From the NCBI RefSeq assembly GCF_014692495.1, contig NZ_JACOIJ010000001.1, positions 62,001 through 126,000 of the forward strand: a stretch of DNA of 64,000 nucleotides, in the 5' to 3' direction. The position numbers and the translations under genes are program-made. Shown here in pieces: positions 1-64,000 of this stretch. The number at the start of each line of letters is the position of its first letter. Position 1 is the first letter of the stretch. The DNA is from Sphingobacterium litopenaei. GTDB lineage: Bacteria > Bacteroidota > Bacteroidia > Sphingobacteriales > Sphingobacteriaceae. The notes under the pieces were generated by a model. That model saw only the letters and a list, made by a program, of their open reading frames with translations. It made no database searches and was not told the DNA's origin.

Positions 1-549
1 TTTAAACGCTTTAAAGAAAAATTCGCGGAAGAAATCACGATAGTACAGCATAAAGAAACAGTACAAAGGTACCAAGATGGCATTCGCTAGTGTATTACCA
101 AGAGAACCAAATGTCGATGTGATTAATCCTCCTACGTTTTCCATGGACTTGTTGCCTTGTTCACGCAATTTGTCCATAACTTGATTTCTTTCTATTCCAA
201 ATTTCTCTTGTAACCAAGTTTGTCCTTGTTCTAATACCGATAGTACCTTCCCGGTTATAGAAGAAGCATCTTTACCGATAATGATACTTTGGTGTACAAT
301 AAACCAAATAATTCCAGAAATAATAGCTATGGCAACCGTAACAGCTAAGATTGCTGCGAATGCTTTTCCTAACCTTAATTTCTCGAAAAGTCGAGCTAAA
401 GGAAACAGCGAAATGGAAATAAGCGTGGCAAATAAGATAGGAATCAATAAGCTTTGTGACACATACATGAGTGCCAATATTAATACCAAAGCAAAGAGGC
501 TCGAAGCCAAATTGATGGAATACGGTTTTTTAGAAGATGGTGAATCCAT
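1..549 (-). CDS. AI-2E family transporter, C-terminus cut off by window edge
   Basis: The first 183 codons of a membrane protein run off the left edge of the window. The reading starts at an ATG (complement of 547-549). Hydrophobic segments lie at about residues 13-48 (a paired hairpin) and 62-84. A soluble stretch with GKVLSVLEQGQTWLQEKFGI follows, then a further membrane segment near residue 155. This layout is typical of the AI-2E/PerM permease family (eight membrane segments, about 340-380 aa). Family members export small molecules or act as Na+/H+ antiporters, so the substrate cannot be named. It follows the MFS gene by 12 bp on the same strand, so the two are probably cotranscribed with trmH. 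Confidence 0.85.
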   Translation of the reverse strand, partial: MDSPSSKKPYSINLASSLFALVLILALMYVSQSLLIPILFATLISISLFPLARLFEKLRLGKAFAAILAVTVAIAIISGIIWFIVHQSIIIGKDASSITGKVLSVLEQGQTWLQEKFGIERNQVMDKLREQGNKSMENVGGLITSTFGSLGNTLANAILVPLYCFFMLYYRDFFREFFFKAFK

Positions 550-561
550 AATTTATATGGG

Positions 562-1743
562 TTAATAGTGCTGTGATTTTTTAGTTTTTTCCCAATAATA
601 AATATACAGTAAAGCTATAAATACTACAATGGCATTCGCGTAGAAGATTTGCGGCACTCTATTCATTATATCTTGGTAAATATAACCTGCAAATAATGCG
701 CCAAATCCGATGCCTGCTTCCAAAGCTATGTACATTGTAGCCATCGCTCTACCTCTATGCGATGGTTCTGACAAATCAATTGTCCAAGCATTCAGTGCAG
801 GCGACAAAATACCACTTCCGATTCCAAAAATACTTGCGCCAAGAATAAGGTAATTAACGCTTTTACCAAAACCCAATACAAACAAGGAAAGAGCCATTAT
901 AACAATACCAATTCGCATCATAATGATGCGCCCATATTGATCCGCTGCCTTTCGTGATAACAATCGGATAGCTACAGAAGCAACAGTATATACTGTGAAA
1001 AATAATCCTTTATTGAGTACACCAAGGTTTTCGCTCCAATCTGGTATCAACGTCAGGATTACCCCAGAAGCACTGTAGCATAAAAGCATCACAATAGCAG
1101 CTGGCAATACCCGAACTTCCAGAATATCTTTTTTGGAGATGCTTAGCATGGAAGTATGGAACGGTCGTTTGGTTTTCAGAGTTTCTTTCATATTGAAAAC
1201 AATAATGATAGAAAGAAAAGCAAATAGCGAGGAGAAGTAAAACATTGTATTGATTCCATACGTTTGCGCTACAAAGCCTCCTAAGGCAGGTCCTACAGCA
1301 CTACCAATACTATAGCACAACCCGTGCATCCCCAAAGCTTCTCCCCATCGGTTCGAAGGAATAATATCTGCTATATAAGCGGAAGTAGCCGTAGGTTTGA
1401 AACCTGTAGAGAAACCATGAACCAATCTCAGAAGAAAAAATCCCGATAAACTGCTCAAAATAGGGTAGAGGAAACCACAGATCACACACACAATGGAGCC
1501 TATTGCCATAACAGGTACACGTCCCCATTGATCGGTTAATTTTCCGCTAAAAGGTCGAGATATTCCTGCAGTCAACGTGAATAAGGAAATAATTAATCCT
1601 TTATGTTCCGCACCACCTAAGGAAGATAGGTAGTTTGGTAATTCGGGAATAATCATATTAAAACTTGCTGAAAAAAGCAAAGTACTTGCGCACAATAAAA
1701 AGAAAGGGAGTGTATAGATTGATCGGTTTTGTTCGGAATCCAT
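562..1743 (-). CDS. MFS transporter (drug/sugar efflux type)
   Basis: A 393-residue inner-membrane protein with about 12 hydrophobic segments. A major facilitator motif A lies in the loop after TM2 (SGKLTDQWGRVPVM, about residues 66-79). A second motif-A-like loop in the C-terminal half (RKAADQYGRIIMM, about residue 264) fits the two-fold repeat of the family. Length and motif agree with proton-driven drug exporters of the DHA1 type. The substrate is unknown. The gene starts 17 bp after the trmH stop and ends 12 bp before the AI-2E permease, so it sits in the middle of a three-gene unit. Confidence 0.88.
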   Translation of the reverse strand: MDSEQNRSIYTLPFFLLCASTLLFSASFNMIIPELPNYLSSLGGAEHKGLIISLFTLTAGISRPFSGKLTDQWGRVPVMAIGSIVCVICGFLYPILSSLSGFFLLRLVHGFSTGFKPTATSAYIADIIPSNRWGEALGMHGLCYSIGSAVGPALGGFVAQTYGINTMFYFSSLFAFLSIIIVFNMKETLKTKRPFHTSMLSISKKDILEVRVLPAAIVMLLCYSASGVILTLIPDWSENLGVLNKGLFFTVYTVASVAIRLLSRKAADQYGRIIMMRIGIVIMALSLFVLGFGKSVNYLILGASIFGIGSGILSPALNAWTIDLSEPSHRGRAMATMYIALEAGIGFGALFAGYIYQDIMNRVPQIFYANAIVVFIALLYIYYWEKTKKSQHY

Positions 1744-1760
1744 AGAAAGAGTGAGGAATG

Positions 1761-2510
1761 CTATTTTAATTTTTGTCTACTCAATTCAGAGCAAAATATA
1801 GTGGTAGCTACGGCTACATTTAAAGATTCAGCTTCGCCGATACGCGGAATCGTTACTGTTTTGTCGATTTTCGGAATCAAGCTAGGACGAATACCATTGC
1901 CCTCATTTCCCATTATTATTAGTCCTTCTGAACCAAAAGCAGTTTCGTAAATGGATTGTCCCTTAAGCAAGGCACCAAAGGTTGGTAAGGTAGTCTCTTC
2001 AATAAATTTTTCCAAATCCACATAATAAATCTGTACGCGAGATAAAGACCCCATAGTAGCCTGTACTACTTTAGGATTAAAAGCATCTACTGTTCCAATA
2101 GAACAAATAATATTTTTGATTCCAAACCATTCAGCGGTACGAATAATTGTTCCCAAGTTACCTGGATCTTGTACATCATCTAAGACGATGTGGTGCTTGC
2201 CTCGTAGTTGGGCGATGTCTAACTTATTGTTTTGCGGTAATTCTACTAATGCTAAAGCACCTTGTGGATTTTTTAAGCTCGATATTTTTTGAAATTCTCC
2301 TTCTGTTACCTCTTCTAATTTTATATTATGCGGTATTTTCTCCAACTTTGTCTGGGCTTGTGGGGTAGCATATATTTTTTGTACCTTGTATGAAGAATTG
2401 ACAAACTCTAATACAGATTTAATTCCCTCTACGACAAAAATTTGATGTTGTAATCTGAACTTTTTGTTTTGTAAGGATGTGATTAAACTTATTTGAGCTT
2501 TTGATAACAT
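1761..2510 (-). CDS. TrmH-family RNA 2'-O-methyltransferase (SpoU fold)
   Basis: A 249-residue SAM-dependent RNA ribose methyltransferase. The three SPOUT knot motifs are visible: DDVQDPGNLGTIIRTAEWFG (motif 1, with the conserved N and R), IIMGNEGNGIRP (motif 2) and IPRIGEAESLNVAVATTIF (motif 3, with the S-L-N-V-A signature). The N-terminal about 95 residues form the small RNA-binding SpoU_sub_bind-like domain seen in RlmB and TrmH proteins. Whether the target is tRNA or 23S rRNA cannot be read from the sequence. The start codon lies only 7 bp from the divergent tamL start. Confidence 0.92.
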   Translation of the reverse strand: MLSKAQISLITSLQNKKFRLQHQIFVVEGIKSVLEFVNSSYKVQKIYATPQAQTKLEKIPHNIKLEEVTEGEFQKISSLKNPQGALALVELPQNNKLDIAQLRGKHHIVLDDVQDPGNLGTIIRTAEWFGIKNIICSIGTVDAFNPKVVQATMGSLSRVQIYYVDLEKFIEETTLPTFGALLKGQSIYETAFGSEGLIIMGNEGNGIRPSLIPKIDKTVTIPRIGEAESLNVAVATTIFCSELSRQKLK

Positions 2511-2517
2511 TGGATTA

Positions 2518-4863
2518 ATGAATATAAAGAGTAGATTATTTTTTATTGCAAGTATAACATTTTTACTTCTAATTTTTGAATCTTGCCGCTCGGCAAAATA
2601 TCTGGAAGAAGATCAAGCTCTAGTTACAAAAGTTCATTTAGAAGGCTTTCCATCAAATCTAAAAGAACAAGCTTATCAATATATTTCCAACGAGATACGC
2701 CCCAATTCTGCATTAAATCTTACCATTTATAATATTTTCAATACCAAAAATGGTAAATATAAGACCGAAAAAATTCGTTCTGTGGGTGAAGCTCCGAGGG
2801 TGCTGGATAGCTCTTTGGTTGAACTATCCGCTTTGCAGATACAGCGTTTTTTACAAACGAAGGGTTATTTCAGAGCCAAGGTAAATCCACAAATATTCAT
2901 CAATAACAAAAGATCGCGAATTAATTTTGAAGCCTATGCGGATTCCTTGTTTCATATTGGAAATGTCAAAACAAAGTTTGATACCTCGTTCGTAGAAGAA
3001 GTATATCAACAAAACGTAGTGGAAGATTCGAAGTTGAGATCTGGCCAACCTTATGATGTGAAAGTTTTCGCTGAATTGCGAGAGTCCATGTATGATGCGA
3101 TGCGCAATGAGGGATATTATGATTATCTACGTCAATATATGCGTATTGCGGTGGACACGAATAGAAAGGTTCAAACAGCGGATATTGAGATTCAAGTTAA
3201 TTTGCCGGATTCGGAAAGGCTTCAAGCCTATGACATTAACGATGTTTCGCTAAAAATAAATCATTATAGCGGTAATAATGCGGCGAATCTATCTGTCATA
3301 ACGGATACATCGAAAGGAATAGAATTTATAGATCAGAATGCTAAGTACAAATTACGGCCTATTTCTCGCTATATGTTTCTACGAAAAGGAGATAGATATA
3401 GTTTAGAGAATGAAAATTTGTCCTACGACAGATTGTATGAAATGAATGGGTTCCGAAGTGTAAAAATCAATTACGAAAAGGAAAATGATAGTTTACTGAA
3501 TGTCAATTATGAATTAACTCCTCGTTCGTTGATGTCTAACCAAATCGAAGGCGAATATACTTTTAGCTCAGGTATGAGTGGTTTCAATATTGGTAATACA
3601 TTTTCCCACCGTAATATTTTTGGTGGTTCTGAATTGCTCGAATTGAAACTTAAATACGGTGTGCTTTTTGATCCTCGTCTAACTGGAAGTTTGTCTGATA
3701 AGATATTTAATAATGATTTTCAAGCTGGGGTCAATTTGATTATTCCGCGACTTATTCTTCCTTTCGGATGGAATGTGGAAGGAAAGTATGGATTACCACG
3801 CACGACTTTTTCCTCTAATGTGCAAATTTTCAACCAAGACCGTACCTATTCCAATACGTATTTTATTAATACCCTGAATTATTCCTGGTGGCAGACACCC
3901 AATCTTCAACACAGTTATACCCCAATTGTAGTTGAATACAGGGATGGACGTTTTGATGAAAGCTTCAGACGCCAATTGGAAGAAGAGGGGTATCAACTAT
4001 ATATAGCTTCCAATGACAGGCAGTACTTTGGTTTAGGCGCACAATATGCGTTAACCTATAACGCGAAGAAATTGCAATCACTTGATAACTTTCAGTTTTT
4101 TAGAGGAGCTATAGATTTGAGCGGAAACTCGTTGGGACTGTTAAGTAATATTTTCAACTTCCAAAAAAATGCAGACGGCACAAAAACACTTTTTGGCGTG
4201 ACGTACTTACAGTATATTAAAGGGGAAATCGATTATAGATTGTATAAACATTTAGGCGGAAACCAACAGTTTATCTTTAGGTTTAATGGTGGAGCAATTG
4301 TCCCTTATGGCAATAATTCTAGTTTATTGATTTTCGAAAAAAGTTTTTATGCAGGAGGTATGAATGGTATTCGCGCTTGGCAAGCTCGTACATTAGGGCC
4401 AGGTAACTACAATCGTAGTTCTATTCGAGAAGAACTTAGAGTAAATTTGAGAAATCTGGATCAGTTGGGAGAGATGAAATTGGAAACGAACTTAGAGTAT
4501 CGATTCCGAATTCTGAATAGATTTTTCGGAGCGAAGCTCAATGGGGCTACATTCTTGGATATGGGGAATGTGTGGTTGTTGCGTGAAAATCAGTTGAATG
4601 AAGGTGGGGTTTTCAAGTTCAATAAATTCTTTTCTCAAGTTGCCGTAGGAACAGGCTTTGGGTTACGTTTTGATCTGGATTATTTCACGATTCGTTTGGA
4701 TACAGGATTGAAAATAAAAGATCCGCAATTTGTCGGTAAGGACCAATGGGTCATTAGACATTTGTTCACTTCATCCGACTTTAAAGATCGCTATTACGAA
4801 TCTCATAAACCAGATCGCTATGGCTTATTTCAATACAACTTTGGGGTAGGATTACCTTTTTAA
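2518..4863 (+). CDS. tamL: TamL: BamA/TamA-type outer membrane lipoprotein
   Basis: A 781-residue protein with a lipoprotein signal: hydrophobic core at residues 7-20, then FESC with Cys23 as the lipidated residue. POTRA-like modules follow. The C-terminal half is a surface-antigen (Omp85) beta-barrel ending in GVGLPF with the terminal Phe used by the Bam machine. In Bacteroidota this lipidated TamA relative is called TamL and works with TamB to build the outer membrane. No tamB is visible within this window beside it. Its stop overlaps the stop of the convergent gene downstream by 4 bp, leaving no room for a dedicated terminator. Confidence 0.88.
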   Translation: MNIKSRLFFIASITFLLLIFESCRSAKYLEEDQALVTKVHLEGFPSNLKEQAYQYISNEIRPNSALNLTIYNIFNTKNGKYKTEKIRSVGEAPRVLDSSLVELSALQIQRFLQTKGYFRAKVNPQIFINNKRSRINFEAYADSLFHIGNVKTKFDTSFVEEVYQQNVVEDSKLRSGQPYDVKVFAELRESMYDAMRNEGYYDYLRQYMRIAVDTNRKVQTADIEIQVNLPDSERLQAYDINDVSLKINHYSGNNAANLSVITDTSKGIEFIDQNAKYKLRPISRYMFLRKGDRYSLENENLSYDRLYEMNGFRSVKINYEKENDSLLNVNYELTPRSLMSNQIEGEYTFSSGMSGFNIGNTFSHRNIFGGSELLELKLKYGVLFDPRLTGSLSDKIFNNDFQAGVNLIIPRLILPFGWNVEGKYGLPRTTFSSNVQIFNQDRTYSNTYFINTLNYSWWQTPNLQHSYTPIVVEYRDGRFDESFRRQLEEEGYQLYIASNDRQYFGLGAQYALTYNAKKLQSLDNFQFFRGAIDLSGNSLGLLSNIFNFQKNADGTKTLFGVTYLQYIKGEIDYRLYKHLGGNQQFIFRFNGGAIVPYGNNSSLLIFEKSFYAGGMNGIRAWQARTLGPGNYNRSSIREELRVNLRNLDQLGEMKLETNLEYRFRILNRFFGAKLNGATFLDMGNVWLLRENQLNEGGVFKFNKFFSQVAVGTGFGLRFDLDYFTIRLDTGLKIKDPQFVGKDQWVIRHLFTSSDFKDRYYESHKPDRYGLFQYNFGVGLPF

Positions 4864-5396
4864 AACAAATTTTTCAATACATGAAAGGCGCTTTCCAATA
4901 TTTGTGAAATGGAAAGTCCTTTGCTAAATGAAAAATATCCATAAACAACCGCTAATATGATAAACGTACTAAATAAACGTTTTGCTGTATAAGCAATCAA
5001 CAAAATTATTGCGGGTATAATCAACAGCAACAGACCATTGATTTTAACAGGTGTGATCTTGTTTTCCTTTTTATACAGGAAATAAAGTTTACTTGTTGTT
5101 TTCTCCTGGTTTTTGTGTTTAAATAGTGCAAATGTAGAACTTTCAATTGGGTGCGAAGGAACGGCAACACCATTATTGAAAGCTAATGACTGTTCAAAAC
5201 CGTTAATAGTGAATTTGAAAGTCCCATGAATATAATCTTGTGCTACCTCCGAAGAATCCACAGCGATGATAGCTACTTTTCCATTCGAAGTGAGATTTTC
5301 TTTAATAATAAAATTGTCAATATGCTGGTAAGTCGATTGTCCTTGGCTGACAATCGAAATCAACAAAAGTACAGATGTGATTAAAAATTTTCTCAT
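4860..5396 (-). CDS. Hypothetical exported membrane protein
   Basis: A 178-residue protein that I do not recognise. It has a cleavable-looking signal peptide (residues 1-19, ending SQGQ). A soluble domain of about 95 residues, predicted mostly beta, follows. Two adjacent hydrophobic segments lie at about 119-137 and 141-157, then a short amphipathic tail. The soluble domain would therefore face the periplasm, with a C-terminal inner-membrane anchor. It is convergent with tamL, sharing 4 bp at the stop codons, so a functional link to TamL is not implied. Codon use looks like the neighbours. Confidence 0.7.
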   Translation of the reverse strand: MRKFLITSVLLLISIVSQGQSTYQHIDNFIIKENLTSNGKVAIIAVDSSEVAQDYIHGTFKFTINGFEQSLAFNNGVAVPSHPIESSTFALFKHKNQEKTTSKLYFLYKKENKITPVKINGLLLLIIPAIILLIAYTAKRLFSTFIILAVVYGYFSFSKGLSISQILESAFHVLKNLF

Positions 5397-5474
5397 ATGA
5401 ATAATTCATCGCAATATTACTAAATTATTCAGGGATAAAGAGCAATATTCCATGTTTTTAATGGACAAAATATT

Positions 5475-5504
5475 TTTGAAATGTAGATATACTTTGTACA
5501 TTTG
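5475..5504 (+). promoter_or_regulatory. Bacteroidota-type promoter for the 84-aa membrane protein
   Basis: TTTG at 5475-5478 is followed after 18 bp by TACATTTG at 5497-5504, which fits the TAnnTTTG -7 consensus of the Bacteroidota primary sigma factor. Transcription would start near 5510 and leave a leader of about 20 nt before the ATG at 5531. Confidence 0.7.
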
Positions 5505-5530
5505 CAATAGTTAAAAAAGAGCATATTATT

Positions 5531-5785
5531 ATGGAAAATACAGCAGCACAAAGACAACCGAAAAAAACTGATAACAATGCTAATCAAACGCATTACTATG
5601 TGACATTGACTATTGCTATAATCATTGGTTTATTTGGTGTGTTTGTAAGATTCGTGCCAGATGAAGTGACCGCGTTGAATCAATATACATTTTTATTTTC
5701 TACTCTAGCTAACATTGCAATCGTGATTGCTTCTTTTGTAGCCTTCAAAGTAGTTTTCAAAATTTTAGGTTTCGGAAATAAATAA
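5531..5785 (+). CDS. Small two-TM membrane protein of unknown function
   Basis: An 84-residue protein. A polar, Gln/Asn/Lys-rich N-terminus (about 20 residues) is followed by two hydrophobic segments (about 22-42 and 53-75) separated by a short loop containing VPDEVT. No known domain was recognised. It has its own strong-looking promoter (5475-5504) and intrinsic terminator (5827-5860), so it is a monocistronic transcript and probably a real, well-expressed gene despite its size. Such lone small membrane proteins often assist a larger complex, but nothing here names a partner. Confidence 0.7.
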   Translation: MENTAAQRQPKKTDNNANQTHYYVTLTIAIIIGLFGVFVRFVPDEVTALNQYTFLFSTLANIAIVIASFVAFKVVFKILGFGNK

Positions 5786-5826
5786 GATAGCATACGCTAA
5801 ATCTTTTCAAAAAGATACTATATGTG

Positions 5827-5860
5827 AAAGCAGCGAACAACATTCGCTGCTTTTATTTTT
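5827..5860 (+). terminator. Intrinsic terminator
   Basis: An 11-bp stem (AAAGCAGCGAA at 5827-5837, TTCGCTGCTTT at 5843-5853) with a 5-nt loop, followed by a T-rich tract. It ends the transcript of the 84-aa membrane protein. Confidence 0.85.
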
Positions 5861-5992
5861 TACAATAATATTATCTTAAATATCTTAATAAGTTCTTAAA
5901 TTTAAACTTAACGGTTTATTAACCATTTGTTCGCAACTAATTCGTTGCTTTGGATTGTACACACATATTCTTATAACTTATAAATCAAACTA

Positions 5993-6883
5993 TTGAGATT
6001 TGCAGCAATTGACATCGGTTCCAATGCAGTACGTTTACTTATTGCAGATATCTTAAGGAAAGATAGCCGAGTTTATTATACAAAGAACACCCTTTTGCGA
6101 GTTCCTCTACGTTTGGGGGATGATGCTTTTGTAGAGAAGAAGATATCTCCACCCAAATTTGAAGATATGGTCAAGACCATGCGTGCATTCAAAGATTTGT
6201 TGGATGTATATAAGGTAAGTGATTATATCGCTTGCGCGACATCTGCCATGCGTGATTCCGAAAACGGTTCTCAAGTCGTAGCTGCTTGTAAAGAAGTGGG
6301 AATTGATATCCGTATAATCGATGGAGGTGTAGAAGCTAAAATCATTTATAGCGCTTATTTGAGTGGGATAATGGATAAGAATAAAGTCTATCTGTATATC
6401 GATGTAGGCGGAGGTAGTACAGAGGTCTCTTTATTTGCCAATGGTGAATTAAAAGGTTCTCGTTCATTTAATTTAGGTACTATTCGTGTTTTGGATAATC
6501 AAGATACACCCGAGACTTGGCAAGAGTTGCGAATTTGGGTCAAAGAGATAACGAAAGGGTATAAGGAAATCTACGGAATCGGTACTGGAGGAAACATCAA
6601 TAAACTTTCGCGAATAGCCAACAAAGGGGAAGACAAGCCGTTTAGCTATGCCAAATTAAAGGCGATATATGATCATTTAAATTCGTTTTCACTAAAAGAT
6701 CGTATCCATGATTTAGGACTCCGTTCTGATCGTGCCGATGTAATTATTCCAGCTGCTGAAATATTCTTAACGATTATGAAGGCGGGACATTTAAAGAATG
6801 TTGTGGCTCCACGTGTGGGTTTGGTGGATGGTATTATTCAGCAATTGATTCAAAAGAATTATGCAAAAATATTATCCGATTAA
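5993..6883 (+). CDS. Exopolyphosphatase / pppGpp phosphohydrolase (Ppx/GppA family), short form
   Basis: A 296-residue ASKHA-fold phosphatase acting on polyphosphate and/or pppGpp in the cytoplasm. The first phosphate-binding motif is AAIDIGSNAVRLLIAD at residues 4-19. The second is YIDVGGGSTEVSLF at about residue 138. The conserved TSAMRDSENG follows the fold of the N-terminal lobe. It is much shorter than E. coli Ppx (about 510 aa) because it lacks the C-terminal HD/helical domain, which is the usual Bacteroidota form. Translation appears to begin at a TTG: no ATG lies close enough to include the essential DIGSN motif. The tRNA-Leu promoter begins 4 bp after its stop. Confidence 0.88.
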   Translation: MRFAAIDIGSNAVRLLIADILRKDSRVYYTKNTLLRVPLRLGDDAFVEKKISPPKFEDMVKTMRAFKDLLDVYKVSDYIACATSAMRDSENGSQVVAACKEVGIDIRIIDGGVEAKIIYSAYLSGIMDKNKVYLYIDVGGGSTEVSLFANGELKGSRSFNLGTIRVLDNQDTPETWQELRIWVKEITKGYKEIYGIGTGGNINKLSRIANKGEDKPFSYAKLKAIYDHLNSFSLKDRIHDLGLRSDRADVIIPAAEIFLTIMKAGHLKNVVAPRVGLVDGIIQQLIQKNYAKILSD

Positions 6884-6886
6884 CTC

Positions 6887-6916
6887 TTGCAAGTATTGAA
6901 AAAAGATATATTTTTG
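6887..6916 (+). promoter_or_regulatory. Promoter of tRNA-Leu
   Basis: TTG at 6887-6889, a 19-bp spacer and TATTTTTG at 6909-6916 match the Bacteroidota -33/-7 consensus. The predicted start near 6922 leaves only a few bases of 5' leader before the mature tRNA. Confidence 0.75.
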
Positions 6917-6927
6917 TGCCTATAAAC

Positions 6928-7011
6928 ACCTAGGTGGCGAAATTGGTAGACGCACCATCTTGAGGGGGTGGCGCTCGCAAGGGCGTGGCAGTTCGAATCT
7001 GCTCCTAGGTA
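6928..7011 (+). tRNA. tRNA-Leu (anticodon GAG)
   Basis: A full cloverleaf can be drawn. The acceptor stem is ACCTAGG/CCTAGGT with discriminator A at 7011. The D stem is GCG/CGC with the GGTAGA-type loop. The anticodon stem is CCATC/GGTGG around loop TTGAGGG, giving anticodon GAG, which reads CUC and CUU. A long class II variable arm (GCTC/GGGC stem) and a T arm with TTCGAAT are present. The long variable arm confirms leucine identity. CCA is not encoded (CAAA follows), so it must be added after transcription. Confidence 0.96.
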
Positions 7012-7020
7012 CAAAAAAGA

Positions 7021-7046
7021 AAGAGGAAAGTGTAAACTTTCCTCTT
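7021..7046. terminator. Bidirectional terminator between tRNA-Leu and the Fe-S operon
   Basis: An 11-bp perfect stem (AAGAGGAAAGT at 7021-7031 with ACTTTCCTCTT at 7036-7046) and a GTAA loop lie between the tRNA and the convergent Fe-S gene ending at 7055. A-rich sequence on the left and a T-rich stretch on the right suit it to both strands. Confidence 0.75.
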
Positions 7047-7054
7047 CTCATTTA

Positions 7055-7849
7055 TTACAACCTATTTGCTCTAACAGTGATTTCGGCGATGTCCAATACC
7101 TGTATTTCCTGTTCTTTCTCCTTGACTTTTACTCCATCACGAAGCATAGTCATACAAAATGGACAAGCCGCTGCCACGATATTTGCTTTACTTTCAATGA
7201 CGTCTTCCACACGTTCGACGTTGATATCTTTTTTACCTGGTTCAGGCTCTTTGAACATTTGAGCACCACCTGCGCCACAGCAAAGACCATTGTTTCGGCA
7301 TCTTTTTAATTCCACTAAATCTGCGTCCAATGTTTCCAGCACTTTTCGAGGAGCTTCATACACTTCATTTGCACGACCTAAATAACAAGGATCATGATAT
7401 GTGATTCTTTTTCCTTTGAATTCATTGCTATCATTAGGTTTTAATTTACCTTCATCAATTAAGGACTGGATTAATTGCGTATGATGTATGACTTCATAAT
7501 GCCCCCCTAAAGCAGGGTATTCATTCTTGATAGTATTAAAACAATGCGGACAAGCTGTAACTATCTTTTTTATCTCATAGCCATCCAATACCTGAATATT
7601 CATCATGGCTTGCATTTGAAAGACAAATTCGTTACCTGCTCGTTTGGCAGGATCTCCAGTACAACTTTCTTCTGTGCCCAGTATAGCAAACTTAATACCT
7701 ACGTGCTGTAATATTTTACAGATGTCACGCGTGATGCGTTGAGCTCGCTCATCGAATGAACCAGCACAGCCCACCCAAAATAATAAATCTGGCGCTTCTC
7801 CTTGCGCTAACAATTCAGCTACAGTAGGGATATGTATACGATTTTCCAT
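7055..7849 (-). CDS. HdrB-like (Fe-S)-binding protein with two CCG domains
   Basis: A 264-residue cytoplasmic protein with two cysteine-rich CCG modules, as in heterodisulfide reductase subunit B, GlpC and LutA/GlcF. The first module has C27 (FWVGCAG), a single Cys in TEESCTGDP and CPHC. The second has DPCYLGR, the full CCGAGG motif and CPFC. Module 2 can therefore bind a noncubane cluster fully, while module 1 has C in place of CC. It follows the membrane 4Fe-4S protein by 12 bp. The pair probably passes electrons between the quinone pool and an unknown soluble donor. It lacks the flavin domain of glycolate or lactate oxidases, so the substrate stays open. Confidence 0.85.
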   Translation of the reverse strand: MENRIHIPTVAELLAQGEAPDLLFWVGCAGSFDERAQRITRDICKILQHVGIKFAILGTEESCTGDPAKRAGNEFVFQMQAMMNIQVLDGYEIKKIVTACPHCFNTIKNEYPALGGHYEVIHHTQLIQSLIDEGKLKPNDSNEFKGKRITYHDPCYLGRANEVYEAPRKVLETLDADLVELKRCRNNGLCCGAGGAQMFKEPEPGKKDINVERVEDVIESKANIVAAACPFCMTMLRDGVKVKEKEQEIQVLDIAEITVRANRL

Positions 7850-7861
7850 AGAATTTGCAGT

Positions 7862-9154
7862 TTAATTTTGTACCCAATTAGCGCGATCTGCCTGTGCATA
7901 TTTCCAAGGCGCGCCATTGTTTTCTAGATTTCCCAACATATTATTGATGCTGGAAGGAGCTTGTGATTCTTCCATAATGGCGTATTGACGTAAACCCATA
8001 ATAATTTCCAATGGATTTATGTTCACAGGACATTGTTCTACACAAGCATTACAGCTTGTACATGCCCAAATTTCTTCTCTACTGATGTAGGAATCCAATA
8101 AGGATTTACCATCATCTACAAAAGATTTATTTTTATCTATATTCTTGCCCACTTCTTCAATACGATCTCTAGTGTCCATCATGATCTTACGTGGAGATAA
8201 TAACTTTCCAGTGATATTTGCGGGACAAGATGCGGTACAACGACCACATTCTGTACAGGTGTAAGCATCCAACAAATTTTTCCAAGTCAAATCGTGAACA
8301 TCCTTCACTCCAAAACGGCTTACTTCTCCAGATGGAGGAGGTAATGAAGGATCCAGCATGGCTTTTACTTCAGCAGTAACGCTCTCCATATTATTGAATT
8401 TGCCCTTTGGTTCCAAATTTGAAAAGTAGGTATTTGGAAAAGCTAGAATAATGTGCAAATGCTTTGAAATAGGTAAATAGTTCAAAAATGCCATAACACC
8501 TATGATATGGAACCACCAAGCAAAACGCTCTATAAAAACCAAGCTGCTAACTGTTTCTGGCAAAATTCCTACTATATATTGGCTGATAGGAAAGGAGCCC
8601 GCAGTGCTATAGTGATCGGTACCTAGTTGTTGTAATTTGTAATCAGCAGCATTCATTAATAAGAAAGCTGTCATCAATAGGATTTCTGTGATCAGAATGT
8701 AATTGGCATCTGATTTTGGCCAATTATTTAATTCGGGCTGATTTAGACGTTTTAATTTTAATACATTTCTGCGAATTAAAAATACCACACAGGATACGAA
8801 TACTGTAAATGCAAGTACTTCAAATGAAGCGATCAAAAAGTCATAAAAGCCGCCTAGGAAAGATAATACACGATGCGTGCCCACAAGACCATCGATTAAG
8901 ATTTCTAACATTTCAATGTTGATGATGCAAAATCCTACATACACAAATAAGTGTAAAATTGCAGGTATAGGTCTTTTGAACATTTTCTTTTGTCCTAAAG
9001 CAACGTGAAGCATAGTCTTCAGTCGCTCAGAAGGATTGTCAAATCTATTTACCGATTTCCCCAATCGAATATTACGATAGATCTTGCTTGCGTTTTTATA
9101 AAAAAACAAGACAGCAGCAATAAATACGATAGCAAATAGTAGTTGGCTTATCAT
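7862..9154 (-). CDS. Membrane (Fe-S)-binding protein, HdrC/NarI-like fusion
   Basis: A 430-residue protein. The N-terminal about 240 residues hold about five or six membrane segments (near 3-19, 66-88, 105-128, 152-170, 205-228) with scattered His residues that could bind haem, as in NarI/HdrE. The C-terminal domain carries two 4Fe-4S ligand sets: C300-C303-C306-C310 (CTECGRCTASCP) and C365-C368-C371-C375 (CTSCNACVEQCP). It would accept or donate electrons to menaquinone and work with the HdrB-like protein encoded immediately downstream. A perfect 20-bp palindrome sits over its promoter region (9197-9216). Confidence 0.86.
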   Translation of the reverse strand: MISQLLFAIVFIAAVLFFYKNASKIYRNIRLGKSVNRFDNPSERLKTMLHVALGQKKMFKRPIPAILHLFVYVGFCIINIEMLEILIDGLVGTHRVLSFLGGFYDFLIASFEVLAFTVFVSCVVFLIRRNVLKLKRLNQPELNNWPKSDANYILITEILLMTAFLLMNAADYKLQQLGTDHYSTAGSFPISQYIVGILPETVSSLVFIERFAWWFHIIGVMAFLNYLPISKHLHIILAFPNTYFSNLEPKGKFNNMESVTAEVKAMLDPSLPPPSGEVSRFGVKDVHDLTWKNLLDAYTCTECGRCTASCPANITGKLLSPRKIMMDTRDRIEEVGKNIDKNKSFVDDGKSLLDSYISREEIWACTSCNACVEQCPVNINPLEIIMGLRQYAIMEESQAPSSINNMLGNLENNGAPWKYAQADRANWVQN

Positions 9155-9176
9155 AATGTTTATTCAGGTTTATAAA

Positions 9177-9216
9177 CAAATATAATAATCTAATTAATAT
9201 TATGCATGCATAATAT
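9177..9216 (-). promoter_or_regulatory. Candidate promoter and palindromic operator of the Fe-S operon
   Basis: On the minus strand TATATTTG (complement of 9177-9184) matches the TAnnTTTG -7 box, 23 bp before the start codon at 9154. A perfect 20-bp palindrome with ATATTATGCA/TGCATAATAT arms covers 9197-9216, which is about where a -33 element would be. A repressor bound there would block polymerase. The regulator is not identified. Confidence 0.5.
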
Positions 9217-9248
9217 AATATTTAGAAGAATTAAAAATAAATAAACAA

Positions 9249-9280
9249 AAAAAGGTGACTTTCTACAAAGTCACCTTTTT
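9249..9280 (-). terminator. Terminator of the bamA-ompH operon
   Basis: A 14-bp perfect stem (AAAAAGGTGACTTT at 9249-9262 with AAAGTCACCTTTTT at 9267-9280) with a CTAC loop, 20 bp after the stop of the last OmpH gene. It ends in a T tract on the minus strand and separates this operon from the Fe-S genes downstream. Confidence 0.85.
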
Positions 9281-9300
9281 CTACATATAAATCGTTATTC

Positions 9301-9843
9301 TTATTTAATACCCAATTTAGTTTTTACGTCAGCTGATACATCTTCGCCACCAGCATAGTAAACAGCAGCACCAGAACCAATATCAAAGATATAAGCATAA
9401 CCTTTTTCTTTAGCTACTGAAGTAATCGCATTCATTACTTTTGTTTGAATAGGAGCCATTAATTCTTGTTGTTTTTTAGCAACTTCCTCTTGTGCTACTT
9501 TTTGAACCTCTTGCACACGTTGTTGCATTTGTTGGTATTCTTGACCAATTGTTTGCAATTTAGTTTGTGTTTCCGCTTTATTAGCTTCGCTTTGGTTCAA
9601 CATCAAATCGTTAGCTTCTTTTTCTTTCTTTTGAAGCTCCGTGATCATGCCTTCGATTTCCTTTTGCTTTGTTTCACTTAAAGTTTTAAGTGTAGCTGTT
9701 GCAGTTTTAAACTCTGCAGTTTGTTGAAATATTTCGTCAGCGTTGATATGTCCAATTTTTTGTTGTGCATTTGCAACAGAAGTAGCTGCAAACATACCTA
9801 CTAATAATACTGCTCCTTTTAATAAATTTTTCATTCTTTTCAT
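9301..9843 (-). CDS. OmpH/Skp family periplasmic chaperone (second copy)
   Basis: A 180-residue exported protein. A signal peptide (about residues 1-26, ending ANA) precedes KIGHINADEIFQQT, the conserved start of the OmpH fold. A long Gln/Lys/Glu-rich helical hairpin follows (residues about 45-130). The C-terminal strands are YAYIFDIGSGAAVYYAGGEDV. Skp trimers hold unfolded outer-membrane proteins in the periplasm. It lies downstream of bamA and another ompH copy, the usual Bacteroidota order. A -7-like box just upstream (9861-9868) suggests it may also be made from its own promoter. Either MKRM or the second Met (residue 4) could be the start. Confidence 0.9.
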   Translation of the reverse strand: MKRMKNLLKGAVLLVGMFAATSVANAQQKIGHINADEIFQQTAEFKTATATLKTLSETKQKEIEGMITELQKKEKEANDLMLNQSEANKAETQTKLQTIGQEYQQMQQRVQEVQKVAQEEVAKKQQELMAPIQTKVMNAITSVAKEKGYAYIFDIGSGAAVYYAGGEDVSADVKTKLGIK

Positions 9844-9860
9844 TTTAATCTCAATAATTA

Positions 9861-9868
9861 CAAAAGTA
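9861..9868 (-). promoter_or_regulatory. Possible internal promoter (-7 box) before the second ompH
   Basis: The complement of 9861-9868 reads TACTTTTG, matching TAnnTTTG, 17 bp before the start codon at 9843. No clear -33 TTG was found, so this is a weak call. Confidence 0.35.
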
Positions 9869-9918
9869 ATTTTTCTATACTATATTTTATATGTTAATAA
9901 ATCAGTTTTATTCGACTA

Positions 9919-10458
9919 TTAATTTCCTTGTAGCAATGAAGGATTAGGTTTGTAACCTAATTTAGTGATGACATCATTGCTCTTATCTAAAGCAGGGTTA
10001 ACGTATAGGAATGTTAATTGACTTCCCTTATCTACGATAAAATCAAAACCTTGAGCTTTAGCATAATCTTGTACAGCTTTTGATACTTTATCCTGTACCG
10101 GCTGGAATAATCTAGCTCTTTCTTTTTCTAACTCACCACCGTAGCTGAATTTTTGACGTTGCAAATCTTTTACTTGTTTTTCTTTATTTACGATTTCATC
10201 TTCTCTACGTCTACGCATGTCTTCACTTAATAGTGCGTGATCATTTTGATAAGCTTTATACAATTTTTCGATTTCTGCATATTGATTATCAATTTCGTCT
10301 TGCCACTTTTTAGTTAAGTCGTCTATTTGTTTTTGGGCTGAAGTATACTCAGGTACATGTCTCAGGATATATTCAGAATCAACATAAGCCATGCGTTGCG
10401 CAAACGTAGCACTGATGCTTAATGTTAAGAATGTTAAAATTGCAAAAATCTTTTTCAT
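9919..10458 (-). CDS. OmpH/Skp family periplasmic chaperone (first copy)
   Basis: A 179-residue exported protein. The signal peptide is residues 1-20 (ending TFAQ). The OmpH start MAYVDSEYILRHVPEY follows, then a coiled-coil arm rich in K/E/Q/R (about residues 42-115). The C-terminal core contains FDFIVDKGSQLTFLYVNP. It resembles the second copy in architecture but differs widely in sequence, so the pair is an old duplication. It sits 57 bp after bamA and 75 bp before the second copy. The role is delivering outer-membrane protein precursors to BamA. Confidence 0.9.
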   Translation of the reverse strand: MKKIFAILTFLTLSISATFAQRMAYVDSEYILRHVPEYTSAQKQIDDLTKKWQDEIDNQYAEIEKLYKAYQNDHALLSEDMRRRREDEIVNKEKQVKDLQRQKFSYGGELEKERARLFQPVQDKVSKAVQDYAKAQGFDFIVDKGSQLTFLYVNPALDKSNDVITKLGYKPNPSLLQGN

Positions 10459-10515
10459 ATACTACAAATTACTTTTTTACTATAAGACAACAATTATACT
10501 AAAAAGTTTAATCTA

Positions 10516-13092
10516 TTAAAAACCTCCCATATTTTGGATAATACTGAACGTAAAGCTTTGTTTCCAAGAGTCTGTACGCATACCAGGAATAGGGTCAAAG
10601 GCGTGTCCATAGTCAATACCCAACATACCAAAGATAGGTAAGAAGATACGTGCACCAACACCTGCCGAACGACGCATTTTGAATGGGTTCACTTCGGAGA
10701 ATTTATTCCAAGTATTACCTGCTTCAGCAAATGCTAATGCAAATACTGTTGCTTGATCATTTAATAAAATCGGGTGACGCAATTCTAATTGATATTTCGC
10801 GTAAATAGGACTACCTGAGTTGATCGCAATATTTTGGTAACCATTACCTGTAGATGCAGGAATAATTGTACCATTTGCATAGCCTCTCATTGCAATGATT
10901 TCAGAACCTTGTAAGAAGTCAAAACCTTGCATACCGTCACCACCTAATTTGAAACGTTCGAATGTTGATGTTTCTGTTCTGTTAGTATAATTACCTAAAT
11001 ATCCGAATTGAGCTTGAGATTTTAAGATCAACTTACCAGCAATCTTTGTATACCATTGTGAATCAAATTTCCATTTGTGGTATTCTGTCCATTTGTAACG
11101 CACAGGATCTGGATCGGTTTTGTAATTGATATCATTCCATGATGAATATGGAGGCGTCAATGATACAGAGAATCGAATATTCGAACCCGAAGTAGGGTAG
11201 ATAGGCGCATCTATAGAGTTACGGCTTATCTCTTGTGTAAAGTTGATGTTATAAGCAGTACCGTCAGAGAACAAGAAGTAGTTTCCGTAGTTCTGTAATT
11301 TATAACGTTGGAAAGACAATGAACTATTAATTTGGAAATAGTTGTCTGGCCATTGTAGACGTTTTCCCAATGAAGCAGTCACACCCGACATCCAAATACG
11401 TTGTAATTCTCTATCCGCAACCATTTGCTCTCCCGTATAGTAGTTGAAACCACCATAAGAAGAGTTCGAAGTATACGCACTCAAACCAAAGTAAATTGGT
11501 TTTTTACCACCTAACCAAGGTTCTGAGAATGAGAAACTATAGGATTGGTAACGTTTACCTGATGTTTGTCCACGAATACTCAACTTTTGTCCATCTCCAC
11601 GAGGAAGTGGCTTCCAAGCTTCTTTTTTAAAGAAATTACTTGTAGAGAAGTTGTTAAATGTCAAACCTAATGTACCGATAATCTGTCCAGCACCGTAACC
11701 GCCCGATAGTTCTACTTGATCCGAAGGTTTTTCCACTACGTTGAATACCACATCAGTAGTACCTTCATCGTGGTTCATCGTAGAAGAAGGGATATCTGGA
11801 GTGATTTTTTGTTCGTCAAACATACCCAATTGAGAAATCTCACGAATACTACGCATGATCAATTCTCTAGAATACTTTTGACCAGGTTTTGTATAAATAG
11901 AACGCAACACTACACGGTCGTTTGTTACGTCGTTACCTTTTACGATGACATTGTTAATCGTGTATTGTTTACCTTCTGAAATTTGAATTTCAAGGTCAAT
12001 AGTATCGTTATATATTCTTTTGATAATTGGATTAACATTGAATGTTAAATAACCATCATTTTGGTAAATAGCACTGATATCGTCACTATTACGTGTAGGC
12101 CCCATCAATTTACTTGTCAATTTCTCTTCAGAATAGATATTTCCTTTTTCTATACCTAAGATGATATTCAAAACAGAGTCTGTAAATTTCGTATTACCCG
12201 TCCAATCAATGTTACCTACATAATAACGAGGACCTTCGTACACTTCAATATCGATAGCAACTTCATTATTATCAAAACGGTATACCGAATCACGTATAAT
12301 CTGTGCATCACGGTAACCCTTATCTTGCAGTTTAGCGACTAATTTTTCTTTTGCTTCTTTGTATTTATCATCTTTGAATTTGCCAGGGCCAAAGATTCTG
12401 TACCATTTACGAGGTCTTACACCTTTAAGGTATTTAGTAAGTTCACTGTTGCTGAATGTTTCATTTCCTGAGAAGTGAACACTATTAACTTTGATTTTTT
12501 TGTTTTTATCTACATCTACAACAACAATTTCGTTATTCGATTGAGCAGAATCTTTCAATGTCTGGATTTTAATATCCGGATACAAGAATGATTTTTCGCG
12601 TAAGAATTTGGTAATGGTATTTTTTGTAGATTGAAGCAAGTTGTCATTTACAATACGACCTGCATTTGCATTTAATCTTTTGTTGATTTCTTCGGTTTGT
12701 GATTTGCTAAGACCATTGATGTCAATGCGTGTCAAACGAGGTCTTTCTTGTACACGAATTTCGAAAAATATATTTTCTCCATCGATACGTGTCGCCCAAA
12801 GCTGCACATCTTCAAATAAGTTTTGAGCCATCAAATCTTTGATCACATTGGAAGTAGATTCACTGGGTACTTCGATATATTGTCCTACAGACAATTTGGA
12901 AATTGTAATCAAAACATCCGTATCCAGGTATTGAGCTCCTTTTACGGTCACTCCGGCAATGACATACTCTTTTGGTTGTAAGTAGCTAAATTCATCGGGA
13001 TCCGAAAGATTGATAGGACCTTGAACTTGAGCAAAAGTATTGGACCAAGTGAATAATATAAATGCTAATGTCAGAATGTATAGTTGCTTCAT
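10516..13092 (-). CDS. bamA: BamA, outer membrane protein assembly factor
   Basis: An 858-residue Omp85 protein. A signal peptide (residues 1-21, ending TFA) is followed by about five POTRA modules (roughly 40-460). Repeated patterns such as VNSVHFSGNETFSNSEL and IDWTGNTKFTDSVLN mark the POTRA repeats. A C-terminal 16-strand barrel ends in IIQNMGGF with the terminal Phe. The lid-loop region around MRGYANG corresponds to the conserved VRGF/Y motif of loop 6. BamA inserts beta-barrels into the outer membrane. It is preceded by uppS and followed by two Skp-like chaperone genes, so precursor carrier and insertase are made together. Confidence 0.95.
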   Translation of the reverse strand: MKQLYILTLAFILFTWSNTFAQVQGPINLSDPDEFSYLQPKEYVIAGVTVKGAQYLDTDVLITISKLSVGQYIEVPSESTSNVIKDLMAQNLFEDVQLWATRIDGENIFFEIRVQERPRLTRIDINGLSKSQTEEINKRLNANAGRIVNDNLLQSTKNTITKFLREKSFLYPDIKIQTLKDSAQSNNEIVVVDVDKNKKIKVNSVHFSGNETFSNSELTKYLKGVRPRKWYRIFGPGKFKDDKYKEAKEKLVAKLQDKGYRDAQIIRDSVYRFDNNEVAIDIEVYEGPRYYVGNIDWTGNTKFTDSVLNIILGIEKGNIYSEEKLTSKLMGPTRNSDDISAIYQNDGYLTFNVNPIIKRIYNDTIDLEIQISEGKQYTINNVIVKGNDVTNDRVVLRSIYTKPGQKYSRELIMRSIREISQLGMFDEQKITPDIPSSTMNHDEGTTDVVFNVVEKPSDQVELSGGYGAGQIIGTLGLTFNNFSTSNFFKKEAWKPLPRGDGQKLSIRGQTSGKRYQSYSFSFSEPWLGGKKPIYFGLSAYTSNSSYGGFNYYTGEQMVADRELQRIWMSGVTASLGKRLQWPDNYFQINSSLSFQRYKLQNYGNYFLFSDGTAYNINFTQEISRNSIDAPIYPTSGSNIRFSVSLTPPYSSWNDINYKTDPDPVRYKWTEYHKWKFDSQWYTKIAGKLILKSQAQFGYLGNYTNRTETSTFERFKLGGDGMQGFDFLQGSEIIAMRGYANGTIIPASTGNGYQNIAINSGSPIYAKYQLELRHPILLNDQATVFALAFAEAGNTWNKFSEVNPFKMRRSAGVGARIFLPIFGMLGIDYGHAFDPIPGMRTDSWKQSFTFSIIQNMGGF

Positions 13093-13181
13093 TTATTTCT
13101 AATTATGGATGCTAAAGTACATCAAACTCTTGTTAATTTTTGTTAAAAGATAAATTATTGAAAACGGCGTTTAAATAGTCA

Positions 13182-13919
13182 TTAAAGCTGTTCGCTGGTC
13201 TTTCCAAACCTTCTTTCGCGGTTTTGAAAATCGAGAATTGCACCAAATAAATCCTCTCTTGTGAAATCAGGCCATAGTTTTGGAGAGAACCACAATTCAG
13301 TGTAAGCCAATTGCCAAAGTAAAAAATTACTTATTCTTTGTTCTCCACTGGTACGAATCATCAAATCAGGATCAGGTGTTCCAGCAGTTTGAAGATTTTC
13401 AGAAAAAAGATTGTCATTGATGTCCTCAACCTTGATTTCGCCTTGAGCAACTTTTTGTGCTATATTCTTGGTAGTTTCGATTATTTCATCACGTGAGCCA
13501 TAACTCAATGCTAATGTCAATACACAGGTGGTATTATTTTTTGTAAGTTCGATGGTGTCTGCCAATGTCTTTTGACAGTTTGAAGGTAGATTGGTAATGG
13601 AACCTATAGCTTTTACACGTACGCCATTTTCTTGGAAAGTAGGAAGCTCTTTATTCAACGAATTGATTAATAATTCCATTAAAGCTTGTACTTCCATTTT
13701 TGGTCGACTCCAATTTTCGGAAGAAAAAGCATATAAGGTAAGGTGTTTTACACCAACTTCAATCGCGCCTTCTAATACTTCGCGTACAGCAGTCACCCCA
13801 TTTTTGTGTCCAAAAACTCTCAACTTACCCAATCCTTTCGCCCATCTGCCATTACCATCCATGATGATAGCAATATGTTGAGGTAGTTTTGATCTATCTA
13901 TCTTATTCTTCAAGCTCAT
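13182..13919 (-). CDS. uppS: Isoprenyl transferase / undecaprenyl diphosphate synthase
   Basis: A 245-residue cis-prenyltransferase that builds the C55 lipid carrier from farnesyl diphosphate and isopentenyl diphosphate. Motif I, HIAIIMDGNGRWAKG, contains the Mg-binding Asp21. LTLYAFSSENWSRP and the C-terminal TPDPDLMIRTSGEQRISNFLLWQLAY and ELWFSPKLWPDF motifs are all intact. It starts 4 bp after the DUF6089 stop and lies 89 bp before bamA, so translation and transcription are probably coupled. The product feeds peptidoglycan and surface polysaccharide synthesis, consistent with the envelope theme of the operon. Confidence 0.95.
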   Translation of the reverse strand: MSLKNKIDRSKLPQHIAIIMDGNGRWAKGLGKLRVFGHKNGVTAVREVLEGAIEVGVKHLTLYAFSSENWSRPKMEVQALMELLINSLNKELPTFQENGVRVKAIGSITNLPSNCQKTLADTIELTKNNTTCVLTLALSYGSRDEIIETTKNIAQKVAQGEIKVEDINDNLFSENLQTAGTPDPDLMIRTSGEQRISNFLLWQLAYTELWFSPKLWPDFTREDLFGAILDFQNRERRFGKTSEQL

Positions 13920-13923
13920 TCTC

Positions 13924-14778
13924 TTATCTTTTTATCCAGCAGTAGCAATTACGGTCAAATATAGTATACGTTAATGTAATTCCTGCTGTCATATACCCAT
14001 CTTTACTTTTTCCATCGCCACGTGCCGTGCCACCATTCGCGTTCAAATTTTCAGAAGGATCAGCCAAATATCTCCAATCATTGGTGTCAAAAGGACGAGG
14101 ATTGGCACCGCCTACCGTGATATTTGGAAAACTGATATCAGTCGGTAAACTGGTAGCGTAGTCGCGGTTCACATTATCCAAATAATCCGTAAAAGCCACT
14201 CGATAGTTTGCTTCGATACCAATTGCCCAAGCACTATTTAATTTATACTTGATACCTACAGCCAAAGGTATTGCAATATTCCAATTAGGATATACCTGAG
14301 CATTAGATTGCTCGTCGTACTCTAACTTTAACGGTCTTAGCAAGACTTTATTTTGGTCGTAATAAATATATGGGTCATGTTTAATTGCTGCGACACCAAC
14401 CGAAACATAAGGTGTCAATTTTGATTTATGTCTGCTATCAAAGTAGGTCCAGAAATTAAAATCCAATCCCAATGCTACTTCTGTAATTTGATTTCTAAAT
14501 TTTAAATTACGGATTTGCTGATGGTCATTTTCAAAATCCTGATCATTTCCTGAGATAAGTAAGTGGTTAGCACTTAATTTTAAACCCCATGTAGGATCAA
14601 GATTGTATTTAACAAAAAGACCTCCTCCATAATTTTTAAAATAGAATGGATTAGAAGTATTGATGTCACCCATGTAGCCTGTTGCCGCACCATTAGCACC
14701 AATTTCGTACCGTTGCGCATAGATTTCTAGCGACAACAACGATAAGAGGGTTAATATGGTTAAGCGTAAAAAACTCAA
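13924..14778 (-). CDS. DUF6089-type outer membrane beta-barrel protein
   Basis: A 284-residue exported protein starting at a TTG: upstream in-frame stops exclude an earlier start, and the first residues form a good signal peptide ending IYA. YEIGANGAATGYMGDINTSNP is the typical opening of the DUF6089 family. Alternating aromatic and polar residues through the sequence predict a small outer-membrane beta-barrel, and the last strands contain MTAGITLTYTIF. A Cys-rich tail (NCYCWIKR) ends it. Members are found at this place, between nadK and uppS/bamA, in many Bacteroidota. The function is unknown, and a role in outer-membrane assembly is only inferred from context. Confidence 0.82.
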   Translation of the reverse strand: MSFLRLTILTLLSLLSLEIYAQRYEIGANGAATGYMGDINTSNPFYFKNYGGGLFVKYNLDPTWGLKLSANHLLISGNDQDFENDHQQIRNLKFRNQITEVALGLDFNFWTYFDSRHKSKLTPYVSVGVAAIKHDPYIYYDQNKVLLRPLKLEYDEQSNAQVYPNWNIAIPLAVGIKYKLNSAWAIGIEANYRVAFTDYLDNVNRDYATSLPTDISFPNITVGGANPRPFDTNDWRYLADPSENLNANGGTARGDGKSKDGYMTAGITLTYTIFDRNCYCWIKR

Positions 14779-14848
14779 AGTCGTTTATTTTGGTTGTAAA
14801 GATAAAATTTTTGGAATAATTGTAATGATTTAAAGTAGGAAAACTCTA

Positions 14849-15742
14849 TTAATAGTTTCTTACATCGATTCCCCAAAGCAACTTCTCTCGTAAAGTTCCA
14901 AAATAACTGTCATTCTGCAGTCTAATCAAATTTATCTCAAATGGTGCTTTACGAATAGTAATCTCAATATCTGTGGATAGTGTTTCACTTTTTGAGTCAC
15001 AACTTAAAATATATTTGTCCGTTCTGCTTTCAATTTTTAGCTTGAGCGTCATGTCAGCTGAAACCACGATAGGGCGTACATTTAAATTATGTGGTGAAAT
15101 AGGGGTAATCACAAAATTACCACTTCCGGGCATAATAATTGGACCTCCACAACTCAAGGAATAGGCGGTGGAACCTGTTGGTGTTGCAATGATCAATCCA
15201 TCTGCCCAATAAGAATTTAACAATTCATCATTAAGCAAAGCATTTACGGTAATCATTGAGGAAGAATCAAATCTGAAAACAGTAATATCATTCAGGGCAA
15301 AGTTATCCTGACCAAATAATTCTTTTTGATCACTTTCCACACTCAGAAGTGTTCTTTTTTGAATCGTATATTGATTTTCTAAAATTTTGCTTAAAGCAGA
15401 TTCGATATTTTCTTTCGGAATATTAGCCAAAAAGCCCAAACGTCCCAAATTGATACCTGCTATCGGAATGCCAGAATCTCGAATGACCGAAACAGCCGCC
15501 AACATGGTGCCATCGCCTCCAAGACTCAACAGAAAGTCAATGTCTTTTGGAAGATCAAGATGTGTATCAAAAGTCGTAAGATTCAACGGACATTTGCTAG
15601 TATTTAATAGGAAATCATAAAATTCACGATAAATGACGACTTCAATTTTTTTACTTTCCAAATAATTGAATAGTGTCTCAATGAATGGAGTGATAGATGT
15701 ATTAAATACTCTTCCAAATATGGCAATCTTTTGATGTTGCAT
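14849..15742 (-). CDS. nadK: NAD kinase
   Basis: A 297-residue cytoplasmic enzyme that phosphorylates NAD to NADP with ATP. The diagnostic GGDGT lies at residues 75-79 (LLSLGGDGTML). GINLGRLGFLANI, ALNDITVFR (with the conserved ND) and the strand TPTGSTAYSLSCGGPI are all present. It is the second gene of the CBS-nadK-DUF6089-uppS-bamA-ompH operon, and a 70-bp gap separates it from DUF6089. No missing catalytic residue was noticed. Confidence 0.95.
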   Translation of the reverse strand: MQHQKIAIFGRVFNTSITPFIETLFNYLESKKIEVVIYREFYDFLLNTSKCPLNLTTFDTHLDLPKDIDFLLSLGGDGTMLAAVSVIRDSGIPIAGINLGRLGFLANIPKENIESALSKILENQYTIQKRTLLSVESDQKELFGQDNFALNDITVFRFDSSSMITVNALLNDELLNSYWADGLIIATPTGSTAYSLSCGGPIIMPGSGNFVITPISPHNLNVRPIVVSADMTLKLKIESRTDKYILSCDSKSETLSTDIEITIRKAPFEINLIRLQNDSYFGTLREKLLWGIDVRNY

Positions 15743-15784
15743 TTTTGCAGATTTGATATTCCTTACAAAGGTGCGAAGAATTGC

Positions 15785-16444
15785 TTATAAATCTAAATAA
15801 TTCATCAAAAGGTCGTATCTGTCTTGTATATCAGACTGTGCACCACCATCTCTAAACGTAGCTTTGACGACATAATCATTTCGCCATAACGATGCTATAA
15901 CTGAAGAAATATTTGTTTTATTTACTTTGATGGTCATTTCCAATTTTGAACTATCTGGAATTTGATGAACCGCCGTGCTCAGAATGGAAGTATTTTCGGC
16001 TTCTATGATACGTGCTACATGTGAGAGCGCATTATCGCGCATACCTAATTCCAGTACAATAATGGCGCCTTCGTCATTACCCAGGGTACTATTCAAGGCA
16101 GTTAACAATCCTTGCTTGGTCAGCACACCCTGGTACTCATGGTTTTTATTCAAAATAGGAATAAAGCAATAGTCAAATGCGACCATACTTTGCAACGCGT
16201 CATAGATGTGTTGGTAGTCAAAAAGGTAAACTGATTTGAAAAGAATCTTTATAGTTTCAAGAGAAGCGTACGGATCAATTTGATCTAATAAGACATCTTC
16301 GGTGATGATACCATAAAAAATTTGATCTTCGACAACCGCCAATTGTTTCAGGTGATTGTCCATCATTTTGTTTAAGGCAAAGTCAATGCTGTCAGAAAGT
16401 AAAACTTCGTGGTAATCAGTAGATATGTGTTGTCCTATGAACAT
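15785..16444 (-). CDS. CBS-pair protein with C-terminal ACT-like domain
   Basis: A 219-residue soluble protein. The first CBS repeat spans about residues 10-60 (STDYHEVLLSDSIDFALNKMM, QLAVVEDQIFYGIITEDVLL). The second spans about 66-125 (YDALQSMVAFDYCFIPILNK, YQGVLTKQGLLTAL). The last about 80 residues (IIVLELGMRDNALSHVARII and the following strands) look like an ACT domain. Such proteins sense adenosyl ligands or amino acids. It is the first gene of the envelope operon, 42 bp before nadK, so it could tune this operon or NAD kinase, but this is inference from position alone. Confidence 0.82.
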   Translation of the reverse strand: MFIGQHISTDYHEVLLSDSIDFALNKMMDNHLKQLAVVEDQIFYGIITEDVLLDQIDPYASLETIKILFKSVYLFDYQHIYDALQSMVAFDYCFIPILNKNHEYQGVLTKQGLLTALNSTLGNDEGAIIVLELGMRDNALSHVARIIEAENTSILSTAVHQIPDSSKLEMTIKVNKTNISSVIASLWRNDYVVKATFRDGGAQSDIQDRYDLLMNYLDL

Positions 16445-16622
16445 GACTATGCTTTATTAAGTTAAACTTTAATTATTGCAAATCGTTTAATAAATATTGA
16501 AAAAAAATGGAGCAAAAGCAAAATTAACGGAATAAATATTGTAATTTATATCCATATTCGAGCATTATTTTTTATTTTTACGCGTCCTGATTTGTAGAGA
16601 AAACCGTGACAGATCGTATCAT

Positions 16623-17450
16623 ATGGCTGAAGATAAGAAGAAGTTTATACAGATAAGAGAAGTAATACGTAAGAAAAGCCCAGGTTTGGCCAAATGGATT
16701 CCAAGTCCTTTAGTAAGCTATCTTGAAAGAACTATACATGAAGATGATATCAATGACATCATGTACCGTTTTAGAGATCTGAAAGGGTTAGATTTCGTAG
16801 ATGCTCTGATCAATGATTTAGGAGTTGATGTGGTATTGGAAGGGGAGGAAAACATTCCGAAAGACGACAGTGTTATTTTTGCTTCAAATCATCCGCTTGG
16901 TGGATTAGATGGTATTGCATTTATGCAAGCAATAGGACGTGTACGTAAGGATGTGAAATTTTTAGTCAACGATATACTCATGAATGTGGTTAATTTAGAA
17001 CCGTTGTTTGTGGGAGTTAATAAGATCGGGGGACAAAATAAAAGTGCAGTATCGGCGATTGAAGAAGCTTATGCTGCTGATCATGCTTTGTTAGTATTTC
17101 CTGCAGGACTAGTTTCCCGCAAGATCAAAGGACAAATAGTAGATTTGGAATGGAAAAAAAGTTTTATTTCCAAGTCCAAAAAATATAAAAAGGATATTAT
17201 TCCAGTATATATTGAAGGAAGAAATTCCAATTTTTTTTACAACCTTTCTAATTGGAGAAATAGATTAGGCGTAAAATTTAATTTAGAAATGTTGTATTTA
17301 GTGGATGAGTTTTTTGCGCAACGCAATCAGCGTGTCACCATTCGTGTAGGGGAGCGTATTCCTTATACAACATTTGATAATTCAAGGAATGAAAAACAGT
17401 GGGCTGCAGAAGTGAAGCAGTTGGTATACGATTTGAAGACGCAGAAATAA
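16623..17450 (+). CDS. GlsA-like O-acyltransferase (PlsC superfamily)
   Basis: A 275-residue acyltransferase. The catalytic His/Asp pair is in ASNHPLGGLDG (H90 and D96). The spacing is one residue longer than the canonical HX4D of PlsC. The second motif reads FPAGLVSRK, a variant of FPEGTRS. Both variants are typical of the haemolysin-linked acyltransferase group that makes amino-acid lipids. The adjacent GNAT gene starts 4 bp after this stop. In Bacteroides thetaiotaomicron an equivalent pair (glsB/glsA) makes glycine lipids, where GlsA adds the second, ester-linked acyl chain. Here the amino acid (glycine, ornithine or serine-glycine) is not known. Confidence 0.75.
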   Translation: MAEDKKKFIQIREVIRKKSPGLAKWIPSPLVSYLERTIHEDDINDIMYRFRDLKGLDFVDALINDLGVDVVLEGEENIPKDDSVIFASNHPLGGLDGIAFMQAIGRVRKDVKFLVNDILMNVVNLEPLFVGVNKIGGQNKSAVSAIEEAYAADHALLVFPAGLVSRKIKGQIVDLEWKKSFISKSKKYKKDIIPVYIEGRNSNFFYNLSNWRNRLGVKFNLEMLYLVDEFFAQRNQRVTIRVGERIPYTTFDNSRNEKQWAAEVKQLVYDLKTQK

Positions 17451-17454
17451 TTAT

Positions 17455-18405
17455 ATGGAAGAAATTATTGCTCCAGTTGAGAGAGAATTGATTAAGGCAG
17501 AGTTGACGAGAGAAGCTTTTTTACGTTACACTAATAACGGCAACAACGAAGTGTATTTGGTTAACTACCATACAGCGCCCAATATTATGCGTGAGATAGG
17601 TCGTTTGCGAGAGGTAACTTTTAGAGCAGCGGGAGGAGGCACAGGTCAAGCATTGGATATTGATGAAAACGATACATGTACGCATAATTATGATCAATTA
17701 ATAGCATGGAATCCAGATGATGAAGAGATTATTGCGGGATATAGAACTATTCGTTGTGATCAATCTGTAGATGAGAATGGAGATATTCATTTGTCCACCT
17801 CGCATTATTTTCAGTTTTCAGAAGAATTTAATAAAGAGTATTTACCTTATACGATTGAATTAGGTCGTTCATGGGTGCAACCCAAGTATCAGCCTTCTAT
17901 AGATAACCGCAAAGGTTTATTTTCATTGGATAATCTTTGGGATGGATTAGGAGCATTAGTAGTAATCAATCCTGATATTAAATATCTTTTTGGAAAGGTG
18001 ACCATGTATCCACACTTTAATGCTGAAGCTCGTGACTTGCTGATGTATTTTATGGAAACATATTTCCCAGATCGTAAAAATTTGGTGAAACCATTACCAC
18101 ATCTTAACTTAGGCTATAAGACAGATATTTCTAAATATATCGGCTTATTCGATGGGTTGAATTATAAAGATGGTTATAAGGTCCTAAATAAACATATTCG
18201 TGAGTTAGGCGAAAATATTCCTCCTTTGATCAATACGTATATGAATCTTTCGCCAACTATGATGACCTTCGGTACGGCTTTGAATGATGAATTTGGTGAA
18301 GTCGAAGAAACGGGTATATTAATTACTTTAGAAGATATTTATGTTCCGAAAAAAGAACGTCATATCAGTACATTTGAAAGAGACAAAGTATTTGTAGAGA
18401 AATAA
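17455..18405 (+). CDS. GlsB-like N-acyltransferase (GNAT/haemolysin-type)
   Basis: A 316-residue protein of the acyl-ACP-dependent N-acyltransferase group (OlsB/GlsB-like, often labelled haemolysin). Recognisable segments are IGRLREVTFRAAGGGTG, the strand IIAGYRTIRCD, LPYTIELGRSWVQPKYQPS and LGALVVINPDIKYLFGKVTMYP. The RSWV-Q segment is the conserved core of this family. It would acylate the alpha-amino group of an amino acid with a 3-hydroxy fatty acid. The product would be finished by the acyltransferase encoded just upstream. The two genes are translationally close (4-bp gap) and end at the terminator at 18434. Confidence 0.75.
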   Translation: MEEIIAPVERELIKAELTREAFLRYTNNGNNEVYLVNYHTAPNIMREIGRLREVTFRAAGGGTGQALDIDENDTCTHNYDQLIAWNPDDEEIIAGYRTIRCDQSVDENGDIHLSTSHYFQFSEEFNKEYLPYTIELGRSWVQPKYQPSIDNRKGLFSLDNLWDGLGALVVINPDIKYLFGKVTMYPHFNAEARDLLMYFMETYFPDRKNLVKPLPHLNLGYKTDISKYIGLFDGLNYKDGYKVLNKHIRELGENIPPLINTYMNLSPTMMTFGTALNDEFGEVEETGILITLEDIYVPKKERHISTFERDKVFVEK

Positions 18406-18433
18406 GACTGCAAGAATTTTATAAAGAATAGAG

Positions 18434-18462
18434 CCTTTTATCGATGAGATAAAAGGTTTTTT
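18434..18462 (+). terminator. Terminator of the gls-like pair
   Basis: A 9-bp stem CCTTTTATC/GATAAAAGG (18434-18442, 18448-18456) with loop GATGA, followed by six T. The stem and loop are identical over 23 nt to the core of the hairpin at 20021-20043. Confidence 0.85.
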
Positions 18463-18487
18463 ATTAAGAAAGTCACAACGACTCTCT

Positions 18488-19975
18488 TTATTCAACCTTT
18501 GAAATATCCAATAAAGATTTCGGTAAGTTATCGATTAATAAAGATGGGGAGACCACTTCGTAGTGCTGGGCTAATTTATCTCCTGTATAGCCATGTATAA
18601 AACAGCCTAAAATTGCAGCCTCTTGTGGATTTAAACCTCTTGCCAACAAAGCTGCTATACATCCCGTGAGTGCATCACCCATTCCGCCTTGAGCCATTGC
18701 AGGATTGCCAGTGGAGTTTATGAATACTTTGCCATTAGGTGTGCATATATAGGTGTATTGATTTTTTAAGACGATGATTATCTTTAATTTTTCTGCAGAC
18801 TTTTTGGCTGTTTGTAAACGTTCATACCATGATTCGTGCTGGCCGAATAATCGGTCAAATTCATTTACATGTGGGGTTATTATTAAGGATTCATGAGGAT
18901 TCTTTGGAAAATCTTCCAACTGCAAAACATTCAATGCATCAGCGTCTAAGACTAATGGGGTGTTTTGCCTTAAAAAATAATGTACTAGTTCTTTTGCTTT
19001 TTCATCCGTGCCTAAGCCTGGACCGATAGCAATAGAAGAGAATTTTTCAAGGTTTATATCTTTGAATTGATTAATGTTCTTCGTCATCAGTTCAGGAGCT
19101 AAAACATTCACGAAAGGGAAAAAATCAGAATTCGTCAATAATGTTATGAGCCCAGCTCCTGTTTTTAAGACTGCTTTCGCGCATAATAAACTTGCTCCAC
19201 GCATGTGTGGACTTCCCGCACAGACCAATACATGTCCGTAGGTGCCTTTATGTGTGAACTTCTTTCGTCTAGGCAACAATGATTTTGCGGCTTCTTTATC
19301 TACCCATAAATATTCCGAAGTAATAGATTGTATATATTCTTGTGATAAACCAATATCTACAACTTCAAAATCTTCAGTAACCATTTGAGATTCGGGAAGA
19401 GTAAAGAAGAACTTTGGTCTTTGAAAGGAAATGGTTAACTGTGCTCGAATTCCATTGTAGGAATTGTAATTGAAGGAATCAACATTGCAACCTGATGGTA
19501 CATCTACGGAAACAATAAAATTACTGTTTGTATTGATGTGTTTAAAAATAGACGTAAAAAATAAATCCAGTTCTCTATTAAATCCTGATCCTAAAATTGC
19601 ATCTATGGCTACATCAAACGTTGGAGGTAAATCATTTAGTGCAGTACAATGTAATATAGGAACTTCTGTTTGTTTAAGTCGCTCGTAGTTGATTACAAAG
19701 TCATTAGATTCGGAATTGAATTTTTCTAATATATAGACTTTAATATTTTTAAAACCTGTTTGATGCAAAAGTCTTGCAATTGCTAAGCCATCTCCACCAT
19801 TATTTCCTTTACCAACAATAATGTACACTTCTCGTTCCGGATTGCAATAGCTTATGAAAGCTTTTACAAAAGCTATGGCTGCTTTTTCCATTAAGTCGAC
19901 AGATGGAATTTTTAAGTTTTCGCAAGTGTAGGCATCTGCCATTCGCATCTGTTGATTAGTAATAAGATTGAGCAT
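18488..19975 (-). CDS. nnr: Bifunctional NAD(P)H-hydrate epimerase/dehydratase
   Basis: About 495 residues from the ATG at 19975; a TTG five codons upstream is a less likely start. The N-terminal YjeF_N epimerase domain (about 1-210) holds VGKGNNGGDGLAIARLL and AIDAILGSGFNREL. The C-terminal carbohydrate-kinase-like dehydratase domain holds HKGTYGHVLVCAGS, IGPGLGTDEKA, VLDADALNVL, TPHVNEFDRL and NPAMAQGGMGDALTG. It repairs damaged NADHX and NADPHX in the cytoplasm, using ADP or ATP for the dehydration step. Both domains look intact. It lies between two hairpins that share a 23-nt core. Confidence 0.95.
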   Translation of the reverse strand: MLNLITNQQMRMADAYTCENLKIPSVDLMEKAAIAFVKAFISYCNPEREVYIIVGKGNNGGDGLAIARLLHQTGFKNIKVYILEKFNSESNDFVINYERLKQTEVPILHCTALNDLPPTFDVAIDAILGSGFNRELDLFFTSIFKHINTNSNFIVSVDVPSGCNVDSFNYNSYNGIRAQLTISFQRPKFFFTLPESQMVTEDFEVVDIGLSQEYIQSITSEYLWVDKEAAKSLLPRRKKFTHKGTYGHVLVCAGSPHMRGASLLCAKAVLKTGAGLITLLTNSDFFPFVNVLAPELMTKNINQFKDINLEKFSSIAIGPGLGTDEKAKELVHYFLRQNTPLVLDADALNVLQLEDFPKNPHESLIITPHVNEFDRLFGQHESWYERLQTAKKSAEKLKIIIVLKNQYTYICTPNGKVFINSTGNPAMAQGGMGDALTGCIAALLARGLNPQEAAILGCFIHGYTGDKLAQHYEVVSPSLLIDNLPKSLLDISKVE

Positions 19976-20010
19976 ATTTTTTATATGCAATTTAATAAAA
20001 TTGTGAGTAA

Positions 20011-20053
20011 AATAATATAGCCTTTTATCGATGAGATAAAAGGCTATATTATT
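20011..20053 (-). terminator. Long perfect hairpin: terminator of dnaB
   Basis: A perfect stem of 19 bp around loop GATGA, covering 20011-20029 and 20035-20053, 26 bp after the dnaB stop (minus strand). Its central 23 nt equal the terminator at 18434-18456. It lies upstream of nnr and would also isolate that gene. Confidence 0.8.
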
Positions 20054-20078
20054 AAAGGATATTATTATTTAAATATTA

Positions 20079-21671
20079 TTAAAAAGGAGCGTCGTCAGGC
20101 ATATCGTTCATACGAGAAGGCATGGTGATACCACCGCCACCCATGAAATCATCAAATGAGGATGAAGGCGACATCGCTGAACCACTAAAAGGAGAATCAT
20201 TACTTCCGAATGAATCACCTCCACCCATTCCACCAAAGTCTTCATCCAAATCCGTAAATTTCACATATTTACCTACGAATTTCAACGGAACAATACCTGT
20301 TTCACCATTACGGTGTTTCGCAATGATAACTTCACCTACACCTGCAGTCGAACGACCTTCTTCGTCTTCTGTCAAACCATAATATTCTGGACGGTATAAG
20401 AATAATACCATATCGGCATCCTGCTCGATAGAACCAGATTCACGTAAATCGGATAACATTGGACGTTTACTATTTCCAGGACGTGACTCTACGGCACGGC
20501 TCAATTGGGACAAGGCTAATACAGGTACGTTCAATTCTTTCGCAACAGATTTCAATGCACGCGAAATACTACCGATTTCTTGCTCACGGTTACCGCCGCC
20601 TTTTCCTTCCGATTTACCATGCATTAACTGCAAGTAATCCACAATAACCATTTGAATATCGTGTTGCGCTTTTAGACGACGGCATTTTGCACGGAACTCA
20701 AATACGTTCAACGCAGGCGTGTCATCAATAATAATTGGAGCTTCTGTCAAGCGACCAATACGCGAGTGTAACTGTTGCCATTCGTGATCGGCAAGGTTAC
20801 CCTTTTTTAATTTTTCTTGTTCGATTTCGGTTTCACCTGCAATAAGACGATTAACTAACTGAACCGATGACATCTCCAAAGAAAATACAACGACAGGTCT
20901 CTGGTGGTCTACTGCTGCATTACGCGCTACCGACAGTACAAAGGCCGTTTTACCCATCGCAGGACGAGCCGCGATAATAACTAAATCGGATGGTTGCCAT
21001 CCAGAAGTCATTCTATCCAATGCGGTCAATCCAGAAGGAATCCCTGTAAGACCGTCCGTACGATCACGTAATAATTCAAGGTTGTTGATCGCTTCACGCA
21101 TAATGTCATCCATTTTACGTGAGTCTCTTCTTAAGTTGTTTTGAGCAATATCAAATAGACTTTTCTCCGCTTGATCTAATAAATCAAAAATATCAGATGT
21201 CTCATCATAAGAGGAATTGATAATTTCTGTTGAAACTTTAATTAACTCACGTTGAATATATTTTTGCGAGATGATACGTGCGTGGTATTCAATATTAGCT
21301 GCAGAAACAACTCTATCTGTTAATTGCGTAATATAATAAGCGCCACCCACCATTTCCAATGCACCCATTTTGCGCAATTCGGCAGTGACCGTCAAAATAT
21401 CTATAGGAGAAGTTTTTTGAAACAAAGAAAAAATTGCTTCAAAAATCTTTTGATGTGCTTCTTTATAAAATGAATCTGGCTTCAAAATATCAATGACTTC
21501 ACTCAGTGCATTTTTCTCCAACATCAATGCGCCAAGTACTGCCTCTTCCAAGTCTACAGCTTGAGGAGGTAGCTTACCTAAACCACTAATCATGTTATTC
21601 AGACTAGTACGTTTTTTATTGACATTAGCTCTGTTAAAGTTTGTGTTTTGACCCGAAAATTCTTGCTCCAT
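20079..21671 (-). CDS. dnaB: Replicative DNA helicase DnaB
   Basis: A 530-residue hexameric helicase. The N-terminal DnaB_N domain (about 35-140, PPQAVDLEEAVLGALML) is followed by the RecA-like motor. Walker A is AARPAMGKTAF (about residue 240). The Walker B-like strand is MVIVDYLQLM. Motif H4 contains SQLSRAVESRPGNSKRPMLSDLRESGSIEQDAD with its arginine finger region. The C-terminal about 55 residues are a flexible Gly/Ser/Asp-rich tail ending MPDDAPF, which resembles the acidic tip of single-stranded-DNA-binding protein. A -7 box (21740-21747) lies about 70 bp upstream. Confidence 0.96.
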   Translation of the reverse strand: MEQEFSGQNTNFNRANVNKKRTSLNNMISGLGKLPPQAVDLEEAVLGALMLEKNALSEVIDILKPDSFYKEAHQKIFEAIFSLFQKTSPIDILTVTAELRKMGALEMVGGAYYITQLTDRVVSAANIEYHARIISQKYIQRELIKVSTEIINSSYDETSDIFDLLDQAEKSLFDIAQNNLRRDSRKMDDIMREAINNLELLRDRTDGLTGIPSGLTALDRMTSGWQPSDLVIIAARPAMGKTAFVLSVARNAAVDHQRPVVVFSLEMSSVQLVNRLIAGETEIEQEKLKKGNLADHEWQQLHSRIGRLTEAPIIIDDTPALNVFEFRAKCRRLKAQHDIQMVIVDYLQLMHGKSEGKGGGNREQEIGSISRALKSVAKELNVPVLALSQLSRAVESRPGNSKRPMLSDLRESGSIEQDADMVLFLYRPEYYGLTEDEEGRSTAGVGEVIIAKHRNGETGIVPLKFVGKYVKFTDLDEDFGGMGGGDSFGSNDSPFSGSAMSPSSSFDDFMGGGGITMPSRMNDMPDDAPF

Positions 21672-21739
21672 TATCCCGTTGATTATTTCTGTTTTTCAAT
21701 AGATTCACTCTTGTGTTATACCAGTAAATCATCGTATAA

Positions 21740-21747
21740 CAAAAGTA
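21740..21747 (-). promoter_or_regulatory. Candidate -7 box of dnaB
   Basis: The complement of 21740-21747 reads TACTTTTG, matching TAnnTTTG. It lies about 70 bp before the dnaB start codon. A clear -33 element was not seen. Confidence 0.45.
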
Positions 21748-22069
21748 GTAAAAATACTTTCCATAGCGATTTTTAATTGTTCACATTCCTTTGTGAAGTA
21801 ATTTTTGTAAATGCATTTTGTTCTATTTTATAACGGTTTATTATTAACATCTATTGTGGAATATGTGTGGACTGGGTTGTTAATATATTGTAAAACAATC
21901 CTTTAAAAATATGTGGAAAACTCTCTGCTGTGTTAATAACCTGAAATTGGTTGTTGTATCAATTGCTTGATTATACCAAGGTAAGTTAGTTTTTCATTAT
22001 CAGTACTTTAAGAAAATTTCGTGTCGTAAAGAGCAATTTTTTCTTTTTTATAGTACATAAAATATATAC

Positions 22070-22077
22070 TATCTTTG
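22070..22077 (+). promoter_or_regulatory. Candidate -7 box of ubiE, leaving almost no leader
   Basis: TATCTTTG at 22070-22077 matches TAnnTTTG and ends only 4 bp before the ubiE ATG at 22082. Initiation at the usual distance would give a leaderless or nearly leaderless mRNA. Confidence 0.5.
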
Positions 22078-22081
22078 TCGT

Positions 22082-22822
22082 ATGTCAAATGAAGCTTCTA
22101 CACTAAAACCATATAAGTCGAAAGACGGAGGAAAAAAAGAACAAGTCGCAGATATGTTTAACAATATCTCGAAGAAATACGATCTTTTGAATCGTCTTAT
22201 GACGATGCGTATTGATGTTATATGGCGTAAAAAAGCAATCAAATTACTTCAGGCTATTCAGCCACAAACCATCCTTGATGTAGCGACAGGAACAGGTGAT
22301 TTTGCAATTGAGTCAATTAAGATTTTGGGACCAAAGAAAATTATTGGGGTCGATATCTCGCAAGGAATGTTGGAAGTTGCTAAAGAAAAGATTGTAAAGA
22401 AAGGGCTTCAAGAAGTATTTGAAGTGCAATTAGGTGATTCTGAAAATCTTCAATTTGCGGATAATTCATTTGATGCGGTAACCGTTGCCTTTGGGGTTCG
22501 TAATTTTGAAGATTTGGAAAAAGGCCTTTCTGAAATTCATCGCGTCTTGAAGCCAGGAGGTAAAGCTATTATTTTGGAATTGTCGAATCCAACGGCTTTT
22601 CCAATCAAACAGTTCTATAACTTTTATTTCCACAAAATTGTACCTGCATACGGTAAATTGATCTCTAAAGATTCAAGTGCGTACTCGTATTTGCCGGAGT
22701 CTGTGGCGAAATTTCCGGATGGACAGCGTTTCGCAAAAATTACGGATAAAGTTGGGTTTGCTTCTACTCATGTAAGACCCCAAACTTTTGGATTCTGTAC
22801 GATTTACGAAGCTTCAAAATGA
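22082..22822 (+). CDS. ubiE: Demethylmenaquinone methyltransferase (UbiE/MenG)
   Basis: A 246-residue SAM-dependent C-methyltransferase for the last step of menaquinone synthesis. SAM motif I is TILDVATGTGDFAIES (about residue 65). Family signatures are YDLLNRLMTMRIDVIWRK, VDISQGMLEVA, DAVTVAFGVRNFEDLEKGL and RVLKPGGKAIILELSNPT. Bacteroidota use menaquinone, so the MenG activity is the relevant one. The stop overlaps the start of the porT-like gene by 4 bp (ATGA), so the two are translationally coupled, an order seen across the phylum. Confidence 0.95.
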   Translation: MSNEASTLKPYKSKDGGKKEQVADMFNNISKKYDLLNRLMTMRIDVIWRKKAIKLLQAIQPQTILDVATGTGDFAIESIKILGPKKIIGVDISQGMLEVAKEKIVKKGLQEVFEVQLGDSENLQFADNSFDAVTVAFGVRNFEDLEKGLSEIHRVLKPGGKAIILELSNPTAFPIKQFYNFYFHKIVPAYGKLISKDSSAYSYLPESVAKFPDGQRFAKITDKVGFASTHVRPQTFGFCTIYEASK

Positions 22823-23658
22823 TCAAATATGGCTTTACTATAATTATATCTTTTCTGCTAACAATTTCCACATCGTTGGCACAGAGTTTTGTGAGTTTCC
22901 CATTTAGCGGTTATGATGAAGATGCCGTAATTCAGATTGGGTTTCAGTATAATTATATAAATCAAAACTATCAATTGAAATTAAAGGATAATTGGAAGCA
23001 ATTATTTGACAATTTCGATGATGATCCGCAGGATATTACTTATCTGGGAGGAATAAAATCTGTTAATAGCAAACGTTCACATGGATTTGCTATAGGTATT
23101 CCTATGGATTTCAGATGGAGTGAGAGACTTTCGATAAATTTCTCGCCTTCATTTAATATTCTTAATTCTCACAGCATTGACTACACGCCTTTAGATGTGG
23201 AGAAAGCTATTATTTCTCGTAAATCCAAACATATATTACAGGACTTAAGAGGGGATAATTTTACTTCGTTCGAATTTCCTATTGGACTGAATTATCGTTC
23301 GGAAGAAAAAAGATTTTTTAATTCCGATTCCAAATATCGAGCCTATATGTTGGGTGGAGTTCGACTTACAAGATGGACGGGGCTTTTAAATCAGTATTCT
23401 GACCTTATTGTTGAGAAAAGAAACAAAAGACCAATATCCGATGCTATTATCCTTAGACCTGAATATATGTCTTGGGAAGCAGGGTTGGGGTTTAATTTTT
23501 ATTTATCTTACTTTAAGGTTTCACCAGAAGTGAGATTCAGTCAAAGTCTCAATAATGTATTGAGTACAAATCATATTTTATCTGCGGAAAACAAATTTAT
23601 GGCTCCAATAGATCGAGGATTAATTCGCAATATCTATTTTAGCCTCATATTTCAATAA
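22819..23658 (+). CDS. porT: PorT-family outer membrane beta-barrel (type IX secretion)
   Basis: A 279-residue exported protein. The signal peptide is residues 1-21 (ending SLAQ). Features of PorT proteins are GFAIGIPMDFRWSERLSINFSPSF, a membrane-strand pattern throughout, and the C-terminal block FKVSPEVRFSQSLNNVL, ending RNIYFSLIFQ. PorT is part of the type IX secretion and gliding system, thought to sit in the outer membrane. Position directly after ubiE supports the call. It is somewhat longer than the roughly 230-245 aa common for PorT. A generic porin-like outer membrane protein remains possible. Confidence 0.72.
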   Translation: MIKYGFTIIISFLLTISTSLAQSFVSFPFSGYDEDAVIQIGFQYNYINQNYQLKLKDNWKQLFDNFDDDPQDITYLGGIKSVNSKRSHGFAIGIPMDFRWSERLSINFSPSFNILNSHSIDYTPLDVEKAIISRKSKHILQDLRGDNFTSFEFPIGLNYRSEEKRFFNSDSKYRAYMLGGVRLTRWTGLLNQYSDLIVEKRNKRPISDAIILRPEYMSWEAGLGFNFYLSYFKVSPEVRFSQSLNNVLSTNHILSAENKFMAPIDRGLIRNIYFSLIFQ

Positions 23659-23660
23659 AA

Positions 23661-24419
23661 ATGAGAACAGTTTTTATTACAGGTGCTAGTTCGGGAATAG
23701 GCGCTGCTTGTGCTAAGGTATTAGCAAAAGAAGGAAATTATAGGTTGCTTCTATGTGCGCGTCGCGAAGATAGGTTGGCGCAATTGAAAGAAGAATTGCA
23801 ACAATCTGTCGAGGTTGAAGTACATACTTTTGTGTTGGATGTGCGCAATAAGGAAGAAGTATTTACAGCTATAGATACTCTACCCCAAGAATGGAAAAAT
23901 ATTGATGTATTAATCAATAATGCTGGTCTTAGTCAGGGATTGGATCCTATTCAAGATGGTGATACAGATGATTGGGATCGTATGATTGATACGAATGTTA
24001 AAGGTTTGTTATATGTCACAAAAGCTGTTACGCCTTTGCTGAAACAAAGCTCCAATGCACATATCATTAATTTGGGCTCAATCGCGGGTAAGGAAGTTTA
24101 TCCAAACGGTAATGTGTATTGTGCCACAAAACATGCTGTGGATGCATTAAATAAAGGGATGCGTATCGATTTGTTGCCTTTTGGTATTAAAGTGACAGCG
24201 ATAAATCCAGGTATGGTTGAAACCGAATTTTCGGAAGTAAGATTTCATGGAGATAAGGAACGTGCAAAATCGGTGTATAATGGTTTGATACCATTGAGTG
24301 GTGAAGATATTGCGGAGACAATTGCTTTTGTATTGTCTCGTCCTGAACATGTGAATATTAATGATTTGCTGATTATGCCTACGGCGCAAGCAAATGGAAC
24401 TATTGTAAACAGAAAATAA
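23661..24419 (+). CDS. Short-chain dehydrogenase/reductase (YdfG-like)
   Basis: A 252-residue classical SDR. The cofactor motif is TGASSGIGAACAKVLA near the N-terminus. CARREDRL follows and fits NADP(H) preference. NNAG is at about residue 88. The catalytic Ser is in INLGSIAGKE and YCATK supplies Tyr and Lys. The closest functional model is YdfG, which oxidises L-allo-threonine and 3-hydroxy acids, but SDR substrates cannot be fixed by sequence reading. It starts 2 bp after the porT stop and ends 7 bp before the yqeY-like gene. Confidence 0.92.
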   Translation: MRTVFITGASSGIGAACAKVLAKEGNYRLLLCARREDRLAQLKEELQQSVEVEVHTFVLDVRNKEEVFTAIDTLPQEWKNIDVLINNAGLSQGLDPIQDGDTDDWDRMIDTNVKGLLYVTKAVTPLLKQSSNAHIINLGSIAGKEVYPNGNVYCATKHAVDALNKGMRIDLLPFGIKVTAINPGMVETEFSEVRFHGDKERAKSVYNGLIPLSGEDIAETIAFVLSRPEHVNINDLLIMPTAQANGTIVNRK

Positions 24420-24426
24420 TTGTATT

Positions 24427-24876
24427 ATGTCATTAGAATTAAAAATTAATCAAGATATCAAAGCGGCAATGATCGCTAAAGATGCTGTGCGTTTGAGAGG
24501 ATTACGTGCGGTGAAAGCTGCTATTTTGTTAGCAAAAACCGAGAAAGCTGGAGTTGAGGAATTGACAGAAGATGCTGAAATAAAAGTGTTACAAAAATTA
24601 GTAAAACAACGCAAAGAATCTGGTGAAATCTATAAAGCACAAGGTCGTGAGGATTTATTTCAAACAGAATTTGAAGAGCAACAAGTAATCGAAGAATATC
24701 TTCCGAAACAATTATCTCGTGAAGAAATCGAGTTAGTGGTGAAAAATATCATTGCTGAAACTGGTGCTGCTGGCATGAAAGATATGGGTAAAGTGATGGG
24801 TGCTGCAAATGCACAATTAGCTGGTAAAGCAGACGGTAAGACGATCTCTGAAATCGTAAAATCAAGCTTAGCATAA
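24427..24876 (+). CDS. GatB/YqeY domain-containing protein
   Basis: A 149-residue all-helical protein of the YqeY family, related to the tRNA-binding tail domain of GatB. Signatures are MIAKDAVRLRGLRAVKAAIL, KLVKQRKESGEIYKAQGR, EEYLPKQLSREEIE and MKDMGKVMGAANAQLAGKADGK. A role as a tRNA-associated amidotransferase-like factor has been proposed for the family, but it lacks a catalytic domain. It is in a tight plus-strand run with the SDR upstream and ElaA downstream (5-bp gap). Confidence 0.92.
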   Translation: MSLELKINQDIKAAMIAKDAVRLRGLRAVKAAILLAKTEKAGVEELTEDAEIKVLQKLVKQRKESGEIYKAQGREDLFQTEFEEQQVIEEYLPKQLSREEIELVVKNIIAETGAAGMKDMGKVMGAANAQLAGKADGKTISEIVKSSLA

Positions 24877-24881
24877 CCTTC

Positions 24882-25331
24882 ATGAGCACCACTTGGATAG
24901 TTCGAGAATTTGCTGACTTGACAAGTCTTGAGTTGTATAAGATTTTACAACTTCGCATCAATGTGTTCATGCTAGAACAAGAATGTTTGTATCCTGAATG
25001 TGATAACAAAGATTTGAAAGGTAAACACTTGATGGGGATAATTAATGATGAGGTAGTAGCTTATGCGCGATTGCTTCCGCCAAATGTATCTTATACGGAT
25101 GCATCAATTGGTCGGGTAGTCGTTAACCCCAATGCTCGCCATTTGAAATTAGGAACAGAACTTATGCGACAAGCTATTTCAGCAATGCGTAAGTATTTTC
25201 CATATGAAGCTATCCGAATTAGTGCACAAGCGCATTTACAAGCTTTCTATGAAAATGTAGGTTTTGTACGGGTAAGTGAAGAACCTTATTTAGAGGATAA
25301 TATTCCCCATGTAGAAATGGTGTTAGCATAA
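24882..25331 (+). CDS. ElaA-like GNAT N-acetyltransferase
   Basis: A 149-residue acetyltransferase. The ElaA family opening is ELYKILQLRINVFMLEQECLYPECDNKDLKGKHL. The acetyl-CoA-binding GNAT strand-loop-helix is IGRVVVNPNARHLKLGTELMRQA. The end, AFYENVGFVRVSEEPYLEDNIPHVEM, is typical. The substrate is unknown. The stop codon is embedded in a long palindromic terminator shared with the convergent ABC-F gene. Confidence 0.92.
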   Translation: MSTTWIVREFADLTSLELYKILQLRINVFMLEQECLYPECDNKDLKGKHLMGIINDEVVAYARLLPPNVSYTDASIGRVVVNPNARHLKLGTELMRQAISAMRKYFPYEAIRISAQAHLQAFYENVGFVRVSEEPYLEDNIPHVEMVLA

Positions 25332-25370
25332 AAAGGAAGGCTTTACAAATTTGTAAAGCCTTCCTTTTTA
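25329..25370. terminator. Perfect 42-bp palindromic bidirectional terminator
   Basis: A perfect palindrome centred between 25349 and 25350, with left arm TAAAAAGGAAGGCTTTACAAA. It contains the elaA stop codon and ends directly before the ABC-F stop at 25371. A/T tracts on both sides let it end both convergent transcripts. Confidence 0.85.
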
Positions 25371-27284
25371 TTATCCCTCTAATTCCATTATTTCTTCTGC
25401 TAATGTTTCCCAATTTTGTTGCAATTGGTCATATTCAGCTTTCGCAGAATTATAATTTCGAGTTGCTTCTTGCAATTTGATGGCATCCGAGTAAACTTCC
25501 TCTAAAGCTAAATGTGCTTCTAATTGTTTTACTTCCGATTCTTTTGTAGCAATCTGCTCCTCTAATTGTGCTAACTCTTTATTTTTCTTCAATAATATTC
25601 TTTTTGTATCATCCGAAGGCGCTTGCTTTTGTTTTTTCGGCTTTTCTTTGACTACCTTTTTATCTTCTTTAGGTTCTGCTTTTATGACACGTTTGGCATT
25701 CCATTCTTCGTATTCCTGATAAGTACCTGGGTATTCTTTGATTTCTTTGTTTTCGATAAACCAAATTTTATTAGCTACATTATCCAAGAAATAACGGTCA
25801 TGGGATACGACGATGAAAGTTCCTTCGTATTGTTGCAACGCTTGAATCAAAATATTTACCGAAGCCATATCCAAGTGGTTGGTCGGCTCATCGAGTACCA
25901 AGAAGTTGGCATCCGCAGTCAAGGCTTTTGCTAAGGCAACACGTGATTTTTCACCTCCCGAAAGGACTTTGATTTTTTTGAAAGCATCATCGCCTGTGAA
26001 TAAGAAACAGCCTAAAATAGAACGCAATTCCGTTTCGGTATGTTTTGGCGCGAATGCTTGCATTTCTGCAATAATGGAATTTTCCAAGTGCAAAGCCTCC
26101 AATTGATGCTGTGCAAAGAAAGTTTGCGAGACGTTATGTCCTTTTATAGCTTTACCTTCGAAATTTTGGTCTGCATCCGCTACTATACGCAACAGGGTAG
26201 ACTTACCTTTACCATTGGCACCGATTAAGGCAATTTTATCGCCCTTTTCAATTAATGCGCTCGTATTGCGAAGAATTTCCAAATTCGGGTACGACTTCGA
26301 AATATTTTCCAAAGTCACCACATGACGACCCGAAGGTTTAGAAAACTTAAAGCTGAAGTTTACTTCTGGATTGTCATCATCAACATCGTCCACACGCTCC
26401 ATACGTTCCAAAGCCTTGATACGAGACTGAGCCATTTTAGCTTTTGAAGCTTTGGCACGGAAACGTTCAATTAACTTTTCTTCCTGCTTGATTTTAGCCT
26501 GCTGATTTTTGAATTGTCCCGCTTGGATTTCATTACGCATAGCTTTTTCTTCTAAATAGAAGCTATAATTACCTGCATACAATGTCAATTTACCTTTGCG
26601 GGATTCTACAGTTTTTTTGATAATTCTATCTAAGAAATATCTATCGTGCGACACAATGACAATGGCACCTTCAAATGCTTGTAAGTAATTTTCCAACCAT
26701 TTGATGGAAGGTAAGTCCATGTGGTTGGTCGGCTCATCCAATAGTAAGATATCAGGCGCTTGCAATAGAATTCGTGCCAACATCACACGCATACGCCAAC
26801 CTCCAGAGAACGTCGCAAGCGGTCTTTTTTGTTCTTCTTCCGAAAAACCAAGACCCGCTAGGATTTCATGCGCACGGAATTCGATGTTGTATCCATCCAA
26901 AGCTTCAAACTCCATTTGTTTGTCGCTTAGTTTGTTTAGGATATCATCCGAATAATCCGTTTCTAATTTCTTAAGTAGATTTTCTATTTCTGTATGCAGC
27001 TGATTTTGGCGCTCGAAAGCCTCCATAGCTACATGTAAAATGCTTTTTTCCGAATGGTAAGACAATAAATCTTGGTTCAAATAACCAATTTTCAAGTCTT
27101 TGGCCATTGAAATGGTACCTGAGGTAGGTGTGTACTGTCCGACGATTAAACGCAATAAAGTGGATTTACCCGCACCGTTAGCACCGATTAAACCTACTTT
27201 GTCTCCCGGCTTGATGTGCCAGTTTGCTTCGTCGTACAAGGCTCTTGAGCCAATTTCAAATGTTAAGTTATTTATTGATATCAT
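25371..27284 (-). CDS. ABC-F family ATPase (translation factor type)
   Basis: About 637 residues from the ATG at 27284. A start 19 codons upstream would place the -7 box inside the gene and adds no conserved residues. Two ABC cassettes have Walker A GANGAGKST and GANGKGKST, signatures FSGGWRMR and LSGGEKSR, and Walker B LLLDEPTNHMD and LVLDEPTNHLD. A charged inter-cassette linker and a Lys/Glu-rich C-terminal coiled coil (about 525-637) are present. There is no membrane domain. ABC-F proteins act on ribosomes to relieve stalling or protect from antibiotics. This one resembles the housekeeping Uup/YdiF-type members more than a resistance factor. Confidence 0.93.
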   Translation of the reverse strand: MISINNLTFEIGSRALYDEANWHIKPGDKVGLIGANGAGKSTLLRLIVGQYTPTSGTISMAKDLKIGYLNQDLLSYHSEKSILHVAMEAFERQNQLHTEIENLLKKLETDYSDDILNKLSDKQMEFEALDGYNIEFRAHEILAGLGFSEEEQKRPLATFSGGWRMRVMLARILLQAPDILLLDEPTNHMDLPSIKWLENYLQAFEGAIVIVSHDRYFLDRIIKKTVESRKGKLTLYAGNYSFYLEEKAMRNEIQAGQFKNQQAKIKQEEKLIERFRAKASKAKMAQSRIKALERMERVDDVDDDNPEVNFSFKFSKPSGRHVVTLENISKSYPNLEILRNTSALIEKGDKIALIGANGKGKSTLLRIVADADQNFEGKAIKGHNVSQTFFAQHQLEALHLENSIIAEMQAFAPKHTETELRSILGCFLFTGDDAFKKIKVLSGGEKSRVALAKALTADANFLVLDEPTNHLDMASVNILIQALQQYEGTFIVVSHDRYFLDNVANKIWFIENKEIKEYPGTYQEYEEWNAKRVIKAEPKEDKKVVKEKPKKQKQAPSDDTKRILLKKNKELAQLEEQIATKESEVKQLEAHLALEEVYSDAIKLQEATRNYNSAKAEYDQLQQNWETLAEEIMELEG

Positions 27285-27292
27285 TTCGAATG

Positions 27293-27300
27293 CAAAAGTA
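27293..27300 (-). promoter_or_regulatory. Candidate -7 box of the ABC-F gene
   Basis: The complement of 27293-27300 reads TACTTTTG, 8 bp before the ATG at 27284. It supports the downstream start and predicts a very short or absent 5' leader. Confidence 0.45.
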
Positions 27301-27322
27301 GTGAATATTTCTGCTTCTTTTC

Positions 27323-27330
27323 TACCTTTG
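27323..27330 (+). promoter_or_regulatory. Candidate -7 box of pyrD
   Basis: TACCTTTG at 27323-27330 matches TAnnTTTG, 50 bp before the pyrD ATG. No clear -33 TTG was found. It overlaps the region used by the divergent ABC-F gene. Confidence 0.45.
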
Positions 27331-27380
27331 TAGCTACGCAAAAAGGATTATCATTTTTGGAATAAAGATTCATATTTATA

Positions 27381-28403
27381 ATGTACAAACTAGTAAAACC
27401 AATTTTCTTCTCGATGCAGCCAGAACAGGCACATCACACCGTTACGAATGGATTACGCAACTTCACGAAAGTGTGGGGAGCAAAGTCGCTATTAAAGTCG
27501 ATTTACACGGTAGAAGACCCTCGTTTGGAAAGAGAAGTGTTTGGTTTGAAATTCAAAAATCCTGTAGGATTGGCAGCTGGTTTTGACAAAAATGCTGAGT
27601 ACATTGAAGATATGGCAAATTTTGGTTTCGGATTTATCGAAATCGGAACAGTGACTCCAAAACCTCAACCAGGAAATGATAAACCACGTATGTTTCGTTT
27701 GGTAAATGATGAAGCGCTAATCAACCGTATGGGTTTCAACAATCAAGGTGCGGATGTAGCAGCAGGTCGTTTGAAACATCTTAAAAAGCGTAATGGTGTC
27801 ATTATCGGTGGAAATATTGGTAAAAATAAAGTGACGCCAAATGAAGAAGCTGTTAATGATTATATCTACTGTTTTCATGCATTATATGAGTATGTAGATT
27901 ATTTCGTGGTGAATGTAAGTTCGCCGAATACACCGGGATTACGTGATTTGCAAGAGAAAGGTCCGTTGATGCATATCTTAAATACTTTACAAGGTTTGAA
28001 TGCTGAAAAGCCTCTAGCAAAACCAATCTTATTGAAGATAGCACCAGATTTGACAGATTCGCAATTGGATGATATTGTTGAAATTGTAACGGAAACAAAA
28101 ATTGCTGGATTAATCGCTACGAATACGACGATTTCGAGAGAAGGATTACAATCTGATCCGAACTTAGTGAAAGAAACTGGAGGAGTGAGTGGAAAACCAT
28201 TGACCAAACGTTCGACAGAGGTGATCAAATATATTCATACTAAATCTAATGGCGCATTTCCAATTATTGGGGTAGGTGGTATTCATTCGGCTGAAGATGC
28301 CATAGAGAAATTGAATGCTGGGGCGTCTTTAGTGCAAGTATATACCGGTTTTATTTACGAAGGCCCAGCATTAGTAAGTAATATCTGTAAAGGATTATTG
28401 TAA
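27381..28403 (+). CDS. pyrD: Quinone-dependent dihydroorotate dehydrogenase (class 2)
   Basis: A 340-residue FMN enzyme oxidising dihydroorotate to orotate and passing electrons to menaquinone. The N-terminal helices (about 1-45, [18 protein letters not shown]) form the membrane/quinone-binding extension that marks class 2. FMN-site motifs are [25 protein letters not shown] and [12 protein letters not shown]. The catalytic base is Ser in [15 protein letters not shown], as expected for class 2 (class 1 has Cys). The dihydroorotase gene that precedes this step is also in the window, at 42769, but not in the same operon. Confidence 0.96.
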
Positions 28404-28529
28404 AAGAAATAACGTTTTAGCAAAATATTGTTAAAATTTGTTAATAAGAAACTAACAGGATCAATTTTGGCATAAGTATTGAATAAGTTTTAGTAATTCA
28501 TAATTTAGGTTAATAATTGGTTAGTTAAG

Positions 28530-28562
28530 AATCCTTCAATCTCCCCGGTTGAAGGATTTTTT
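28530..28562 (+). terminator. Intrinsic terminator downstream of pyrD
   Basis: A 10-bp stem AATCCTTCAA/TTGAAGGATT (28530-28539, 28549-28558) with a 9-nt loop and a T tract. It lies 126 bp after pyrD, so the pyrD mRNA has a long 3' UTR or a separate short transcript ends here. Confidence 0.8.
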
Positions 28563-28637
28563 TAATATAATTTAACAATAAAACATTGTAATTAGGTATT
28601 ATAATTGCTAATTTTCATCAAAACAAAAAAACAGATT

Positions 28638-29501
28638 ATGGTTACAATAAAAAGAATCCTTCCTCTAACAATATTGCTTGGCGGATTGATGATGACAGGA
28701 TGTGTCAGCAATAAAAAATACGCTGCCTTAGACAGTCAATACAAAGACTTAGGTCAACTGTATCAAAAAACACAGTTGGAATTAACAGAAAGCCGTGCGA
28801 AGGTCAAAAGCTTAGAAGATCAACTAGAGTACGAACGTAAAAATAATGCTGCTTTGAAAGAAGCGTATGCTAAATTACAAGGCACATTGGACCAGAGTAT
28901 AGCGCAAAACTCTCAAGGAAATGTTAACATTTCAAAGTTGGTGGACGAAATCAATGCTTCGAACAAATACATCCAACACTTAGTGAACACTAAAAATAAG
29001 TCAGACTCCTTAAACATGGTGTTGACTAACAATTTGACACGTTCATTGAGCCGCGAAGAATTGAAAGATGTGGATGTACAAGTATTAAAAGGTGTAGTTT
29101 ACATTTCATTGTCGGATAACATGCTTTATAAATCAGGTAGTTATGAAATCTCGGATAAAGCAGGAGAAACATTAAGTAAAATCGCGAAGATTATTCAAGA
29201 TTACAAAGATTACGAGGTGTTGATTGAAGGTAATACCGATTCGGATCCAATTTCTAAACCGAATATTCGCAACAACTGGGACTTATCAGCTTTGCGTGCT
29301 TCGTCGGTAGTACAGGCTTTACAAAATACATATGGTGTAGATCCTAAGCGATTAACAGCTGGAGGTCGTGGTGAATATAATCCTATTGCTGATAATTCTA
29401 CTACAGCTGGTAAAGCAAGAAATAGACGTACGCAAATCATTATTACGCCTAAGTTGGATCAATTTATGGAGTTAATTGATCAAGCTCCTGAGACAGAATA
29501 A
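28638..29501 (+). CDS. OmpA-family lipoprotein with coiled-coil
   Basis: About 287 residues from the ATG at 28638, which gives a clean lipoprotein signal ending MTGC; an upstream start would spoil it. A coiled-coil segment (about 30-120, rich in L/K/E/Q) is followed by an OmpA_C peptidoglycan-binding domain (about 150-275) with YEVLIEGNTDSDPI, NWDLSALRASSVVQAL, RLTAGGRGEYNPI and the closing NRRTQIIITP. Asp and Arg at the diaminopimelate-binding positions are kept. It would tie the outer membrane to peptidoglycan. It has its own terminator at 29542. Confidence 0.9.
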   Translation: MVTIKRILPLTILLGGLMMTGCVSNKKYAALDSQYKDLGQLYQKTQLELTESRAKVKSLEDQLEYERKNNAALKEAYAKLQGTLDQSIAQNSQGNVNISKLVDEINASNKYIQHLVNTKNKSDSLNMVLTNNLTRSLSREELKDVDVQVLKGVVYISLSDNMLYKSGSYEISDKAGETLSKIAKIIQDYKDYEVLIEGNTDSDPISKPNIRNNWDLSALRASSVVQALQNTYGVDPKRLTAGGRGEYNPIADNSTTAGKARNRRTQIIITPKLDQFMELIDQAPETE

Positions 29502-29541
29502 ATCATTCGGATAAGAGATTTTCGTTAAAAAGTATAAAATT

Positions 29542-29572
29542 AAGTCCTTGGTTCATTACCAAGGACTTTTTC
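29542..29572 (+). terminator. Intrinsic terminator
   Basis: AAGTCCTTGG/CCAAGGACTT (29542-29551, 29559-29568) with a short loop and a T tract, 40 bp after the OmpA-like gene. Confidence 0.85.
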
Positions 29573-29606
29573 TTGTAATTTGGCATGATTGTTCGTGTCA
29601 AAGAGT

Positions 29607-30350
29607 ATGTCAAAAATCATTACTAATCATTATTTATTTATACTGTTTTGTGCAGTATTTTTGTCAAGCTGTAGTTCAATATATATGCCTAACGTTCCAG
29701 CGACACCGATGTTTAAAAATGCTGGTGAAGTCTATGTTGCAGGACATTTTAATGCGAAAGGAAATATTTCGGCTACTGCTGGTGCGGCTCTTAGTGAGCA
29801 TATAGCAGTTATTGCAAATGGTTCTTCTGTCAACACTGGCGCAAGTAATAACGATTATTTTCGTCAGCAATTAGTAGAAGGAGGAATTGGCTACTTTACA
29901 GCTATAGGAAAAGAAAAAAGACAGGTGTTGGAAATCTATGGAGGCTATGGTATAGGAAATACAAAGGATTTCAAGCAGCGTGCTTCTATCTACGGTTATG
30001 AGTTGGTGGAGTCGCGAGAAATGAATTTTGATAAAATATTTTTACAGCTAAACTATTCATCTACACGCAAAAAGAAAATAAATATTTTTGGTGACAAAAA
30101 AGAATTAAACTATGGTACCGCAATTCGTCTAAGTAGAGTAGGGATGAAAGAATTTTGGTTGAATGGAGCAACTTCTCCAACAGAAGAAAATTTCTTTATT
30201 GAACCTTTGTTTTATACCCGTATGCAATTGGTTAATGGTTTGCAACTACAATATACCAATGGCTTTAATATAGGATTAAACAACAATGAGTATTTGAAAG
30301 CGGGTAATTCTGTATTTACGTTAGGATTAGTTTACACATTTGGAAAATAA
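29607..30350 (+). CDS. Outer-membrane barrel-like lipoprotein of unknown function
   Basis: About 247 residues from the ATG at 29607; a TTG six codons earlier is less likely. The lipoprotein signal ends FLSSC. The rest shows alternating hydrophobic and polar residues with frequent aromatic girdle residues (VLEIYGGYGIGNTKD, IFLQLNYSS, GLQLQYTNGFNIGL, FTLGLVYTFGK), predicting an antiparallel beta-barrel or sandwich. No family name was recognised. It is 9 bp before another lipoprotein gene, so the two probably act together. Confidence 0.72.
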   Translation: MSKIITNHYLFILFCAVFLSSCSSIYMPNVPATPMFKNAGEVYVAGHFNAKGNISATAGAALSEHIAVIANGSSVNTGASNNDYFRQQLVEGGIGYFTAIGKEKRQVLEIYGGYGIGNTKDFKQRASIYGYELVESREMNFDKIFLQLNYSSTRKKKINIFGDKKELNYGTAIRLSRVGMKEFWLNGATSPTEENFFIEPLFYTRMQLVNGLQLQYTNGFNIGLNNNEYLKAGNSVFTLGLVYTFGK

Positions 30351-30359
30351 AATTTACAT

Positions 30360-30968
30360 ATGAAAAAAATAGGTTTATTAGTTATAGTAGCAACCGTCTT
30401 CATATTGAGCGGTTGTGCATTGAATCAAAAGGCGCAAATAGCTGCTTTAGGGAAATTCAATTATGATGTTACATCGGTAAATAATATGCGAATCGCTGGA
30501 AGAGATATCAATTCATTTGAAACAAATGGTGGCGTATCATTAAGTAGTCTTCCAGGAATTGCGATGGCGTTGTTGACTAAGGATTTACCTTTGGAGGCCA
30601 CTGTTAATCTTCAAATGACTAATCCAACTTCAACAGTTACCAAGATTAATGAATTTAAATATTTAATCGAAATGGGCGGAAAGCCTTTGTTTGAAGGATC
30701 GGTAAATGAAAATATTAATTTGGCTCAGGGTCAAAGCATGGTTGTTCCTTTGAGTTTCAGAGCGAATTTGTTTGGAGTAGCTAAAGAAAAGGGTATTGAA
30801 AAAGTGTTAAGTGATATTTTTACACGTAACAGCGATGCTTTCTTAGCTTTGAAAATAAAACCGTCTGTGAAAATTGGTGGCAAAAATTACTTCTATCCAG
30901 GATATATTACTGTAGATAAAGATTTTGGAAGATCCATTTCTAAAGCGGTAGGAAGAAGCTTAAATTAA
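30360..30968 (+). CDS. Lipoprotein with LEA-2/WHy-like fold
   Basis: A 202-residue lipoprotein (signal ends LSGC). The central region, with ATVNLQMTNPTSTVTKINEF, then LFEGSVNENINLAQGQS and VVPLSFRANL, is like the WHy/LEA type 2 domain: beta-strands with a conserved N-P in the first strand and a pattern of small residues. LEA-2 domains occur in desiccation and envelope proteins, and their function in bacteria is unknown. It is transcribed with the barrel-like lipoprotein before it. The resemblance is by eye only. Confidence 0.6.
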   Translation: MKKIGLLVIVATVFILSGCALNQKAQIAALGKFNYDVTSVNNMRIAGRDINSFETNGGVSLSSLPGIAMALLTKDLPLEATVNLQMTNPTSTVTKINEFKYLIEMGGKPLFEGSVNENINLAQGQSMVVPLSFRANLFGVAKEKGIEKVLSDIFTRNSDAFLALKIKPSVKIGGKNYFYPGYITVDKDFGRSISKAVGRSLN

Positions 30969-30975
30969 AATATGC

Positions 30976-31017
30976 GGACAATGGGATATTATCAATTAAA
31001 GGTATATCCCGTTGTCC
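30976..31017. terminator. Bidirectional hairpin between convergent genes
   Basis: A stem of 14 pairs including one G-T wobble (30976-30989 with 31004-31017). It covers the stop codon and the last codons of the minus-strand PagL-like gene. It probably serves the LEA-like gene and the convergent gene. Confidence 0.6.
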
Positions 31018-32122
31018 ATTCTATATAATCTGCTTTTCCTTTGTGTGCTTTGATGGAAACCCCTGCGTTGAGATTTTTGTACACATAATATCTAAAGCCT
31101 GCTCTTAAAAATATCTTTTGTATTTCACCATTGAAATCTTGGTTATGAATGTAATAGCCAATATTTCCGTTTAGAAGTAAGTCCTGATTTAAAACGTGCG
31201 CTACATAAAAGCTTGGACCTCCTGAGAGATATGAGCTCAACTTTCCCGACTTCTCTTCCGCAATTTCTTCACTATTTCCCGAAGCCGAATAAAATACTTC
31301 TCCTCCCAACCCCAATCTCCATTTGTGTGAAATATGCTTGCTGACATACGAACTCAATGTTGATTTGAAAAATCTTTTGTCCAGGTCCCGTTGCACTTGT
31401 TTCCAACCAGCTCCTATGTTTACGTGGTAATATAGTTTATCCGTATACGCTTGTATGGTGGAACTGTCTTTCATAGAATTTATAACATGAGGATAATATG
31501 TCACTGAAGCAGTCAACGGTACAAGGTTTACACCTTTATTTGGCAATTGCAAGGCTCCATTGGAGAAATGATGAAATGCTAGTCCCAATCCTGCCGTGAT
31601 TTTTGAGCTAATTTTATATTGGCTACGAATACCGAAATCGATGAAAACATTATTTTTTGTTCCAATTGCCAGATTAAGCGGATTCTCATTCTCGTGATAA
31701 GGTTTGAAATTTCCGGAAAGCCCGAGTCCTATACGGTAATCAAACAACCATTTTTCATTGTCTATATTCCCGAAAGGAGTTTGTACAAAACCATAGACTG
31801 CATAAGGACTTCCAACTACTTTGTTGTGAAAAGTACTACTATATAAACCTATGCCATAGATAGGATTATTATATAATTTAAAATATTGATCTTGTGATTT
31901 GTGAATTTTCCAGCCTACTTTTACATTCACACCATTATAATAAGCGTCCTGAAAAGTTTTTTCCTTTACTTCACCAAAAGCTAATATCCCACCATTTTCA
32001 ACTTCAGCTTCGATAACTAAAGAAGTTAAATTTTTAGTCTTAATACTATCTTGAATGACTATTGCAAGAGATTTTTCCGAATATAAAATAATAGTAAAAA
32101 TTAGTAAAAAAATGTGTTTCAA
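30992..32122 (-). CDS. Acyloxyacyl hydrolase (PagL-like lipid A deacylase), long form
   Basis: About 376 residues from a TTG at 32122, which gives a good signal peptide (KHIFLLIFTIILYSEKSLA). A possible upstream TTG at 32161 coincides with the promoter's -7 box and is rejected. The sequence is a beta-barrel. The motif LAFHHFSNGAL matches the catalytic His/Ser site of PagL, which removes the 3-O acyl chain of lipid A. True PagL is only about 170-190 aa. The C-terminal half (about 200-376) is an extra barrel-like segment of unknown role. Deacylation is inferred from the single motif. Confidence 0.65.
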   Translation of the reverse strand: MKHIFLLIFTIILYSEKSLAIVIQDSIKTKNLTSLVIEAEVENGGILAFGEVKEKTFQDAYYNGVNVKVGWKIHKSQDQYFKLYNNPIYGIGLYSSTFHNKVVGSPYAVYGFVQTPFGNIDNEKWLFDYRIGLGLSGNFKPYHENENPLNLAIGTKNNVFIDFGIRSQYKISSKITAGLGLAFHHFSNGALQLPNKGVNLVPLTASVTYYPHVINSMKDSSTIQAYTDKLYYHVNIGAGWKQVQRDLDKRFFKSTLSSYVSKHISHKWRLGLGGEVFYSASGNSEEIAEEKSGKLSSYLSGGPSFYVAHVLNQDLLLNGNIGYYIHNQDFNGEIQKIFLRAGFRYYVYKNLNAGVSIKAHKGKADYIEWTTGYTFN

Positions 32123-32158
32123 AACGTAGATCTGAGTTATTAATGCTTTATTTTTGTG

Positions 32159-32166
32159 CAAAAATA
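32159..32166 (-). promoter_or_regulatory. Candidate -7 box of the PagL-like gene
   Basis: The complement of 32159-32166 reads TATTTTTG, a match to TAnnTTTG, 36 bp before the proposed TTG start at 32122. Confidence 0.5.
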
Positions 32167-32203
32167 GAGAAAATACTTTTTTACAGAGTTTAATATTTAT
32201 AAT

Positions 32204-32230
32204 ATCTAAGTCAATTCTAATGACTTAGAT
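32204..32230. promoter_or_regulatory. 10-bp-arm inverted repeat between divergent genes
   Basis: Perfect arms ATCTAAGTCA (32204-32213) and TGACTTAGAT (32221-32230) flank 7 bp. The spacer ATTCTAA recurs just after the right arm (32229-32235). It lies between the divergent PagL-like and AEC genes, 16 bp before the AEC start. It may be an operator for either gene or a hairpin in the AEC leader. Confidence 0.5.
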
Positions 32231-32246
32231 TCTAAACCATTTGCTG

Positions 32247-33161
32247 ATGTCTAATTTTATAGTAATCTTTTTGTGTTTGCTGTTTGGCTATCTTTTTAGA
32301 TATTTTAAACTGACCAAAAAAGGAGGGCATTTAGCAATTAATACATGGGTGATTTATGTGGGGTTGCCATCTATTGCACTTAAGTATATCCCTCAAATTA
32401 ACTGGAGTTTTAATTATGTATATACGGCAGCTTTACCTTTTGCAGGCTTTGGTTTATCGTATGTTTTCTTTCGGTTTCTAAACCGTTGGACGAAATTTTC
32501 CAAAAGAACATTATATACTTTGATCATCGTTGCAGGGTTGTCCAATACTTCTTTTATAGGATTTCCTTTAGTAAGCACTTATTACGGTGAAGAGTTTTTG
32601 AAAGTTGCAATTGTCAGTGATCAGGTTACCTTTTTTACGTTATCACTTTTCGGAGTATTATTAGCAGCAAGCTGCAAAGATATTTTTGCTTCGGATAAGG
32701 AAAAATACGAGTATATATTCAAGCGTATCCTTACTTTTCCACCTTTGATAGCCTGCTTTTTAGCGTTGATATTTCATTCATATTTGGAAAATGAAACCTT
32801 AAATAGTGTATTTTCATCATTTGCAGCAACAGTCAGTCCAATGGCCTTGTTTTCGATTGGTATGCAATTGAATTTCAAACGTATTTCGCATGAGCTGAAT
32901 GCGCTTTACGCAGGTGTGGTTATGAAATTGTTAATAATACCCATTTTCGCTATAGGAACTTTTTATGCAATGGGTTTACATGGTGATTTTTTTAGAGTGT
33001 CTGTTTTTGAGATGACTATGCCATGCTTGGTGGCTTCTAGTATCGTTGTTGAAAAATTTGGTCTTAACGTAAAATTTGCAAATACCCTTATTGGTATAAG
33101 TATCATAATTGGCATATTTCTCTCATTTGTATGGTATAGTGTAATTAATACACTACTGTAA
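32247..33161 (+). CDS. AEC family transporter (auxin-efflux-carrier type)
   Basis: About 304 residues from the ATG at 32247; the preceding TTG is not needed. About ten hydrophobic segments are arranged as two five-helix halves. The characteristic segments are LAINTWVIYVGLPSIALKYI, SNTSFIGFPLVSTYYGEE in TM4-5 and the C-terminal half with MPCLVASSIVVEKFGLNVKFAN. AEC proteins export or import small organic acids such as malate or malonate. The substrate is unknown here. It is divergent from the PagL-like gene, with an inverted repeat in the shared leader. Confidence 0.88.
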   Translation: MSNFIVIFLCLLFGYLFRYFKLTKKGGHLAINTWVIYVGLPSIALKYIPQINWSFNYVYTAALPFAGFGLSYVFFRFLNRWTKFSKRTLYTLIIVAGLSNTSFIGFPLVSTYYGEEFLKVAIVSDQVTFFTLSLFGVLLAASCKDIFASDKEKYEYIFKRILTFPPLIACFLALIFHSYLENETLNSVFSSFAATVSPMALFSIGMQLNFKRISHELNALYAGVVMKLLIIPIFAIGTFYAMGLHGDFFRVSVFEMTMPCLVASSIVVEKFGLNVKFANTLIGISIIIGIFLSFVWYSVINTLL

Positions 33162-33260
33162 TCTAATTGTTACTGTTGTTATTACTTTATTAAGTTATAA
33201 TTCGCTTATCTTAGAATTTGATAACTGTTATAACATTTAAATAAAATATTAATAATTGTG

Positions 33261-34262
33261 ATGCACAAAGCAATTTGTTCATTTCTACTTTTGGGAAGTA
33301 TATATTCTGCCGATGCGCAAATAAAAAAGTCAGAAACGAAGAATCAAAATAAGCCATCTCACGAGAGATATGTTCAACAAATAAAAGGTACTACCCTTTC
33401 GTTTTCTATGGAAGCAATTCCTGCAGGTGTGTACACACGAGGTGATGATAAATCTGCCAAAGCAGATGAAAAACCAGCTCATCAAGTTGAAATCGATGCT
33501 TTCTGGATGGGAACACACGAAGTGACCTGGGATATTTTTCAATCTTTCCTATACAAAGACTACGAACAATCCAAGCAAAATGACGGTAAGGTACCAGCTG
33601 ATGTAGATGCGGTAACACGGCCTACGAAACCTTATTTGGATATGACTTTTGGTTTTGGTAAAGAAGGGTTTCCTGCATTAGCGATGACGCATTACAATGC
33701 AATTCAGTTTTGTAAATGGCTGTACGTGCGTACAGGTGTATTTTATAGATTGCCAACAGAAGCGGAATGGGAATATGCTTGCCGCGCAGGTTCTACGGAT
33801 GCTTATTTCTTTGGCAACGATGCAGGTAAATTGGATGATTATGCTTGGTTCGAAAACAATAGCGACCAGAAAACACATCCTGTAGGACAAAAGAAACCTA
33901 ATCCATTTGGCTTGTATGATATTATTGGGAATGTGGCTGAATGGACATACGATCAATATCATGCTGATACTTATAAACAATTTGCTGGTAAAAAGGCAAA
34001 AAATCCAGTGGTAGTACCGACTGAATTGTATCCACATGTAGTACGAGGTGGGTCGTTCAGTAGCCCTGCTAATGAATTGCGTTCAGCAGCAAGAGGTGTC
34101 TCTGATCCAATATGGAAACAATTAGATCCACAAATGCCAAAATCGAATTGGTGGTTTCCAGAAGCACCATTCGTGGGGTTGCGTCTAGTACGTCCAGTAA
34201 ACCCACCGACACACGAAGAAATTATGGCTTATTATGATCAAGCTCCAATAGAAGATTTTTAA
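33261..34262 (+). CDS. SUMF1/FGE-fold protein, exported, lacking catalytic cysteines
   Basis: About 333 residues. A Sec signal (about residues 1-20, ending ADAQ) precedes a formylglycine-generating-enzyme-sulfatase fold. YTRGDDKSAKADEKPAHQVEIDAFWMG, MTHYNAIQFCKWL, RLPTEAEWEYACRAGS, NPFGLYDIIGNVAEWTYD and the closing VRGGSFSSPANELRSAARG are all present. In real FGE, two Cys lie in the segment after RGGS. Here those positions are Ser and other residues, so it is unlikely to make formylglycine. It may bind a sugar or act as a non-haem iron or structural protein. It is the first gene of the sugar oxidation run. Confidence 0.85.
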   Translation: MHKAICSFLLLGSIYSADAQIKKSETKNQNKPSHERYVQQIKGTTLSFSMEAIPAGVYTRGDDKSAKADEKPAHQVEIDAFWMGTHEVTWDIFQSFLYKDYEQSKQNDGKVPADVDAVTRPTKPYLDMTFGFGKEGFPALAMTHYNAIQFCKWLYVRTGVFYRLPTEAEWEYACRAGSTDAYFFGNDAGKLDDYAWFENNSDQKTHPVGQKKPNPFGLYDIIGNVAEWTYDQYHADTYKQFAGKKAKNPVVVPTELYPHVVRGGSFSSPANELRSAARGVSDPIWKQLDPQMPKSNWWFPEAPFVGLRLVRPVNPPTHEEIMAYYDQAPIEDF

Positions 34263-34290
34263 ACCTAGTATATATTTTACAACATTACCA

Positions 34291-35616
34291 ATGATAAACA
34301 ACATGGAAAATATAAAAAGAAGAGACTTTATAAAAACATCTGCCCTAGTTACGGGAGGTGTTGCTGTAAATGCTTCAAGCATTTCGTCAGTATTTGCAGC
34401 GGGTTCGGATGTCATTAAAGTAGCATTAATCGGCTGTGGGGGCCGAGGAACAGGTGCAGCTGCGGATGCGTTGAATTCAGGTCAAAACATTAAATTGGTA
34501 GCTTTGGCTGATGCTTTTAGGGATAATCTAGATGCAGCTTACAACAACTTATCCAAAAGATACTCGGATAAAATGGATATTCCTGAGTCTCGCAAATATG
34601 TTGGTTTTGATGCATACAAGCACGCTATTAAAGATGCTGATGTAGTTCTTCTAGTAACTCCTCCAGGATTCCGTCCTCAACATTTTGAGGAAGCGGTAAA
34701 ACAAGGAAAACATATTTTTATGGAAAAGTCTGTAGCAGTGGATGTACCAGGGGTGCGTCGTATTTTAGCTGCTGCAAAGATTGCTGAACAAAAGAAATTG
34801 AATGTTGTAGTTGGTCTACAACGCCGTTATCAGTTCAACTATCGCGAAGGTATTAAACGTGTGTTGGATGGTGCAATTGGTGATATCGTAGCAGGTCAGG
34901 TATATTGGAATAGTGGTGGTGTATGGGTACGTCCGCGTAAACCAGAGCAAACGGAGATGGAATACCAAATGCGTAATTGGTATTATTTCAATTGGTTGTG
35001 TGGCGATCATATCGTAGAACAACACGTTCATAATATTGATATAGCGAATTGGATAAAAGGAAAATATCCGGTTTCTATCCAAGGTGTAGGTTCGAGAGCG
35101 CATCGTGTTGGTAAAGAATATGGGGAGATTTATGATAATTTCTCTATTGAAATGACTTATGATGATGGGGCTGTTGTGACAAGCCAATGTTGTCACTTTG
35201 AAGGATCACACAACCGTGTCGACGAAACTTTCCAAGGTACTAAAGGAAGAATCTACCTTTCAGCTGGAGGTAGAGCTATTCTTTGGGATGCTAAAGGAAA
35301 CGAAATTTATCGACATGATCCTAAAGGAAATCCAAATCCGTATCAACAAGAGCACGTAGAACTATTTGCTGCGATTGCAAAAGGTGAATATAAATTTAAT
35401 AATGCAGAATACGGTGCTTACAGCTCTTTAGCTGGTATCATCGGACGTATCGCATGTTATACAGGTAAGGTGATTAAATGGGAGGATGCATTGAAATCAG
35501 AAATTGATTTGATGCCAGAAACTTTGGCATGGGATGCAAAACCAAAAATTTTGCCGGATGCTAATGGTGTTTATCCAGTAGCAGTACCTGGTATTAATAC
35601 CAATTTGTTTATTTAA
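34291..35616 (+). CDS. Gfo/Idh/MocA oxidoreductase with Tat-like signal (I)
   Basis: A 441-residue dehydrogenase. The N-terminus KRRDFIKTSALVTGGVAV is a Tat-type twin-arginine signal as used by Bacteroidota, followed by an AxA-like site near residue 36. The Rossmann motif VALIGCGGRGTGAAAD binds NAD(P). The catalytic-site segment is GKHIFMEKSVAVDVPG, where the common EKP reads EKS. The C-terminal substrate domain contains WLCGDHIVEQHVHNIDIANW with several His that may bind substrate. Exported Gfo/Idh/MocA enzymes with tightly held cofactor oxidise or epimerise sugars. ATG at 34291 or 34303 could be the start. Confidence 0.9.
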   Translation: MINNMENIKRRDFIKTSALVTGGVAVNASSISSVFAAGSDVIKVALIGCGGRGTGAAADALNSGQNIKLVALADAFRDNLDAAYNNLSKRYSDKMDIPESRKYVGFDAYKHAIKDADVVLLVTPPGFRPQHFEEAVKQGKHIFMEKSVAVDVPGVRRILAAAKIAEQKKLNVVVGLQRRYQFNYREGIKRVLDGAIGDIVAGQVYWNSGGVWVRPRKPEQTEMEYQMRNWYYFNWLCGDHIVEQHVHNIDIANWIKGKYPVSIQGVGSRAHRVGKEYGEIYDNFSIEMTYDDGAVVTSQCCHFEGSHNRVDETFQGTKGRIYLSAGGRAILWDAKGNEIYRHDPKGNPNPYQQEHVELFAAIAKGEYKFNNAEYGAYSSLAGIIGRIACYTGKVIKWEDALKSEIDLMPETLAWDAKPKILPDANGVYPVAVPGINTNLFI

Positions 35617-35619
35617 TAT

Positions 35620-36630
35620 TTGAAACTTTTTATTCTTATATCATATGTTTTAATGGGATATGTTGCTTCTGCAGCATATCCTATTGTTACTATCCCCTAT
35701 ATAATTAGAGGTCAAGCCCAAGGAACGACTTACGAAGTGAAGTATTTTGCTGACGAAGAAATCGTAACAAAAGAAGATATTGATAGCATATTTAGCGTTA
35801 TTGATGCGTCCATGTCTCTTTATAAACCCAATTCCTTAATTAGTTCTTTTAATTCGGGAGATAACAAGAAGGTTAAGCTTGATGAGCATATGTATAAGGT
35901 TATTCAGGCAAGTTTGAAATATCATAAGGTTACAAATGGCTATTTTGATGTAACCGTTTTTCCTCTTTTAAAACTGTGGGGGTTTGGTCCAGATGGTTTT
36001 CGGTTCAATCCCAGCAAGAGTCAGGTGGACAGTGTACTTCAACATATTGGTCGAGATAAACTTGTATTAAGCGGGAAATATCTCAAAAAAAGGAATAAAA
36101 ATGTTGCCATTGATTTAAATGGTATCGCACAGGGGTACACTGTAGATGTGTTGTCTAAGTATTTAGTGCAAAAAAATATTACTTCTTTCATCGTAGAAGT
36201 TGGTGGTGAAATTTACTGTCAAGGCGAAAAGCCGAGTGGTGAAACGTATAAAATAGAAATACAAAGACCTGGCAACGATACGAAAGGTGGTTATAAAATA
36301 TCTTTAAAAAATAAAGCCATAACAACTTCTGGTAGTTATGAAAAATATAGGGTCGTTGATGGAAAGCCAATTTCTCATCACATTGATCCCAAAACAGGTT
36401 ATCCACTAACCAATAATACGCTTTCTGCTACTGTAATTGCCAATAAAGCAATGGAAGCAGATGCTTTGGACAATTATCTTATGTTTTTGCCACCTGAGGA
36501 AGCTATCTCATTTGTGGAGACTTTACCTCACGTGGAAGCATATATAATATATTATGAAAATAATACGTTAAAAGAATTGCAAAGCTCAGGATTTAATAAT
36601 TATATTTATAAAGTACAAAACCCATTATAA
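35620..36630 (+). CDS. apbE: FAD:protein FMN transferase (ApbE)
   Basis: A 336-residue exported enzyme, starting at a TTG 3 bp after the previous stop; the first 20 residues form a signal peptide. Signature segments are IIRGQAQGTTYEVKYF, IDASMSLYKPNSLISSFN, KNVAIDLNGIAQGYTVDVL, FIVEVGGEIYCQGEKPSG and SHHIDPKTGYPLTNNTLSATV with the metal-binding Asp. It attaches FMN through a phosphoester to a Ser/Thr of a target protein in the periplasm. No clear target motif of the D-x-x-S/T-G-A-T/S type was found in the neighbouring genes, so its acceptor is unknown. Confidence 0.92.
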   Translation: MKLFILISYVLMGYVASAAYPIVTIPYIIRGQAQGTTYEVKYFADEEIVTKEDIDSIFSVIDASMSLYKPNSLISSFNSGDNKKVKLDEHMYKVIQASLKYHKVTNGYFDVTVFPLLKLWGFGPDGFRFNPSKSQVDSVLQHIGRDKLVLSGKYLKKRNKNVAIDLNGIAQGYTVDVLSKYLVQKNITSFIVEVGGEIYCQGEKPSGETYKIEIQRPGNDTKGGYKISLKNKAITTSGSYEKYRVVDGKPISHHIDPKTGYPLTNNTLSATVIANKAMEADALDNYLMFLPPEEAISFVETLPHVEAYIIYYENNTLKELQSSGFNNYIYKVQNPL

Positions 36631-36635
36631 ACGGC

Positions 36636-37556
36636 ATGAAAAGAAATGATTTTATTAAAAATTCCACTTTGCTAGTTACAGGCGCTTTCTTGTCAAGTAA
36701 TAAAACCTCAGAATTTACAAACCCAAATAAAGAAATGATTAAATCAACCCCCTTTAAATTAGATTATGCACCTCATCAAGGTATGTTTTCTGCGAGTGCA
36801 GGGAAGAACTTTTTAGATGAAATACGTTACATGTATGATTTAGGATTCCGTAGCATCGAGGACAATGGAATGCCTGGTCGTTCAGTAGATGAGCAAAAAC
36901 AAGTTGGTGAATTGTTAGCCAAATTGGGCATGCGTATGGGGGTATTTGTAGTCCCTAAAGGTGGTAATGGTCAAAATACATTGGCGGCAAATAAACAGGA
37001 GCATATTGATATATTCTTAAAAGGGTGTCGTGATTCTGTTGAAGTAGCAAAACGCGTAAACGCGAAATGGGTTACTGTTGTTCCTGGAGATTATCAACGA
37101 AACTTGCCTATTGGTGTTCAAACTGCTAACGTAATAGAAGGATTAAAACGAGGAGCCGAAATATTCGAGCCTCATGGCATTACAATGGTATTAGAACCAT
37201 TAAGTGATACGCCAGATTTATTTTTAAGATTTACAGATCAAGCTTACGAAATTTGTAAAGCAGTTAATAGTCCTTCATGTAAAATATTATATGATGCGTA
37301 TCATCAGCAAAAAAATGAAGGTAATCTAATCAGTTTAATGAATTTATGTTGGTCCGAAATCGCTTATATACAAGTAGGTGATAATCCAGGACGTAAGGAA
37401 CCTTATACGGGAGAGATCAATTACAAAAATGTCTTCAAATGGCTTCATGAAAAAGGCTATAAAGGTATCGTAGGAATGGAACACGGTATGTCCAAATCTG
37501 GAAAAGAAGGAGAAGATAAACTAGTAGCGGCCTATAGAGAAGCAGATAACTTTTAA
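36636..37556 (+). CDS. Sugar phosphate isomerase/epimerase-like TIM barrel, exported
   Basis: A 306-residue AP endonuclease 2-type TIM barrel (hydroxypyruvate-isomerase-like). The N-terminus KRNDFIKNSTLLVTGAFLSS resembles a weakened Tat signal (KR in place of RR). The metal and substrate positions are visible in MVLEPLSDTPDLF (Glu), ILYDAYHQQKNEGN (Asp, His), IAYIQVGDNPGRKEPYTGEINY and GYKGIVGMEHGMSK (Glu). Family members isomerise or epimerise free keto sugars. It starts 5 bp after apbE and is followed by the permease. Confidence 0.88.
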   Translation: MKRNDFIKNSTLLVTGAFLSSNKTSEFTNPNKEMIKSTPFKLDYAPHQGMFSASAGKNFLDEIRYMYDLGFRSIEDNGMPGRSVDEQKQVGELLAKLGMRMGVFVVPKGGNGQNTLAANKQEHIDIFLKGCRDSVEVAKRVNAKWVTVVPGDYQRNLPIGVQTANVIEGLKRGAEIFEPHGITMVLEPLSDTPDLFLRFTDQAYEICKAVNSPSCKILYDAYHQQKNEGNLISLMNLCWSEIAYIQVGDNPGRKEPYTGEINYKNVFKWLHEKGYKGIVGMEHGMSKSGKEGEDKLVAAYREADNF

Positions 37557-37577
37557 ATTGATTAACCACTTATAAAC

Positions 37578-38813
37578 ATGAATTCACTTATAAAAAATAA
37601 ATTATCATTTATGATGTTCCTTGAATTTTTCATTTGGGGAGCATGGTTCGTTACTTTAGGTACATTTTTAAACATTAATCTTAAGGCTGAAGGCTTTGAG
37701 ATTGCAAATGTGTTTTCGACACAATCTTTAGGTGCGATTATCGCTCCATTTATTGTAGGGATGATTGCAGATAGATATTTCAATGCAGAACGTATCTTAG
37801 GTGTCTTACATTTAGTAGGCGCTTTTCTGATGTACCAAATGTATCAAGCGCAAGATTATTCTGGATTTTATCCTTATGTCTTGTCTTATATGATTTTGTA
37901 TATGCCGACATTAGCTTTGACAAGTTCTATTTCATTTCGTCAGATGCTGAATCCGGAGAAGGAATTTTCAGGAATTCGTATTTGGGGTACTATTGGTTGG
38001 ATCGCAGCTGGTTTGTCAATTAGTTACTTATTCAAATGGGATGCTTCAGCTTCTGAAGGCGCATTGTCTAATACGTTTTTGATGGCGGGAATAGCTTCAT
38101 TGACATTAGGTTTATTTTCTTTTATTTTACCAAAAACACCTCCTGTAAAATCCAACGATGGCGAAAAAGCTTCGTTTGCTTCTATTGTAGGATTGGATGC
38201 AGTTAAATTATTGAAAGATAGAAATTTCTTTATTTTCTTTATTTCATCTGTCCTAATCTGTATTCCTCTTGCGTTTTATTATCAAAATGCTAACCTATTT
38301 TTGACTGAAGTAGGATTAGAAAATCCTACTGGAAAAATGACAATTGGCCAAGTTTCGGAAGTCTTGTTTTTATTATTGTTACCTGTATTCTTTAGCAAAT
38401 TTGGTTTTAAAAAGACAATATTGGTAGGGATGCTAGCTTGGGCGGTTCGCTATTTATTATTTGCTTACGGTAATGCTGGCGAACTATCATTCATGTTAAT
38501 ATTAGGTATTGCTTTACACGGTATTTGTTATGATTTCTTTTTTGTATCAGGACAAATTTATACAGATAGTAAAGCAGGTGAAAAGTATAAATCAGCAGCA
38601 CAAGGTCTAATTACTTTGGCTACATATGGTGTGGGTCAATTAATTGGTTTCTGGGTAGCAGGATTTATAGAGAATAAATACAAAGATTTGAAAGGAACCG
38701 ATCTGGCAGGCTTTTGGGAGCAAACATGGATTGTACCAGCAGGAATTGCCTTTGTGGTTATGCTAATTTTCTTGGTTTTCTTTAAAGACGAAAAAGTCAA
38801 AAGCGCAGAATAA
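37578..38813 (+). CDS. NupG-like MFS permease (nucleoside/sugar:H+ symporter)
   Basis: A 411-residue inner-membrane protein with about 12 hydrophobic segments. The opening, KLSFMMFLEFFIWGAWFVTLG, is typical of the nucleoside:H+ symporter family (NupG/XapB). The cytoplasmic loop IVGMIADRYFNAERIL carries the family motif. IRIWGTIGWIAAGLSISYL resembles the conserved helix 5. In sugar operons of Bacteroidota these permeases carry mono- or disaccharides rather than nucleosides. Here it would bring the keto-sugar product across the inner membrane. It starts 21 bp after the isomerase. Confidence 0.85.
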   Translation: MNSLIKNKLSFMMFLEFFIWGAWFVTLGTFLNINLKAEGFEIANVFSTQSLGAIIAPFIVGMIADRYFNAERILGVLHLVGAFLMYQMYQAQDYSGFYPYVLSYMILYMPTLALTSSISFRQMLNPEKEFSGIRIWGTIGWIAAGLSISYLFKWDASASEGALSNTFLMAGIASLTLGLFSFILPKTPPVKSNDGEKASFASIVGLDAVKLLKDRNFFIFFISSVLICIPLAFYYQNANLFLTEVGLENPTGKMTIGQVSEVLFLLLLPVFFSKFGFKKTILVGMLAWAVRYLLFAYGNAGELSFMLILGIALHGICYDFFFVSGQIYTDSKAGEKYKSAAQGLITLATYGVGQLIGFWVAGFIENKYKDLKGTDLAGFWEQTWIVPAGIAFVVMLIFLVFFKDEKVKSAE

Positions 38814-38851
38814 TACAATTATTTTTTACAAATTTATAAGCTTAAATACTA

Positions 38852-40543
38852 ATGGTAGAGAACAATAAGTATGACGCAATTGTCATAGGATCAGGTATCA
38901 GTGGGGGATGGGCAGCGAAAGAGCTGACAGAGAAAGGTCTTAAGACAATTATGTTGGAGAGAGGTAGAAATATAGAGCATATCAAAGACTATACTTCTCC
39001 AACCAAATCACCATGGGAATTCCCACACGCTGGTGGCAGAACTCAACAAATGATTCAAGATTATCCCGTATTGAAACGTGATTATCCTTTGAATGAAAAG
39101 AATCTTGGATACTGGGTAAATGAAAAAGAAAGCCCTTATACGGAAATCAAAAGATTTGACTGGTATCGTGGTTACCACGTAGGTGGTCGATCATTGATGT
39201 GGGGACGTCAATCTTACCGTTTAGGAGATTTGGATTTTGAGGCTAATTTAAAGGATGGCCATGGTGTTGATTGGCCTATTCGCTATAAGGATTTAGCTTC
39301 TTGGTATAGTTATGTAGAGAAATTTGCTGGTATTTCTGGTAATAGAGACGGTTTGGATGTTTTACCTGATGGTGAATTCATGCCTCCGATGCCTATGAAT
39401 GTGGTTGAAAAGGACTACGCTGAAAGATTGAAAAAATCGCAATACGGTGGTAAACGTCATTTCATCATGGGAAGAACAGCAAATATTACTGTACCTCATA
39501 ATGGACGTGTAAACTGTCAATATCAAAATAGATGTTGGGAAGGATGTAACTTTGGAGCTTATTTCAGTACACAATCTGCTACACTTCCTGCGGCAGTGAA
39601 AACTGGAAATTTGACAGTTAGACCATTCTCAATCGTTACACGTATTCTTTATGATAAAGACACAAAACGTGCAACAGGTGTTGAAATTATTGATGCTGAA
39701 ACAAATCAAACCTATGAATTTTATGCAAAAGTAGTATTCGTATGTGCTTCTGCATTGAACTCGGCTTGGGTGTTGATGAATTCAGCAACTGATGTATGGG
39801 AAGGTGGTCTAGGCAGTAGCAGTGGTGAGTTAGGACACAATTTGATGGATCACCATTTAGGTGTAGGTGCATCAGGTCGTGTAGAAGGATATTTAGACAA
39901 AACAATTTTCGGTAGACGTGCAAATGGTATTTATGTGCCAAGGTTTGTAAACGTAGACTTTGACGATAAAAAACGTGATTATGTACGTGGTTTTGGTTAC
40001 CAAGGTGGTGCGAATCGCGGGAGAGCATGGCGTTCAGAAGAGGAAAAATTCGTAGGAGGTGCATTCAAAGACGCTATTTGTGAGCCAGGCGATTGGACAT
40101 TAGGATTTGGTGGATTTGGTGAAATATTACCTTATCACGAAAATCATATCAAATTAGATAAGGATAAAAAAGATAAATGGGGATTACCTGTACTTGCATT
40201 TGATGCTGAAATCAAAGATAACGAGTTGAAGATGCGTAACGATATGCAAAACGAGATGAAAGAAATGCTTGAAAGCATAGGCGTTAAAGATGTAAGTAGC
40301 TGGAACAATGTGTACGGATTAGGACAAGGTATCCATGAAATGGGTACCGCACGTATGGGGCGTGATCCAAAAACTTCCGTATTGAATGGTAATAACCAAG
40401 TATGGGATGCACTTAATGTATTCGTAACAGATGGAGCAGCTATGACCTCATCAGGTTGTGTTAACCCTTCATTGACTTACATGGCATTGACAGCTAGAGC
40501 GGTGGATTTTGCTGTTAATGAGTTGAAAAAAGGTAATCTTTAA
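38852..40543 (+). CDS. GMC oxidoreductase (candidate glucoside 3-dehydrogenase large subunit)
   Basis: A 563-residue flavoprotein. The FAD site is DAIVIGSGISGGWAAKEL near the N-terminus, continuing LKTIMLERGRN. A middle segment with CQYQNRCWEGCNFG lies beside the FAD. The GMC C-terminal domain has GQGIHEMGTARMGRDP and VTDGAAMTSSGCVNPSLTYM, providing the catalytic His/Asn region. No signal peptide is present. Two-subunit glucoside 3-dehydrogenases pair such a GMC subunit with a gluconate-2-dehydrogenase-3 subunit, which is encoded two genes downstream and carries a Tat signal. It would oxidise C3 of sugars. The usual cytochrome c subunit is absent here. Confidence 0.9.
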   Translation: MVENNKYDAIVIGSGISGGWAAKELTEKGLKTIMLERGRNIEHIKDYTSPTKSPWEFPHAGGRTQQMIQDYPVLKRDYPLNEKNLGYWVNEKESPYTEIKRFDWYRGYHVGGRSLMWGRQSYRLGDLDFEANLKDGHGVDWPIRYKDLASWYSYVEKFAGISGNRDGLDVLPDGEFMPPMPMNVVEKDYAERLKKSQYGGKRHFIMGRTANITVPHNGRVNCQYQNRCWEGCNFGAYFSTQSATLPAAVKTGNLTVRPFSIVTRILYDKDTKRATGVEIIDAETNQTYEFYAKVVFVCASALNSAWVLMNSATDVWEGGLGSSSGELGHNLMDHHLGVGASGRVEGYLDKTIFGRRANGIYVPRFVNVDFDDKKRDYVRGFGYQGGANRGRAWRSEEEKFVGGAFKDAICEPGDWTLGFGGFGEILPYHENHIKLDKDKKDKWGLPVLAFDAEIKDNELKMRNDMQNEMKEMLESIGVKDVSSWNNVYGLGQGIHEMGTARMGRDPKTSVLNGNNQVWDALNVFVTDGAAMTSSGCVNPSLTYMALTARAVDFAVNELKKGNL

Positions 40544-40562
40544 TCTATTAATCATCTATCCA

Positions 40563-41987
40563 ATGGAAAACAAAAGCAGAAGAGATTTTATCAAAACAAC
40601 AGCTGTTGCGGCAGCTGGAATTACTATAGTTCCTCGCCATGTATTGGGCGGTTCTGGTTTCAGAGCACCCAGTGATATGCTTCAAGTAGCATCAATTGGT
40701 GTTGGTGGTATGGGAGGTTCGGATGTAAACAATATTTACGGAAGCGGTAAAGCAAATATTGCTTTTTTATGTGATGTAGATAAAGCAAGAGCGAAAGGAA
40801 GTGTTGAAAAATTTCCAAAAGCAAAATTCTACACAGACTTCCGTGAGATGTTAGACAAAGAACACAAGTCTATTGATGCGGTTTCTGTGTCTACTCCTGA
40901 TCACAACCATGCTATTCAAGCTTTAGCTGCTATGCAGTTAGGTAAGCATGTCTATGTACAAAAGCCTTTAGCGCATGATGTATGGGAAGCGCGTGCATTG
41001 ACTCACGCCGCTAAAAAATATAAAGTAGTAACGCAAATGGGTAATCAAGGTTCTTCTGGTGATGGAGTACGTCAAATGCGTGAATGGGTGGATGCTGGTT
41101 TAATCGGAGATTTAGTGGAAATCTATGCATGGACAGATCGTCCAGTATGGCCACAAGGTATCCAATGGCCTAGTCAAAAAGCTAAAGTTCCTTCGACATT
41201 AGATTGGGACAAATGGTTAGGAACAGCGCCATATACAGAGTATTTTGATAAGTTAGTTCCATTTAACTGGCGTGGCTGGTGGCCTTACGGTACAGGTGCG
41301 TTAGGGGATATGGGCTGTCACAATTTGGAAGCTCCATTCAGTATCTATGGTTTGCAATATGTAAAAGATGTGCAAGCTAGTGTAGGTTCTGTGTATGTGG
41401 ATGAATTCAAACGTGGATACTTCCCAGAATCTTGTCCTCCATCAAGTTCGGTAACAATGACTTTCCCCAAAACAGCTAAAACAAAAGGCGATGTGAAAGT
41501 ACACTGGATGGATGGTGGTATTCAACCTCCAAGACCAGAGGAGTTAGCGCCAGATGAAATCTTTGGGGATGGCGGTAATGGTATTTTATTGATTGGTAAA
41601 AAAGGAAAGATTTTAGCCGATACTTATGCAGCGAATCCGCGTCTTTTGCCAACAAGTAAAACTTACCGTGAAGTAAAACAAAAATATCAAAGAGTACCAA
41701 AAGGTGCGAATGGACACTGGGCACAGTGGGTAGAAGGTTGTATTGCTGGATACGGCAATATGGAGATGTCTTCACCATTCGAAATTGCAGGTCCTTTGAC
41801 TGAAGCATTATTGATGGCTAATTTGGCTATTCGTGGTGTGGATTTGAAAGTGGGTGATAAATACCCTGGTAGAAGTAAAAAATTGATTTGGGACAATGAT
41901 AATATGCGTGTAACTAATTTTGATGAAGTGAATCAATATGTGAAACGCAACTATCGCCCAGGTTGGGAAGTAAACTATACATTTTAA
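40563..41987 (+). CDS. Gfo/Idh/MocA oxidoreductase with Tat signal (II)
   Basis: A 474-residue protein. KSRRDFIKTTAVAAAGITIV is a good Tat signal. The Rossmann motif is ASIGVGGMGGSDVNNI. The nucleotide-proximal lysine is in HVYVQKPLAHDVWEARAL. The C-terminal domain contains WRGWWPYGTGALGDMGCHNLEAPF, a hallmark of the subgroup found in keto-sugar pathways. It differs strongly from the first copy and lies between the GMC gene and its likely small subunit, 19 bp after GMC and 12 bp before the next gene. It probably acts on the oxidised sugar in the periplasm. Confidence 0.9.
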   Translation: MENKSRRDFIKTTAVAAAGITIVPRHVLGGSGFRAPSDMLQVASIGVGGMGGSDVNNIYGSGKANIAFLCDVDKARAKGSVEKFPKAKFYTDFREMLDKEHKSIDAVSVSTPDHNHAIQALAAMQLGKHVYVQKPLAHDVWEARALTHAAKKYKVVTQMGNQGSSGDGVRQMREWVDAGLIGDLVEIYAWTDRPVWPQGIQWPSQKAKVPSTLDWDKWLGTAPYTEYFDKLVPFNWRGWWPYGTGALGDMGCHNLEAPFSIYGLQYVKDVQASVGSVYVDEFKRGYFPESCPPSSSVTMTFPKTAKTKGDVKVHWMDGGIQPPRPEELAPDEIFGDGGNGILLIGKKGKILADTYAANPRLLPTSKTYREVKQKYQRVPKGANGHWAQWVEGCIAGYGNMEMSSPFEIAGPLTEALLMANLAIRGVDLKVGDKYPGRSKKLIWDNDNMRVTNFDEVNQYVKRNYRPGWEVNYTF

Positions 41988-41999
41988 TAAAACTAAAAG

Positions 42000-42632
42000 A
42001 TGAATAGAAGAGAAGCATTACAGCGCGTGGCTATGATCCTTGGAGGATCTATTGTTGGAGCCAACTTGTTTTTAGAAGGATGTACTCGATCTGCAACAAA
42101 AACAGTTGAAGTGCTGTTCGAAGAAAAAATGATTGACAGAATAGGTGATTTGGCAGATGCCATTTTGCCGCCTACATCAACACCAGGCGCTAAAGAAGCT
42201 GGTGTAGGTAATTTTATACCTGTATATGTTCGCGATTGCTACACTGAAAAGCAACAGAAAGCAATTGTAGATGGTTTAGCTACATTAGATAAAACTAGCA
42301 AAGACCTAAAAGGTAAAGATTTCGCAAACTTGACTTTGGATGAAAAAACTGAGGTAGCTGATAAACTTTACAAAGAAGCAGAGGAATATAATGGTCAACG
42401 CTGGGAAAGAATTAAAGATGAAGTCGAAAAGAATTCGACTAAACAAAATGAACTGGTTAAAGATGATGTAGAATACGAACCAGAGCATTGGTTCCATCTA
42501 TTCAGACAAATGACTTTGACAGGATATTTTAATTCTGAGCTAGGATTGACCAAAGCTGTACGCTATGTAAAGATTCCAGGAAAATACGATGGAAATTATC
42601 CATACAAAAAAGGTGACCGTGCCTTTGTTTAA
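42000..42632 (+). CDS. Gluconate 2-dehydrogenase subunit 3 family protein (Tat lipoprotein)
   Basis: A 210-residue exported small subunit. MNRREALQRVAMILGGSIVG is a twin-arginine signal and is followed by FLEGC, a lipobox, so it may be Tat-exported and lipidated. Conserved parts are LADAILPPTSTPGAKEAGVGNFIPVYVRDCY and the C-terminal FRQMTLTGYFNSELGLTKAVRYVKIPG, typical of the Gluconate_2-dh3 family. It probably binds the signal-less GMC subunit, exports it by co-transport and anchors it. It closes the eight-gene run, with the terminator at 42641. Confidence 0.92.
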   Translation: MNRREALQRVAMILGGSIVGANLFLEGCTRSATKTVEVLFEEKMIDRIGDLADAILPPTSTPGAKEAGVGNFIPVYVRDCYTEKQQKAIVDGLATLDKTSKDLKGKDFANLTLDEKTEVADKLYKEAEEYNGQRWERIKDEVEKNSTKQNELVKDDVEYEPEHWFHLFRQMTLTGYFNSELGLTKAVRYVKIPGKYDGNYPYKKGDRAFV

Positions 42633-42640
42633 TAAAATTC

Positions 42641-42672
42641 AAAGAAGGTGAAATGAAAATTTCACCTTCTTT
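42641..42672 (+). terminator. Terminator of the sugar oxidation operon
   Basis: A 13-bp stem AAAGAAGGTGAAA/TTTCACCTTCTTT (42641-42653, 42660-42672) with a 6-nt loop, 8 bp after the last gene. The T tail is short (TTT, then GG), so some read-through is possible. Confidence 0.75.
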
Positions 42673-42725
42673 GGTTAAATGCGTATACTGCTGCATTTTG
42701 AATCAAATAATATTTATCAATTTGT

Positions 42726-42733
42726 TATGTTTG
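42726..42733 (+). promoter_or_regulatory. Candidate -7 box of pyrC
   Basis: TATGTTTG at 42726-42733 matches TAnnTTTG, 35 bp before the pyrC ATG. The nearest TTTG upstream (42697-42700) is 25 bp away, longer than the usual spacer. Confidence 0.4.
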
Positions 42734-42768
42734 TATACGAATAAATATATCTCATCAAATAGTATAAA

Positions 42769-44103
42769 ATGTCATCAATACTTATTAAAAATGCACAGGT
42801 GGTAAATGAAGGAACGATTCAAGTTTTTGATATTTACGTGAAAGATGGAAGAATAGAAAAGCTTGCTCCGCAAATTGATATTCAAGCTGATCAAGAAATT
42901 AATGCTGAAGGGTTACATCTTCTTCCTGGATTGATAGATGATCAGGTGCATTTTAGAGAGCCAGGATTGACTTATAAAGCTAATATTTTTACAGAGAGCC
43001 GTGCTGCTGTGGCGGGAGGTACGACTTCTTTTATGGAAATGCCTAATACTGTTCCAAATACATTAACACAAAAACTACTTCAGGATAAATATGATATTGG
43101 ACAAGATTCATCCTTGGCCAATTATTCATTTTTCATGGGTGCAGCAAATGATAATCTGGATGAAGTATTGAAGACTAATCCACGTGACGTATGTGGCGTT
43201 AAAGTTTTTATGGGCTCCTCTACCGGTAATATGTTGGTGGATAATGAAACAGCGTTGGAAAATATTTTTCGAAACTCCCCGACATTGATTGCAACTCATT
43301 GTGAGGATGAGGCTACTATAAAAGCTAACTTAGCTGCATACAAAGAAAAATACGGAGAGAATGTAACTATAGATATGCATCCTCTAATTCGTTCGGCAGA
43401 GGCTTGCTATTTATCTTCATCCAAAGCGGTAGAATTAGCCAAAAAGAACAACGCACGCTTACATATTCTGCACATTAGTACAGGTAAAGAAACATTTTTA
43501 TTTGATAATTCTATTCCATTAGATCAGAAGAAAATCACAGCTGAAGCGTGTATTCATCATTTATGGTTTTCGGACGAAGATTATAAAACGAAAGGAAATT
43601 ATATCAAATGGAATCCAGCTGTGAAAACAGCTGCTGATAGAGATCAGATTTTGAAAGCGGTATTGGATGGCCATATTGACGTAATAGCAACGGACCACGC
43701 TCCGCACACTATAGAGGAAAAAGAACAAGCTTATTTGCATGCTCCATCCGGTGGTCCTTTGGTACAACATGCTTTATTAGCTTTGTTAGATGTGGTACAC
43801 CAAGGCAAAATGACCTTAGAACAGTTGGTTCAAAAAACAGCACATAATACGGCGACTTGTTTCCAAATAGAGCAACGTGGATTCATTCGTGAAGGCTATT
43901 GGGCGGATTTAGTATTGGTGAATTTAAATAAACCGTTCGAGGTCACACGTCAAAATATTCTTTCAAAATGTGGGTGGTCACCTTTTGAAAACCATACTTT
44001 TACATCTACAATAGAACATACAATCGTGTCAGGAAATCTTGCTTATTCCAGTGGTCAAATCATTGAAGTAGGTTCTGGACATCGATTATTATTTAACCGA
44101 TAA
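42769..44103 (+). CDS. pyrC: Dihydroorotase
   Basis: A 444-residue amidohydrolase of pyrimidine synthesis (dihydroorotate from carbamoyl-aspartate). Metal and active-site segments are LPGLIDDQVHFREPG (residues 52-66), GVKVFMGSSTGNML (Lys for carbamylation), IATHCEDE, LHILHIS and IATDHAPHT. The usual HxH of the first strand reads QVH, so the first His ligand is Gln59. This form is one I associate with Bacteroidota. Its stop and the ATG of the next gene overlap by one base, so pyrC leads a coupled unit with ldcA and an M14 peptidase. Confidence 0.88.
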   Translation: MSSILIKNAQVVNEGTIQVFDIYVKDGRIEKLAPQIDIQADQEINAEGLHLLPGLIDDQVHFREPGLTYKANIFTESRAAVAGGTTSFMEMPNTVPNTLTQKLLQDKYDIGQDSSLANYSFFMGAANDNLDEVLKTNPRDVCGVKVFMGSSTGNMLVDNETALENIFRNSPTLIATHCEDEATIKANLAAYKEKYGENVTIDMHPLIRSAEACYLSSSKAVELAKKNNARLHILHISTGKETFLFDNSIPLDQKKITAEACIHHLWFSDEDYKTKGNYIKWNPAVKTAADRDQILKAVLDGHIDVIATDHAPHTIEEKEQAYLHAPSGGPLVQHALLALLDVVHQGKMTLEQLVQKTAHNTATCFQIEQRGFIREGYWADLVLVNLNKPFEVTRQNILSKCGWSPFENHTFTSTIEHTIVSGNLAYSSGQIIEVGSGHRLLFNR

Positions 44104-45155
44104 TGAACAAAAGAACGTTTTTAAAATCGATTGGACTAGGTTTGGGGGCCTTCGCCATTTCTGATCATACTGTAAAAGCGGTATCAGAAGCTACAGGTGC
44201 TGTCAAATCATTATTAAAAGCGAAGGTTTTGAAAGAGGGTGATACGATTGGTATCATCACGCCAGCGGGAGCTTTATCCGAAGAAGAGACTATTACCACT
44301 ACCAAAGAGGTTTTAGCTTATTTTGGATTTAAGGTAAAGGAAGGAAAGCATATTCGGTCCCGCTATGGTAACTTAGCCGGTACGGATGAAGAGCGCCTGG
44401 AAGACTTACATGCTATGTTTGCTGATAAAGAGGTGCATGGTATACTCTGTATTCGAGGGGGGAATGGAGCATCTCGTCTTCTTTCGAAAATCGATTATGA
44501 CTTAATTCGAAAAAATCCAAAAGTCCTATTGGGATATAGCGATATTACCGCTTTAATTTTTGCATTTTATGCAAAAGTTGGATTAGTTTCGTTTCATGGT
44601 GTAGTGGGAAGTAGTACATGGAGCACATATGTGGCTAAATTATTCAAAGAACAATTTCTGGAGAATAAATTAGCAGTGTATGAGAATCCGAAAAAATCGG
44701 AAAATCACATCGTCCAATATAAGGATAGAATACAAACAATCACTCCAGGAATTGCTGAAGGTACCATATTAGGAGGAAACTTGACTTTACTATCAGGATT
44801 GTGTGGTACACCGTATTTGCCAGACTTCAAAGACGCTATTCTTTTTGTAGAAGAAATTGATGAAAAGTCCGAGCGATTAGACCGTATGTTTTGCCAATTG
44901 ATGAATGCAGGGATTTTATCGCAAATTAAAGGTTTTATTTTCGGTAAATGTACCAACTGTGGTCCATCAGGCGGATATGGTTCATTGTCATTAGATCAAA
45001 TGATGAATGACTATATCAAACCTTTGGGGATTCCAGCCTACAGCGGAGCTATGATTGGACATATTTCGGATCAGTTTTTAATGCCTGTGGGGGTTCGTGT
45101 AAGAATGGATGCCAATACGGGCAAAATCGAATACCTAGAAAAATCACTCTTATGA
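44103..45155 (+). CDS. LD-carboxypeptidase (S66 family)
   Basis: A 350-residue exported serine peptidase. The N-terminus NKRTFLKSIGLGLGAFAIS resembles a Tat signal with KR. The catalytic Ser lies in LLGYSDITALIFAF. The Glu is in FVEEIDEKSERLDRMFCQL and the His in AMIGHISDQFLMPVGVRVRMD, the S66 triad. It removes the terminal D-Ala from murein tetrapeptide (LdcA-type) or processes other LD-linked peptides. In Gram-negatives the classic LdcA is cytoplasmic, so an export signal here is notable. It overlaps pyrC by 1 bp and the next gene by 4 bp. Confidence 0.88.
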   Translation: MNKRTFLKSIGLGLGAFAISDHTVKAVSEATGAVKSLLKAKVLKEGDTIGIITPAGALSEEETITTTKEVLAYFGFKVKEGKHIRSRYGNLAGTDEERLEDLHAMFADKEVHGILCIRGGNGASRLLSKIDYDLIRKNPKVLLGYSDITALIFAFYAKVGLVSFHGVVGSSTWSTYVAKLFKEQFLENKLAVYENPKKSENHIVQYKDRIQTITPGIAEGTILGGNLTLLSGLCGTPYLPDFKDAILFVEEIDEKSERLDRMFCQLMNAGILSQIKGFIFGKCTNCGPSGGYGSLSLDQMMNDYIKPLGIPAYSGAMIGHISDQFLMPVGVRVRMDANTGKIEYLEKSLL

Positions 45156-46660
45156 AAAAATTAATCTTTTTGTTTTTCTTATTCGGACTATTCTTCTCTT
45201 GTGATCAGAAAAATAAATATTCTGAACAAAACACTAATTTCATGAACATCGATACATCTACTTTTAATTCCATTTATTCTACATATAAAGAGCCAGCTTT
45301 AAAGCATCGACGTTTTAAACATCAAGATATAGATTCATTATTGCGGGTTCATAAAAATAACGGCACATTGGCGATTGACCAAATCGGAAAATCGTTTGAA
45401 GGTAGAGCAATTTATGAAGTAGCTTTTGGAAAAGGGGAAAAGAAAGTAATGCTGTGGTCCCAAATGCATGGTGATGAACCTACTGCGACAATGGCTTTAT
45501 TTGATTTGTTTAATTTCTTGGAGGGAAAGCAAGATGGGTATGAGGAAATTCGCAAACTGTTAAATGATAAATTGGAAATTCATTTTATCCCAATGTTGAA
45601 TCCTGATGGAGCAGAGCGTTACCAACGTCGCACCGCGCAAGGTATTGACATGAACCGTGATGCGCGTGCTGGACAGACCGTTGAAGGTGCTTTGCTTCGT
45701 GCACGAGCACAAGCTATAAAACCTCAATACGGTTTTAATCTGCATGATCAAAGCATATATTACAATGTACCAGGAACAAAAAATCCCGTAACGATTTCAT
45801 TATTAGCGCCTGCGTTTAATGAGCCACGTGAGATCAATTCAGTGCGTGAAAACGCCATGAAGATTGCTGGTGGAATGAATGAAATTCTGCAGAAATATAT
45901 TCCCGATGCTGTAGCAAAATACGATGATACGTACACACCAAGAGGTTTTGGGGATAATTTTCAATCGTGGGATGCAAGTACGGTGCTTATTGAATCGGGT
46001 GGAATGAAAGGGGATCCAGAGAAACAAGAAATCCGAAAGCTAAATTTTATCATCATATTGAACGCCTTAGTTCAGATTGCTGAAGGCAGTTATGCACAAT
46101 TCGATAAACAGCAATATGAGGATATTCCATTCAATGCTTCACAGCTGCATGATATTGTCATTCGTAATATTACTATAAGTTCTGACTCTACATCTTTTAA
46201 AACGGATTTAGCTATCCGTCGCAACGAAACCACGATAGGAAGAGATTTTTTTGTGCGCGGTAAAATAGAAGATATCGGAGATTTAAAAGAATCAATCGGT
46301 TATGAAGAAATCGATGTTGAAGGACTTCAATTTATTCCAGCTAAGACATCTACAGTAACTATTAGTAATGTAGCACAATTGACAACTCAACAATCATTTG
46401 ATTTACTGAAACAAGGTTTTATGGCTGTGCAAGTAAAAGAAGTAGGAGCTACGAAGGAAAAAGCTTTACATAACCTTCCTATACATTTATTCACACAGAC
46501 TAATTTTTATTTGCCTATTACGGCAGATTTTGGAGGAATGGCAAATTTCTTTATTGGTGATAAAAGTGGGAATCTGAAATATGCAGTCATGAACGGTTAC
46601 TTGATTGACTTGACAAAAGGTTTGGATAACTCTACGCTATTAAAAAATAGAGTGAATTAA
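45152..46660 (+). CDS. M14 zinc carboxypeptidase lipoprotein
   Basis: A 502-residue exported protein. The lipoprotein signal ends FFSC near residue 17. The M14 zinc site is WSQMHGDEPTATM (His and Glu), with the third His in GFNLHDQSIYY. MNRDARAGQ carries the substrate-binding Asn/Arg. The catalytic Glu lies in STVLIESGGMKGDPEK. A beta-rich C-terminal region (about 350-502) is of unknown role. Anchored in the envelope, it would trim peptides. Its 4-bp overlap with the LD-carboxypeptidase suggests the two act on the same peptides, possibly muropeptides. Confidence 0.87.
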   Translation: MKKLIFLFFLFGLFFSCDQKNKYSEQNTNFMNIDTSTFNSIYSTYKEPALKHRRFKHQDIDSLLRVHKNNGTLAIDQIGKSFEGRAIYEVAFGKGEKKVMLWSQMHGDEPTATMALFDLFNFLEGKQDGYEEIRKLLNDKLEIHFIPMLNPDGAERYQRRTAQGIDMNRDARAGQTVEGALLRARAQAIKPQYGFNLHDQSIYYNVPGTKNPVTISLLAPAFNEPREINSVRENAMKIAGGMNEILQKYIPDAVAKYDDTYTPRGFGDNFQSWDASTVLIESGGMKGDPEKQEIRKLNFIIILNALVQIAEGSYAQFDKQQYEDIPFNASQLHDIVIRNITISSDSTSFKTDLAIRRNETTIGRDFFVRGKIEDIGDLKESIGYEEIDVEGLQFIPAKTSTVTISNVAQLTTQQSFDLLKQGFMAVQVKEVGATKEKALHNLPIHLFTQTNFYLPITADFGGMANFFIGDKSGNLKYAVMNGYLIDLTKGLDNSTLLKNRVN

Positions 46661-46670
46661 ATATAAGGCT

Positions 46671-47201
46671 ATGGAAACGAATATTGAACAATTGAAATAT
46701 CCGATTGGAAAATTTATTCAACCGTCTTTAATAACAGCTGTGGAGATTAATAATTGGATTGATATCATTAGAGAGTTTCCATCAAGGCTAAGAAAAGAAG
46801 TGGAAAGTTTGAATGCTGAGGATTTGCAAAAAAAGTATAGACCGAATGGCTGGACGATTGCACAGGTCGTACATCATCTTGCGGATAGTCATATCAACAG
46901 CTTTATTCGATTCAAACTAGCTCTGACAGAAGAAAAGCCGACTATTAAGCCTTACTTTGAAAACTTGTGGGCTGAACTTCCTGATTCAAAAGATTTCCCA
47001 ATCGCTGGATCATTAAAACTGTTGGAGGGTTTGCATGCGAGGTGGGTGTATCTTCTTAGAAATCTGAGCATAGAAGAATGGGATAAGGAATTTGTTCATC
47101 CCGAAAGTGGTAAAACAATAAGCTTAAAAACCAATCTCGGTATCTACGCTTGGCATTGTGAGCACCATTTAGCGCATATTGTAAATGCTAAAAAGTTATA
47201 A
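46671..47201 (+). CDS. DinB/YfiT-like putative metal-dependent hydrolase
   Basis: A 176-residue four-helix-bundle protein of the DinB superfamily (YfiT group, annotated as bacillithiol transferase-like in firmicutes). The metal-binding His are visible in TIAQVVHHLADSHINSF and AWHCEHHLAHI. The opening LKYPIGKFIQP and the AELPDSKDFPIAGSLKLLEGLHARWVYLL core are family-typical. It begins 10 bp after the M14 peptidase and ends at the terminator at 47207. Bacteroidota may contain bacillithiol, so a thiol transferase role is plausible but unproven. Confidence 0.88.
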   Translation: METNIEQLKYPIGKFIQPSLITAVEINNWIDIIREFPSRLRKEVESLNAEDLQKKYRPNGWTIAQVVHHLADSHINSFIRFKLALTEEKPTIKPYFENLWAELPDSKDFPIAGSLKLLEGLHARWVYLLRNLSIEEWDKEFVHPESGKTISLKTNLGIYAWHCEHHLAHIVNAKKL

Positions 47202-47206
47202 TAATA

Positions 47207-47249
47207 AAAAGAACTCCACATTTTTTTAATTAATATGTGGAGTTCTTTT
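47207..47249. terminator. Bidirectional terminator
   Basis: A 15-bp stem AAAAGAACTCCACAT/ATGTGGAGTTCTTTT (47207-47221, 47235-47249) with a 13-nt loop. It lies 5 bp after the YfiT gene and 1 bp beyond the original stop (47251) of the frameshifted VOC gene, whose ancestral end it supports. Confidence 0.8.
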
Positions 47250-47250
47250 A

Positions 47251-47623
47251 TTATGGTCTAACGGAGAAGATAATTCTATATCCATCTGGATCCAGAATCA
47301 TTAACCCATTCTCTTCCCAAAGGTGGATTTTTTGGCTTTATTAATTCAATTCCGTTTTGCTGTAGGAAATTCTGTTTTAGTGCTAATTCTTCCATTGAGG
47401 ACAAATAGAAAACTAAAGCATCATCTTCGTCAAATGTAGATTCTGGTTTATCAGGAGAAACTGTGAATTCCAAATGCCAATCTACGTTTTCTAGACCAAG
47501 AAAGACACCATCGTAATTGCTGTGTCCTTCAAAACCTCCCAACATTTTTAATCCTACAATATCCGTATAGAATTTAATTATTTGAGCAAGGTCGGTTGTA
47601 TGTCTTGCATATCTGAATCTCAT
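47251..47623 (-). pseudogene. VOC/glyoxalase-like gene with a C-terminal frameshift
   Basis: The open frame (47276-47623, 115 aa) is a vicinal-oxygen-chelate protein: MRFRYARHTTDLAQIIKFYTDIVGL, then WHLEFTVSP and YLSSMEELALKQNFLQQNG. It ends abnormally after NPPLGREWVNDSGSRWI. In the +1 frame the same DNA reads WEENGLMILDPDGYRIIFSV and ends RP-stop at 47251, which is the normal end of this family. One extra base (or two missing) near 47317-47336, close to a run of six A and CCTTTGGG, explains it. It is either a recent pseudogene, a sequencing error or a slippage site. It starts 4 bp after the VanX-like gene. Confidence 0.8.
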
Positions 47624-47627
47624 AATT

Positions 47628-48305
47628 TTAGTTTATTTTAAAATCAAAATATTTATCCTTAAAAGGTTCATTATTTAGCGTATAATGCCACCATTCTTTG
47701 CTGTAGGCTCTAAAGCCATATTTTTCCATGATTTTTTTAAGCTTAATACGATTCTGTTTCTGCGTGGTGGTGATTTTTTGGTAATCATGTCCAGATTCTT
47801 CACCAAAGAAATCAAAAGGTGCACCCATATCGAGTTCTTTTTTATTTTCTAAATCAATAATAGTTAAATCAATGGTACTTCCGCGACTATGTCCTGATTT
47901 GGAAGCAATAAACCCTTTTTTAAACAAATCTCGCTTATCTACTCGCGGATAAAATTCCTGACGCATCAATGTATCTTTAATATCTTGCGCCCATCGTTTG
48001 AAATGATTAACAGCTGTCTGTGGTCTGTAAGCATCAAATACTTTCAACCCTAAACCTTCCTTATTGAGTTCATTTTCTATTTTTTGTAATGCTTGCGTTG
48101 CACGTTTAGTTAGGATGACTTTGTTTGCGTTATAGCCATCCACTCTTTTACCCACAAAATTGTGTGTTGTATAATATCTTAATTCCACTGCAATATGTGG
48201 AATATAATCAGTGACATAGACAAATCCTTCTGGTAAGGTAGACTTTTTCTGTCCGTAAACAATTAGGTTTAATATTAAAAATAACGTCAATAAAAGATGC
48301 TTCAT
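47628..48305 (-). CDS. D-Ala-D-Ala dipeptidase (VanX-like, M15D)
   Basis: About 225 residues from the ATG at 48305; an upstream in-frame start would bury the signal peptide (MKHLLLTLFLILNLIVYGQ). The VanX/DdpX zinc site is SKSGHSRGSTIDLTI (His and Asp) and KEWWHYTL (Glu and His). LRYYTTHNFVGKRVDGY and VFDAYRPQTAVNHF, with the substrate Arg, are conserved. It hydrolyses D-Ala-D-Ala in the periplasm, most likely for cell-wall turnover and alanine recovery. No vanHA or glycopeptide-resistance genes are nearby, so resistance is not implied. Confidence 0.9.
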   Translation of the reverse strand: MKHLLLTLFLILNLIVYGQKKSTLPEGFVYVTDYIPHIAVELRYYTTHNFVGKRVDGYNANKVILTKRATQALQKIENELNKEGLGLKVFDAYRPQTAVNHFKRWAQDIKDTLMRQEFYPRVDKRDLFKKGFIASKSGHSRGSTIDLTIIDLENKKELDMGAPFDFFGEESGHDYQKITTTQKQNRIKLKKIMEKYGFRAYSKEWWHYTLNNEPFKDKYFDFKIN

Positions 48306-48429
48306 AGATGTAAGGTTTAAGTCATAAAGGTAATCAAAAGTGCTAATAATTATAGTAAAGCTGTGGTACATTGGATCAAAATTCCTAACTTTACAACCTA
48401 TTTCTAACGAAAAAATAAAGCATTATATT

Positions 48430-50703
48430 TTGGATTTTTTAGCAGGATTAAATCCCTCCCAACGAGCTGCTGTAGAACAAACCGAAGGACCGGTGATGAT
48501 AGTAGCGGGAGCTGGTTCAGGAAAGACACGTGTAATTACTTATAGGGTTGCTCACCTTATTCAAAAAAGAGTAGATCCATTTAATATTTTGGTTCTGACC
48601 TTTACAAATAAGGCGGCCAAAGAGATGCGTGAACGTATTATGAAAGTGGTAGGTTCAGAGGCTAAGAATATTTGGATGGGAACATTTCACTCTATTTTTG
48701 CGCGTATTCTACGTGTAGAAGCAGAGTTGATCGGCTATCCAAAGAATTTCACGATTTACGATACAGATGATACCAAAAGTTTGTTGCGTGCAATCTTGAA
48801 AGAAATGAATCTTGACGACAAGCTTTACAATGTGAATCACGTGTATGGTCGTATATCTTCTGCAAAGAATAATTTGATATCTCCACAGGAGTATAATAAA
48901 AATGAAGCCTTGATGGCTGAAGACCGTGAAAATGGTCGCCCACAAATGGGACAAATCTATATGACCTATGCGCAACGTTGTTACCGTGCTGGGGCAATGG
49001 ACTTTGACGATTTGCTGTTCAAGACGAATGTGTTATTGAATAAATACCCAGAAACGCTTTACAAATACCAGCATCAGTTCAAATATCTGATGGTGGATGA
49101 GTATCAGGATACCAACTTCTCACAATATCTGATCGTAAAAAGATTGGCTGCGGTAAATGAAAATATCTGTGTGGTAGGGGATGATGCCCAAAGTATTTAT
49201 GCCTTTCGTGGTGCGAATATTCAAAACATCTTGAATTTCCAAAAGGATTATCCAGATGTGAAAGTCTTCAAATTAGAGCAAAATTACCGTTCGACAAAAA
49301 CTATTGTAAACGCAGCGAATAGCATTATCGCAAATAACAAAAATCAATTGGAGAAAAATGTTTTCTCTGATAATGAGGAAGGCGATAAAATCAAAGTAGC
49401 GCGTGCATTTTCGGATAATGAGGAAGGTAAGATTGTAGCCGAAGCCATTATTCAAGAGAAAACGTTAAAATCGCTTCCTTACAAAGCTTTTGCGATTCTA
49501 TATCGTACCAATGCGCAGTCACGTGCGATGGAGGAATCGTTGCGTAAATTAAATATTCCATACAAACTGTACGGTGGAACTTCATTCTATCAACGTAAGG
49601 AGATTAAGGATTTAATTGCCTACTTCCGTCTGACTTACAATCCAAACGATGAGGAAGCGTTGAAACGTGTAATCAATTATCCGCGTCGTGGTATTGGTGA
49701 TACTACTGTAGAAAAAATTATCGTGGCTGCAGATCGTAATCAATATAGACTTTGGGATGTTGTTGCTAATGCGCAGATGTTTTTGGATGGTCGTAGCGCT
49801 ACTTCAGTAGGGAATTTTGCTACAATGATTCAAAGTTTTCAAGCCGTTGGTAATAACTCTAGTGCTTTCGATACTGCGATGCATATTGCGCAGCATTCTG
49901 GCATTTTGAAAGATTTGTACGAAGATAAATCAGTAGAAGGTTTAGCACGATACGAAAATATTCAAGAGTTGTTGAATGGTATCAAAGAGTTTTCGGAACG
50001 AGAGGATATTGAGCAAAAGTCTTTGGATGTATTCTTGCAAGATGTCGCATTGTTGACAAACGATGATAATGACAAGGATCCAAATGCGGATACGGTATCT
50101 TTGATGACTATTCACGCTTCTAAAGGGTTGGAATTCCCTGTGGTATTTATAGTTGGATTAGAAGAAAATTTATTTCCTTCACAATTATCCTTAAATTCGC
50201 GCAGTGAATTGGAAGAAGAACGTCGATTGTTCTATGTGGCTGTAACACGTGCTGAGAAAAAATTGCATTTGTCTTATGCTACATCTCGTTACCGTTGGGG
50301 AACATTGAATAATTGCGAACCAAGTCGTTTCATCGATGAGTTGAATCCAAGCTATTTGGATTTGGACTTCAATCCGCGCACTTCTGGACCTTCGGATGGT
50401 GCTTTCAAATCCGATCGTATCGCTTGGCAAACTAAAGAAAAAGATGCTTTTTCGAAGCCTAAGCCAAAGGTAGTCAAGACGACTTCTATTTTACCAAAGG
50501 CGCATGTACCGACCGCAGGGTTTGCTCCATCGGATACAAGCAATTTGCAAGTAGGTATGGAAGTAGAGCACGAACGTTTCGGTTTTGGAAAAGTTGTCAA
50601 CTTAGAAGGAAACAAACCTGATATTAAAGCAACTATTTTCTTCAAAGAGTTGGGACAGAAACAATTGTTGCTTAAATTTGCAAAACTTAGGATAGTTCAA
50701 TAA
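48430..50703 (+). CDS. ATP-dependent DNA helicase UvrD/PcrA
   Basis: About 757 residues if translation begins at the TTG at 48430, giving MDFLAGLNPSQRAAV, the conserved start of the family. The open frame extends to 48340 but the extra 30 residues show nothing conserved and overlap the vanX leader. Superfamily I motifs are MIVAGAGSGKTRVITYR (I), LVLTFTNKAAKEM (Ia), MVDEYQDTN (II), VVGDDAQSIYAFRGA (III), KLEQNYRSTK (IV), LMTIHASKGLEFP (V) and FYVAVTRAEKKLHL (VI). The C-terminal Tudor-like domain (VGMEVEHERFGFGKVVNLEG) binds RNA polymerase in PcrA. It acts in repair and transcription-coupled processes. Confidence 0.93.
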   Translation: MDFLAGLNPSQRAAVEQTEGPVMIVAGAGSGKTRVITYRVAHLIQKRVDPFNILVLTFTNKAAKEMRERIMKVVGSEAKNIWMGTFHSIFARILRVEAELIGYPKNFTIYDTDDTKSLLRAILKEMNLDDKLYNVNHVYGRISSAKNNLISPQEYNKNEALMAEDRENGRPQMGQIYMTYAQRCYRAGAMDFDDLLFKTNVLLNKYPETLYKYQHQFKYLMVDEYQDTNFSQYLIVKRLAAVNENICVVGDDAQSIYAFRGANIQNILNFQKDYPDVKVFKLEQNYRSTKTIVNAANSIIANNKNQLEKNVFSDNEEGDKIKVARAFSDNEEGKIVAEAIIQEKTLKSLPYKAFAILYRTNAQSRAMEESLRKLNIPYKLYGGTSFYQRKEIKDLIAYFRLTYNPNDEEALKRVINYPRRGIGDTTVEKIIVAADRNQYRLWDVVANAQMFLDGRSATSVGNFATMIQSFQAVGNNSSAFDTAMHIAQHSGILKDLYEDKSVEGLARYENIQELLNGIKEFSEREDIEQKSLDVFLQDVALLTNDDNDKDPNADTVSLMTIHASKGLEFPVVFIVGLEENLFPSQLSLNSRSELEEERRLFYVAVTRAEKKLHLSYATSRYRWGTLNNCEPSRFIDELNPSYLDLDFNPRTSGPSDGAFKSDRIAWQTKEKDAFSKPKPKVVKTTSILPKAHVPTAGFAPSDTSNLQVGMEVEHERFGFGKVVNLEGNKPDIKATIFFKELGQKQLLLKFAKLRIVQ

Positions 50704-50762
50704 GAACTTATATCTTTACTAGATTAAAAAATAATAACGTATTATACGTTTAATATCACTAT

Positions 50763-51527
50763 ATGAATTTTGATTATAACAGTACTCGTCCCAAATTAAT
50801 ATTGGCCGAATATGGTAGAAATGTGCAAAATATGGTCGACTATATTTGCACGGTGCCTGATAAAGAAGAGCGCAACAGATTGGCTCAGGTGGTGATTGAT
50901 ATGATGGGCGTGCTTAATCCACATTTGCGTGATGTATCTGATTTCAAGCACAAACTTTGGGATCACTTGTATATAATTTCGGATTTCAAAATCGATGTAG
51001 ATTCGCCGTATCCAGTTCCAAAACGTGAGGAAATACATCATAAGCCAGAAACGTTACCTTATCCTCAACATAAGATTCGTTTCAAACACTATGGTCATAT
51101 CGTAGAAGAAATGATCCAGAAGGCTATTTCCGTATCTAACGAAGAGACTAGAGCTAAATTAACTTTAGGTGTAGCTAATTTTATGAAAATGGCTTATACC
51201 ACTTGGAATAAAGATTCTGTTAATGACTTGCAGATCATTGAGGACTTGAAAGAGTTGTCAAAAGGCGCATTGACATTGCCAGAGGATACTGTATTGACAA
51301 AATTAGATTTCCGTACTCCGCCTCCAGGAAACCGTGTGAAAACACAACAAAGTTCTTCGAATAATAATCATAAGAGTGCGCAATCTAATAACAATAATAG
51401 AAAGCCGAGCAATAATACAAGAAGCAATAATAACAACAACGATAAGAGAAAATCGTACAGCAATAACAACAACAATAGCGGTAGCGGTTTCAAAAAAAAT
51501 TATCAAAATAACAACTACAAAAAATAA
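50763..51527 (+). CDS. DUF4290 protein with Asn-rich basic tail
   Basis: A 254-residue protein. The first about 195 residues match DUF4290, a Bacteroidota-specific helical domain of unknown role (DYNSTRPKLILAEYGRNVQNMV, RNRLAQVVIDMMGVLNPHLRD, TRAKLTLGVANFMKMAYTTWN). The last about 60 residues are low-complexity: Asn, Ser, Lys and Arg, with repeated NNNN runs. Such tails bind RNA or form condensates in other proteins. The gene stands just before murA, with a terminator between (51554), and this neighbourhood is common in the phylum. Confidence 0.85.
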   Translation: MNFDYNSTRPKLILAEYGRNVQNMVDYICTVPDKEERNRLAQVVIDMMGVLNPHLRDVSDFKHKLWDHLYIISDFKIDVDSPYPVPKREEIHHKPETLPYPQHKIRFKHYGHIVEEMIQKAISVSNEETRAKLTLGVANFMKMAYTTWNKDSVNDLQIIEDLKELSKGALTLPEDTVLTKLDFRTPPPGNRVKTQQSSSNNNHKSAQSNNNNRKPSNNTRSNNNNNDKRKSYSNNNNNSGSGFKKNYQNNNYKK

Positions 51528-51553
51528 TCTTTGTAGTTTGTTTTAGTATTTTC

Positions 51554-51587
51554 AATAAGTAACTAATACAGTAATTAGTTACTTATT
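51554..51587 (+). terminator. Intrinsic terminator after DUF4290
   Basis: A 14-bp stem AATAAGTAACTAAT/ATTAGTTACTTATT (51554-51567, 51574-51587) with a 6-nt loop and T-rich sequence. It separates the DUF4290 gene from murA, so murA probably has its own promoter or read-through. Confidence 0.75.
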
Positions 51588-51617
51588 TTATTTAATGAAA
51601 TATCCTTTTTAGTATAT

Positions 51618-52943
51618 ATGAACGCATTTGAAATACATGGTGGAAAACCTTTGAAAGGTGAAATTATTCCTCAGGGGGCAAAAAACGAAGCATTACAGAT
51701 TTTGTCAGCGGTATTGTTGACAGAAGAAAAAATGACGATTAGTAATATTCCTGACATCAAAGACGTGAATAAGTTGATTGACTTATTGGGGTCATTAGGA
51801 GTTACTGTAAACAAATTAAATAAGGATACTTACGAATTCGAAGCGAAAAATATTAATATAGATTATTTCACATCTGAGGAATTCAAACAGAAAGGTGGAG
51901 GTCTTCGTGGTTCTATTATGATTGTAGGTCCATTGTTAGCTCGCTTTGGAAAGGCTGCAATCCCTAAACCAGGAGGTGATAAAATCGGACGTCGTCGTTT
52001 GGATACACACTTCTTAGGATTTGAAAAACTAGGTGCAAAGTTTATCTACGATGCCGAAAATGAATTTTTCAATGTAGATGCTACGCAATTACGAGGTACA
52101 TATATCTTGTTGGATGAAGCGTCAGTGACAGGTACGGCAAACGTAGTCATGGCAGCTGTATTAGCAAAAGGCACTACGACGATTTACAATGCAGCGTGTG
52201 AGCCCTACTTACAGCAATTGTGCAAAATGTTGAACCGTATGGGAGCGAAAATCTCTGGAATAGGTTCTAATTTGTTGACAATTGAAGGTGTAGAAAAATT
52301 AGGTGGTACGGAACATCGTATGTTGCCAGATATGATTGAGATTGGTTCTTTCATTGGTTTGGCAGCTATGACGGGTTCGGAAATTACGATCAAAGATGTA
52401 GCCTATCCAGAATTGGGTATTATTCCTTCCGTATTCCAACGTTTGGGTATCAAGATGGAACTGCGTGACGACGATATCTTTATTCCCGCACAAGATTCCT
52501 ATGAGATCGATACATTTATCGATGGATCAATCTTAACGATTTCTGATGCACCTTGGCCGGGTTTTACACCTGATTTATTGAGTATAGTGTTAGTGACTGC
52601 GATTCAGGCAAAAGGTAATGTATTGATTCACCAAAAAATGTTTGAAAGTAGATTGTTCTTCGTGGATAAACTAATCGATATGGGTGCTCAAATTATTTTG
52701 TGTGATCCACACCGTGCTACAGTAATTGGTTTGAACAAACAAACACAATTACGTGGTATTCCGATGTCTTCGCCAGATATCCGTGCCGGTGTTTCTTTAT
52801 TGATCGCCGCCTTATCAGCTCAGGGTAAATCTACTATTTTTAATATTGAACAGATTGAGCGCGGTTATCAAAATATCGAAGAGCGTTTACGTGCTTTAGG
52901 AGCTGATATCAAACGAGTAGAAGCACAACCGATGGGTCACTAA
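51618..52943 (+). CDS. murA: UDP-N-acetylglucosamine 1-carboxyvinyltransferase
   Basis: A 441-residue EPSP-synthase-fold enzyme that transfers enolpyruvate to UDP-GlcNAc, the first committed step of peptidoglycan synthesis. Conserved parts are GAKNEALQILSAVLLTEE, LRGSIMIVGPLLARFG, DGSILTISDAPWPGFTPDLLS and NIEQIERGYQNIEERLRALGA. The loop that normally holds the fosfomycin-reactive Cys (Cys115 in E. coli) reads PKPGGDKIGRRRLD, with Asp121 in its place. This is known to make MurA insensitive to fosfomycin in other bacteria. It follows the DUF4290 gene and is followed by yceI. Confidence 0.95.
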   Translation: MNAFEIHGGKPLKGEIIPQGAKNEALQILSAVLLTEEKMTISNIPDIKDVNKLIDLLGSLGVTVNKLNKDTYEFEAKNINIDYFTSEEFKQKGGGLRGSIMIVGPLLARFGKAAIPKPGGDKIGRRRLDTHFLGFEKLGAKFIYDAENEFFNVDATQLRGTYILLDEASVTGTANVVMAAVLAKGTTTIYNAACEPYLQQLCKMLNRMGAKISGIGSNLLTIEGVEKLGGTEHRMLPDMIEIGSFIGLAAMTGSEITIKDVAYPELGIIPSVFQRLGIKMELRDDDIFIPAQDSYEIDTFIDGSILTISDAPWPGFTPDLLSIVLVTAIQAKGNVLIHQKMFESRLFFVDKLIDMGAQIILCDPHRATVIGLNKQTQLRGIPMSSPDIRAGVSLLIAALSAQGKSTIFNIEQIERGYQNIEERLRALGADIKRVEAQPMGH

Positions 52944-52998
52944 TTGTCTGCTTAATGTTAATAAACAACAAATAACTTTCTTTTATGTCTAAGAATTC

Positions 52999-53006
52999 TA
53001 TTTTTG
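52999..53006 (+). promoter_or_regulatory. Candidate -7 box of the YceI lipoprotein gene
   Basis: TATTTTTG at 52999-53006 matches TAnnTTTG, 31 bp before the ATG at 53037. It overlaps the longest possible open frame (from 53004), so the ATG at 53037 is the true start. Confidence 0.6.
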
Positions 53007-53036
53007 CGTATTAACTATTTAAACACATTATTTAGC

Positions 53037-53666
53037 ATGAAAAAATTAGTTTTATTTGCAGCAGTAGCTTCTCTTGTATTAGCGTCATGTGCTGGAAATC
53101 CAGAAGGTAAAAAAGCAGAAGCAACAGATTCAGTAGCAGTTGCTGATTCAGTAGCTGGTAATACGTATACTGTCGATACTACACAATCGCAATTGGTATG
53201 GAAAGGTACTAAAGTGACAGGTGCTCACGAAGGTACTGTAGCTATCAAATCAGGTTCTCTATTTGTAGATAATGGTGCTATCACTGGTGGTAACTTCGTA
53301 TTGGATATGAATACAATCAGCAGCACTGACTTAGATGGTGAATACAAAGAGAAATTAGACGGACACTTAAAAGCAGACGACTTCTTCGCAGTAGCTACAT
53401 TCCCAGAGGCTTCATTCCAAATTACTGAAGTGAAAGCTGGTGCAACTGCTAATGACGTAGTAATCTCTGGTAACTTAACGATTAAAGGTATTTCTAAAAA
53501 TATCACTTTCGATGCTAAAGTGGATGAAGTATCTGATTCAGTAGTTAAATCTTCTGCAGACTTCAATATTGCACGTGAAGACTGGGGCGTAACTTACGAA
53601 GGTAAAAAAGACGATTTGATCTCTAAAGAAATCAATTTCAAAGTAACTATCGTAGCTAATAAATAA
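53037..53666 (+). CDS. YceI family lipoprotein
   Basis: About 209 residues from the ATG at 53037. The lipoprotein signal ends VLASC (Cys about 17). A short Ala/Asp/Ser linker follows, then a YceI lipocalin-like barrel: YTVDTTQSQLVWKGTKVTGAHEGTV, NFVLDMNTISSTDLDGEYKEKLDGHLKADDFFAV, FPEASFQITEV, GNLTIKGISKNITFDAKV and ADFNIAREDWGVTYEGKKDD. YceI proteins bind isoprenoid or quinone-like lipids in the periplasm. The ligand is unknown. It is a monocistronic gene with its own promoter and terminator. Confidence 0.93.
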   Translation: MKKLVLFAAVASLVLASCAGNPEGKKAEATDSVAVADSVAGNTYTVDTTQSQLVWKGTKVTGAHEGTVAIKSGSLFVDNGAITGGNFVLDMNTISSTDLDGEYKEKLDGHLKADDFFAVATFPEASFQITEVKAGATANDVVISGNLTIKGISKNITFDAKVDEVSDSVVKSSADFNIAREDWGVTYEGKKDDLISKEINFKVTIVANK

Positions 53667-53686
53667 TTAGTAGCTCAAAATATATT

Positions 53687-53720
53687 TAAGAGGCCTATAT
53701 ATAAAAATATAGACCTCTTA
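53687..53720. terminator. Bidirectional hairpin after yceI
   Basis: A 14-pair stem with one mismatch, covering 53687-53700 and 53707-53720, followed by T6. It includes the hxlR stop codon and serves the two convergent genes. Confidence 0.7.
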
Positions 53721-54083
53721 TTTTTTGTCAAATAAAGTTTTTCGGTGATTAGTGCCCCAATTTACTAATTGTGTTATTATCGTTTGTAAGCTTTTTCCGT
53801 AAGGCGTAATTTCATATTTTACGGATACCGGTTTTGTGTGGGGAGGTTCTCTAAAAATAAGCCTATTTGTTTCCAATGTTTTAAGCTCTTTGCTCAAAAC
53901 TTTTGCAGATAACCCTGGAATATCATGCTCTATTTTCTTAAATGTATTTACTTCATGCTCTCTAGTTGCCAAGTAGTGAATAATAAGTAATGTCCATTTG
54001 CCTCCAATAATTTCTAAGGAGTCCTGTAAGGCGAGTAAATCGGCTGTACAAGCTGGTGGATCTGAAATTGGCTTTGAAATCAT
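53718..54083 (-). CDS. HxlR family transcriptional regulator
   Basis: A 121-residue winged-helix DNA-binding protein. ALQDSLEIIGGKWTLLIIHYLATREH begins the HxlR domain. IPGLSAKVLSKELKTLETNRLIFREPPHTKPVSVKYEITPYG contains the recognition helix and wing, and a Cys near residue 12 is the usual redox-sensitive position. HxlR proteins respond to electrophiles or redox stress and bind inverted repeats. A perfect inverted repeat overlaps the start codon of this gene (54082-54103), suggesting autorepression. It lies just downstream of the xylan locus on the same strand, but a terminator separates them, so it is not shown to control that locus. Confidence 0.93.
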   Translation of the reverse strand: MISKPISDPPACTADLLALQDSLEIIGGKWTLLIIHYLATREHEVNTFKKIEHDIPGLSAKVLSKELKTLETNRLIFREPPHTKPVSVKYEITPYGKSLQTIITQLVNWGTNHRKTLFDKK

Positions 54084-54103
54084 ATCCTTAAAATTAAGGA
54101 TAT
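54082..54103 (-). promoter_or_regulatory. Perfect 22-bp inverted repeat at the hxlR start: likely autoregulatory operator
   Basis: Arms ATATCCTTAA (54082-54091) and TTAAGGATAT (54094-54103) are separated by 2 bp. The element overlaps the start codon (54081-54083) and a possible -7 box (TAATTTTA, minus strand). A dimer of HxlR bound here would block its own transcription. Confidence 0.6.
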
Positions 54104-54117
54104 TTTGTTAGAAGATT

Positions 54118-54143
54118 AAAAAAAGTGGCTCTGGAAAGCCACT
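54118..54143 (-). terminator. Terminator at the end of the xylan locus
   Basis: On the minus strand AGTGGCT/AGCCACT arms (54137-54143 and 54124-54130) with a 6-nt loop are followed by seven T. It lies 9 bp after the esterase stop. Confidence 0.8.
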
Positions 54144-54151
54144 CCAATAAA

Positions 54152-54982
54152 CTAATGATGATATATATTGAGAAGTATTTTAGCGTAATTTTTACCCAGT
54201 TGTCGATAACCAGCTGGACTAAAATGAAGTCCGTCTGGAATACCTTCACAATCTTTGGAAGAAACTACATGCGCATTCTGAATTGTTTGGGGTAAGGTTT
54301 GGATAATAGCATTCATGCTAGCACATTTTCCTCCCTCCTCAGCAGAAAGCATTTCTCCCGCTAGGATAGGGGTGTTTTCCGCTTTTAGATTAAGGTCATT
54401 CAATAAATTTGTATACACTCTATTTACCTTATTTGGCCAATCTCTATCGCCTGTATTGGACTCACCTTGATGTAGCAAAATTCCTTTAATGACACCTGAT
54501 TTTTGAGCAATCTTAGCCATTTCCACTAATCGAGCATACGGATTATTGTCATAGGCTGACAACATGCCTTTCATCCAATTCGGTGCTTTTTCTACGTAAG
54601 TAGCCGTGCTGTCTTTATCAAATAACTGTATATGACATCCACCTACCGATACATTGATAATGCCGATGCGCACATTGGGAGCGGTGTTTTCCGCTAGAGT
54701 TTTTGCAAAATAATCAGCTGGAGTAAGTCCTGTATGACAACGCGTAAGGGGGGATTGTGCAATATACCATTCTCCTTTTTTACGATTTAATTCTGGACAG
54801 TCTACGCTTTGCAATAGCATTACGCGTTTATCAGTAACGGTGTCTTGAGGTTCGAATTTTCCATGGCCTTCCATATTAGATTGTCCAAAACATAGGTAAA
54901 TATGAAAGTTTGGATCTTGGGCATTCACCAAGCTATAGCTTGTAATAGAAATCAGAAGAAATATTTGCTTTATAAATTTCAT
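54152..54982 (-). CDS. SGNH carbohydrate esterase (sialate O-acetylesterase/CE6-like)
   Basis: About 276 residues from the ATG at 54982; the open frame extends to 55030, but only this start gives a signal peptide (KFIKQIFLLISITSYSLVNA). The nucleophile block is IYLCFGQSNMEGHGKFEPQD (Ser). GIINVSVGGCHIQLF and GILLHQGESNTGDRDW are blocks II-III. The catalytic Asp/His are in GIPDGLHFSPAGYRQLG. Acetyl xylan esterases of this family remove O-acetyl groups so that xylanase can act. It follows the GH10 gene, separated by a terminator-like hairpin, so its level may differ from that of the xylanase. Confidence 0.88.
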   Translation of the reverse strand: MKFIKQIFLLISITSYSLVNAQDPNFHIYLCFGQSNMEGHGKFEPQDTVTDKRVMLLQSVDCPELNRKKGEWYIAQSPLTRCHTGLTPADYFAKTLAENTAPNVRIGIINVSVGGCHIQLFDKDSTATYVEKAPNWMKGMLSAYDNNPYARLVEMAKIAQKSGVIKGILLHQGESNTGDRDWPNKVNRVYTNLLNDLNLKAENTPILAGEMLSAEEGGKCASMNAIIQTLPQTIQNAHVVSSKDCEGIPDGLHFSPAGYRQLGKNYAKILLNIYHH

Positions 54983-55012
54983 TCGAAAAGTCTTAAGTTT
55001 TTTAAATTGTTG

Positions 55013-55066
55013 AAAAAAAGGGAGGAGCATGAATCTACCTCCCTTCCAATGACTGGCTCAGTCATT
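55013..55066 (-). terminator. Hairpins and T tract between xylanase and esterase genes
   Basis: On the minus strand there is first AATGACTG/CAGTCATT (55059-55066 with 55048-55055), then GGGAGG/CCTCCC (55038-55043 with 55020-55025) followed by seven T (55013-55019). It could end most transcripts after the GH10 gene or act as partial attenuation of the esterase. Confidence 0.6.
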
Positions 55067-55084
55067 ATATTTATCACAAGGTTC

Positions 55085-57250
55085 TTATTTCATTTTGCCT
55101 AAAGCTTCTGTAACCGCTTTATATGCTGGTTTTCTTACGAAACCTTCTGTCCAAATACCAATAGGCTCACCTCTTCTCCAGAATGAATATTCATTGTCTG
55201 GACTATCTAATGGACTCCAAATGGTAATACCGTATTGTTGTGCTTTCGGAATGATTTCGAAATACTTTTCAATTACAAACTTGTACATATCAGCTTGTCT
55301 AGCATACATCTCGGCAGTAGCTTGAGGTGTTTTTACACCTACACCGATATCTAACTCCGAAATTTTGATAAGTTTGCCCGTAGCTGCCAATAATTGGAAC
55401 ATACTGACAATATTGTCTTTGTTCGTATTGATATCAATGTGCATTTGTGTACCAATACCATCTACTTTTGCACCTTTGCTTTCCACATATTCCACATAGG
55501 CAATCAGCCCTTTACACTTATTGCCACCGCCCTCTAAGCCGTAGTCATTAATGAAAAGTAAATCATTGGTATTACCGTATTTACGTGCAAACTCAATAGC
55601 TTTGACAGCATAATCTTTGCCCATATAGTCTTGCCAGTAAAATTCATCATCCGCCATTTCAGCTTTTCCAATACCCGTTTTCAAAGCATATTGATCTGGC
55701 CAATCCGACATTGGTTCATTTACGACATCCCAAGCTTTCACATATTCTTTAGTGGTCGTCATCATGCCTTTGATAAAATCCTCAAGTGCATTCGTGATGA
55801 TATCTTTTTTCTCTTCAGGTGTTTTTTCAATTACATTACCGCCCATACCACCGAAACCTTCGCCATCAGCTGATAATACGCGAGATGAATTGTTACCCCA
55901 GCCTATCCATCCATCTATTCCATTCTCAAAGTCTCCGTTTCCAATGATATTTGTATTGCTACCTGCTTTTACCAATTTGACATTGTCTACGTAAATAGTA
56001 CCATCATAATGTCCGAAATTGAAAATAAAGCGGTTGCGTACAGCGGTAGTTGTCAGTTTCAATTCAAATTCTTGGTAATCTGTCGTTAAAGCCACGGATC
56101 CGAAGCTGTTGCCTTGATAATCCGAGGTGCTTTGTAAGTCTGCACCTAATGTACCCGCTTTGCTACCTTTAGCTGCTAATGTCAATACGTATTCTGTATT
56201 ATTTTCAATACCAGAAATATCAAAGGCCGCCTGTGCTTCCCACGTGTTTACCACCGATGGGTTTATCATTTTTAAAGCAAATCCTTTTTCAATAGGAGCA
56301 CTTCCGCCACTACCTTCTTCATTATATTTTTCAACAGTAAAATTGTCAAAATAATATGTCGTCGCAGTTTTACCTAAATTGAAAGCTATCGTGGTACAAT
56401 TTTCGGTGTCGCTACCAATGTTAATTTCTCTTTCAAATTTCACCCATTCACTTGTTGTTTTGAATGAACCGAAGAAATCCCAGTGTTTATAAGAATAAGG
56501 AACGGTATGCGCTTGAGAACCGAATTCAGCCGGAGCATCCGACTTTGCATACATTGTGAATCTGTATTTTTCACCCAATTTTGTTGCTGCTGGGAATTTA
56601 ATGAATAACTGCGTATCCCAATCATTTGCTCTTACTTCAGCATTTACTAATTTTAGAGCACGACCTTCTCCACCTTCACCTTGTCCAGCGGCTGTAAATG
56701 ATACCACAGCATTCGTGTTAAATTCATAATTGCTATTGTCCGCGGACTCAAAATTATTTGATGTGATCACATCCCAAGTGGGGCTTCCTGAACCAGGAAG
56801 TTTGATAGGTGCAATTAATTTATTTAGGTATGCTGCATTTTGTCCAGAATGCCAAGTTAAGGTATGACCAAATATAGCCACATTGTTTTCTTTAGCTGTT
56901 TCAATTAACTTTTCAACCCGTGAAAAATCCATTGTTCCATCCGCTTTCACGATGGAAGAGTGTTTCATCTCATAGCCCATCACCATTTCATTAAAGTTGC
57001 GATTTACTAATCTGTACATCACACCTTTGTTGATATAGTCATCGATATTAAGTGCTACTCCTAATTTGAAATTTGGATTTGCATTTTGATCGATATAGGA
57101 AATTAAAGGGTCATATGAATTAATATCTTCTTGTGCGATTACACTTTCGGGTTTTTCAGCAAAGTAGTCAAGAAACTCGGGTTTTGCGCAGGAGGAGAGT
57201 AGTAGACTCACCATTAATCCATAACCTAATTTTGTATGTAAACGTTTCAT
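55085..57250 (-). CDS. xyn10C: GH10 endo-1,4-beta-xylanase with inserted carbohydrate-binding modules
   Basis: A 721-residue surface lipoprotein (signal ends LLSSC, Cys21) that cuts xylan. The GH10 barrel begins at about residue 45 (FKLGVALNI) and reaches FGHTLTWHSGQ (129-137). It is then interrupted by about 330 residues holding two jelly-roll CBM4/9-like modules (about 158-310 and 315-460). The barrel resumes and has the acid/base Glu512 (VVNEPMSDW) and nucleophile Glu632 (ISELDIGVG), ending near 721. Insertion of CBMs in GH10 is known in Prevotella Xyn10C and Bacteroides xylan loci, whose gene order matches this one. Confidence 0.95.
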   Translation of the reverse strand: MKRLHTKLGYGLMVSLLLSSCAKPEFLDYFAEKPESVIAQEDINSYDPLISYIDQNANPNFKLGVALNIDDYINKGVMYRLVNRNFNEMVMGYEMKHSSIVKADGTMDFSRVEKLIETAKENNVAIFGHTLTWHSGQNAAYLNKLIAPIKLPGSGSPTWDVITSNNFESADNSNYEFNTNAVVSFTAAGQGEGGEGRALKLVNAEVRANDWDTQLFIKFPAATKLGEKYRFTMYAKSDAPAEFGSQAHTVPYSYKHWDFFGSFKTTSEWVKFEREINIGSDTENCTTIAFNLGKTATTYYFDNFTVEKYNEEGSGGSAPIEKGFALKMINPSVVNTWEAQAAFDISGIENNTEYVLTLAAKGSKAGTLGADLQSTSDYQGNSFGSVALTTDYQEFELKLTTTAVRNRFIFNFGHYDGTIYVDNVKLVKAGSNTNIIGNGDFENGIDGWIGWGNNSSRVLSADGEGFGGMGGNVIEKTPEEKKDIITNALEDFIKGMMTTTKEYVKAWDVVNEPMSDWPDQYALKTGIGKAEMADDEFYWQDYMGKDYAVKAIEFARKYGNTNDLLFINDYGLEGGGNKCKGLIAYVEYVESKGAKVDGIGTQMHIDINTNKDNIVSMFQLLAATGKLIKISELDIGVGVKTPQATAEMYARQADMYKFVIEKYFEIIPKAQQYGITIWSPLDSPDNEYSFWRRGEPIGIWTEGFVRKPAYKAVTEALGKMK

Positions 57251-57279
57251 AATTCTAATTGATTAATAATTTTAGAATA

Positions 57280-58314
57280 TTAAGGTTTAAGAGCTACATT
57301 AAATGTTTCCATCTTAACACCTCTATCACGCATAACTAATGTATCTTTTGTGGATACACTCATTTGTGCCATTTCTATTTGGTATTCTAGATATAATCCA
57401 TCTCGATCTGTATTACCCCAACTGTTTTTTTCTCCTTTTTTGACAAAAGCTCCTCGACCAGTGGCGGTTACTCCATTTGTTGCTGAGCTAATAGTGCAAT
57501 TGTTATTATTGTCAAATGCTAACATCAATTCGATGTTGATATTTGTGCCATCTACATCTTTGAAGGTCAACGGTAGTTTTGCGTTTTGACGAGATGCAGT
57601 TATTAAATTTTTAACTTCATCTTTTTCGACAGAAGCATTTCTACGGTTTAATGTTTGGTTCAAGGAATTGTTTCCATTCTTGCCTACTATTATATCTTGA
57701 CCACGTCTAAGGTAGTTACCATGCCAAGTATTGATATATTTTATAGCATAAAATGTATAATCTTTAGGTTGAACTTCCCAATCATCTGCAACTGCTCTGC
57801 GTTGAAGGCTTCCAATTTTAGGTGTACCGGATAATATAGAATCTGCATTAGTCACATTGGTAATACGTAAGGGTAATACGTATGTGGTATTAATGGATTT
57901 GGGATCTGCAAAGAATGCATCGGTTAATTGTACTTCCACACCTCCTGAAGGCTTTCCTTGTGGAATAATCATCTGATTAGAAGCTAATGTATAATAATTT
58001 GATGGTAAAGGGAGTACATCGCCTCCCTCAGGGCTATATATTATATTTTGTGTCAACGCATTATCAACGACGAAATCAACTTTGACGTCTTCTTTTGTAC
58101 TGTATACACCACCAGTAGTAGCCATTACATTGATTTTACCTTGATTATCCAAAGATGTATCAAAAATATCTTCACCCAATGTGATGGTACGTACAGGATA
58201 TTGGTAGGCAAAGTAAACCGTTTGATATTCGTAATCAGGAAATTCCCAATCTTGATTTTTGCAGCTTGTAATAGCCAACAATAAGGTCGCATAAATTATA
58301 TTTATTCTTTTCAT
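57280..58314 (-). CDS. xusE: XusE-like surface lipoprotein (DUF1735/DUF5627)
   Basis: A 344-residue lipoprotein (signal ends AITSC, Cys18). The N-terminal half resembles DUF1735: YQTVYFAYQYPVRTITLGEDIFDTSLDNQGK and LPLRITNVTNADSILSG. The C-terminal domain (about 190-344, GNYLRRGQDIIV, YLEYQIEM) resembles DUF5627. In Xus-type xylan loci this position holds a glycan-binding surface protein. It probably binds xylan at the cell surface alongside the SusD protein. It lies 18 bp after susD and 29 bp before GH10. Confidence 0.8.
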   Translation of the reverse strand: MKRINIIYATLLLAITSCKNQDWEFPDYEYQTVYFAYQYPVRTITLGEDIFDTSLDNQGKINVMATTGGVYSTKEDVKVDFVVDNALTQNIIYSPEGGDVLPLPSNYYTLASNQMIIPQGKPSGGVEVQLTDAFFADPKSINTTYVLPLRITNVTNADSILSGTPKIGSLQRRAVADDWEVQPKDYTFYAIKYINTWHGNYLRRGQDIIVGKNGNNSLNQTLNRRNASVEKDEVKNLITASRQNAKLPLTFKDVDGTNINIELMLAFDNNNNCTISSATNGVTATGRGAFVKKGEKNSWGNTDRDGLYLEYQIEMAQMSVSTKDTLVMRDRGVKMETFNVALKP

Positions 58315-58332
58315 GAGTTCAAATTTGAAATG

Positions 58333-60099
58333 TTACCAACCATTATTTTGTTGAAGGTTATTATACTTTAATATTTCACTGTAAGGAATTGGGCCATACT
58401 GCATATATGGTTCGAAAACACGGTTTTCTACCGTAATTACATTATAAGTATTGTTTTCTATGCTAATGCCTTGAGCAGGAATTGTTAGATTTTCGTTCCA
58501 TCTGCGCAAATCCCAGAATCTGAATCCTTCAAAACATAGTTCTAAACGTCTTTCATTACGAATTAACTGACGCATTTGATCTTTGTTGTTTTTTACCTGT
58601 TCTAAATATGGATCTCCATTCGTAGTTCCTACACCAGCGCGTGTACGAATAGCTTTGATAATATCATAGGCTGAAAACGAGAATGAACCTCGACCAGTAG
58701 GTCCCCAAGCTTCATTTGCAGCTTCGGCATAAGCTAAATAAATTTCTGTCATGCGTAATCGGGGAGTGACATGGTATTGACCAGATACATTTGATGGATT
58801 TAAATTTACATCCTGACGTAAAAGCTTACGCATATAATAGCCCGTACGTGTAGATGTCTCAACTTTGTTGAGTCCATCGTTAGTTGGACTATTTACCGCG
58901 GTATTGATAGCGGTATTATTTACTCCAGAAGTAGACCCATTGACCAAGATATAATTTTTTAATCTTGGATCTCTATTATCATAAGGGCTATTTGCATTAT
59001 AGCCGCTTGCCGCATCATTAATTGGATAACCATTAGCCATTGGAAATGCATCTACTAAATTTTGTGTAGGATTTAATCTTCCTCGCCCAAATAAGGTCGG
59101 AGGAAAGTGATCTGCCTCTAAGGAGGAAGAAAGGTCACCTCTGTCAACACGCCAGATAATTTCTGCTGTGTTTCTTCCGGACTCCATCTGATTTACACTT
59201 GCTGGTAAATAGAATAGTGCACCTTGAGGATCAACACCAGATATGCCACCTTTTTGCTGTATAACATTCCCAGCATAATTTGCTGCTTGTTCCCATTTAG
59301 CTGTATTACCATCATTAAAAGCAGGACTAGCTGCTAAAAGAGCTGCTTTAGCGCGAATAGCTTGGCTAATTCTTTTGGTCATACGAAGTCTGAATTTTTC
59401 GCCAAAAACTTGGTTATAGTCTGTTAAGTTTACACCTAAGGATTGGTATTTAGCGGGTATTTGGCTTGCATTTGAAATATCTTCAAAATCAAGCGGTAAA
59501 AGTTCGTCTGCTTTATCTAAATCTGCATAAATTTGTTGCATACATTCCTCAAAAGTGGCTCTAGGTTTATTAAAGTCAGATTCTGAAGTTTCGTATTCTA
59601 GTACAATTGGTATTCCCAATACTTCACCGCTACTTGTTTTGCCAGCATGTGTTTGCAATAAATGGAACATAAATAATGCGCGTAAGCCTAATGCTTCACC
59701 TTTCATCCGATCATTGAACATCGAATTAATAGGAGCAGAGGATGACCACTCCACTTTATCTTGAATGGATAGAAAATTATTAATGTATTGAATTGCTGAA
59801 CGACTGTTTCTCCATTGTTCTAAAGGATTATTCATGGCAGTCCATTGACCCGTAGCAATTTTTAAATAATTGCTCGCGCGATCATTTGTTACCGCATCAT
59901 CTGTAGCTACATCATTGAATGACCAACTATTTGTAGGTACTCTGTTATAGCCGTTGAGTAAGATACCTTGTGCATATAAAGGTCTTGTATATGCAGTTTC
60001 AATATCTAGAAAATTTTCGATTGAAGGTGTAAACATATCTTCACATGACGTGAATGCTATAGTCGATGTAACACCTAATATGAATAGTAATTTTTTCAT
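58333..60099 (-). CDS. xusD: RagB/SusD glycan-binding lipoprotein (XusD-like)
   Basis: A 588-residue surface lipoprotein (signal ends FTSCED, Cys19; the acidic residues just after resemble a surface-export signal). SusD features are the tetratricopeptide-like helices with LRALFMFHLLQTHAG, the TYATEIYLAY-like LRMTEIYLAYAEAANEAWG, IRTRAGVG and the C-terminal LIRNERRLELCFEGFRFWDLRRW. It lids the SusC-like transporter encoded upstream and captures xylo-oligosaccharides. It is 21 bp after susC and 18 bp before the XusE-like gene, in a tight operon. Confidence 0.92.
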   Translation of the reverse strand: MKKLLFILGVTSTIAFTSCEDMFTPSIENFLDIETAYTRPLYAQGILLNGYNRVPTNSWSFNDVATDDAVTNDRASNYLKIATGQWTAMNNPLEQWRNSRSAIQYINNFLSIQDKVEWSSSAPINSMFNDRMKGEALGLRALFMFHLLQTHAGKTSSGEVLGIPIVLEYETSESDFNKPRATFEECMQQIYADLDKADELLPLDFEDISNASQIPAKYQSLGVNLTDYNQVFGEKFRLRMTKRISQAIRAKAALLAASPAFNDGNTAKWEQAANYAGNVIQQKGGISGVDPQGALFYLPASVNQMESGRNTAEIIWRVDRGDLSSSLEADHFPPTLFGRGRLNPTQNLVDAFPMANGYPINDAASGYNANSPYDNRDPRLKNYILVNGSTSGVNNTAINTAVNSPTNDGLNKVETSTRTGYYMRKLLRQDVNLNPSNVSGQYHVTPRLRMTEIYLAYAEAANEAWGPTGRGSFSFSAYDIIKAIRTRAGVGTTNGDPYLEQVKNNKDQMRQLIRNERRLELCFEGFRFWDLRRWNENLTIPAQGISIENNTYNVITVENRVFEPYMQYGPIPYSEILKYNNLQQNNGW

Positions 60100-60120
60100 G
60101 TCTTATCTATTAGTCTTGTT

Positions 60121-62985
60121 CTAGAATAGAGCCTTAACGCCAAAGTTGAAAAATCTGGTTTGTGGTGTACTACCCACTGATAGCTGCATAGTTTCTCTTT
60201 CTTTAGCAAAAGTCATTAGATTGAAACCATTTACATAAGTGCCTAACTCACGAAGAATTCCCTTGCCCAAAATAGATTTAGGAAAATCGTATGATATCTG
60301 GACTTTGCTTAAATCAAAACGATTTGTACTATACATCCAGAAATCAGAAGCTCTATAATTATTATCACTATTGTTAGTAGTCAATCGGGGATAAGTAGCG
60401 GTCGTACTAGTCTCCGGAGTCCAACGATTACGAACGACTTCTGAATATTTGTCTTCCGCATCAACCCAGAAATAAGAATTATTACGCAAAGCATTAGCAC
60501 CATTACGACTTGTCGCGACAGCGAACAAGGTTAAGTTTTTCCATTTGGCAGTAATATTGAATCCTAAAGAGAAAGGCGCACCGGCCCATCCTCCTTTGCC
60601 GAGATAAATTTCATCACGTGTATCAATTGTACCATCACCGTTTTGGTCTATGTATTTGATGTCACCAGGTCTCACTTCACCAAATGATGAAGTAGCTGAA
60701 TTATCTATGTCGCTTTGATCTCTATAGAATCCATTACTTTGGAGCCCCCAAATAGCATCCAATGGTTTTCCTGTACGGTTTTGGTAAGCAAATTCAAATA
60801 TCTCATCACGTTTAGAAGCTTGGGTGTCATAATAAAGTCCATTCACTCCTAAAGAAAGACTGCTAGAACTATTAAAAGATTTATTAATATTAATTCCAAA
60901 ATCAACCCCCTTACGTTCATCTATATTATAATTCACATATGGTAAATCAGAATATACAGGCCAGTATGACATAAAATACATAGGATATATGGTACTTGGC
61001 TGGGTCAATAAACCATTCATCTGATTATAGAAATAAGTTGCATTATAACTGATTAAGTTATTAAACATATTGGCTTCAAAGCCAAAGCTAAACTCTCTAC
61101 GTTTCGGGTAAGTCATATCTTTATTATCTCCACGCACACGATCAAAAGAATGTACAAGTTGACCATCTGCCCAACTGTACCATGCACCTTCTTGATAGGT
61201 ATAATAGCCTTGATACATATAGAATTGCTCAATATCCACGTCTGTATTCACTATACCAGCAGAAGCTTTAAATCGAAGATCATTAAAAATGCCTCCTTTC
61301 ATAAATTCTTCTTCACTTAATCTCCACGCTAAGGATAGTGTAGGGGAGAAGGCTTTACGTTTACCTTCCGGTAATTTTGCAGAATGCGGCAATGCTCCGC
61401 TGAAGTCAGCATAATATTTGTTTGCAAAATTGTAACCCAGATGTAAGCCTAAGTTTGCATTACTTTGCTTATGATATTCTGCTGATCGTGTTATTTGAAA
61501 TGCATTAGCCAGAAGAATCGCGGACACATGATGATTGTCGTTATATGTACGGAAATAATTAAGCCTAGCATTCATGCCAATTGTTTGACGATAAATACTA
61601 CCTCCAATATTCTGAACACCGTTTCTACGATCTTCGCCATATTTTGTCAAACTGCTAATCAAATCTTCTCCATTATAATTATTCCATGCGGCTTGGTAGA
61701 CTGCATAGGTATTATTGTACGATTGATTGTATTGATTTTGATAATCAATAGCTAAGGCTGTTTGAAAAGTAAGTCCTTCCGTAATTCCTTTCAAATCAAA
61801 ATCTAATCCTGTATTAAATTGAAATTGCCTATTCATATGACGACTGCTTCCACCAGAATATATAGTGGCAAAGGCATTAGTTTGATCGAGTTGGCTTCCA
61901 CCTAATAAATACTGTCCATTTACTAAGAAGTTGGTGGTATTTACATAAGTCCAAGAGTTCTCATCTGCTTCCTCGAGCATACTAATGGGAATAAGTGGTG
62001 AGAAGCGATGTGGTCTACCAGTCGCTGCTGCTGCCCAATAGTCCGTGTTTACACCTTTTTGGGTGTAGAAGCTAGCAGAAGCATCAACATTAAGTGACAT
62101 GATGCTATTAAGTCTAGAATCAATGTTTCCGCGCATATTGAATCTATTAGATGTATTTCCCTTCGCTTCACCAAAATTTAAAAGTGATCCGGCCGACCAA
62201 AAACCAAAATTTGTATAATATTTAGTTTTGTCACCTCCTCCAGAAACTTCAGCTGTGGCGTCATAGCGATTGAAGCTGTTCTTGATATAATCCGAAGAAT
62301 AATAGTCTACATTTGGATATCTATAAGGATTAATTCCGACTGCATGATGATATATAGTTTCTTCACTATATAGGTTAGGTAGTCCATCATTTCTTCTGGC
62401 CTCATTATATAATGTCATATATTCGGCAGATCCTAAATATTTTGGATAGCTAATTGGCGTATTAATACCCGCATTCGTACGGATATTAATCTTTTGATTA
62501 TCTTCCTGTCCGCGTTTTGTAGTAATATATATTACTCCTTTAGATGCTAAACTTCCATATAACGCAACTGCATTAATTCCTTTCATTACAGAAATTTCTT
62601 CGATCTCTGTAGGCATTACATTATTAGCGTCTCTTGGAAAACCATCTACCAATAATAGATATCCCCCAGTTCCCCAAATATTACCATTGTATCCTGGAAT
62701 AAAGGCATCCAAATTGTCTAAGCTGTAAGTGGTGTAATTTTTATTTAATAGGTTATTAATATTGATGGCGCTTACTTCGCCCATTACATCTTTTTTCTTT
62801 ACTTTACGAAAAGCTACTTGAACCAATTCGGTACTATCTGTATACAAACTATCTTGCAGGGCAATAGAAAAAGATATATTATTTGGGTGTGCAAATAGGT
62901 ATATTCCTGGAGAAGCTAATATTCCCATGGATGCAATACTTAAGCACACCGCTTTCTTTATGTTTTTATACTTCATTGTCTTCAT
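60121..62985 (-). CDS. xusC: SusC/RagA TonB-linked outer membrane transporter (XusC-like), short N-terminus
   Basis: A 954-residue TonB-dependent transporter. After a signal region (about 1-45), a TonB-box-like segment ELVQVAFRKVKKKDVMG (54-70) leads into the plug: GTGGYLLLVDGFPRDANNV and EIEEISVMKGINAVALYGSLASKGVIYITTKRG. A large barrel follows, ending FFNFGVKALF. The usual SusC N-terminal carboxypeptidase-regulatory-like domain of about 80 residues is absent. It imports xylo-oligosaccharides captured by the SusD partner. Gene order susD(partial)-susC-susD marks it as the second SusC of a tandem pair. Confidence 0.93.
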   Translation of the reverse strand: MKTMKYKNIKKAVCLSIASMGILASPGIYLFAHPNNISFSIALQDSLYTDSTELVQVAFRKVKKKDVMGEVSAININNLLNKNYTTYSLDNLDAFIPGYNGNIWGTGGYLLLVDGFPRDANNVMPTEIEEISVMKGINAVALYGSLASKGVIYITTKRGQEDNQKINIRTNAGINTPISYPKYLGSAEYMTLYNEARRNDGLPNLYSEETIYHHAVGINPYRYPNVDYYSSDYIKNSFNRYDATAEVSGGGDKTKYYTNFGFWSAGSLLNFGEAKGNTSNRFNMRGNIDSRLNSIMSLNVDASASFYTQKGVNTDYWAAAATGRPHRFSPLIPISMLEEADENSWTYVNTTNFLVNGQYLLGGSQLDQTNAFATIYSGGSSRHMNRQFQFNTGLDFDLKGITEGLTFQTALAIDYQNQYNQSYNNTYAVYQAAWNNYNGEDLISSLTKYGEDRRNGVQNIGGSIYRQTIGMNARLNYFRTYNDNHHVSAILLANAFQITRSAEYHKQSNANLGLHLGYNFANKYYADFSGALPHSAKLPEGKRKAFSPTLSLAWRLSEEEFMKGGIFNDLRFKASAGIVNTDVDIEQFYMYQGYYTYQEGAWYSWADGQLVHSFDRVRGDNKDMTYPKRREFSFGFEANMFNNLISYNATYFYNQMNGLLTQPSTIYPMYFMSYWPVYSDLPYVNYNIDERKGVDFGININKSFNSSSSLSLGVNGLYYDTQASKRDEIFEFAYQNRTGKPLDAIWGLQSNGFYRDQSDIDNSATSSFGEVRPGDIKYIDQNGDGTIDTRDEIYLGKGGWAGAPFSLGFNITAKWKNLTLFAVATSRNGANALRNNSYFWVDAEDKYSEVVRNRWTPETSTTATYPRLTTNNSDNNYRASDFWMYSTNRFDLSKVQISYDFPKSILGKGILRELGTYVNGFNLMTFAKERETMQLSVGSTPQTRFFNFGVKALF

Positions 62986-63012
62986 AATTTAATGAATGGA
63001 TCATCCTCCGGA

Positions 63013-64000
63013 TTACCAGCCTGGATTTTGATAAAACTCAGGATATAAATTCACATCCGATACTTTAAGTGGTAACCAATAATGTTTGGAAGAAAAATTT
63101 CTTTCCAATATCACATTCTCTCGAATATTTACAATACGGTTATTTGTTGGATCTTCGGGGTCAAATGATGCTCTGTCGAATTCTACCGACGTCTTTAAGG
63201 TATATGGTCTTTCGATTAATAATAGCCATCTTCTTAAATCATTAAAACGGTGTCCTTCATATGCTAATTCCACCGCGCGTTCGCGTCTTAACTCATCCAA
63301 GAATGTAGACACTGAACTTTGAAACTTTTGATGCACAGGGGCTACACCAGCGCGCTCACGAATAACATTTACGGCATCCAACGCTGTTTTACTAAAGTTT
63401 GATGATTTGCCACTAATACTGTTGTTTCCCATTAAAGCAGCCTCTGCGTACATTAAATACACATCAGCAAGCCGTAAATAGGGTATGTAAATATTCATAG
63501 CGTATGAGTAATCGAAATGCCTGTCGTAGTTATTGGCAGCCAACGTCGTAAACTTTCGTAAAGAATAACCTGTCCGAGACCCATTTTGAATACTTCTATA
63601 TGATCCTCCTGTGTATAATTGCGCGTAGCGTCTGAGATTAGGATCCATATCAGTTTCCGTAATATTTCCAGTAACCACTTTCACGCCGTCAAATAGTATG
63701 TCTGTATAGAATCTAGGATCTCTATTTTTCCAAGGATAATTTGGATCATACCCAGATTCTGGATCAGCTTTAGTAATGTCCTTTATTGGTAATCCATTTG
63801 CCATACCATAATTGGCATGTACATAGTTTGCTGTAGGATTGAATTTTATTGCGTCACCTTCGGAAATTAAACCAGGGAGGTATTGTTTACTGGTATTATA
63901 ATGGGTGTCGTTACCATTATTATAAGGTCCTCGAAAAATAGCCTCCGTACTACCTGGCAAAGCCCAGTTTTGATTAATTGTACGGAATACGGTATGAATA
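63013..64000 (-). CDS. xusB: RagB/SusD glycan-binding lipoprotein (XusB-like), N-terminus beyond window
   Basis: The visible 328 codons are the C-terminal part of a SusD protein and stay open to the window edge; an internal TTG at 63960 is not the start. Typical segments are YIPYLRLADVYLMYAEAALMG, NVIRERAGVAPVH, FLDELRRERAVELAYEGHRFNDLRRWLLL and the closing LYPEFYQNPGW. It precedes the SusC gene by 27 bp on the same strand. In Xus loci a first SusC (XusA) would lie just beyond the right edge. It is only distantly similar to the other SusD here, so the two pairs likely bind different chain lengths. Confidence 0.9.
   Translation of the reverse strand, partial: IHTVFRTINQNWALPGSTEAIFRGPYNNGNDTHYNTSKQYLPGLISEGDAIKFNPTANYVHANYGMANGLPIKDITKADPESGYDPNYPWKNRDPRFYTDILFDGVKVVTGNITETDMDPNLRRYAQLYTGGSYRSIQNGSRTGYSLRKFTTLAANNYDRHFDYSYAMNIYIPYLRLADVYLMYAEAALMGNNSISGKSSNFSKTALDAVNVIRERAGVAPVHQKFQSSVSTFLDELRRERAVELAYEGHRFNDLRRWLLLIERPYTLKTSVEFDRASFDPEDPTNNRIVNIRENVILERNFSSKHYWLPLKVSDVNLYPEFYQNPGW

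Follow-up and report, generated by a model that had tools for sequence, protein, structure and literature searches.

Xylan utilization (Xus) loci have been described in Prevotella and Bacteroides, and their published core order is xusA-xusB-xusC-xusD-xusE-xyn10C in the available text of two reports (PMC7848910, PMC3747994). Bacteroides ovatus carries two separate xylan loci, PUL-XylL and PUL-XylS. In the accessible part of Rogowski et al. 2015 (PMC4491172), BACOVA_03431 of PUL-XylL is a GH10-related surface lipoprotein that has lost its nucleophile; it binds glucuronoxylan and corn xylan but does not cleave xylan. The same text states that no further natural case of an inactive GH10 was known at that time. 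The inactive GH10 of the PUL-XylL core xylan cluster is restated in the accessible part of PMC4855328. The SusD of PUL-XylL shares the ligands of the inactive GH10, glucuronoxylan and corn xylan, whereas those of the PUL-XylS SusD are wheat arabinoxylan and glucuronoxylan (PMC4491172). In B. xylanisolvens XB1A, the HTCS of PUL 43 is described as needed for growth on xylan. Beyond BACOVA_03431, the papers listed by our literature searches include no earlier report of a pseudoenzyme or inactive GH10 or of a Sphingobacterium xylan locus, and the accessible sections of PMC7815789, PMC8631079, PMC11892949 and PMC9522356 contain none either.

The window, the whole stretch of 64,000 nucleotides analysed here (G000:C11:62001-126000), belongs to a Sphingobacterium genome of 3.85 Mb in 94 contigs. 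Its positions 54152-64000 hold the 3' portion of a Xus block of the ordinary kind (xusABCDE-xyn10C), which ends with a SASA/SGNH esterase. All genes of this part lie on the minus strand. XusB, a SusD-like protein (63013..64000; PF07980), is cut by the window edge, and the complete protein has 633 aa (C11:125013-126914, the same as L011:10013-11914). It is followed by XusC, a SusC-like TonB-dependent transporter (60121..62985; TIGR04056, 435 bits, from model position 155), and by the SusD-like lipoprotein XusD (58333..60099; PF07980, PF14322). A Pfam scan of XusC gave no match to the N-terminal domain CarboxypepD_reg; the XusA-type protein of the upstream block described below has one. The XusE-like lipoprotein (57280..58314; PF18620, PF08522) matches 3n91 with 280 bits, the only solved relative found, which is BACOVA_03430 in the available text of PMC4491172. 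Next comes an active-type GH10 xylanase, a Xyn10C-like lipoprotein with a CBM4-like insert (55085..57250; PF00331, 182.8 bits). Its GH10 match covers residues ~61-135 and ~481-715, the CBM_4_9 match (49 bits) falls in the intervening insert, and both catalytic Glu are kept in the alignments, at residues 512 and 632; the predicted model has a mean pLDDT of 72, with weak inserts. The last gene of this Xyn10C-type block encodes a SASA/SGNH-type carbohydrate esterase (54152..55030; PF03629, 122 bits) with the motifs GQSNMEG and DGLHFS and a weak PDB relative, 1zmb ('acetylxylan esterase related enzyme'). An HxlR-type regulator (53718..54083, minus strand; PF01638) lies in the flank just downstream. 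A preliminary description had read these genes as partial susD, susC, susD, an XusE-like gene, a GH10 with inserted CBMs and an SGNH esterase; the Pfam and TIGR matches confirm this order, and its assignment to the core Xus order agrees with the published one. That finding is correct and, as given, ordinary; the second block and the transporter-lineage rule described below add interest.

The same description placed a first SusC and further enzymes beyond the right edge. A full SusC of 1055 aa does lie upstream of XusB (C11:126926-130093, minus strand). One more SusC had been expected, but four SusC/SusD pairs in two blocks were found. Past this SusC, away from the window, a 557-bp gap separates the blocks and a second complete block follows, with the order GH10-like putative lipoprotein (567 aa; C11:130651-132354), XusE, SusD, SusC, SusD and SusC. 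The GH10-like gene, last of its xus core, starts 17 bp after XusE. Both blocks have the order xusA-xusB-xusC-xusD-xusE-GH10 on one strand, with gaps of 3-29 bp inside the blocks and 54 bp before the esterase. A divergent HTCS of 1372 aa adjoins the upstream block. After it, the plus strand carries a transaldolase, two transketolase halves, a double esterase, GH95, xylulokinase and xylose isomerase, then four GH43, a SASA protein, a 708-aa protein without a Pfam match, GH115 and an MFS transporter, and finally a canonical GH10, GH43, GH67, GH30, GH97 and GH43. The transketolase, xylulokinase and isomerase are what we take these proteins to be from their sequences. The GH43, GH67 and GH115 genes predicted past the edge are thus present, and, among named genomes, Sphingobacterium has the closest relatives of the operon, in keeping with the Sphingobacteriaceae-like origin proposed earlier. 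Taken together, this is one Sphingobacterium xylan locus of ~65 kb, from about C11:116152 to C11:181431, with four SusC/SusD pairs in two tandem Xus blocks.

This locus resembles the Xus loci of Prevotella and Bacteroides in gene order, SusC/D pairs, XusE and a GH10 interrupted by a CBM4-like sequence, but differs from them in having two complete tandem blocks, an esterase at the end of the window block and a Sphingobacterium host. We use the label L-type, after PUL-XylL, for the SusC/D clade of the upstream block because the Bacteroides-like members of this clade show the PUL-XylL arrangement. The link between L-type and PUL-XylL consists of gene order and XusE similarity, 3N91 being the sole B. 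ovatus sequence compared. On the one hand, as far as PUL-XylL is described in the available text, it shares with our locus the SusC/D pairs, a 3N91-like XusE, a GH10-like protein (in our locus a putative lipoprotein) without catalytic residues, and GH30, GH43, GH95, GH97 and GH115. On the other hand, BACOVA_03431 is described there as having lost the nucleophile, whereas the Sphingobacterium protein has lost both Glu and has a different set of site residues; it has 567 aa, whereas its Bacteroides relatives mostly have 736-743 aa. The PUL-XylL families GH3, GH31 and GH98 were not seen among the Sphingobacterium locus proteins scanned, and, unlike PUL-XylL, the L-type block is stacked on a second, active block. 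With PUL-XylS, as described in the same source, the locus shares a GH10 that carries CBM inserts and is (in our locus, by prediction) at the surface, as well as a second GH10, GH67, GH43 and an HTCS. PUL-XylS is a separate locus with its own regulator, whereas in Sphingobacterium genes of the PUL-XylS kind and PUL-XylL-like genes share one locus, which holds many families that B. ovatus splits between the two (PMC4491172). PUL 43 of B. xylanisolvens XB1A, in its available description, also has tandem SusC/D, a CBM4-containing GH10, GH43, GH95, GH115 and an HTCS, but only one tandem set instead of two.

We consider it likely that the window holds the downstream half of a tandem-Xus locus in which the window block cuts and imports xylan and the L-type block captures and imports without GH10 catalysis. 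In the window block, weakly decorated xylan would be bound and then cleaved at the surface by the active-type Xyn10C, and long xylo-oligosaccharides would be imported. The upstream GH10-fold putative lipoprotein would perform no GH10 catalysis and would most likely hold xylan as a surface glycan-binding protein, while the SusC/D pairs and XusE of its own block would import more heavily decorated fragments cut by other enzymes. The HTCS beside the upstream block would probably switch on both blocks via a shared upstream element. In this scheme, we infer the ligand, the surface location, the division of labour and the HTCS binding; the division of labour is supported by the ligand data of PUL-XylL versus PUL-XylS. 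By its probable mode of action, the upstream GH10-like protein would belong to an already known kind, because BACOVA_03431 is a precedent in the same operon position. According to the available text of PMC4491172, BACOVA_03430, the XusE of PUL-XylL, failed to bind any of the xylans assayed in B. ovatus; xylan binding is thus not a property of all L-type surface proteins.

The two blocks are preceded by the same element, ACATTCTTANCNNTCATTTNGACATTCTT, and 28 bp later, in both, by CTTTGATATACAATTATAAAC. The ACATTCTTANCNNTCATTTNGACATTCTT pattern occurs exactly twice in the 110 kb of C11:62001-172000, the match at these two sites being perfect by construction since the pattern was derived from them. 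No other site within 6 mismatches was found in this interval, and the best sites in 10 random sequences of like composition had 6-8 mismatches. Related sites precede both S. cavernae blocks and the second S. bovistauri block, and the first S. bovistauri block has only shared words with the element. No site of this type was found before the plus-strand enzyme genes of the locus. The divergent HTCS would be the natural candidate to bind the shared element.

Considering that gene order and upstream element are alike in both blocks, the upstream block could also be an old duplicate with a decaying xylanase, both blocks doing the same job. We regard such plain redundancy as improbable. Within this genome, the blocks share 51% identity in the first SusC, 47% in the first SusD, 43% in the second SusC, 52% in the second SusD and 44% in XusE, whereas the upstream block and its counterpart in another genus, Desertivirga, share 60-64% in the same genes. 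Judged by these values, the two blocks are not recent copies of each other, because their mutual identity of 43-52% is below that between the upstream block and Desertivirga; their SusC/D proteins represent lines that split before these families, which argues against redundancy. S. cavernae and S. bovistauri also have tandem blocks, as does S. bovisgrunnientis within the part that its locus covers; in Desertivirga the two blocks lie ~12 kb apart. In S. corticibacterium, S. gobiense and S. griseoflavum an esterase follows the L-type block, and no Xyn10C-type block was found in the regions read of these three.

The state of the upstream GH10-like protein bears on the same question. It matches PF00331 with 85.8 bits, has the insert and a lipobox-like LFGAC, and in the alignment its acid/base Glu is replaced by Gln and its nucleophile Glu by Ala, with further changes at -1/-2 subsite positions. 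These subsite positions and the site numbers K47, E127 and E233 follow what we take to be GH10 numbering, and the sites were placed by alignment to the window GH10 protein. A search of the family gave matches at E 1e-20 in 82 of the 301 Sphingobacteriaceae genomes, and among 31 GH10-type proteins from this search 23 have both Glu and 8 have neither. These family-search sequences, together with 33 loci from named genomes, formed the comparison of active and dead proteins; duplicates, two weak matches and L096, whose nucleophile position is masked, were left out of the alignment (72 sequences reduced to 60), and neither group includes the Arachidicoccus gene or three canonical GH10s. All 42 active-type sequences have N, E, N, Y, Q, H, E and W at eight active-site positions, all 41 that cover three further positions have K, H and W there, and one more position is D (41) or E (1). 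In the 13 full-length dead sequences, the first six of the eight positions are Y (11), Q (12), T (12), T (11), E (12) and A/S (11), the former nucleophile position has no Glu (A 5, G 2, S 1, gap 5), and the last is R (12) instead of W. Furthermore, G replaces H in 12, and E stands in 13 of 13 where the active type has Asp. The dead group keeps the same majority residue in 62 of the 84 columns that are near-invariant in the active group and has switched in 22, 11 of which fall among 12 active-site positions picked beforehand. In the catalytic part, a new residue is re-fixed in at least 11 of the 13 dead sequences at 12 of 21 switched columns versus 33 of 142 other changed columns (Fisher test, p 0.003, a descriptive value only, since columns are treated as independent and the sequences share ancestry).

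Decay of the dead protein would find some support in its faster evolution compared with the active one (77 vs 86% identity between this genome and S. cavernae) and in the Arachidicoccus copy, which is broken into two ORFs. However, 13 of the 14 genes of the dead clade (own genome and 13 named genomes) read as one full-length ORF, and the new site residues are common to Sphingobacterium, Desertivirga and Niabella. The dN/dS of the dead GH10 is also low, 0.06-0.13 in five of six pairs with one saturated, and that of the active type is 0.05-0.06 in all three pairs, both being approximate because dS is high. A model of the S. cavernae orthologue (mean pLDDT 87.1) superposes on 1us3, Cellvibrio Xyn10C, with Z 36.0 and an rmsd of 2.7 over 327 residues, so that the GH10 fold is kept in the dead protein as modelled. 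Because of the conserved replacement residues, the low dN/dS and the kept fold, the upstream GH10-like gene looks like one for a maintained protein with a rebuilt site and not like a decaying gene. We discounted random decay because of the dN/dS values and the conservation of the site.

A rebuilt pocket raises another possibility, namely that Tyr, Gln, Thr-Glu-Thr, Glu and Arg form the site of a new enzyme with another reaction on decorated xylan. The replacements are indeed largely fixed (Y 11, Q 12, T 12, E 13, T 11, E 12 and R 12 of 13); one Glu replaces Gln, so that an acid is gained, the other replaces Asp, and Arg replaces Trp. We give this explanation a small chance, since the former nucleophile position is not conserved; moreover, of the naturally inactive GH10s encoded at this place in the operon, only one has been tested, and it bound xylans but did not act on them. 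Returning to a glycan-binding role, most sugar-subsite residues of active GH10s are replaced in the dead protein, and xylan binding by the barrel may thus differ from that in the enzyme. The inserted domain could be what binds, or a glycan other than xylan could be the ligand.

We then compared the transporter lineage with the state of the GH10 in 86 Xus blocks from Sphingobacteriaceae, Chitinophagaceae and Bacteroidales-like genomes (34 plus 52, the latter from 60 fetched regions, eight of which gave no Xus block). In the joined SusC/D alignment of all 86 blocks (FastTree), 17 blocks form the L-type clade with a local support of 100. A model-based tree of the 34 blocks agrees with this split, and the split recurs, with one branch, when any of the four SusC/D genes is taken singly. 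The Bacteroides-like L-type members have a degenerate GH10, of 737-743 aa in most; the XusE of one of them (G1423) matches 3N91 with 515 bits, and in the one case scanned (G1316) a GH30 is next to the block. All 17 L-type GH10s are degenerate, and 16 of them lack at least one catalytic Glu. The remaining one, L284, kept both Glu and lost the surrounding subsite; the same gene, as L213, is labelled active in the GH10 tree and degenerate in the block tally. The other 69 blocks include 65 with an active-type GH10, three with a degenerate one (Pedobacter SYSU D00535, G1361 and G1378) and one that is unreadable, which gives three degenerate cases among 68 readable blocks outside the clade. L096, whose masked letters make it look degenerate, was not counted. 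One active block, L259, sits next to the L-type clade, but its placement is weak (91, long branch). Pedobacter SYSU D00535 breaks the pattern, its GH10 falling in the Sphingobacterium dead clade and its SusC/D with the Xyn10C type. The blocks of this tally were found via their GH10, and the tally is biased in that respect.

In a GH10-independent check, the L-type XusC was searched in 301 Sphingobacteriaceae genomes, with the two best candidates scored per genome. Among the scored candidates matching at E 1e-150 or better, 16 genes have 56-100% identity and the rest at most 48%. Seven of the 16 L-type blocks found in this way have a dead GH10, nine have no GH10, and none has an active GH10 beside XusE. 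No GH10 was found in the ~19.5 kb read around each of the nine, and a GH10 profile built from 163 sequences (of 193, after duplicates and sequences under 480 aa were left out) gave no match below E 0.1 on these stretches; in the control, it found both L011 GH10s. Pfam likewise found no GH10 in the neighbouring protein of any of the nine blocks, the neighbours being GH115, GH43 (three times), GH31, GH3, SusC, a secreted CHU_C protein and a rotamase. The idea that L-type blocks always keep a dead GH10 is rejected by this XusC-based search, since nine of the 16 blocks in the family have none, and the GH10-like protein is therefore dispensable there. The counts of seven, nine and zero argue that L-type lacks an active surface GH10 of its own and not that it needs a dead one. 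As read from these genomes, the rule in Sphingobacteriaceae is that L-type blocks dispense with an active surface GH10 of their own.

In the GH10 tree (95 sequences, the active rows thinned to 68), a dead clade of Sphingobacteriales and Chitinophagaceae (93/95) is apart from a Bacteroides one (99/91), and each has active GH10s from the same side of the tree around it; G1361 and G792 are single cases elsewhere. The AU test rejects joining the two main clades (p 0.008), with the group named after the tree was seen and with long branches. It used 25 rows, 14 from Sphingobacteriales/Chitinophagaceae and 11 from Bacteroides, with L222, L166 and L114 left out. One clade of all inactive GH10s is accordingly not borne out by the GH10 tree, whereas the XusE sequences do not reject one clade (AU p 0.215). 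This XusE result and the SusC/D trees, which place the L-type blocks in one clade, would suit a single ancestral inactivation shared by Bacteroides and Sphingobacteriales, the GH10 tree being misled by fast evolution. We hold this to be possible but rather doubtful. Apart from the AU result on the GH10 tree, the site residues differ between the two main groups (NGWYQTETEAAR vs TGSGESNTLHDS), as do the protein lengths (547-584 vs 736-743 aa for most), and G792, with L-type transporters, has a half-dead GH10 that is sister to an active GH10 from a Xyn10C-type block. From the sequences, GH10 exchange between blocks followed by separate inactivation fits best, and the GH10 was probably inactivated repeatedly.

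In summary, what is new is that a transporter lineage is linked to the absence of an active surface xylanase, that inactivation probably happened repeatedly and that both block types are stacked in one locus. The inactive GH10 state, tested so far in one gut bacterium, is seen here, by sequence, in relatives from several families; it is apparently recurrent, tied to one transporter lineage and reached more than once. Therefore, it becomes testable when a polysaccharide locus drops surface cutting and keeps capture, and a clean system for this is the tandem locus of Sphingobacterium, where a block that cuts and one that does not adjoin behind the same upstream element. An annotation as 'GH10 xylanase' in such loci can be wrong. 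As a more tentative view, which we would put below even chances, an old Bacteroidota SusC/D line may work without an active surface GH10; where a GH10 was kept it would have been inactivated repeatedly, and the Sphingobacteriales/Chitinophagaceae form would have a rebuilt pocket with its own ligand or chemistry. If this is true, it would be the transporter lineage, and not the enzyme, that decides between cutting and mere capture at the cell surface in a xylan locus.

The two kinds of SusC in the Xus blocks differ in architecture, in that the CarboxypepD_reg-like N-terminal domain is present in the XusA-type, the first SusC, whereas it is missing from the XusC-type, the second, as in the proteins encoded at 60121-62985 of the window and at 1211-4063 of sequence stretch L012. 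The plug-end motif was found at 227-272 in 18 of the 19 XusA rows and at 125-206 in the XusC rows, where it could be located in 30 of 38.

Among the other genes of the S. litopenaei xylan locus, a 708-aa protein (L013:12533-14659) gave no match in the Pfam search and showed a weak likeness to GH43 by BLAST, and a relative with 74% identity is present in the S. gobiense locus. An HxlR-type regulator (53718-54083) flanks the xylan locus at its 3' end.

In the L-type block of Arachidicoccus ginsenosidivorans, the SusC is shortened and the GH10-like gene (L078:10001-11697; L230:8499-10204) is split over two ORFs, retaining the acid/base Glu and having lost the nucleophile. The GH10 in the L-type block of genome G792 (L229:13981-15669) keeps the nucleophile as its sole catalytic Glu, with the acid/base replaced by Asp and H by Q; it is possibly an intermediate of inactivation. 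The degenerate GH10s of two Bacteroidales-like genomes, G1361 (L223:5570-7315) and G1378 (L280), form an additional line within the Xyn10C-type transporter clade.

The Xus block of L081, from a MAG labelled Clostridium sp., clusters with Muribaculaceae, and this label is probably a labelling or binning error. The block of Pedobacter SYSU D00535 (L059:3359-15750) combines Xyn10C-type transporters with a GH10 of the dead clade, whose catalytic residues are lost, and the GH10 gene may have been swapped between block types.
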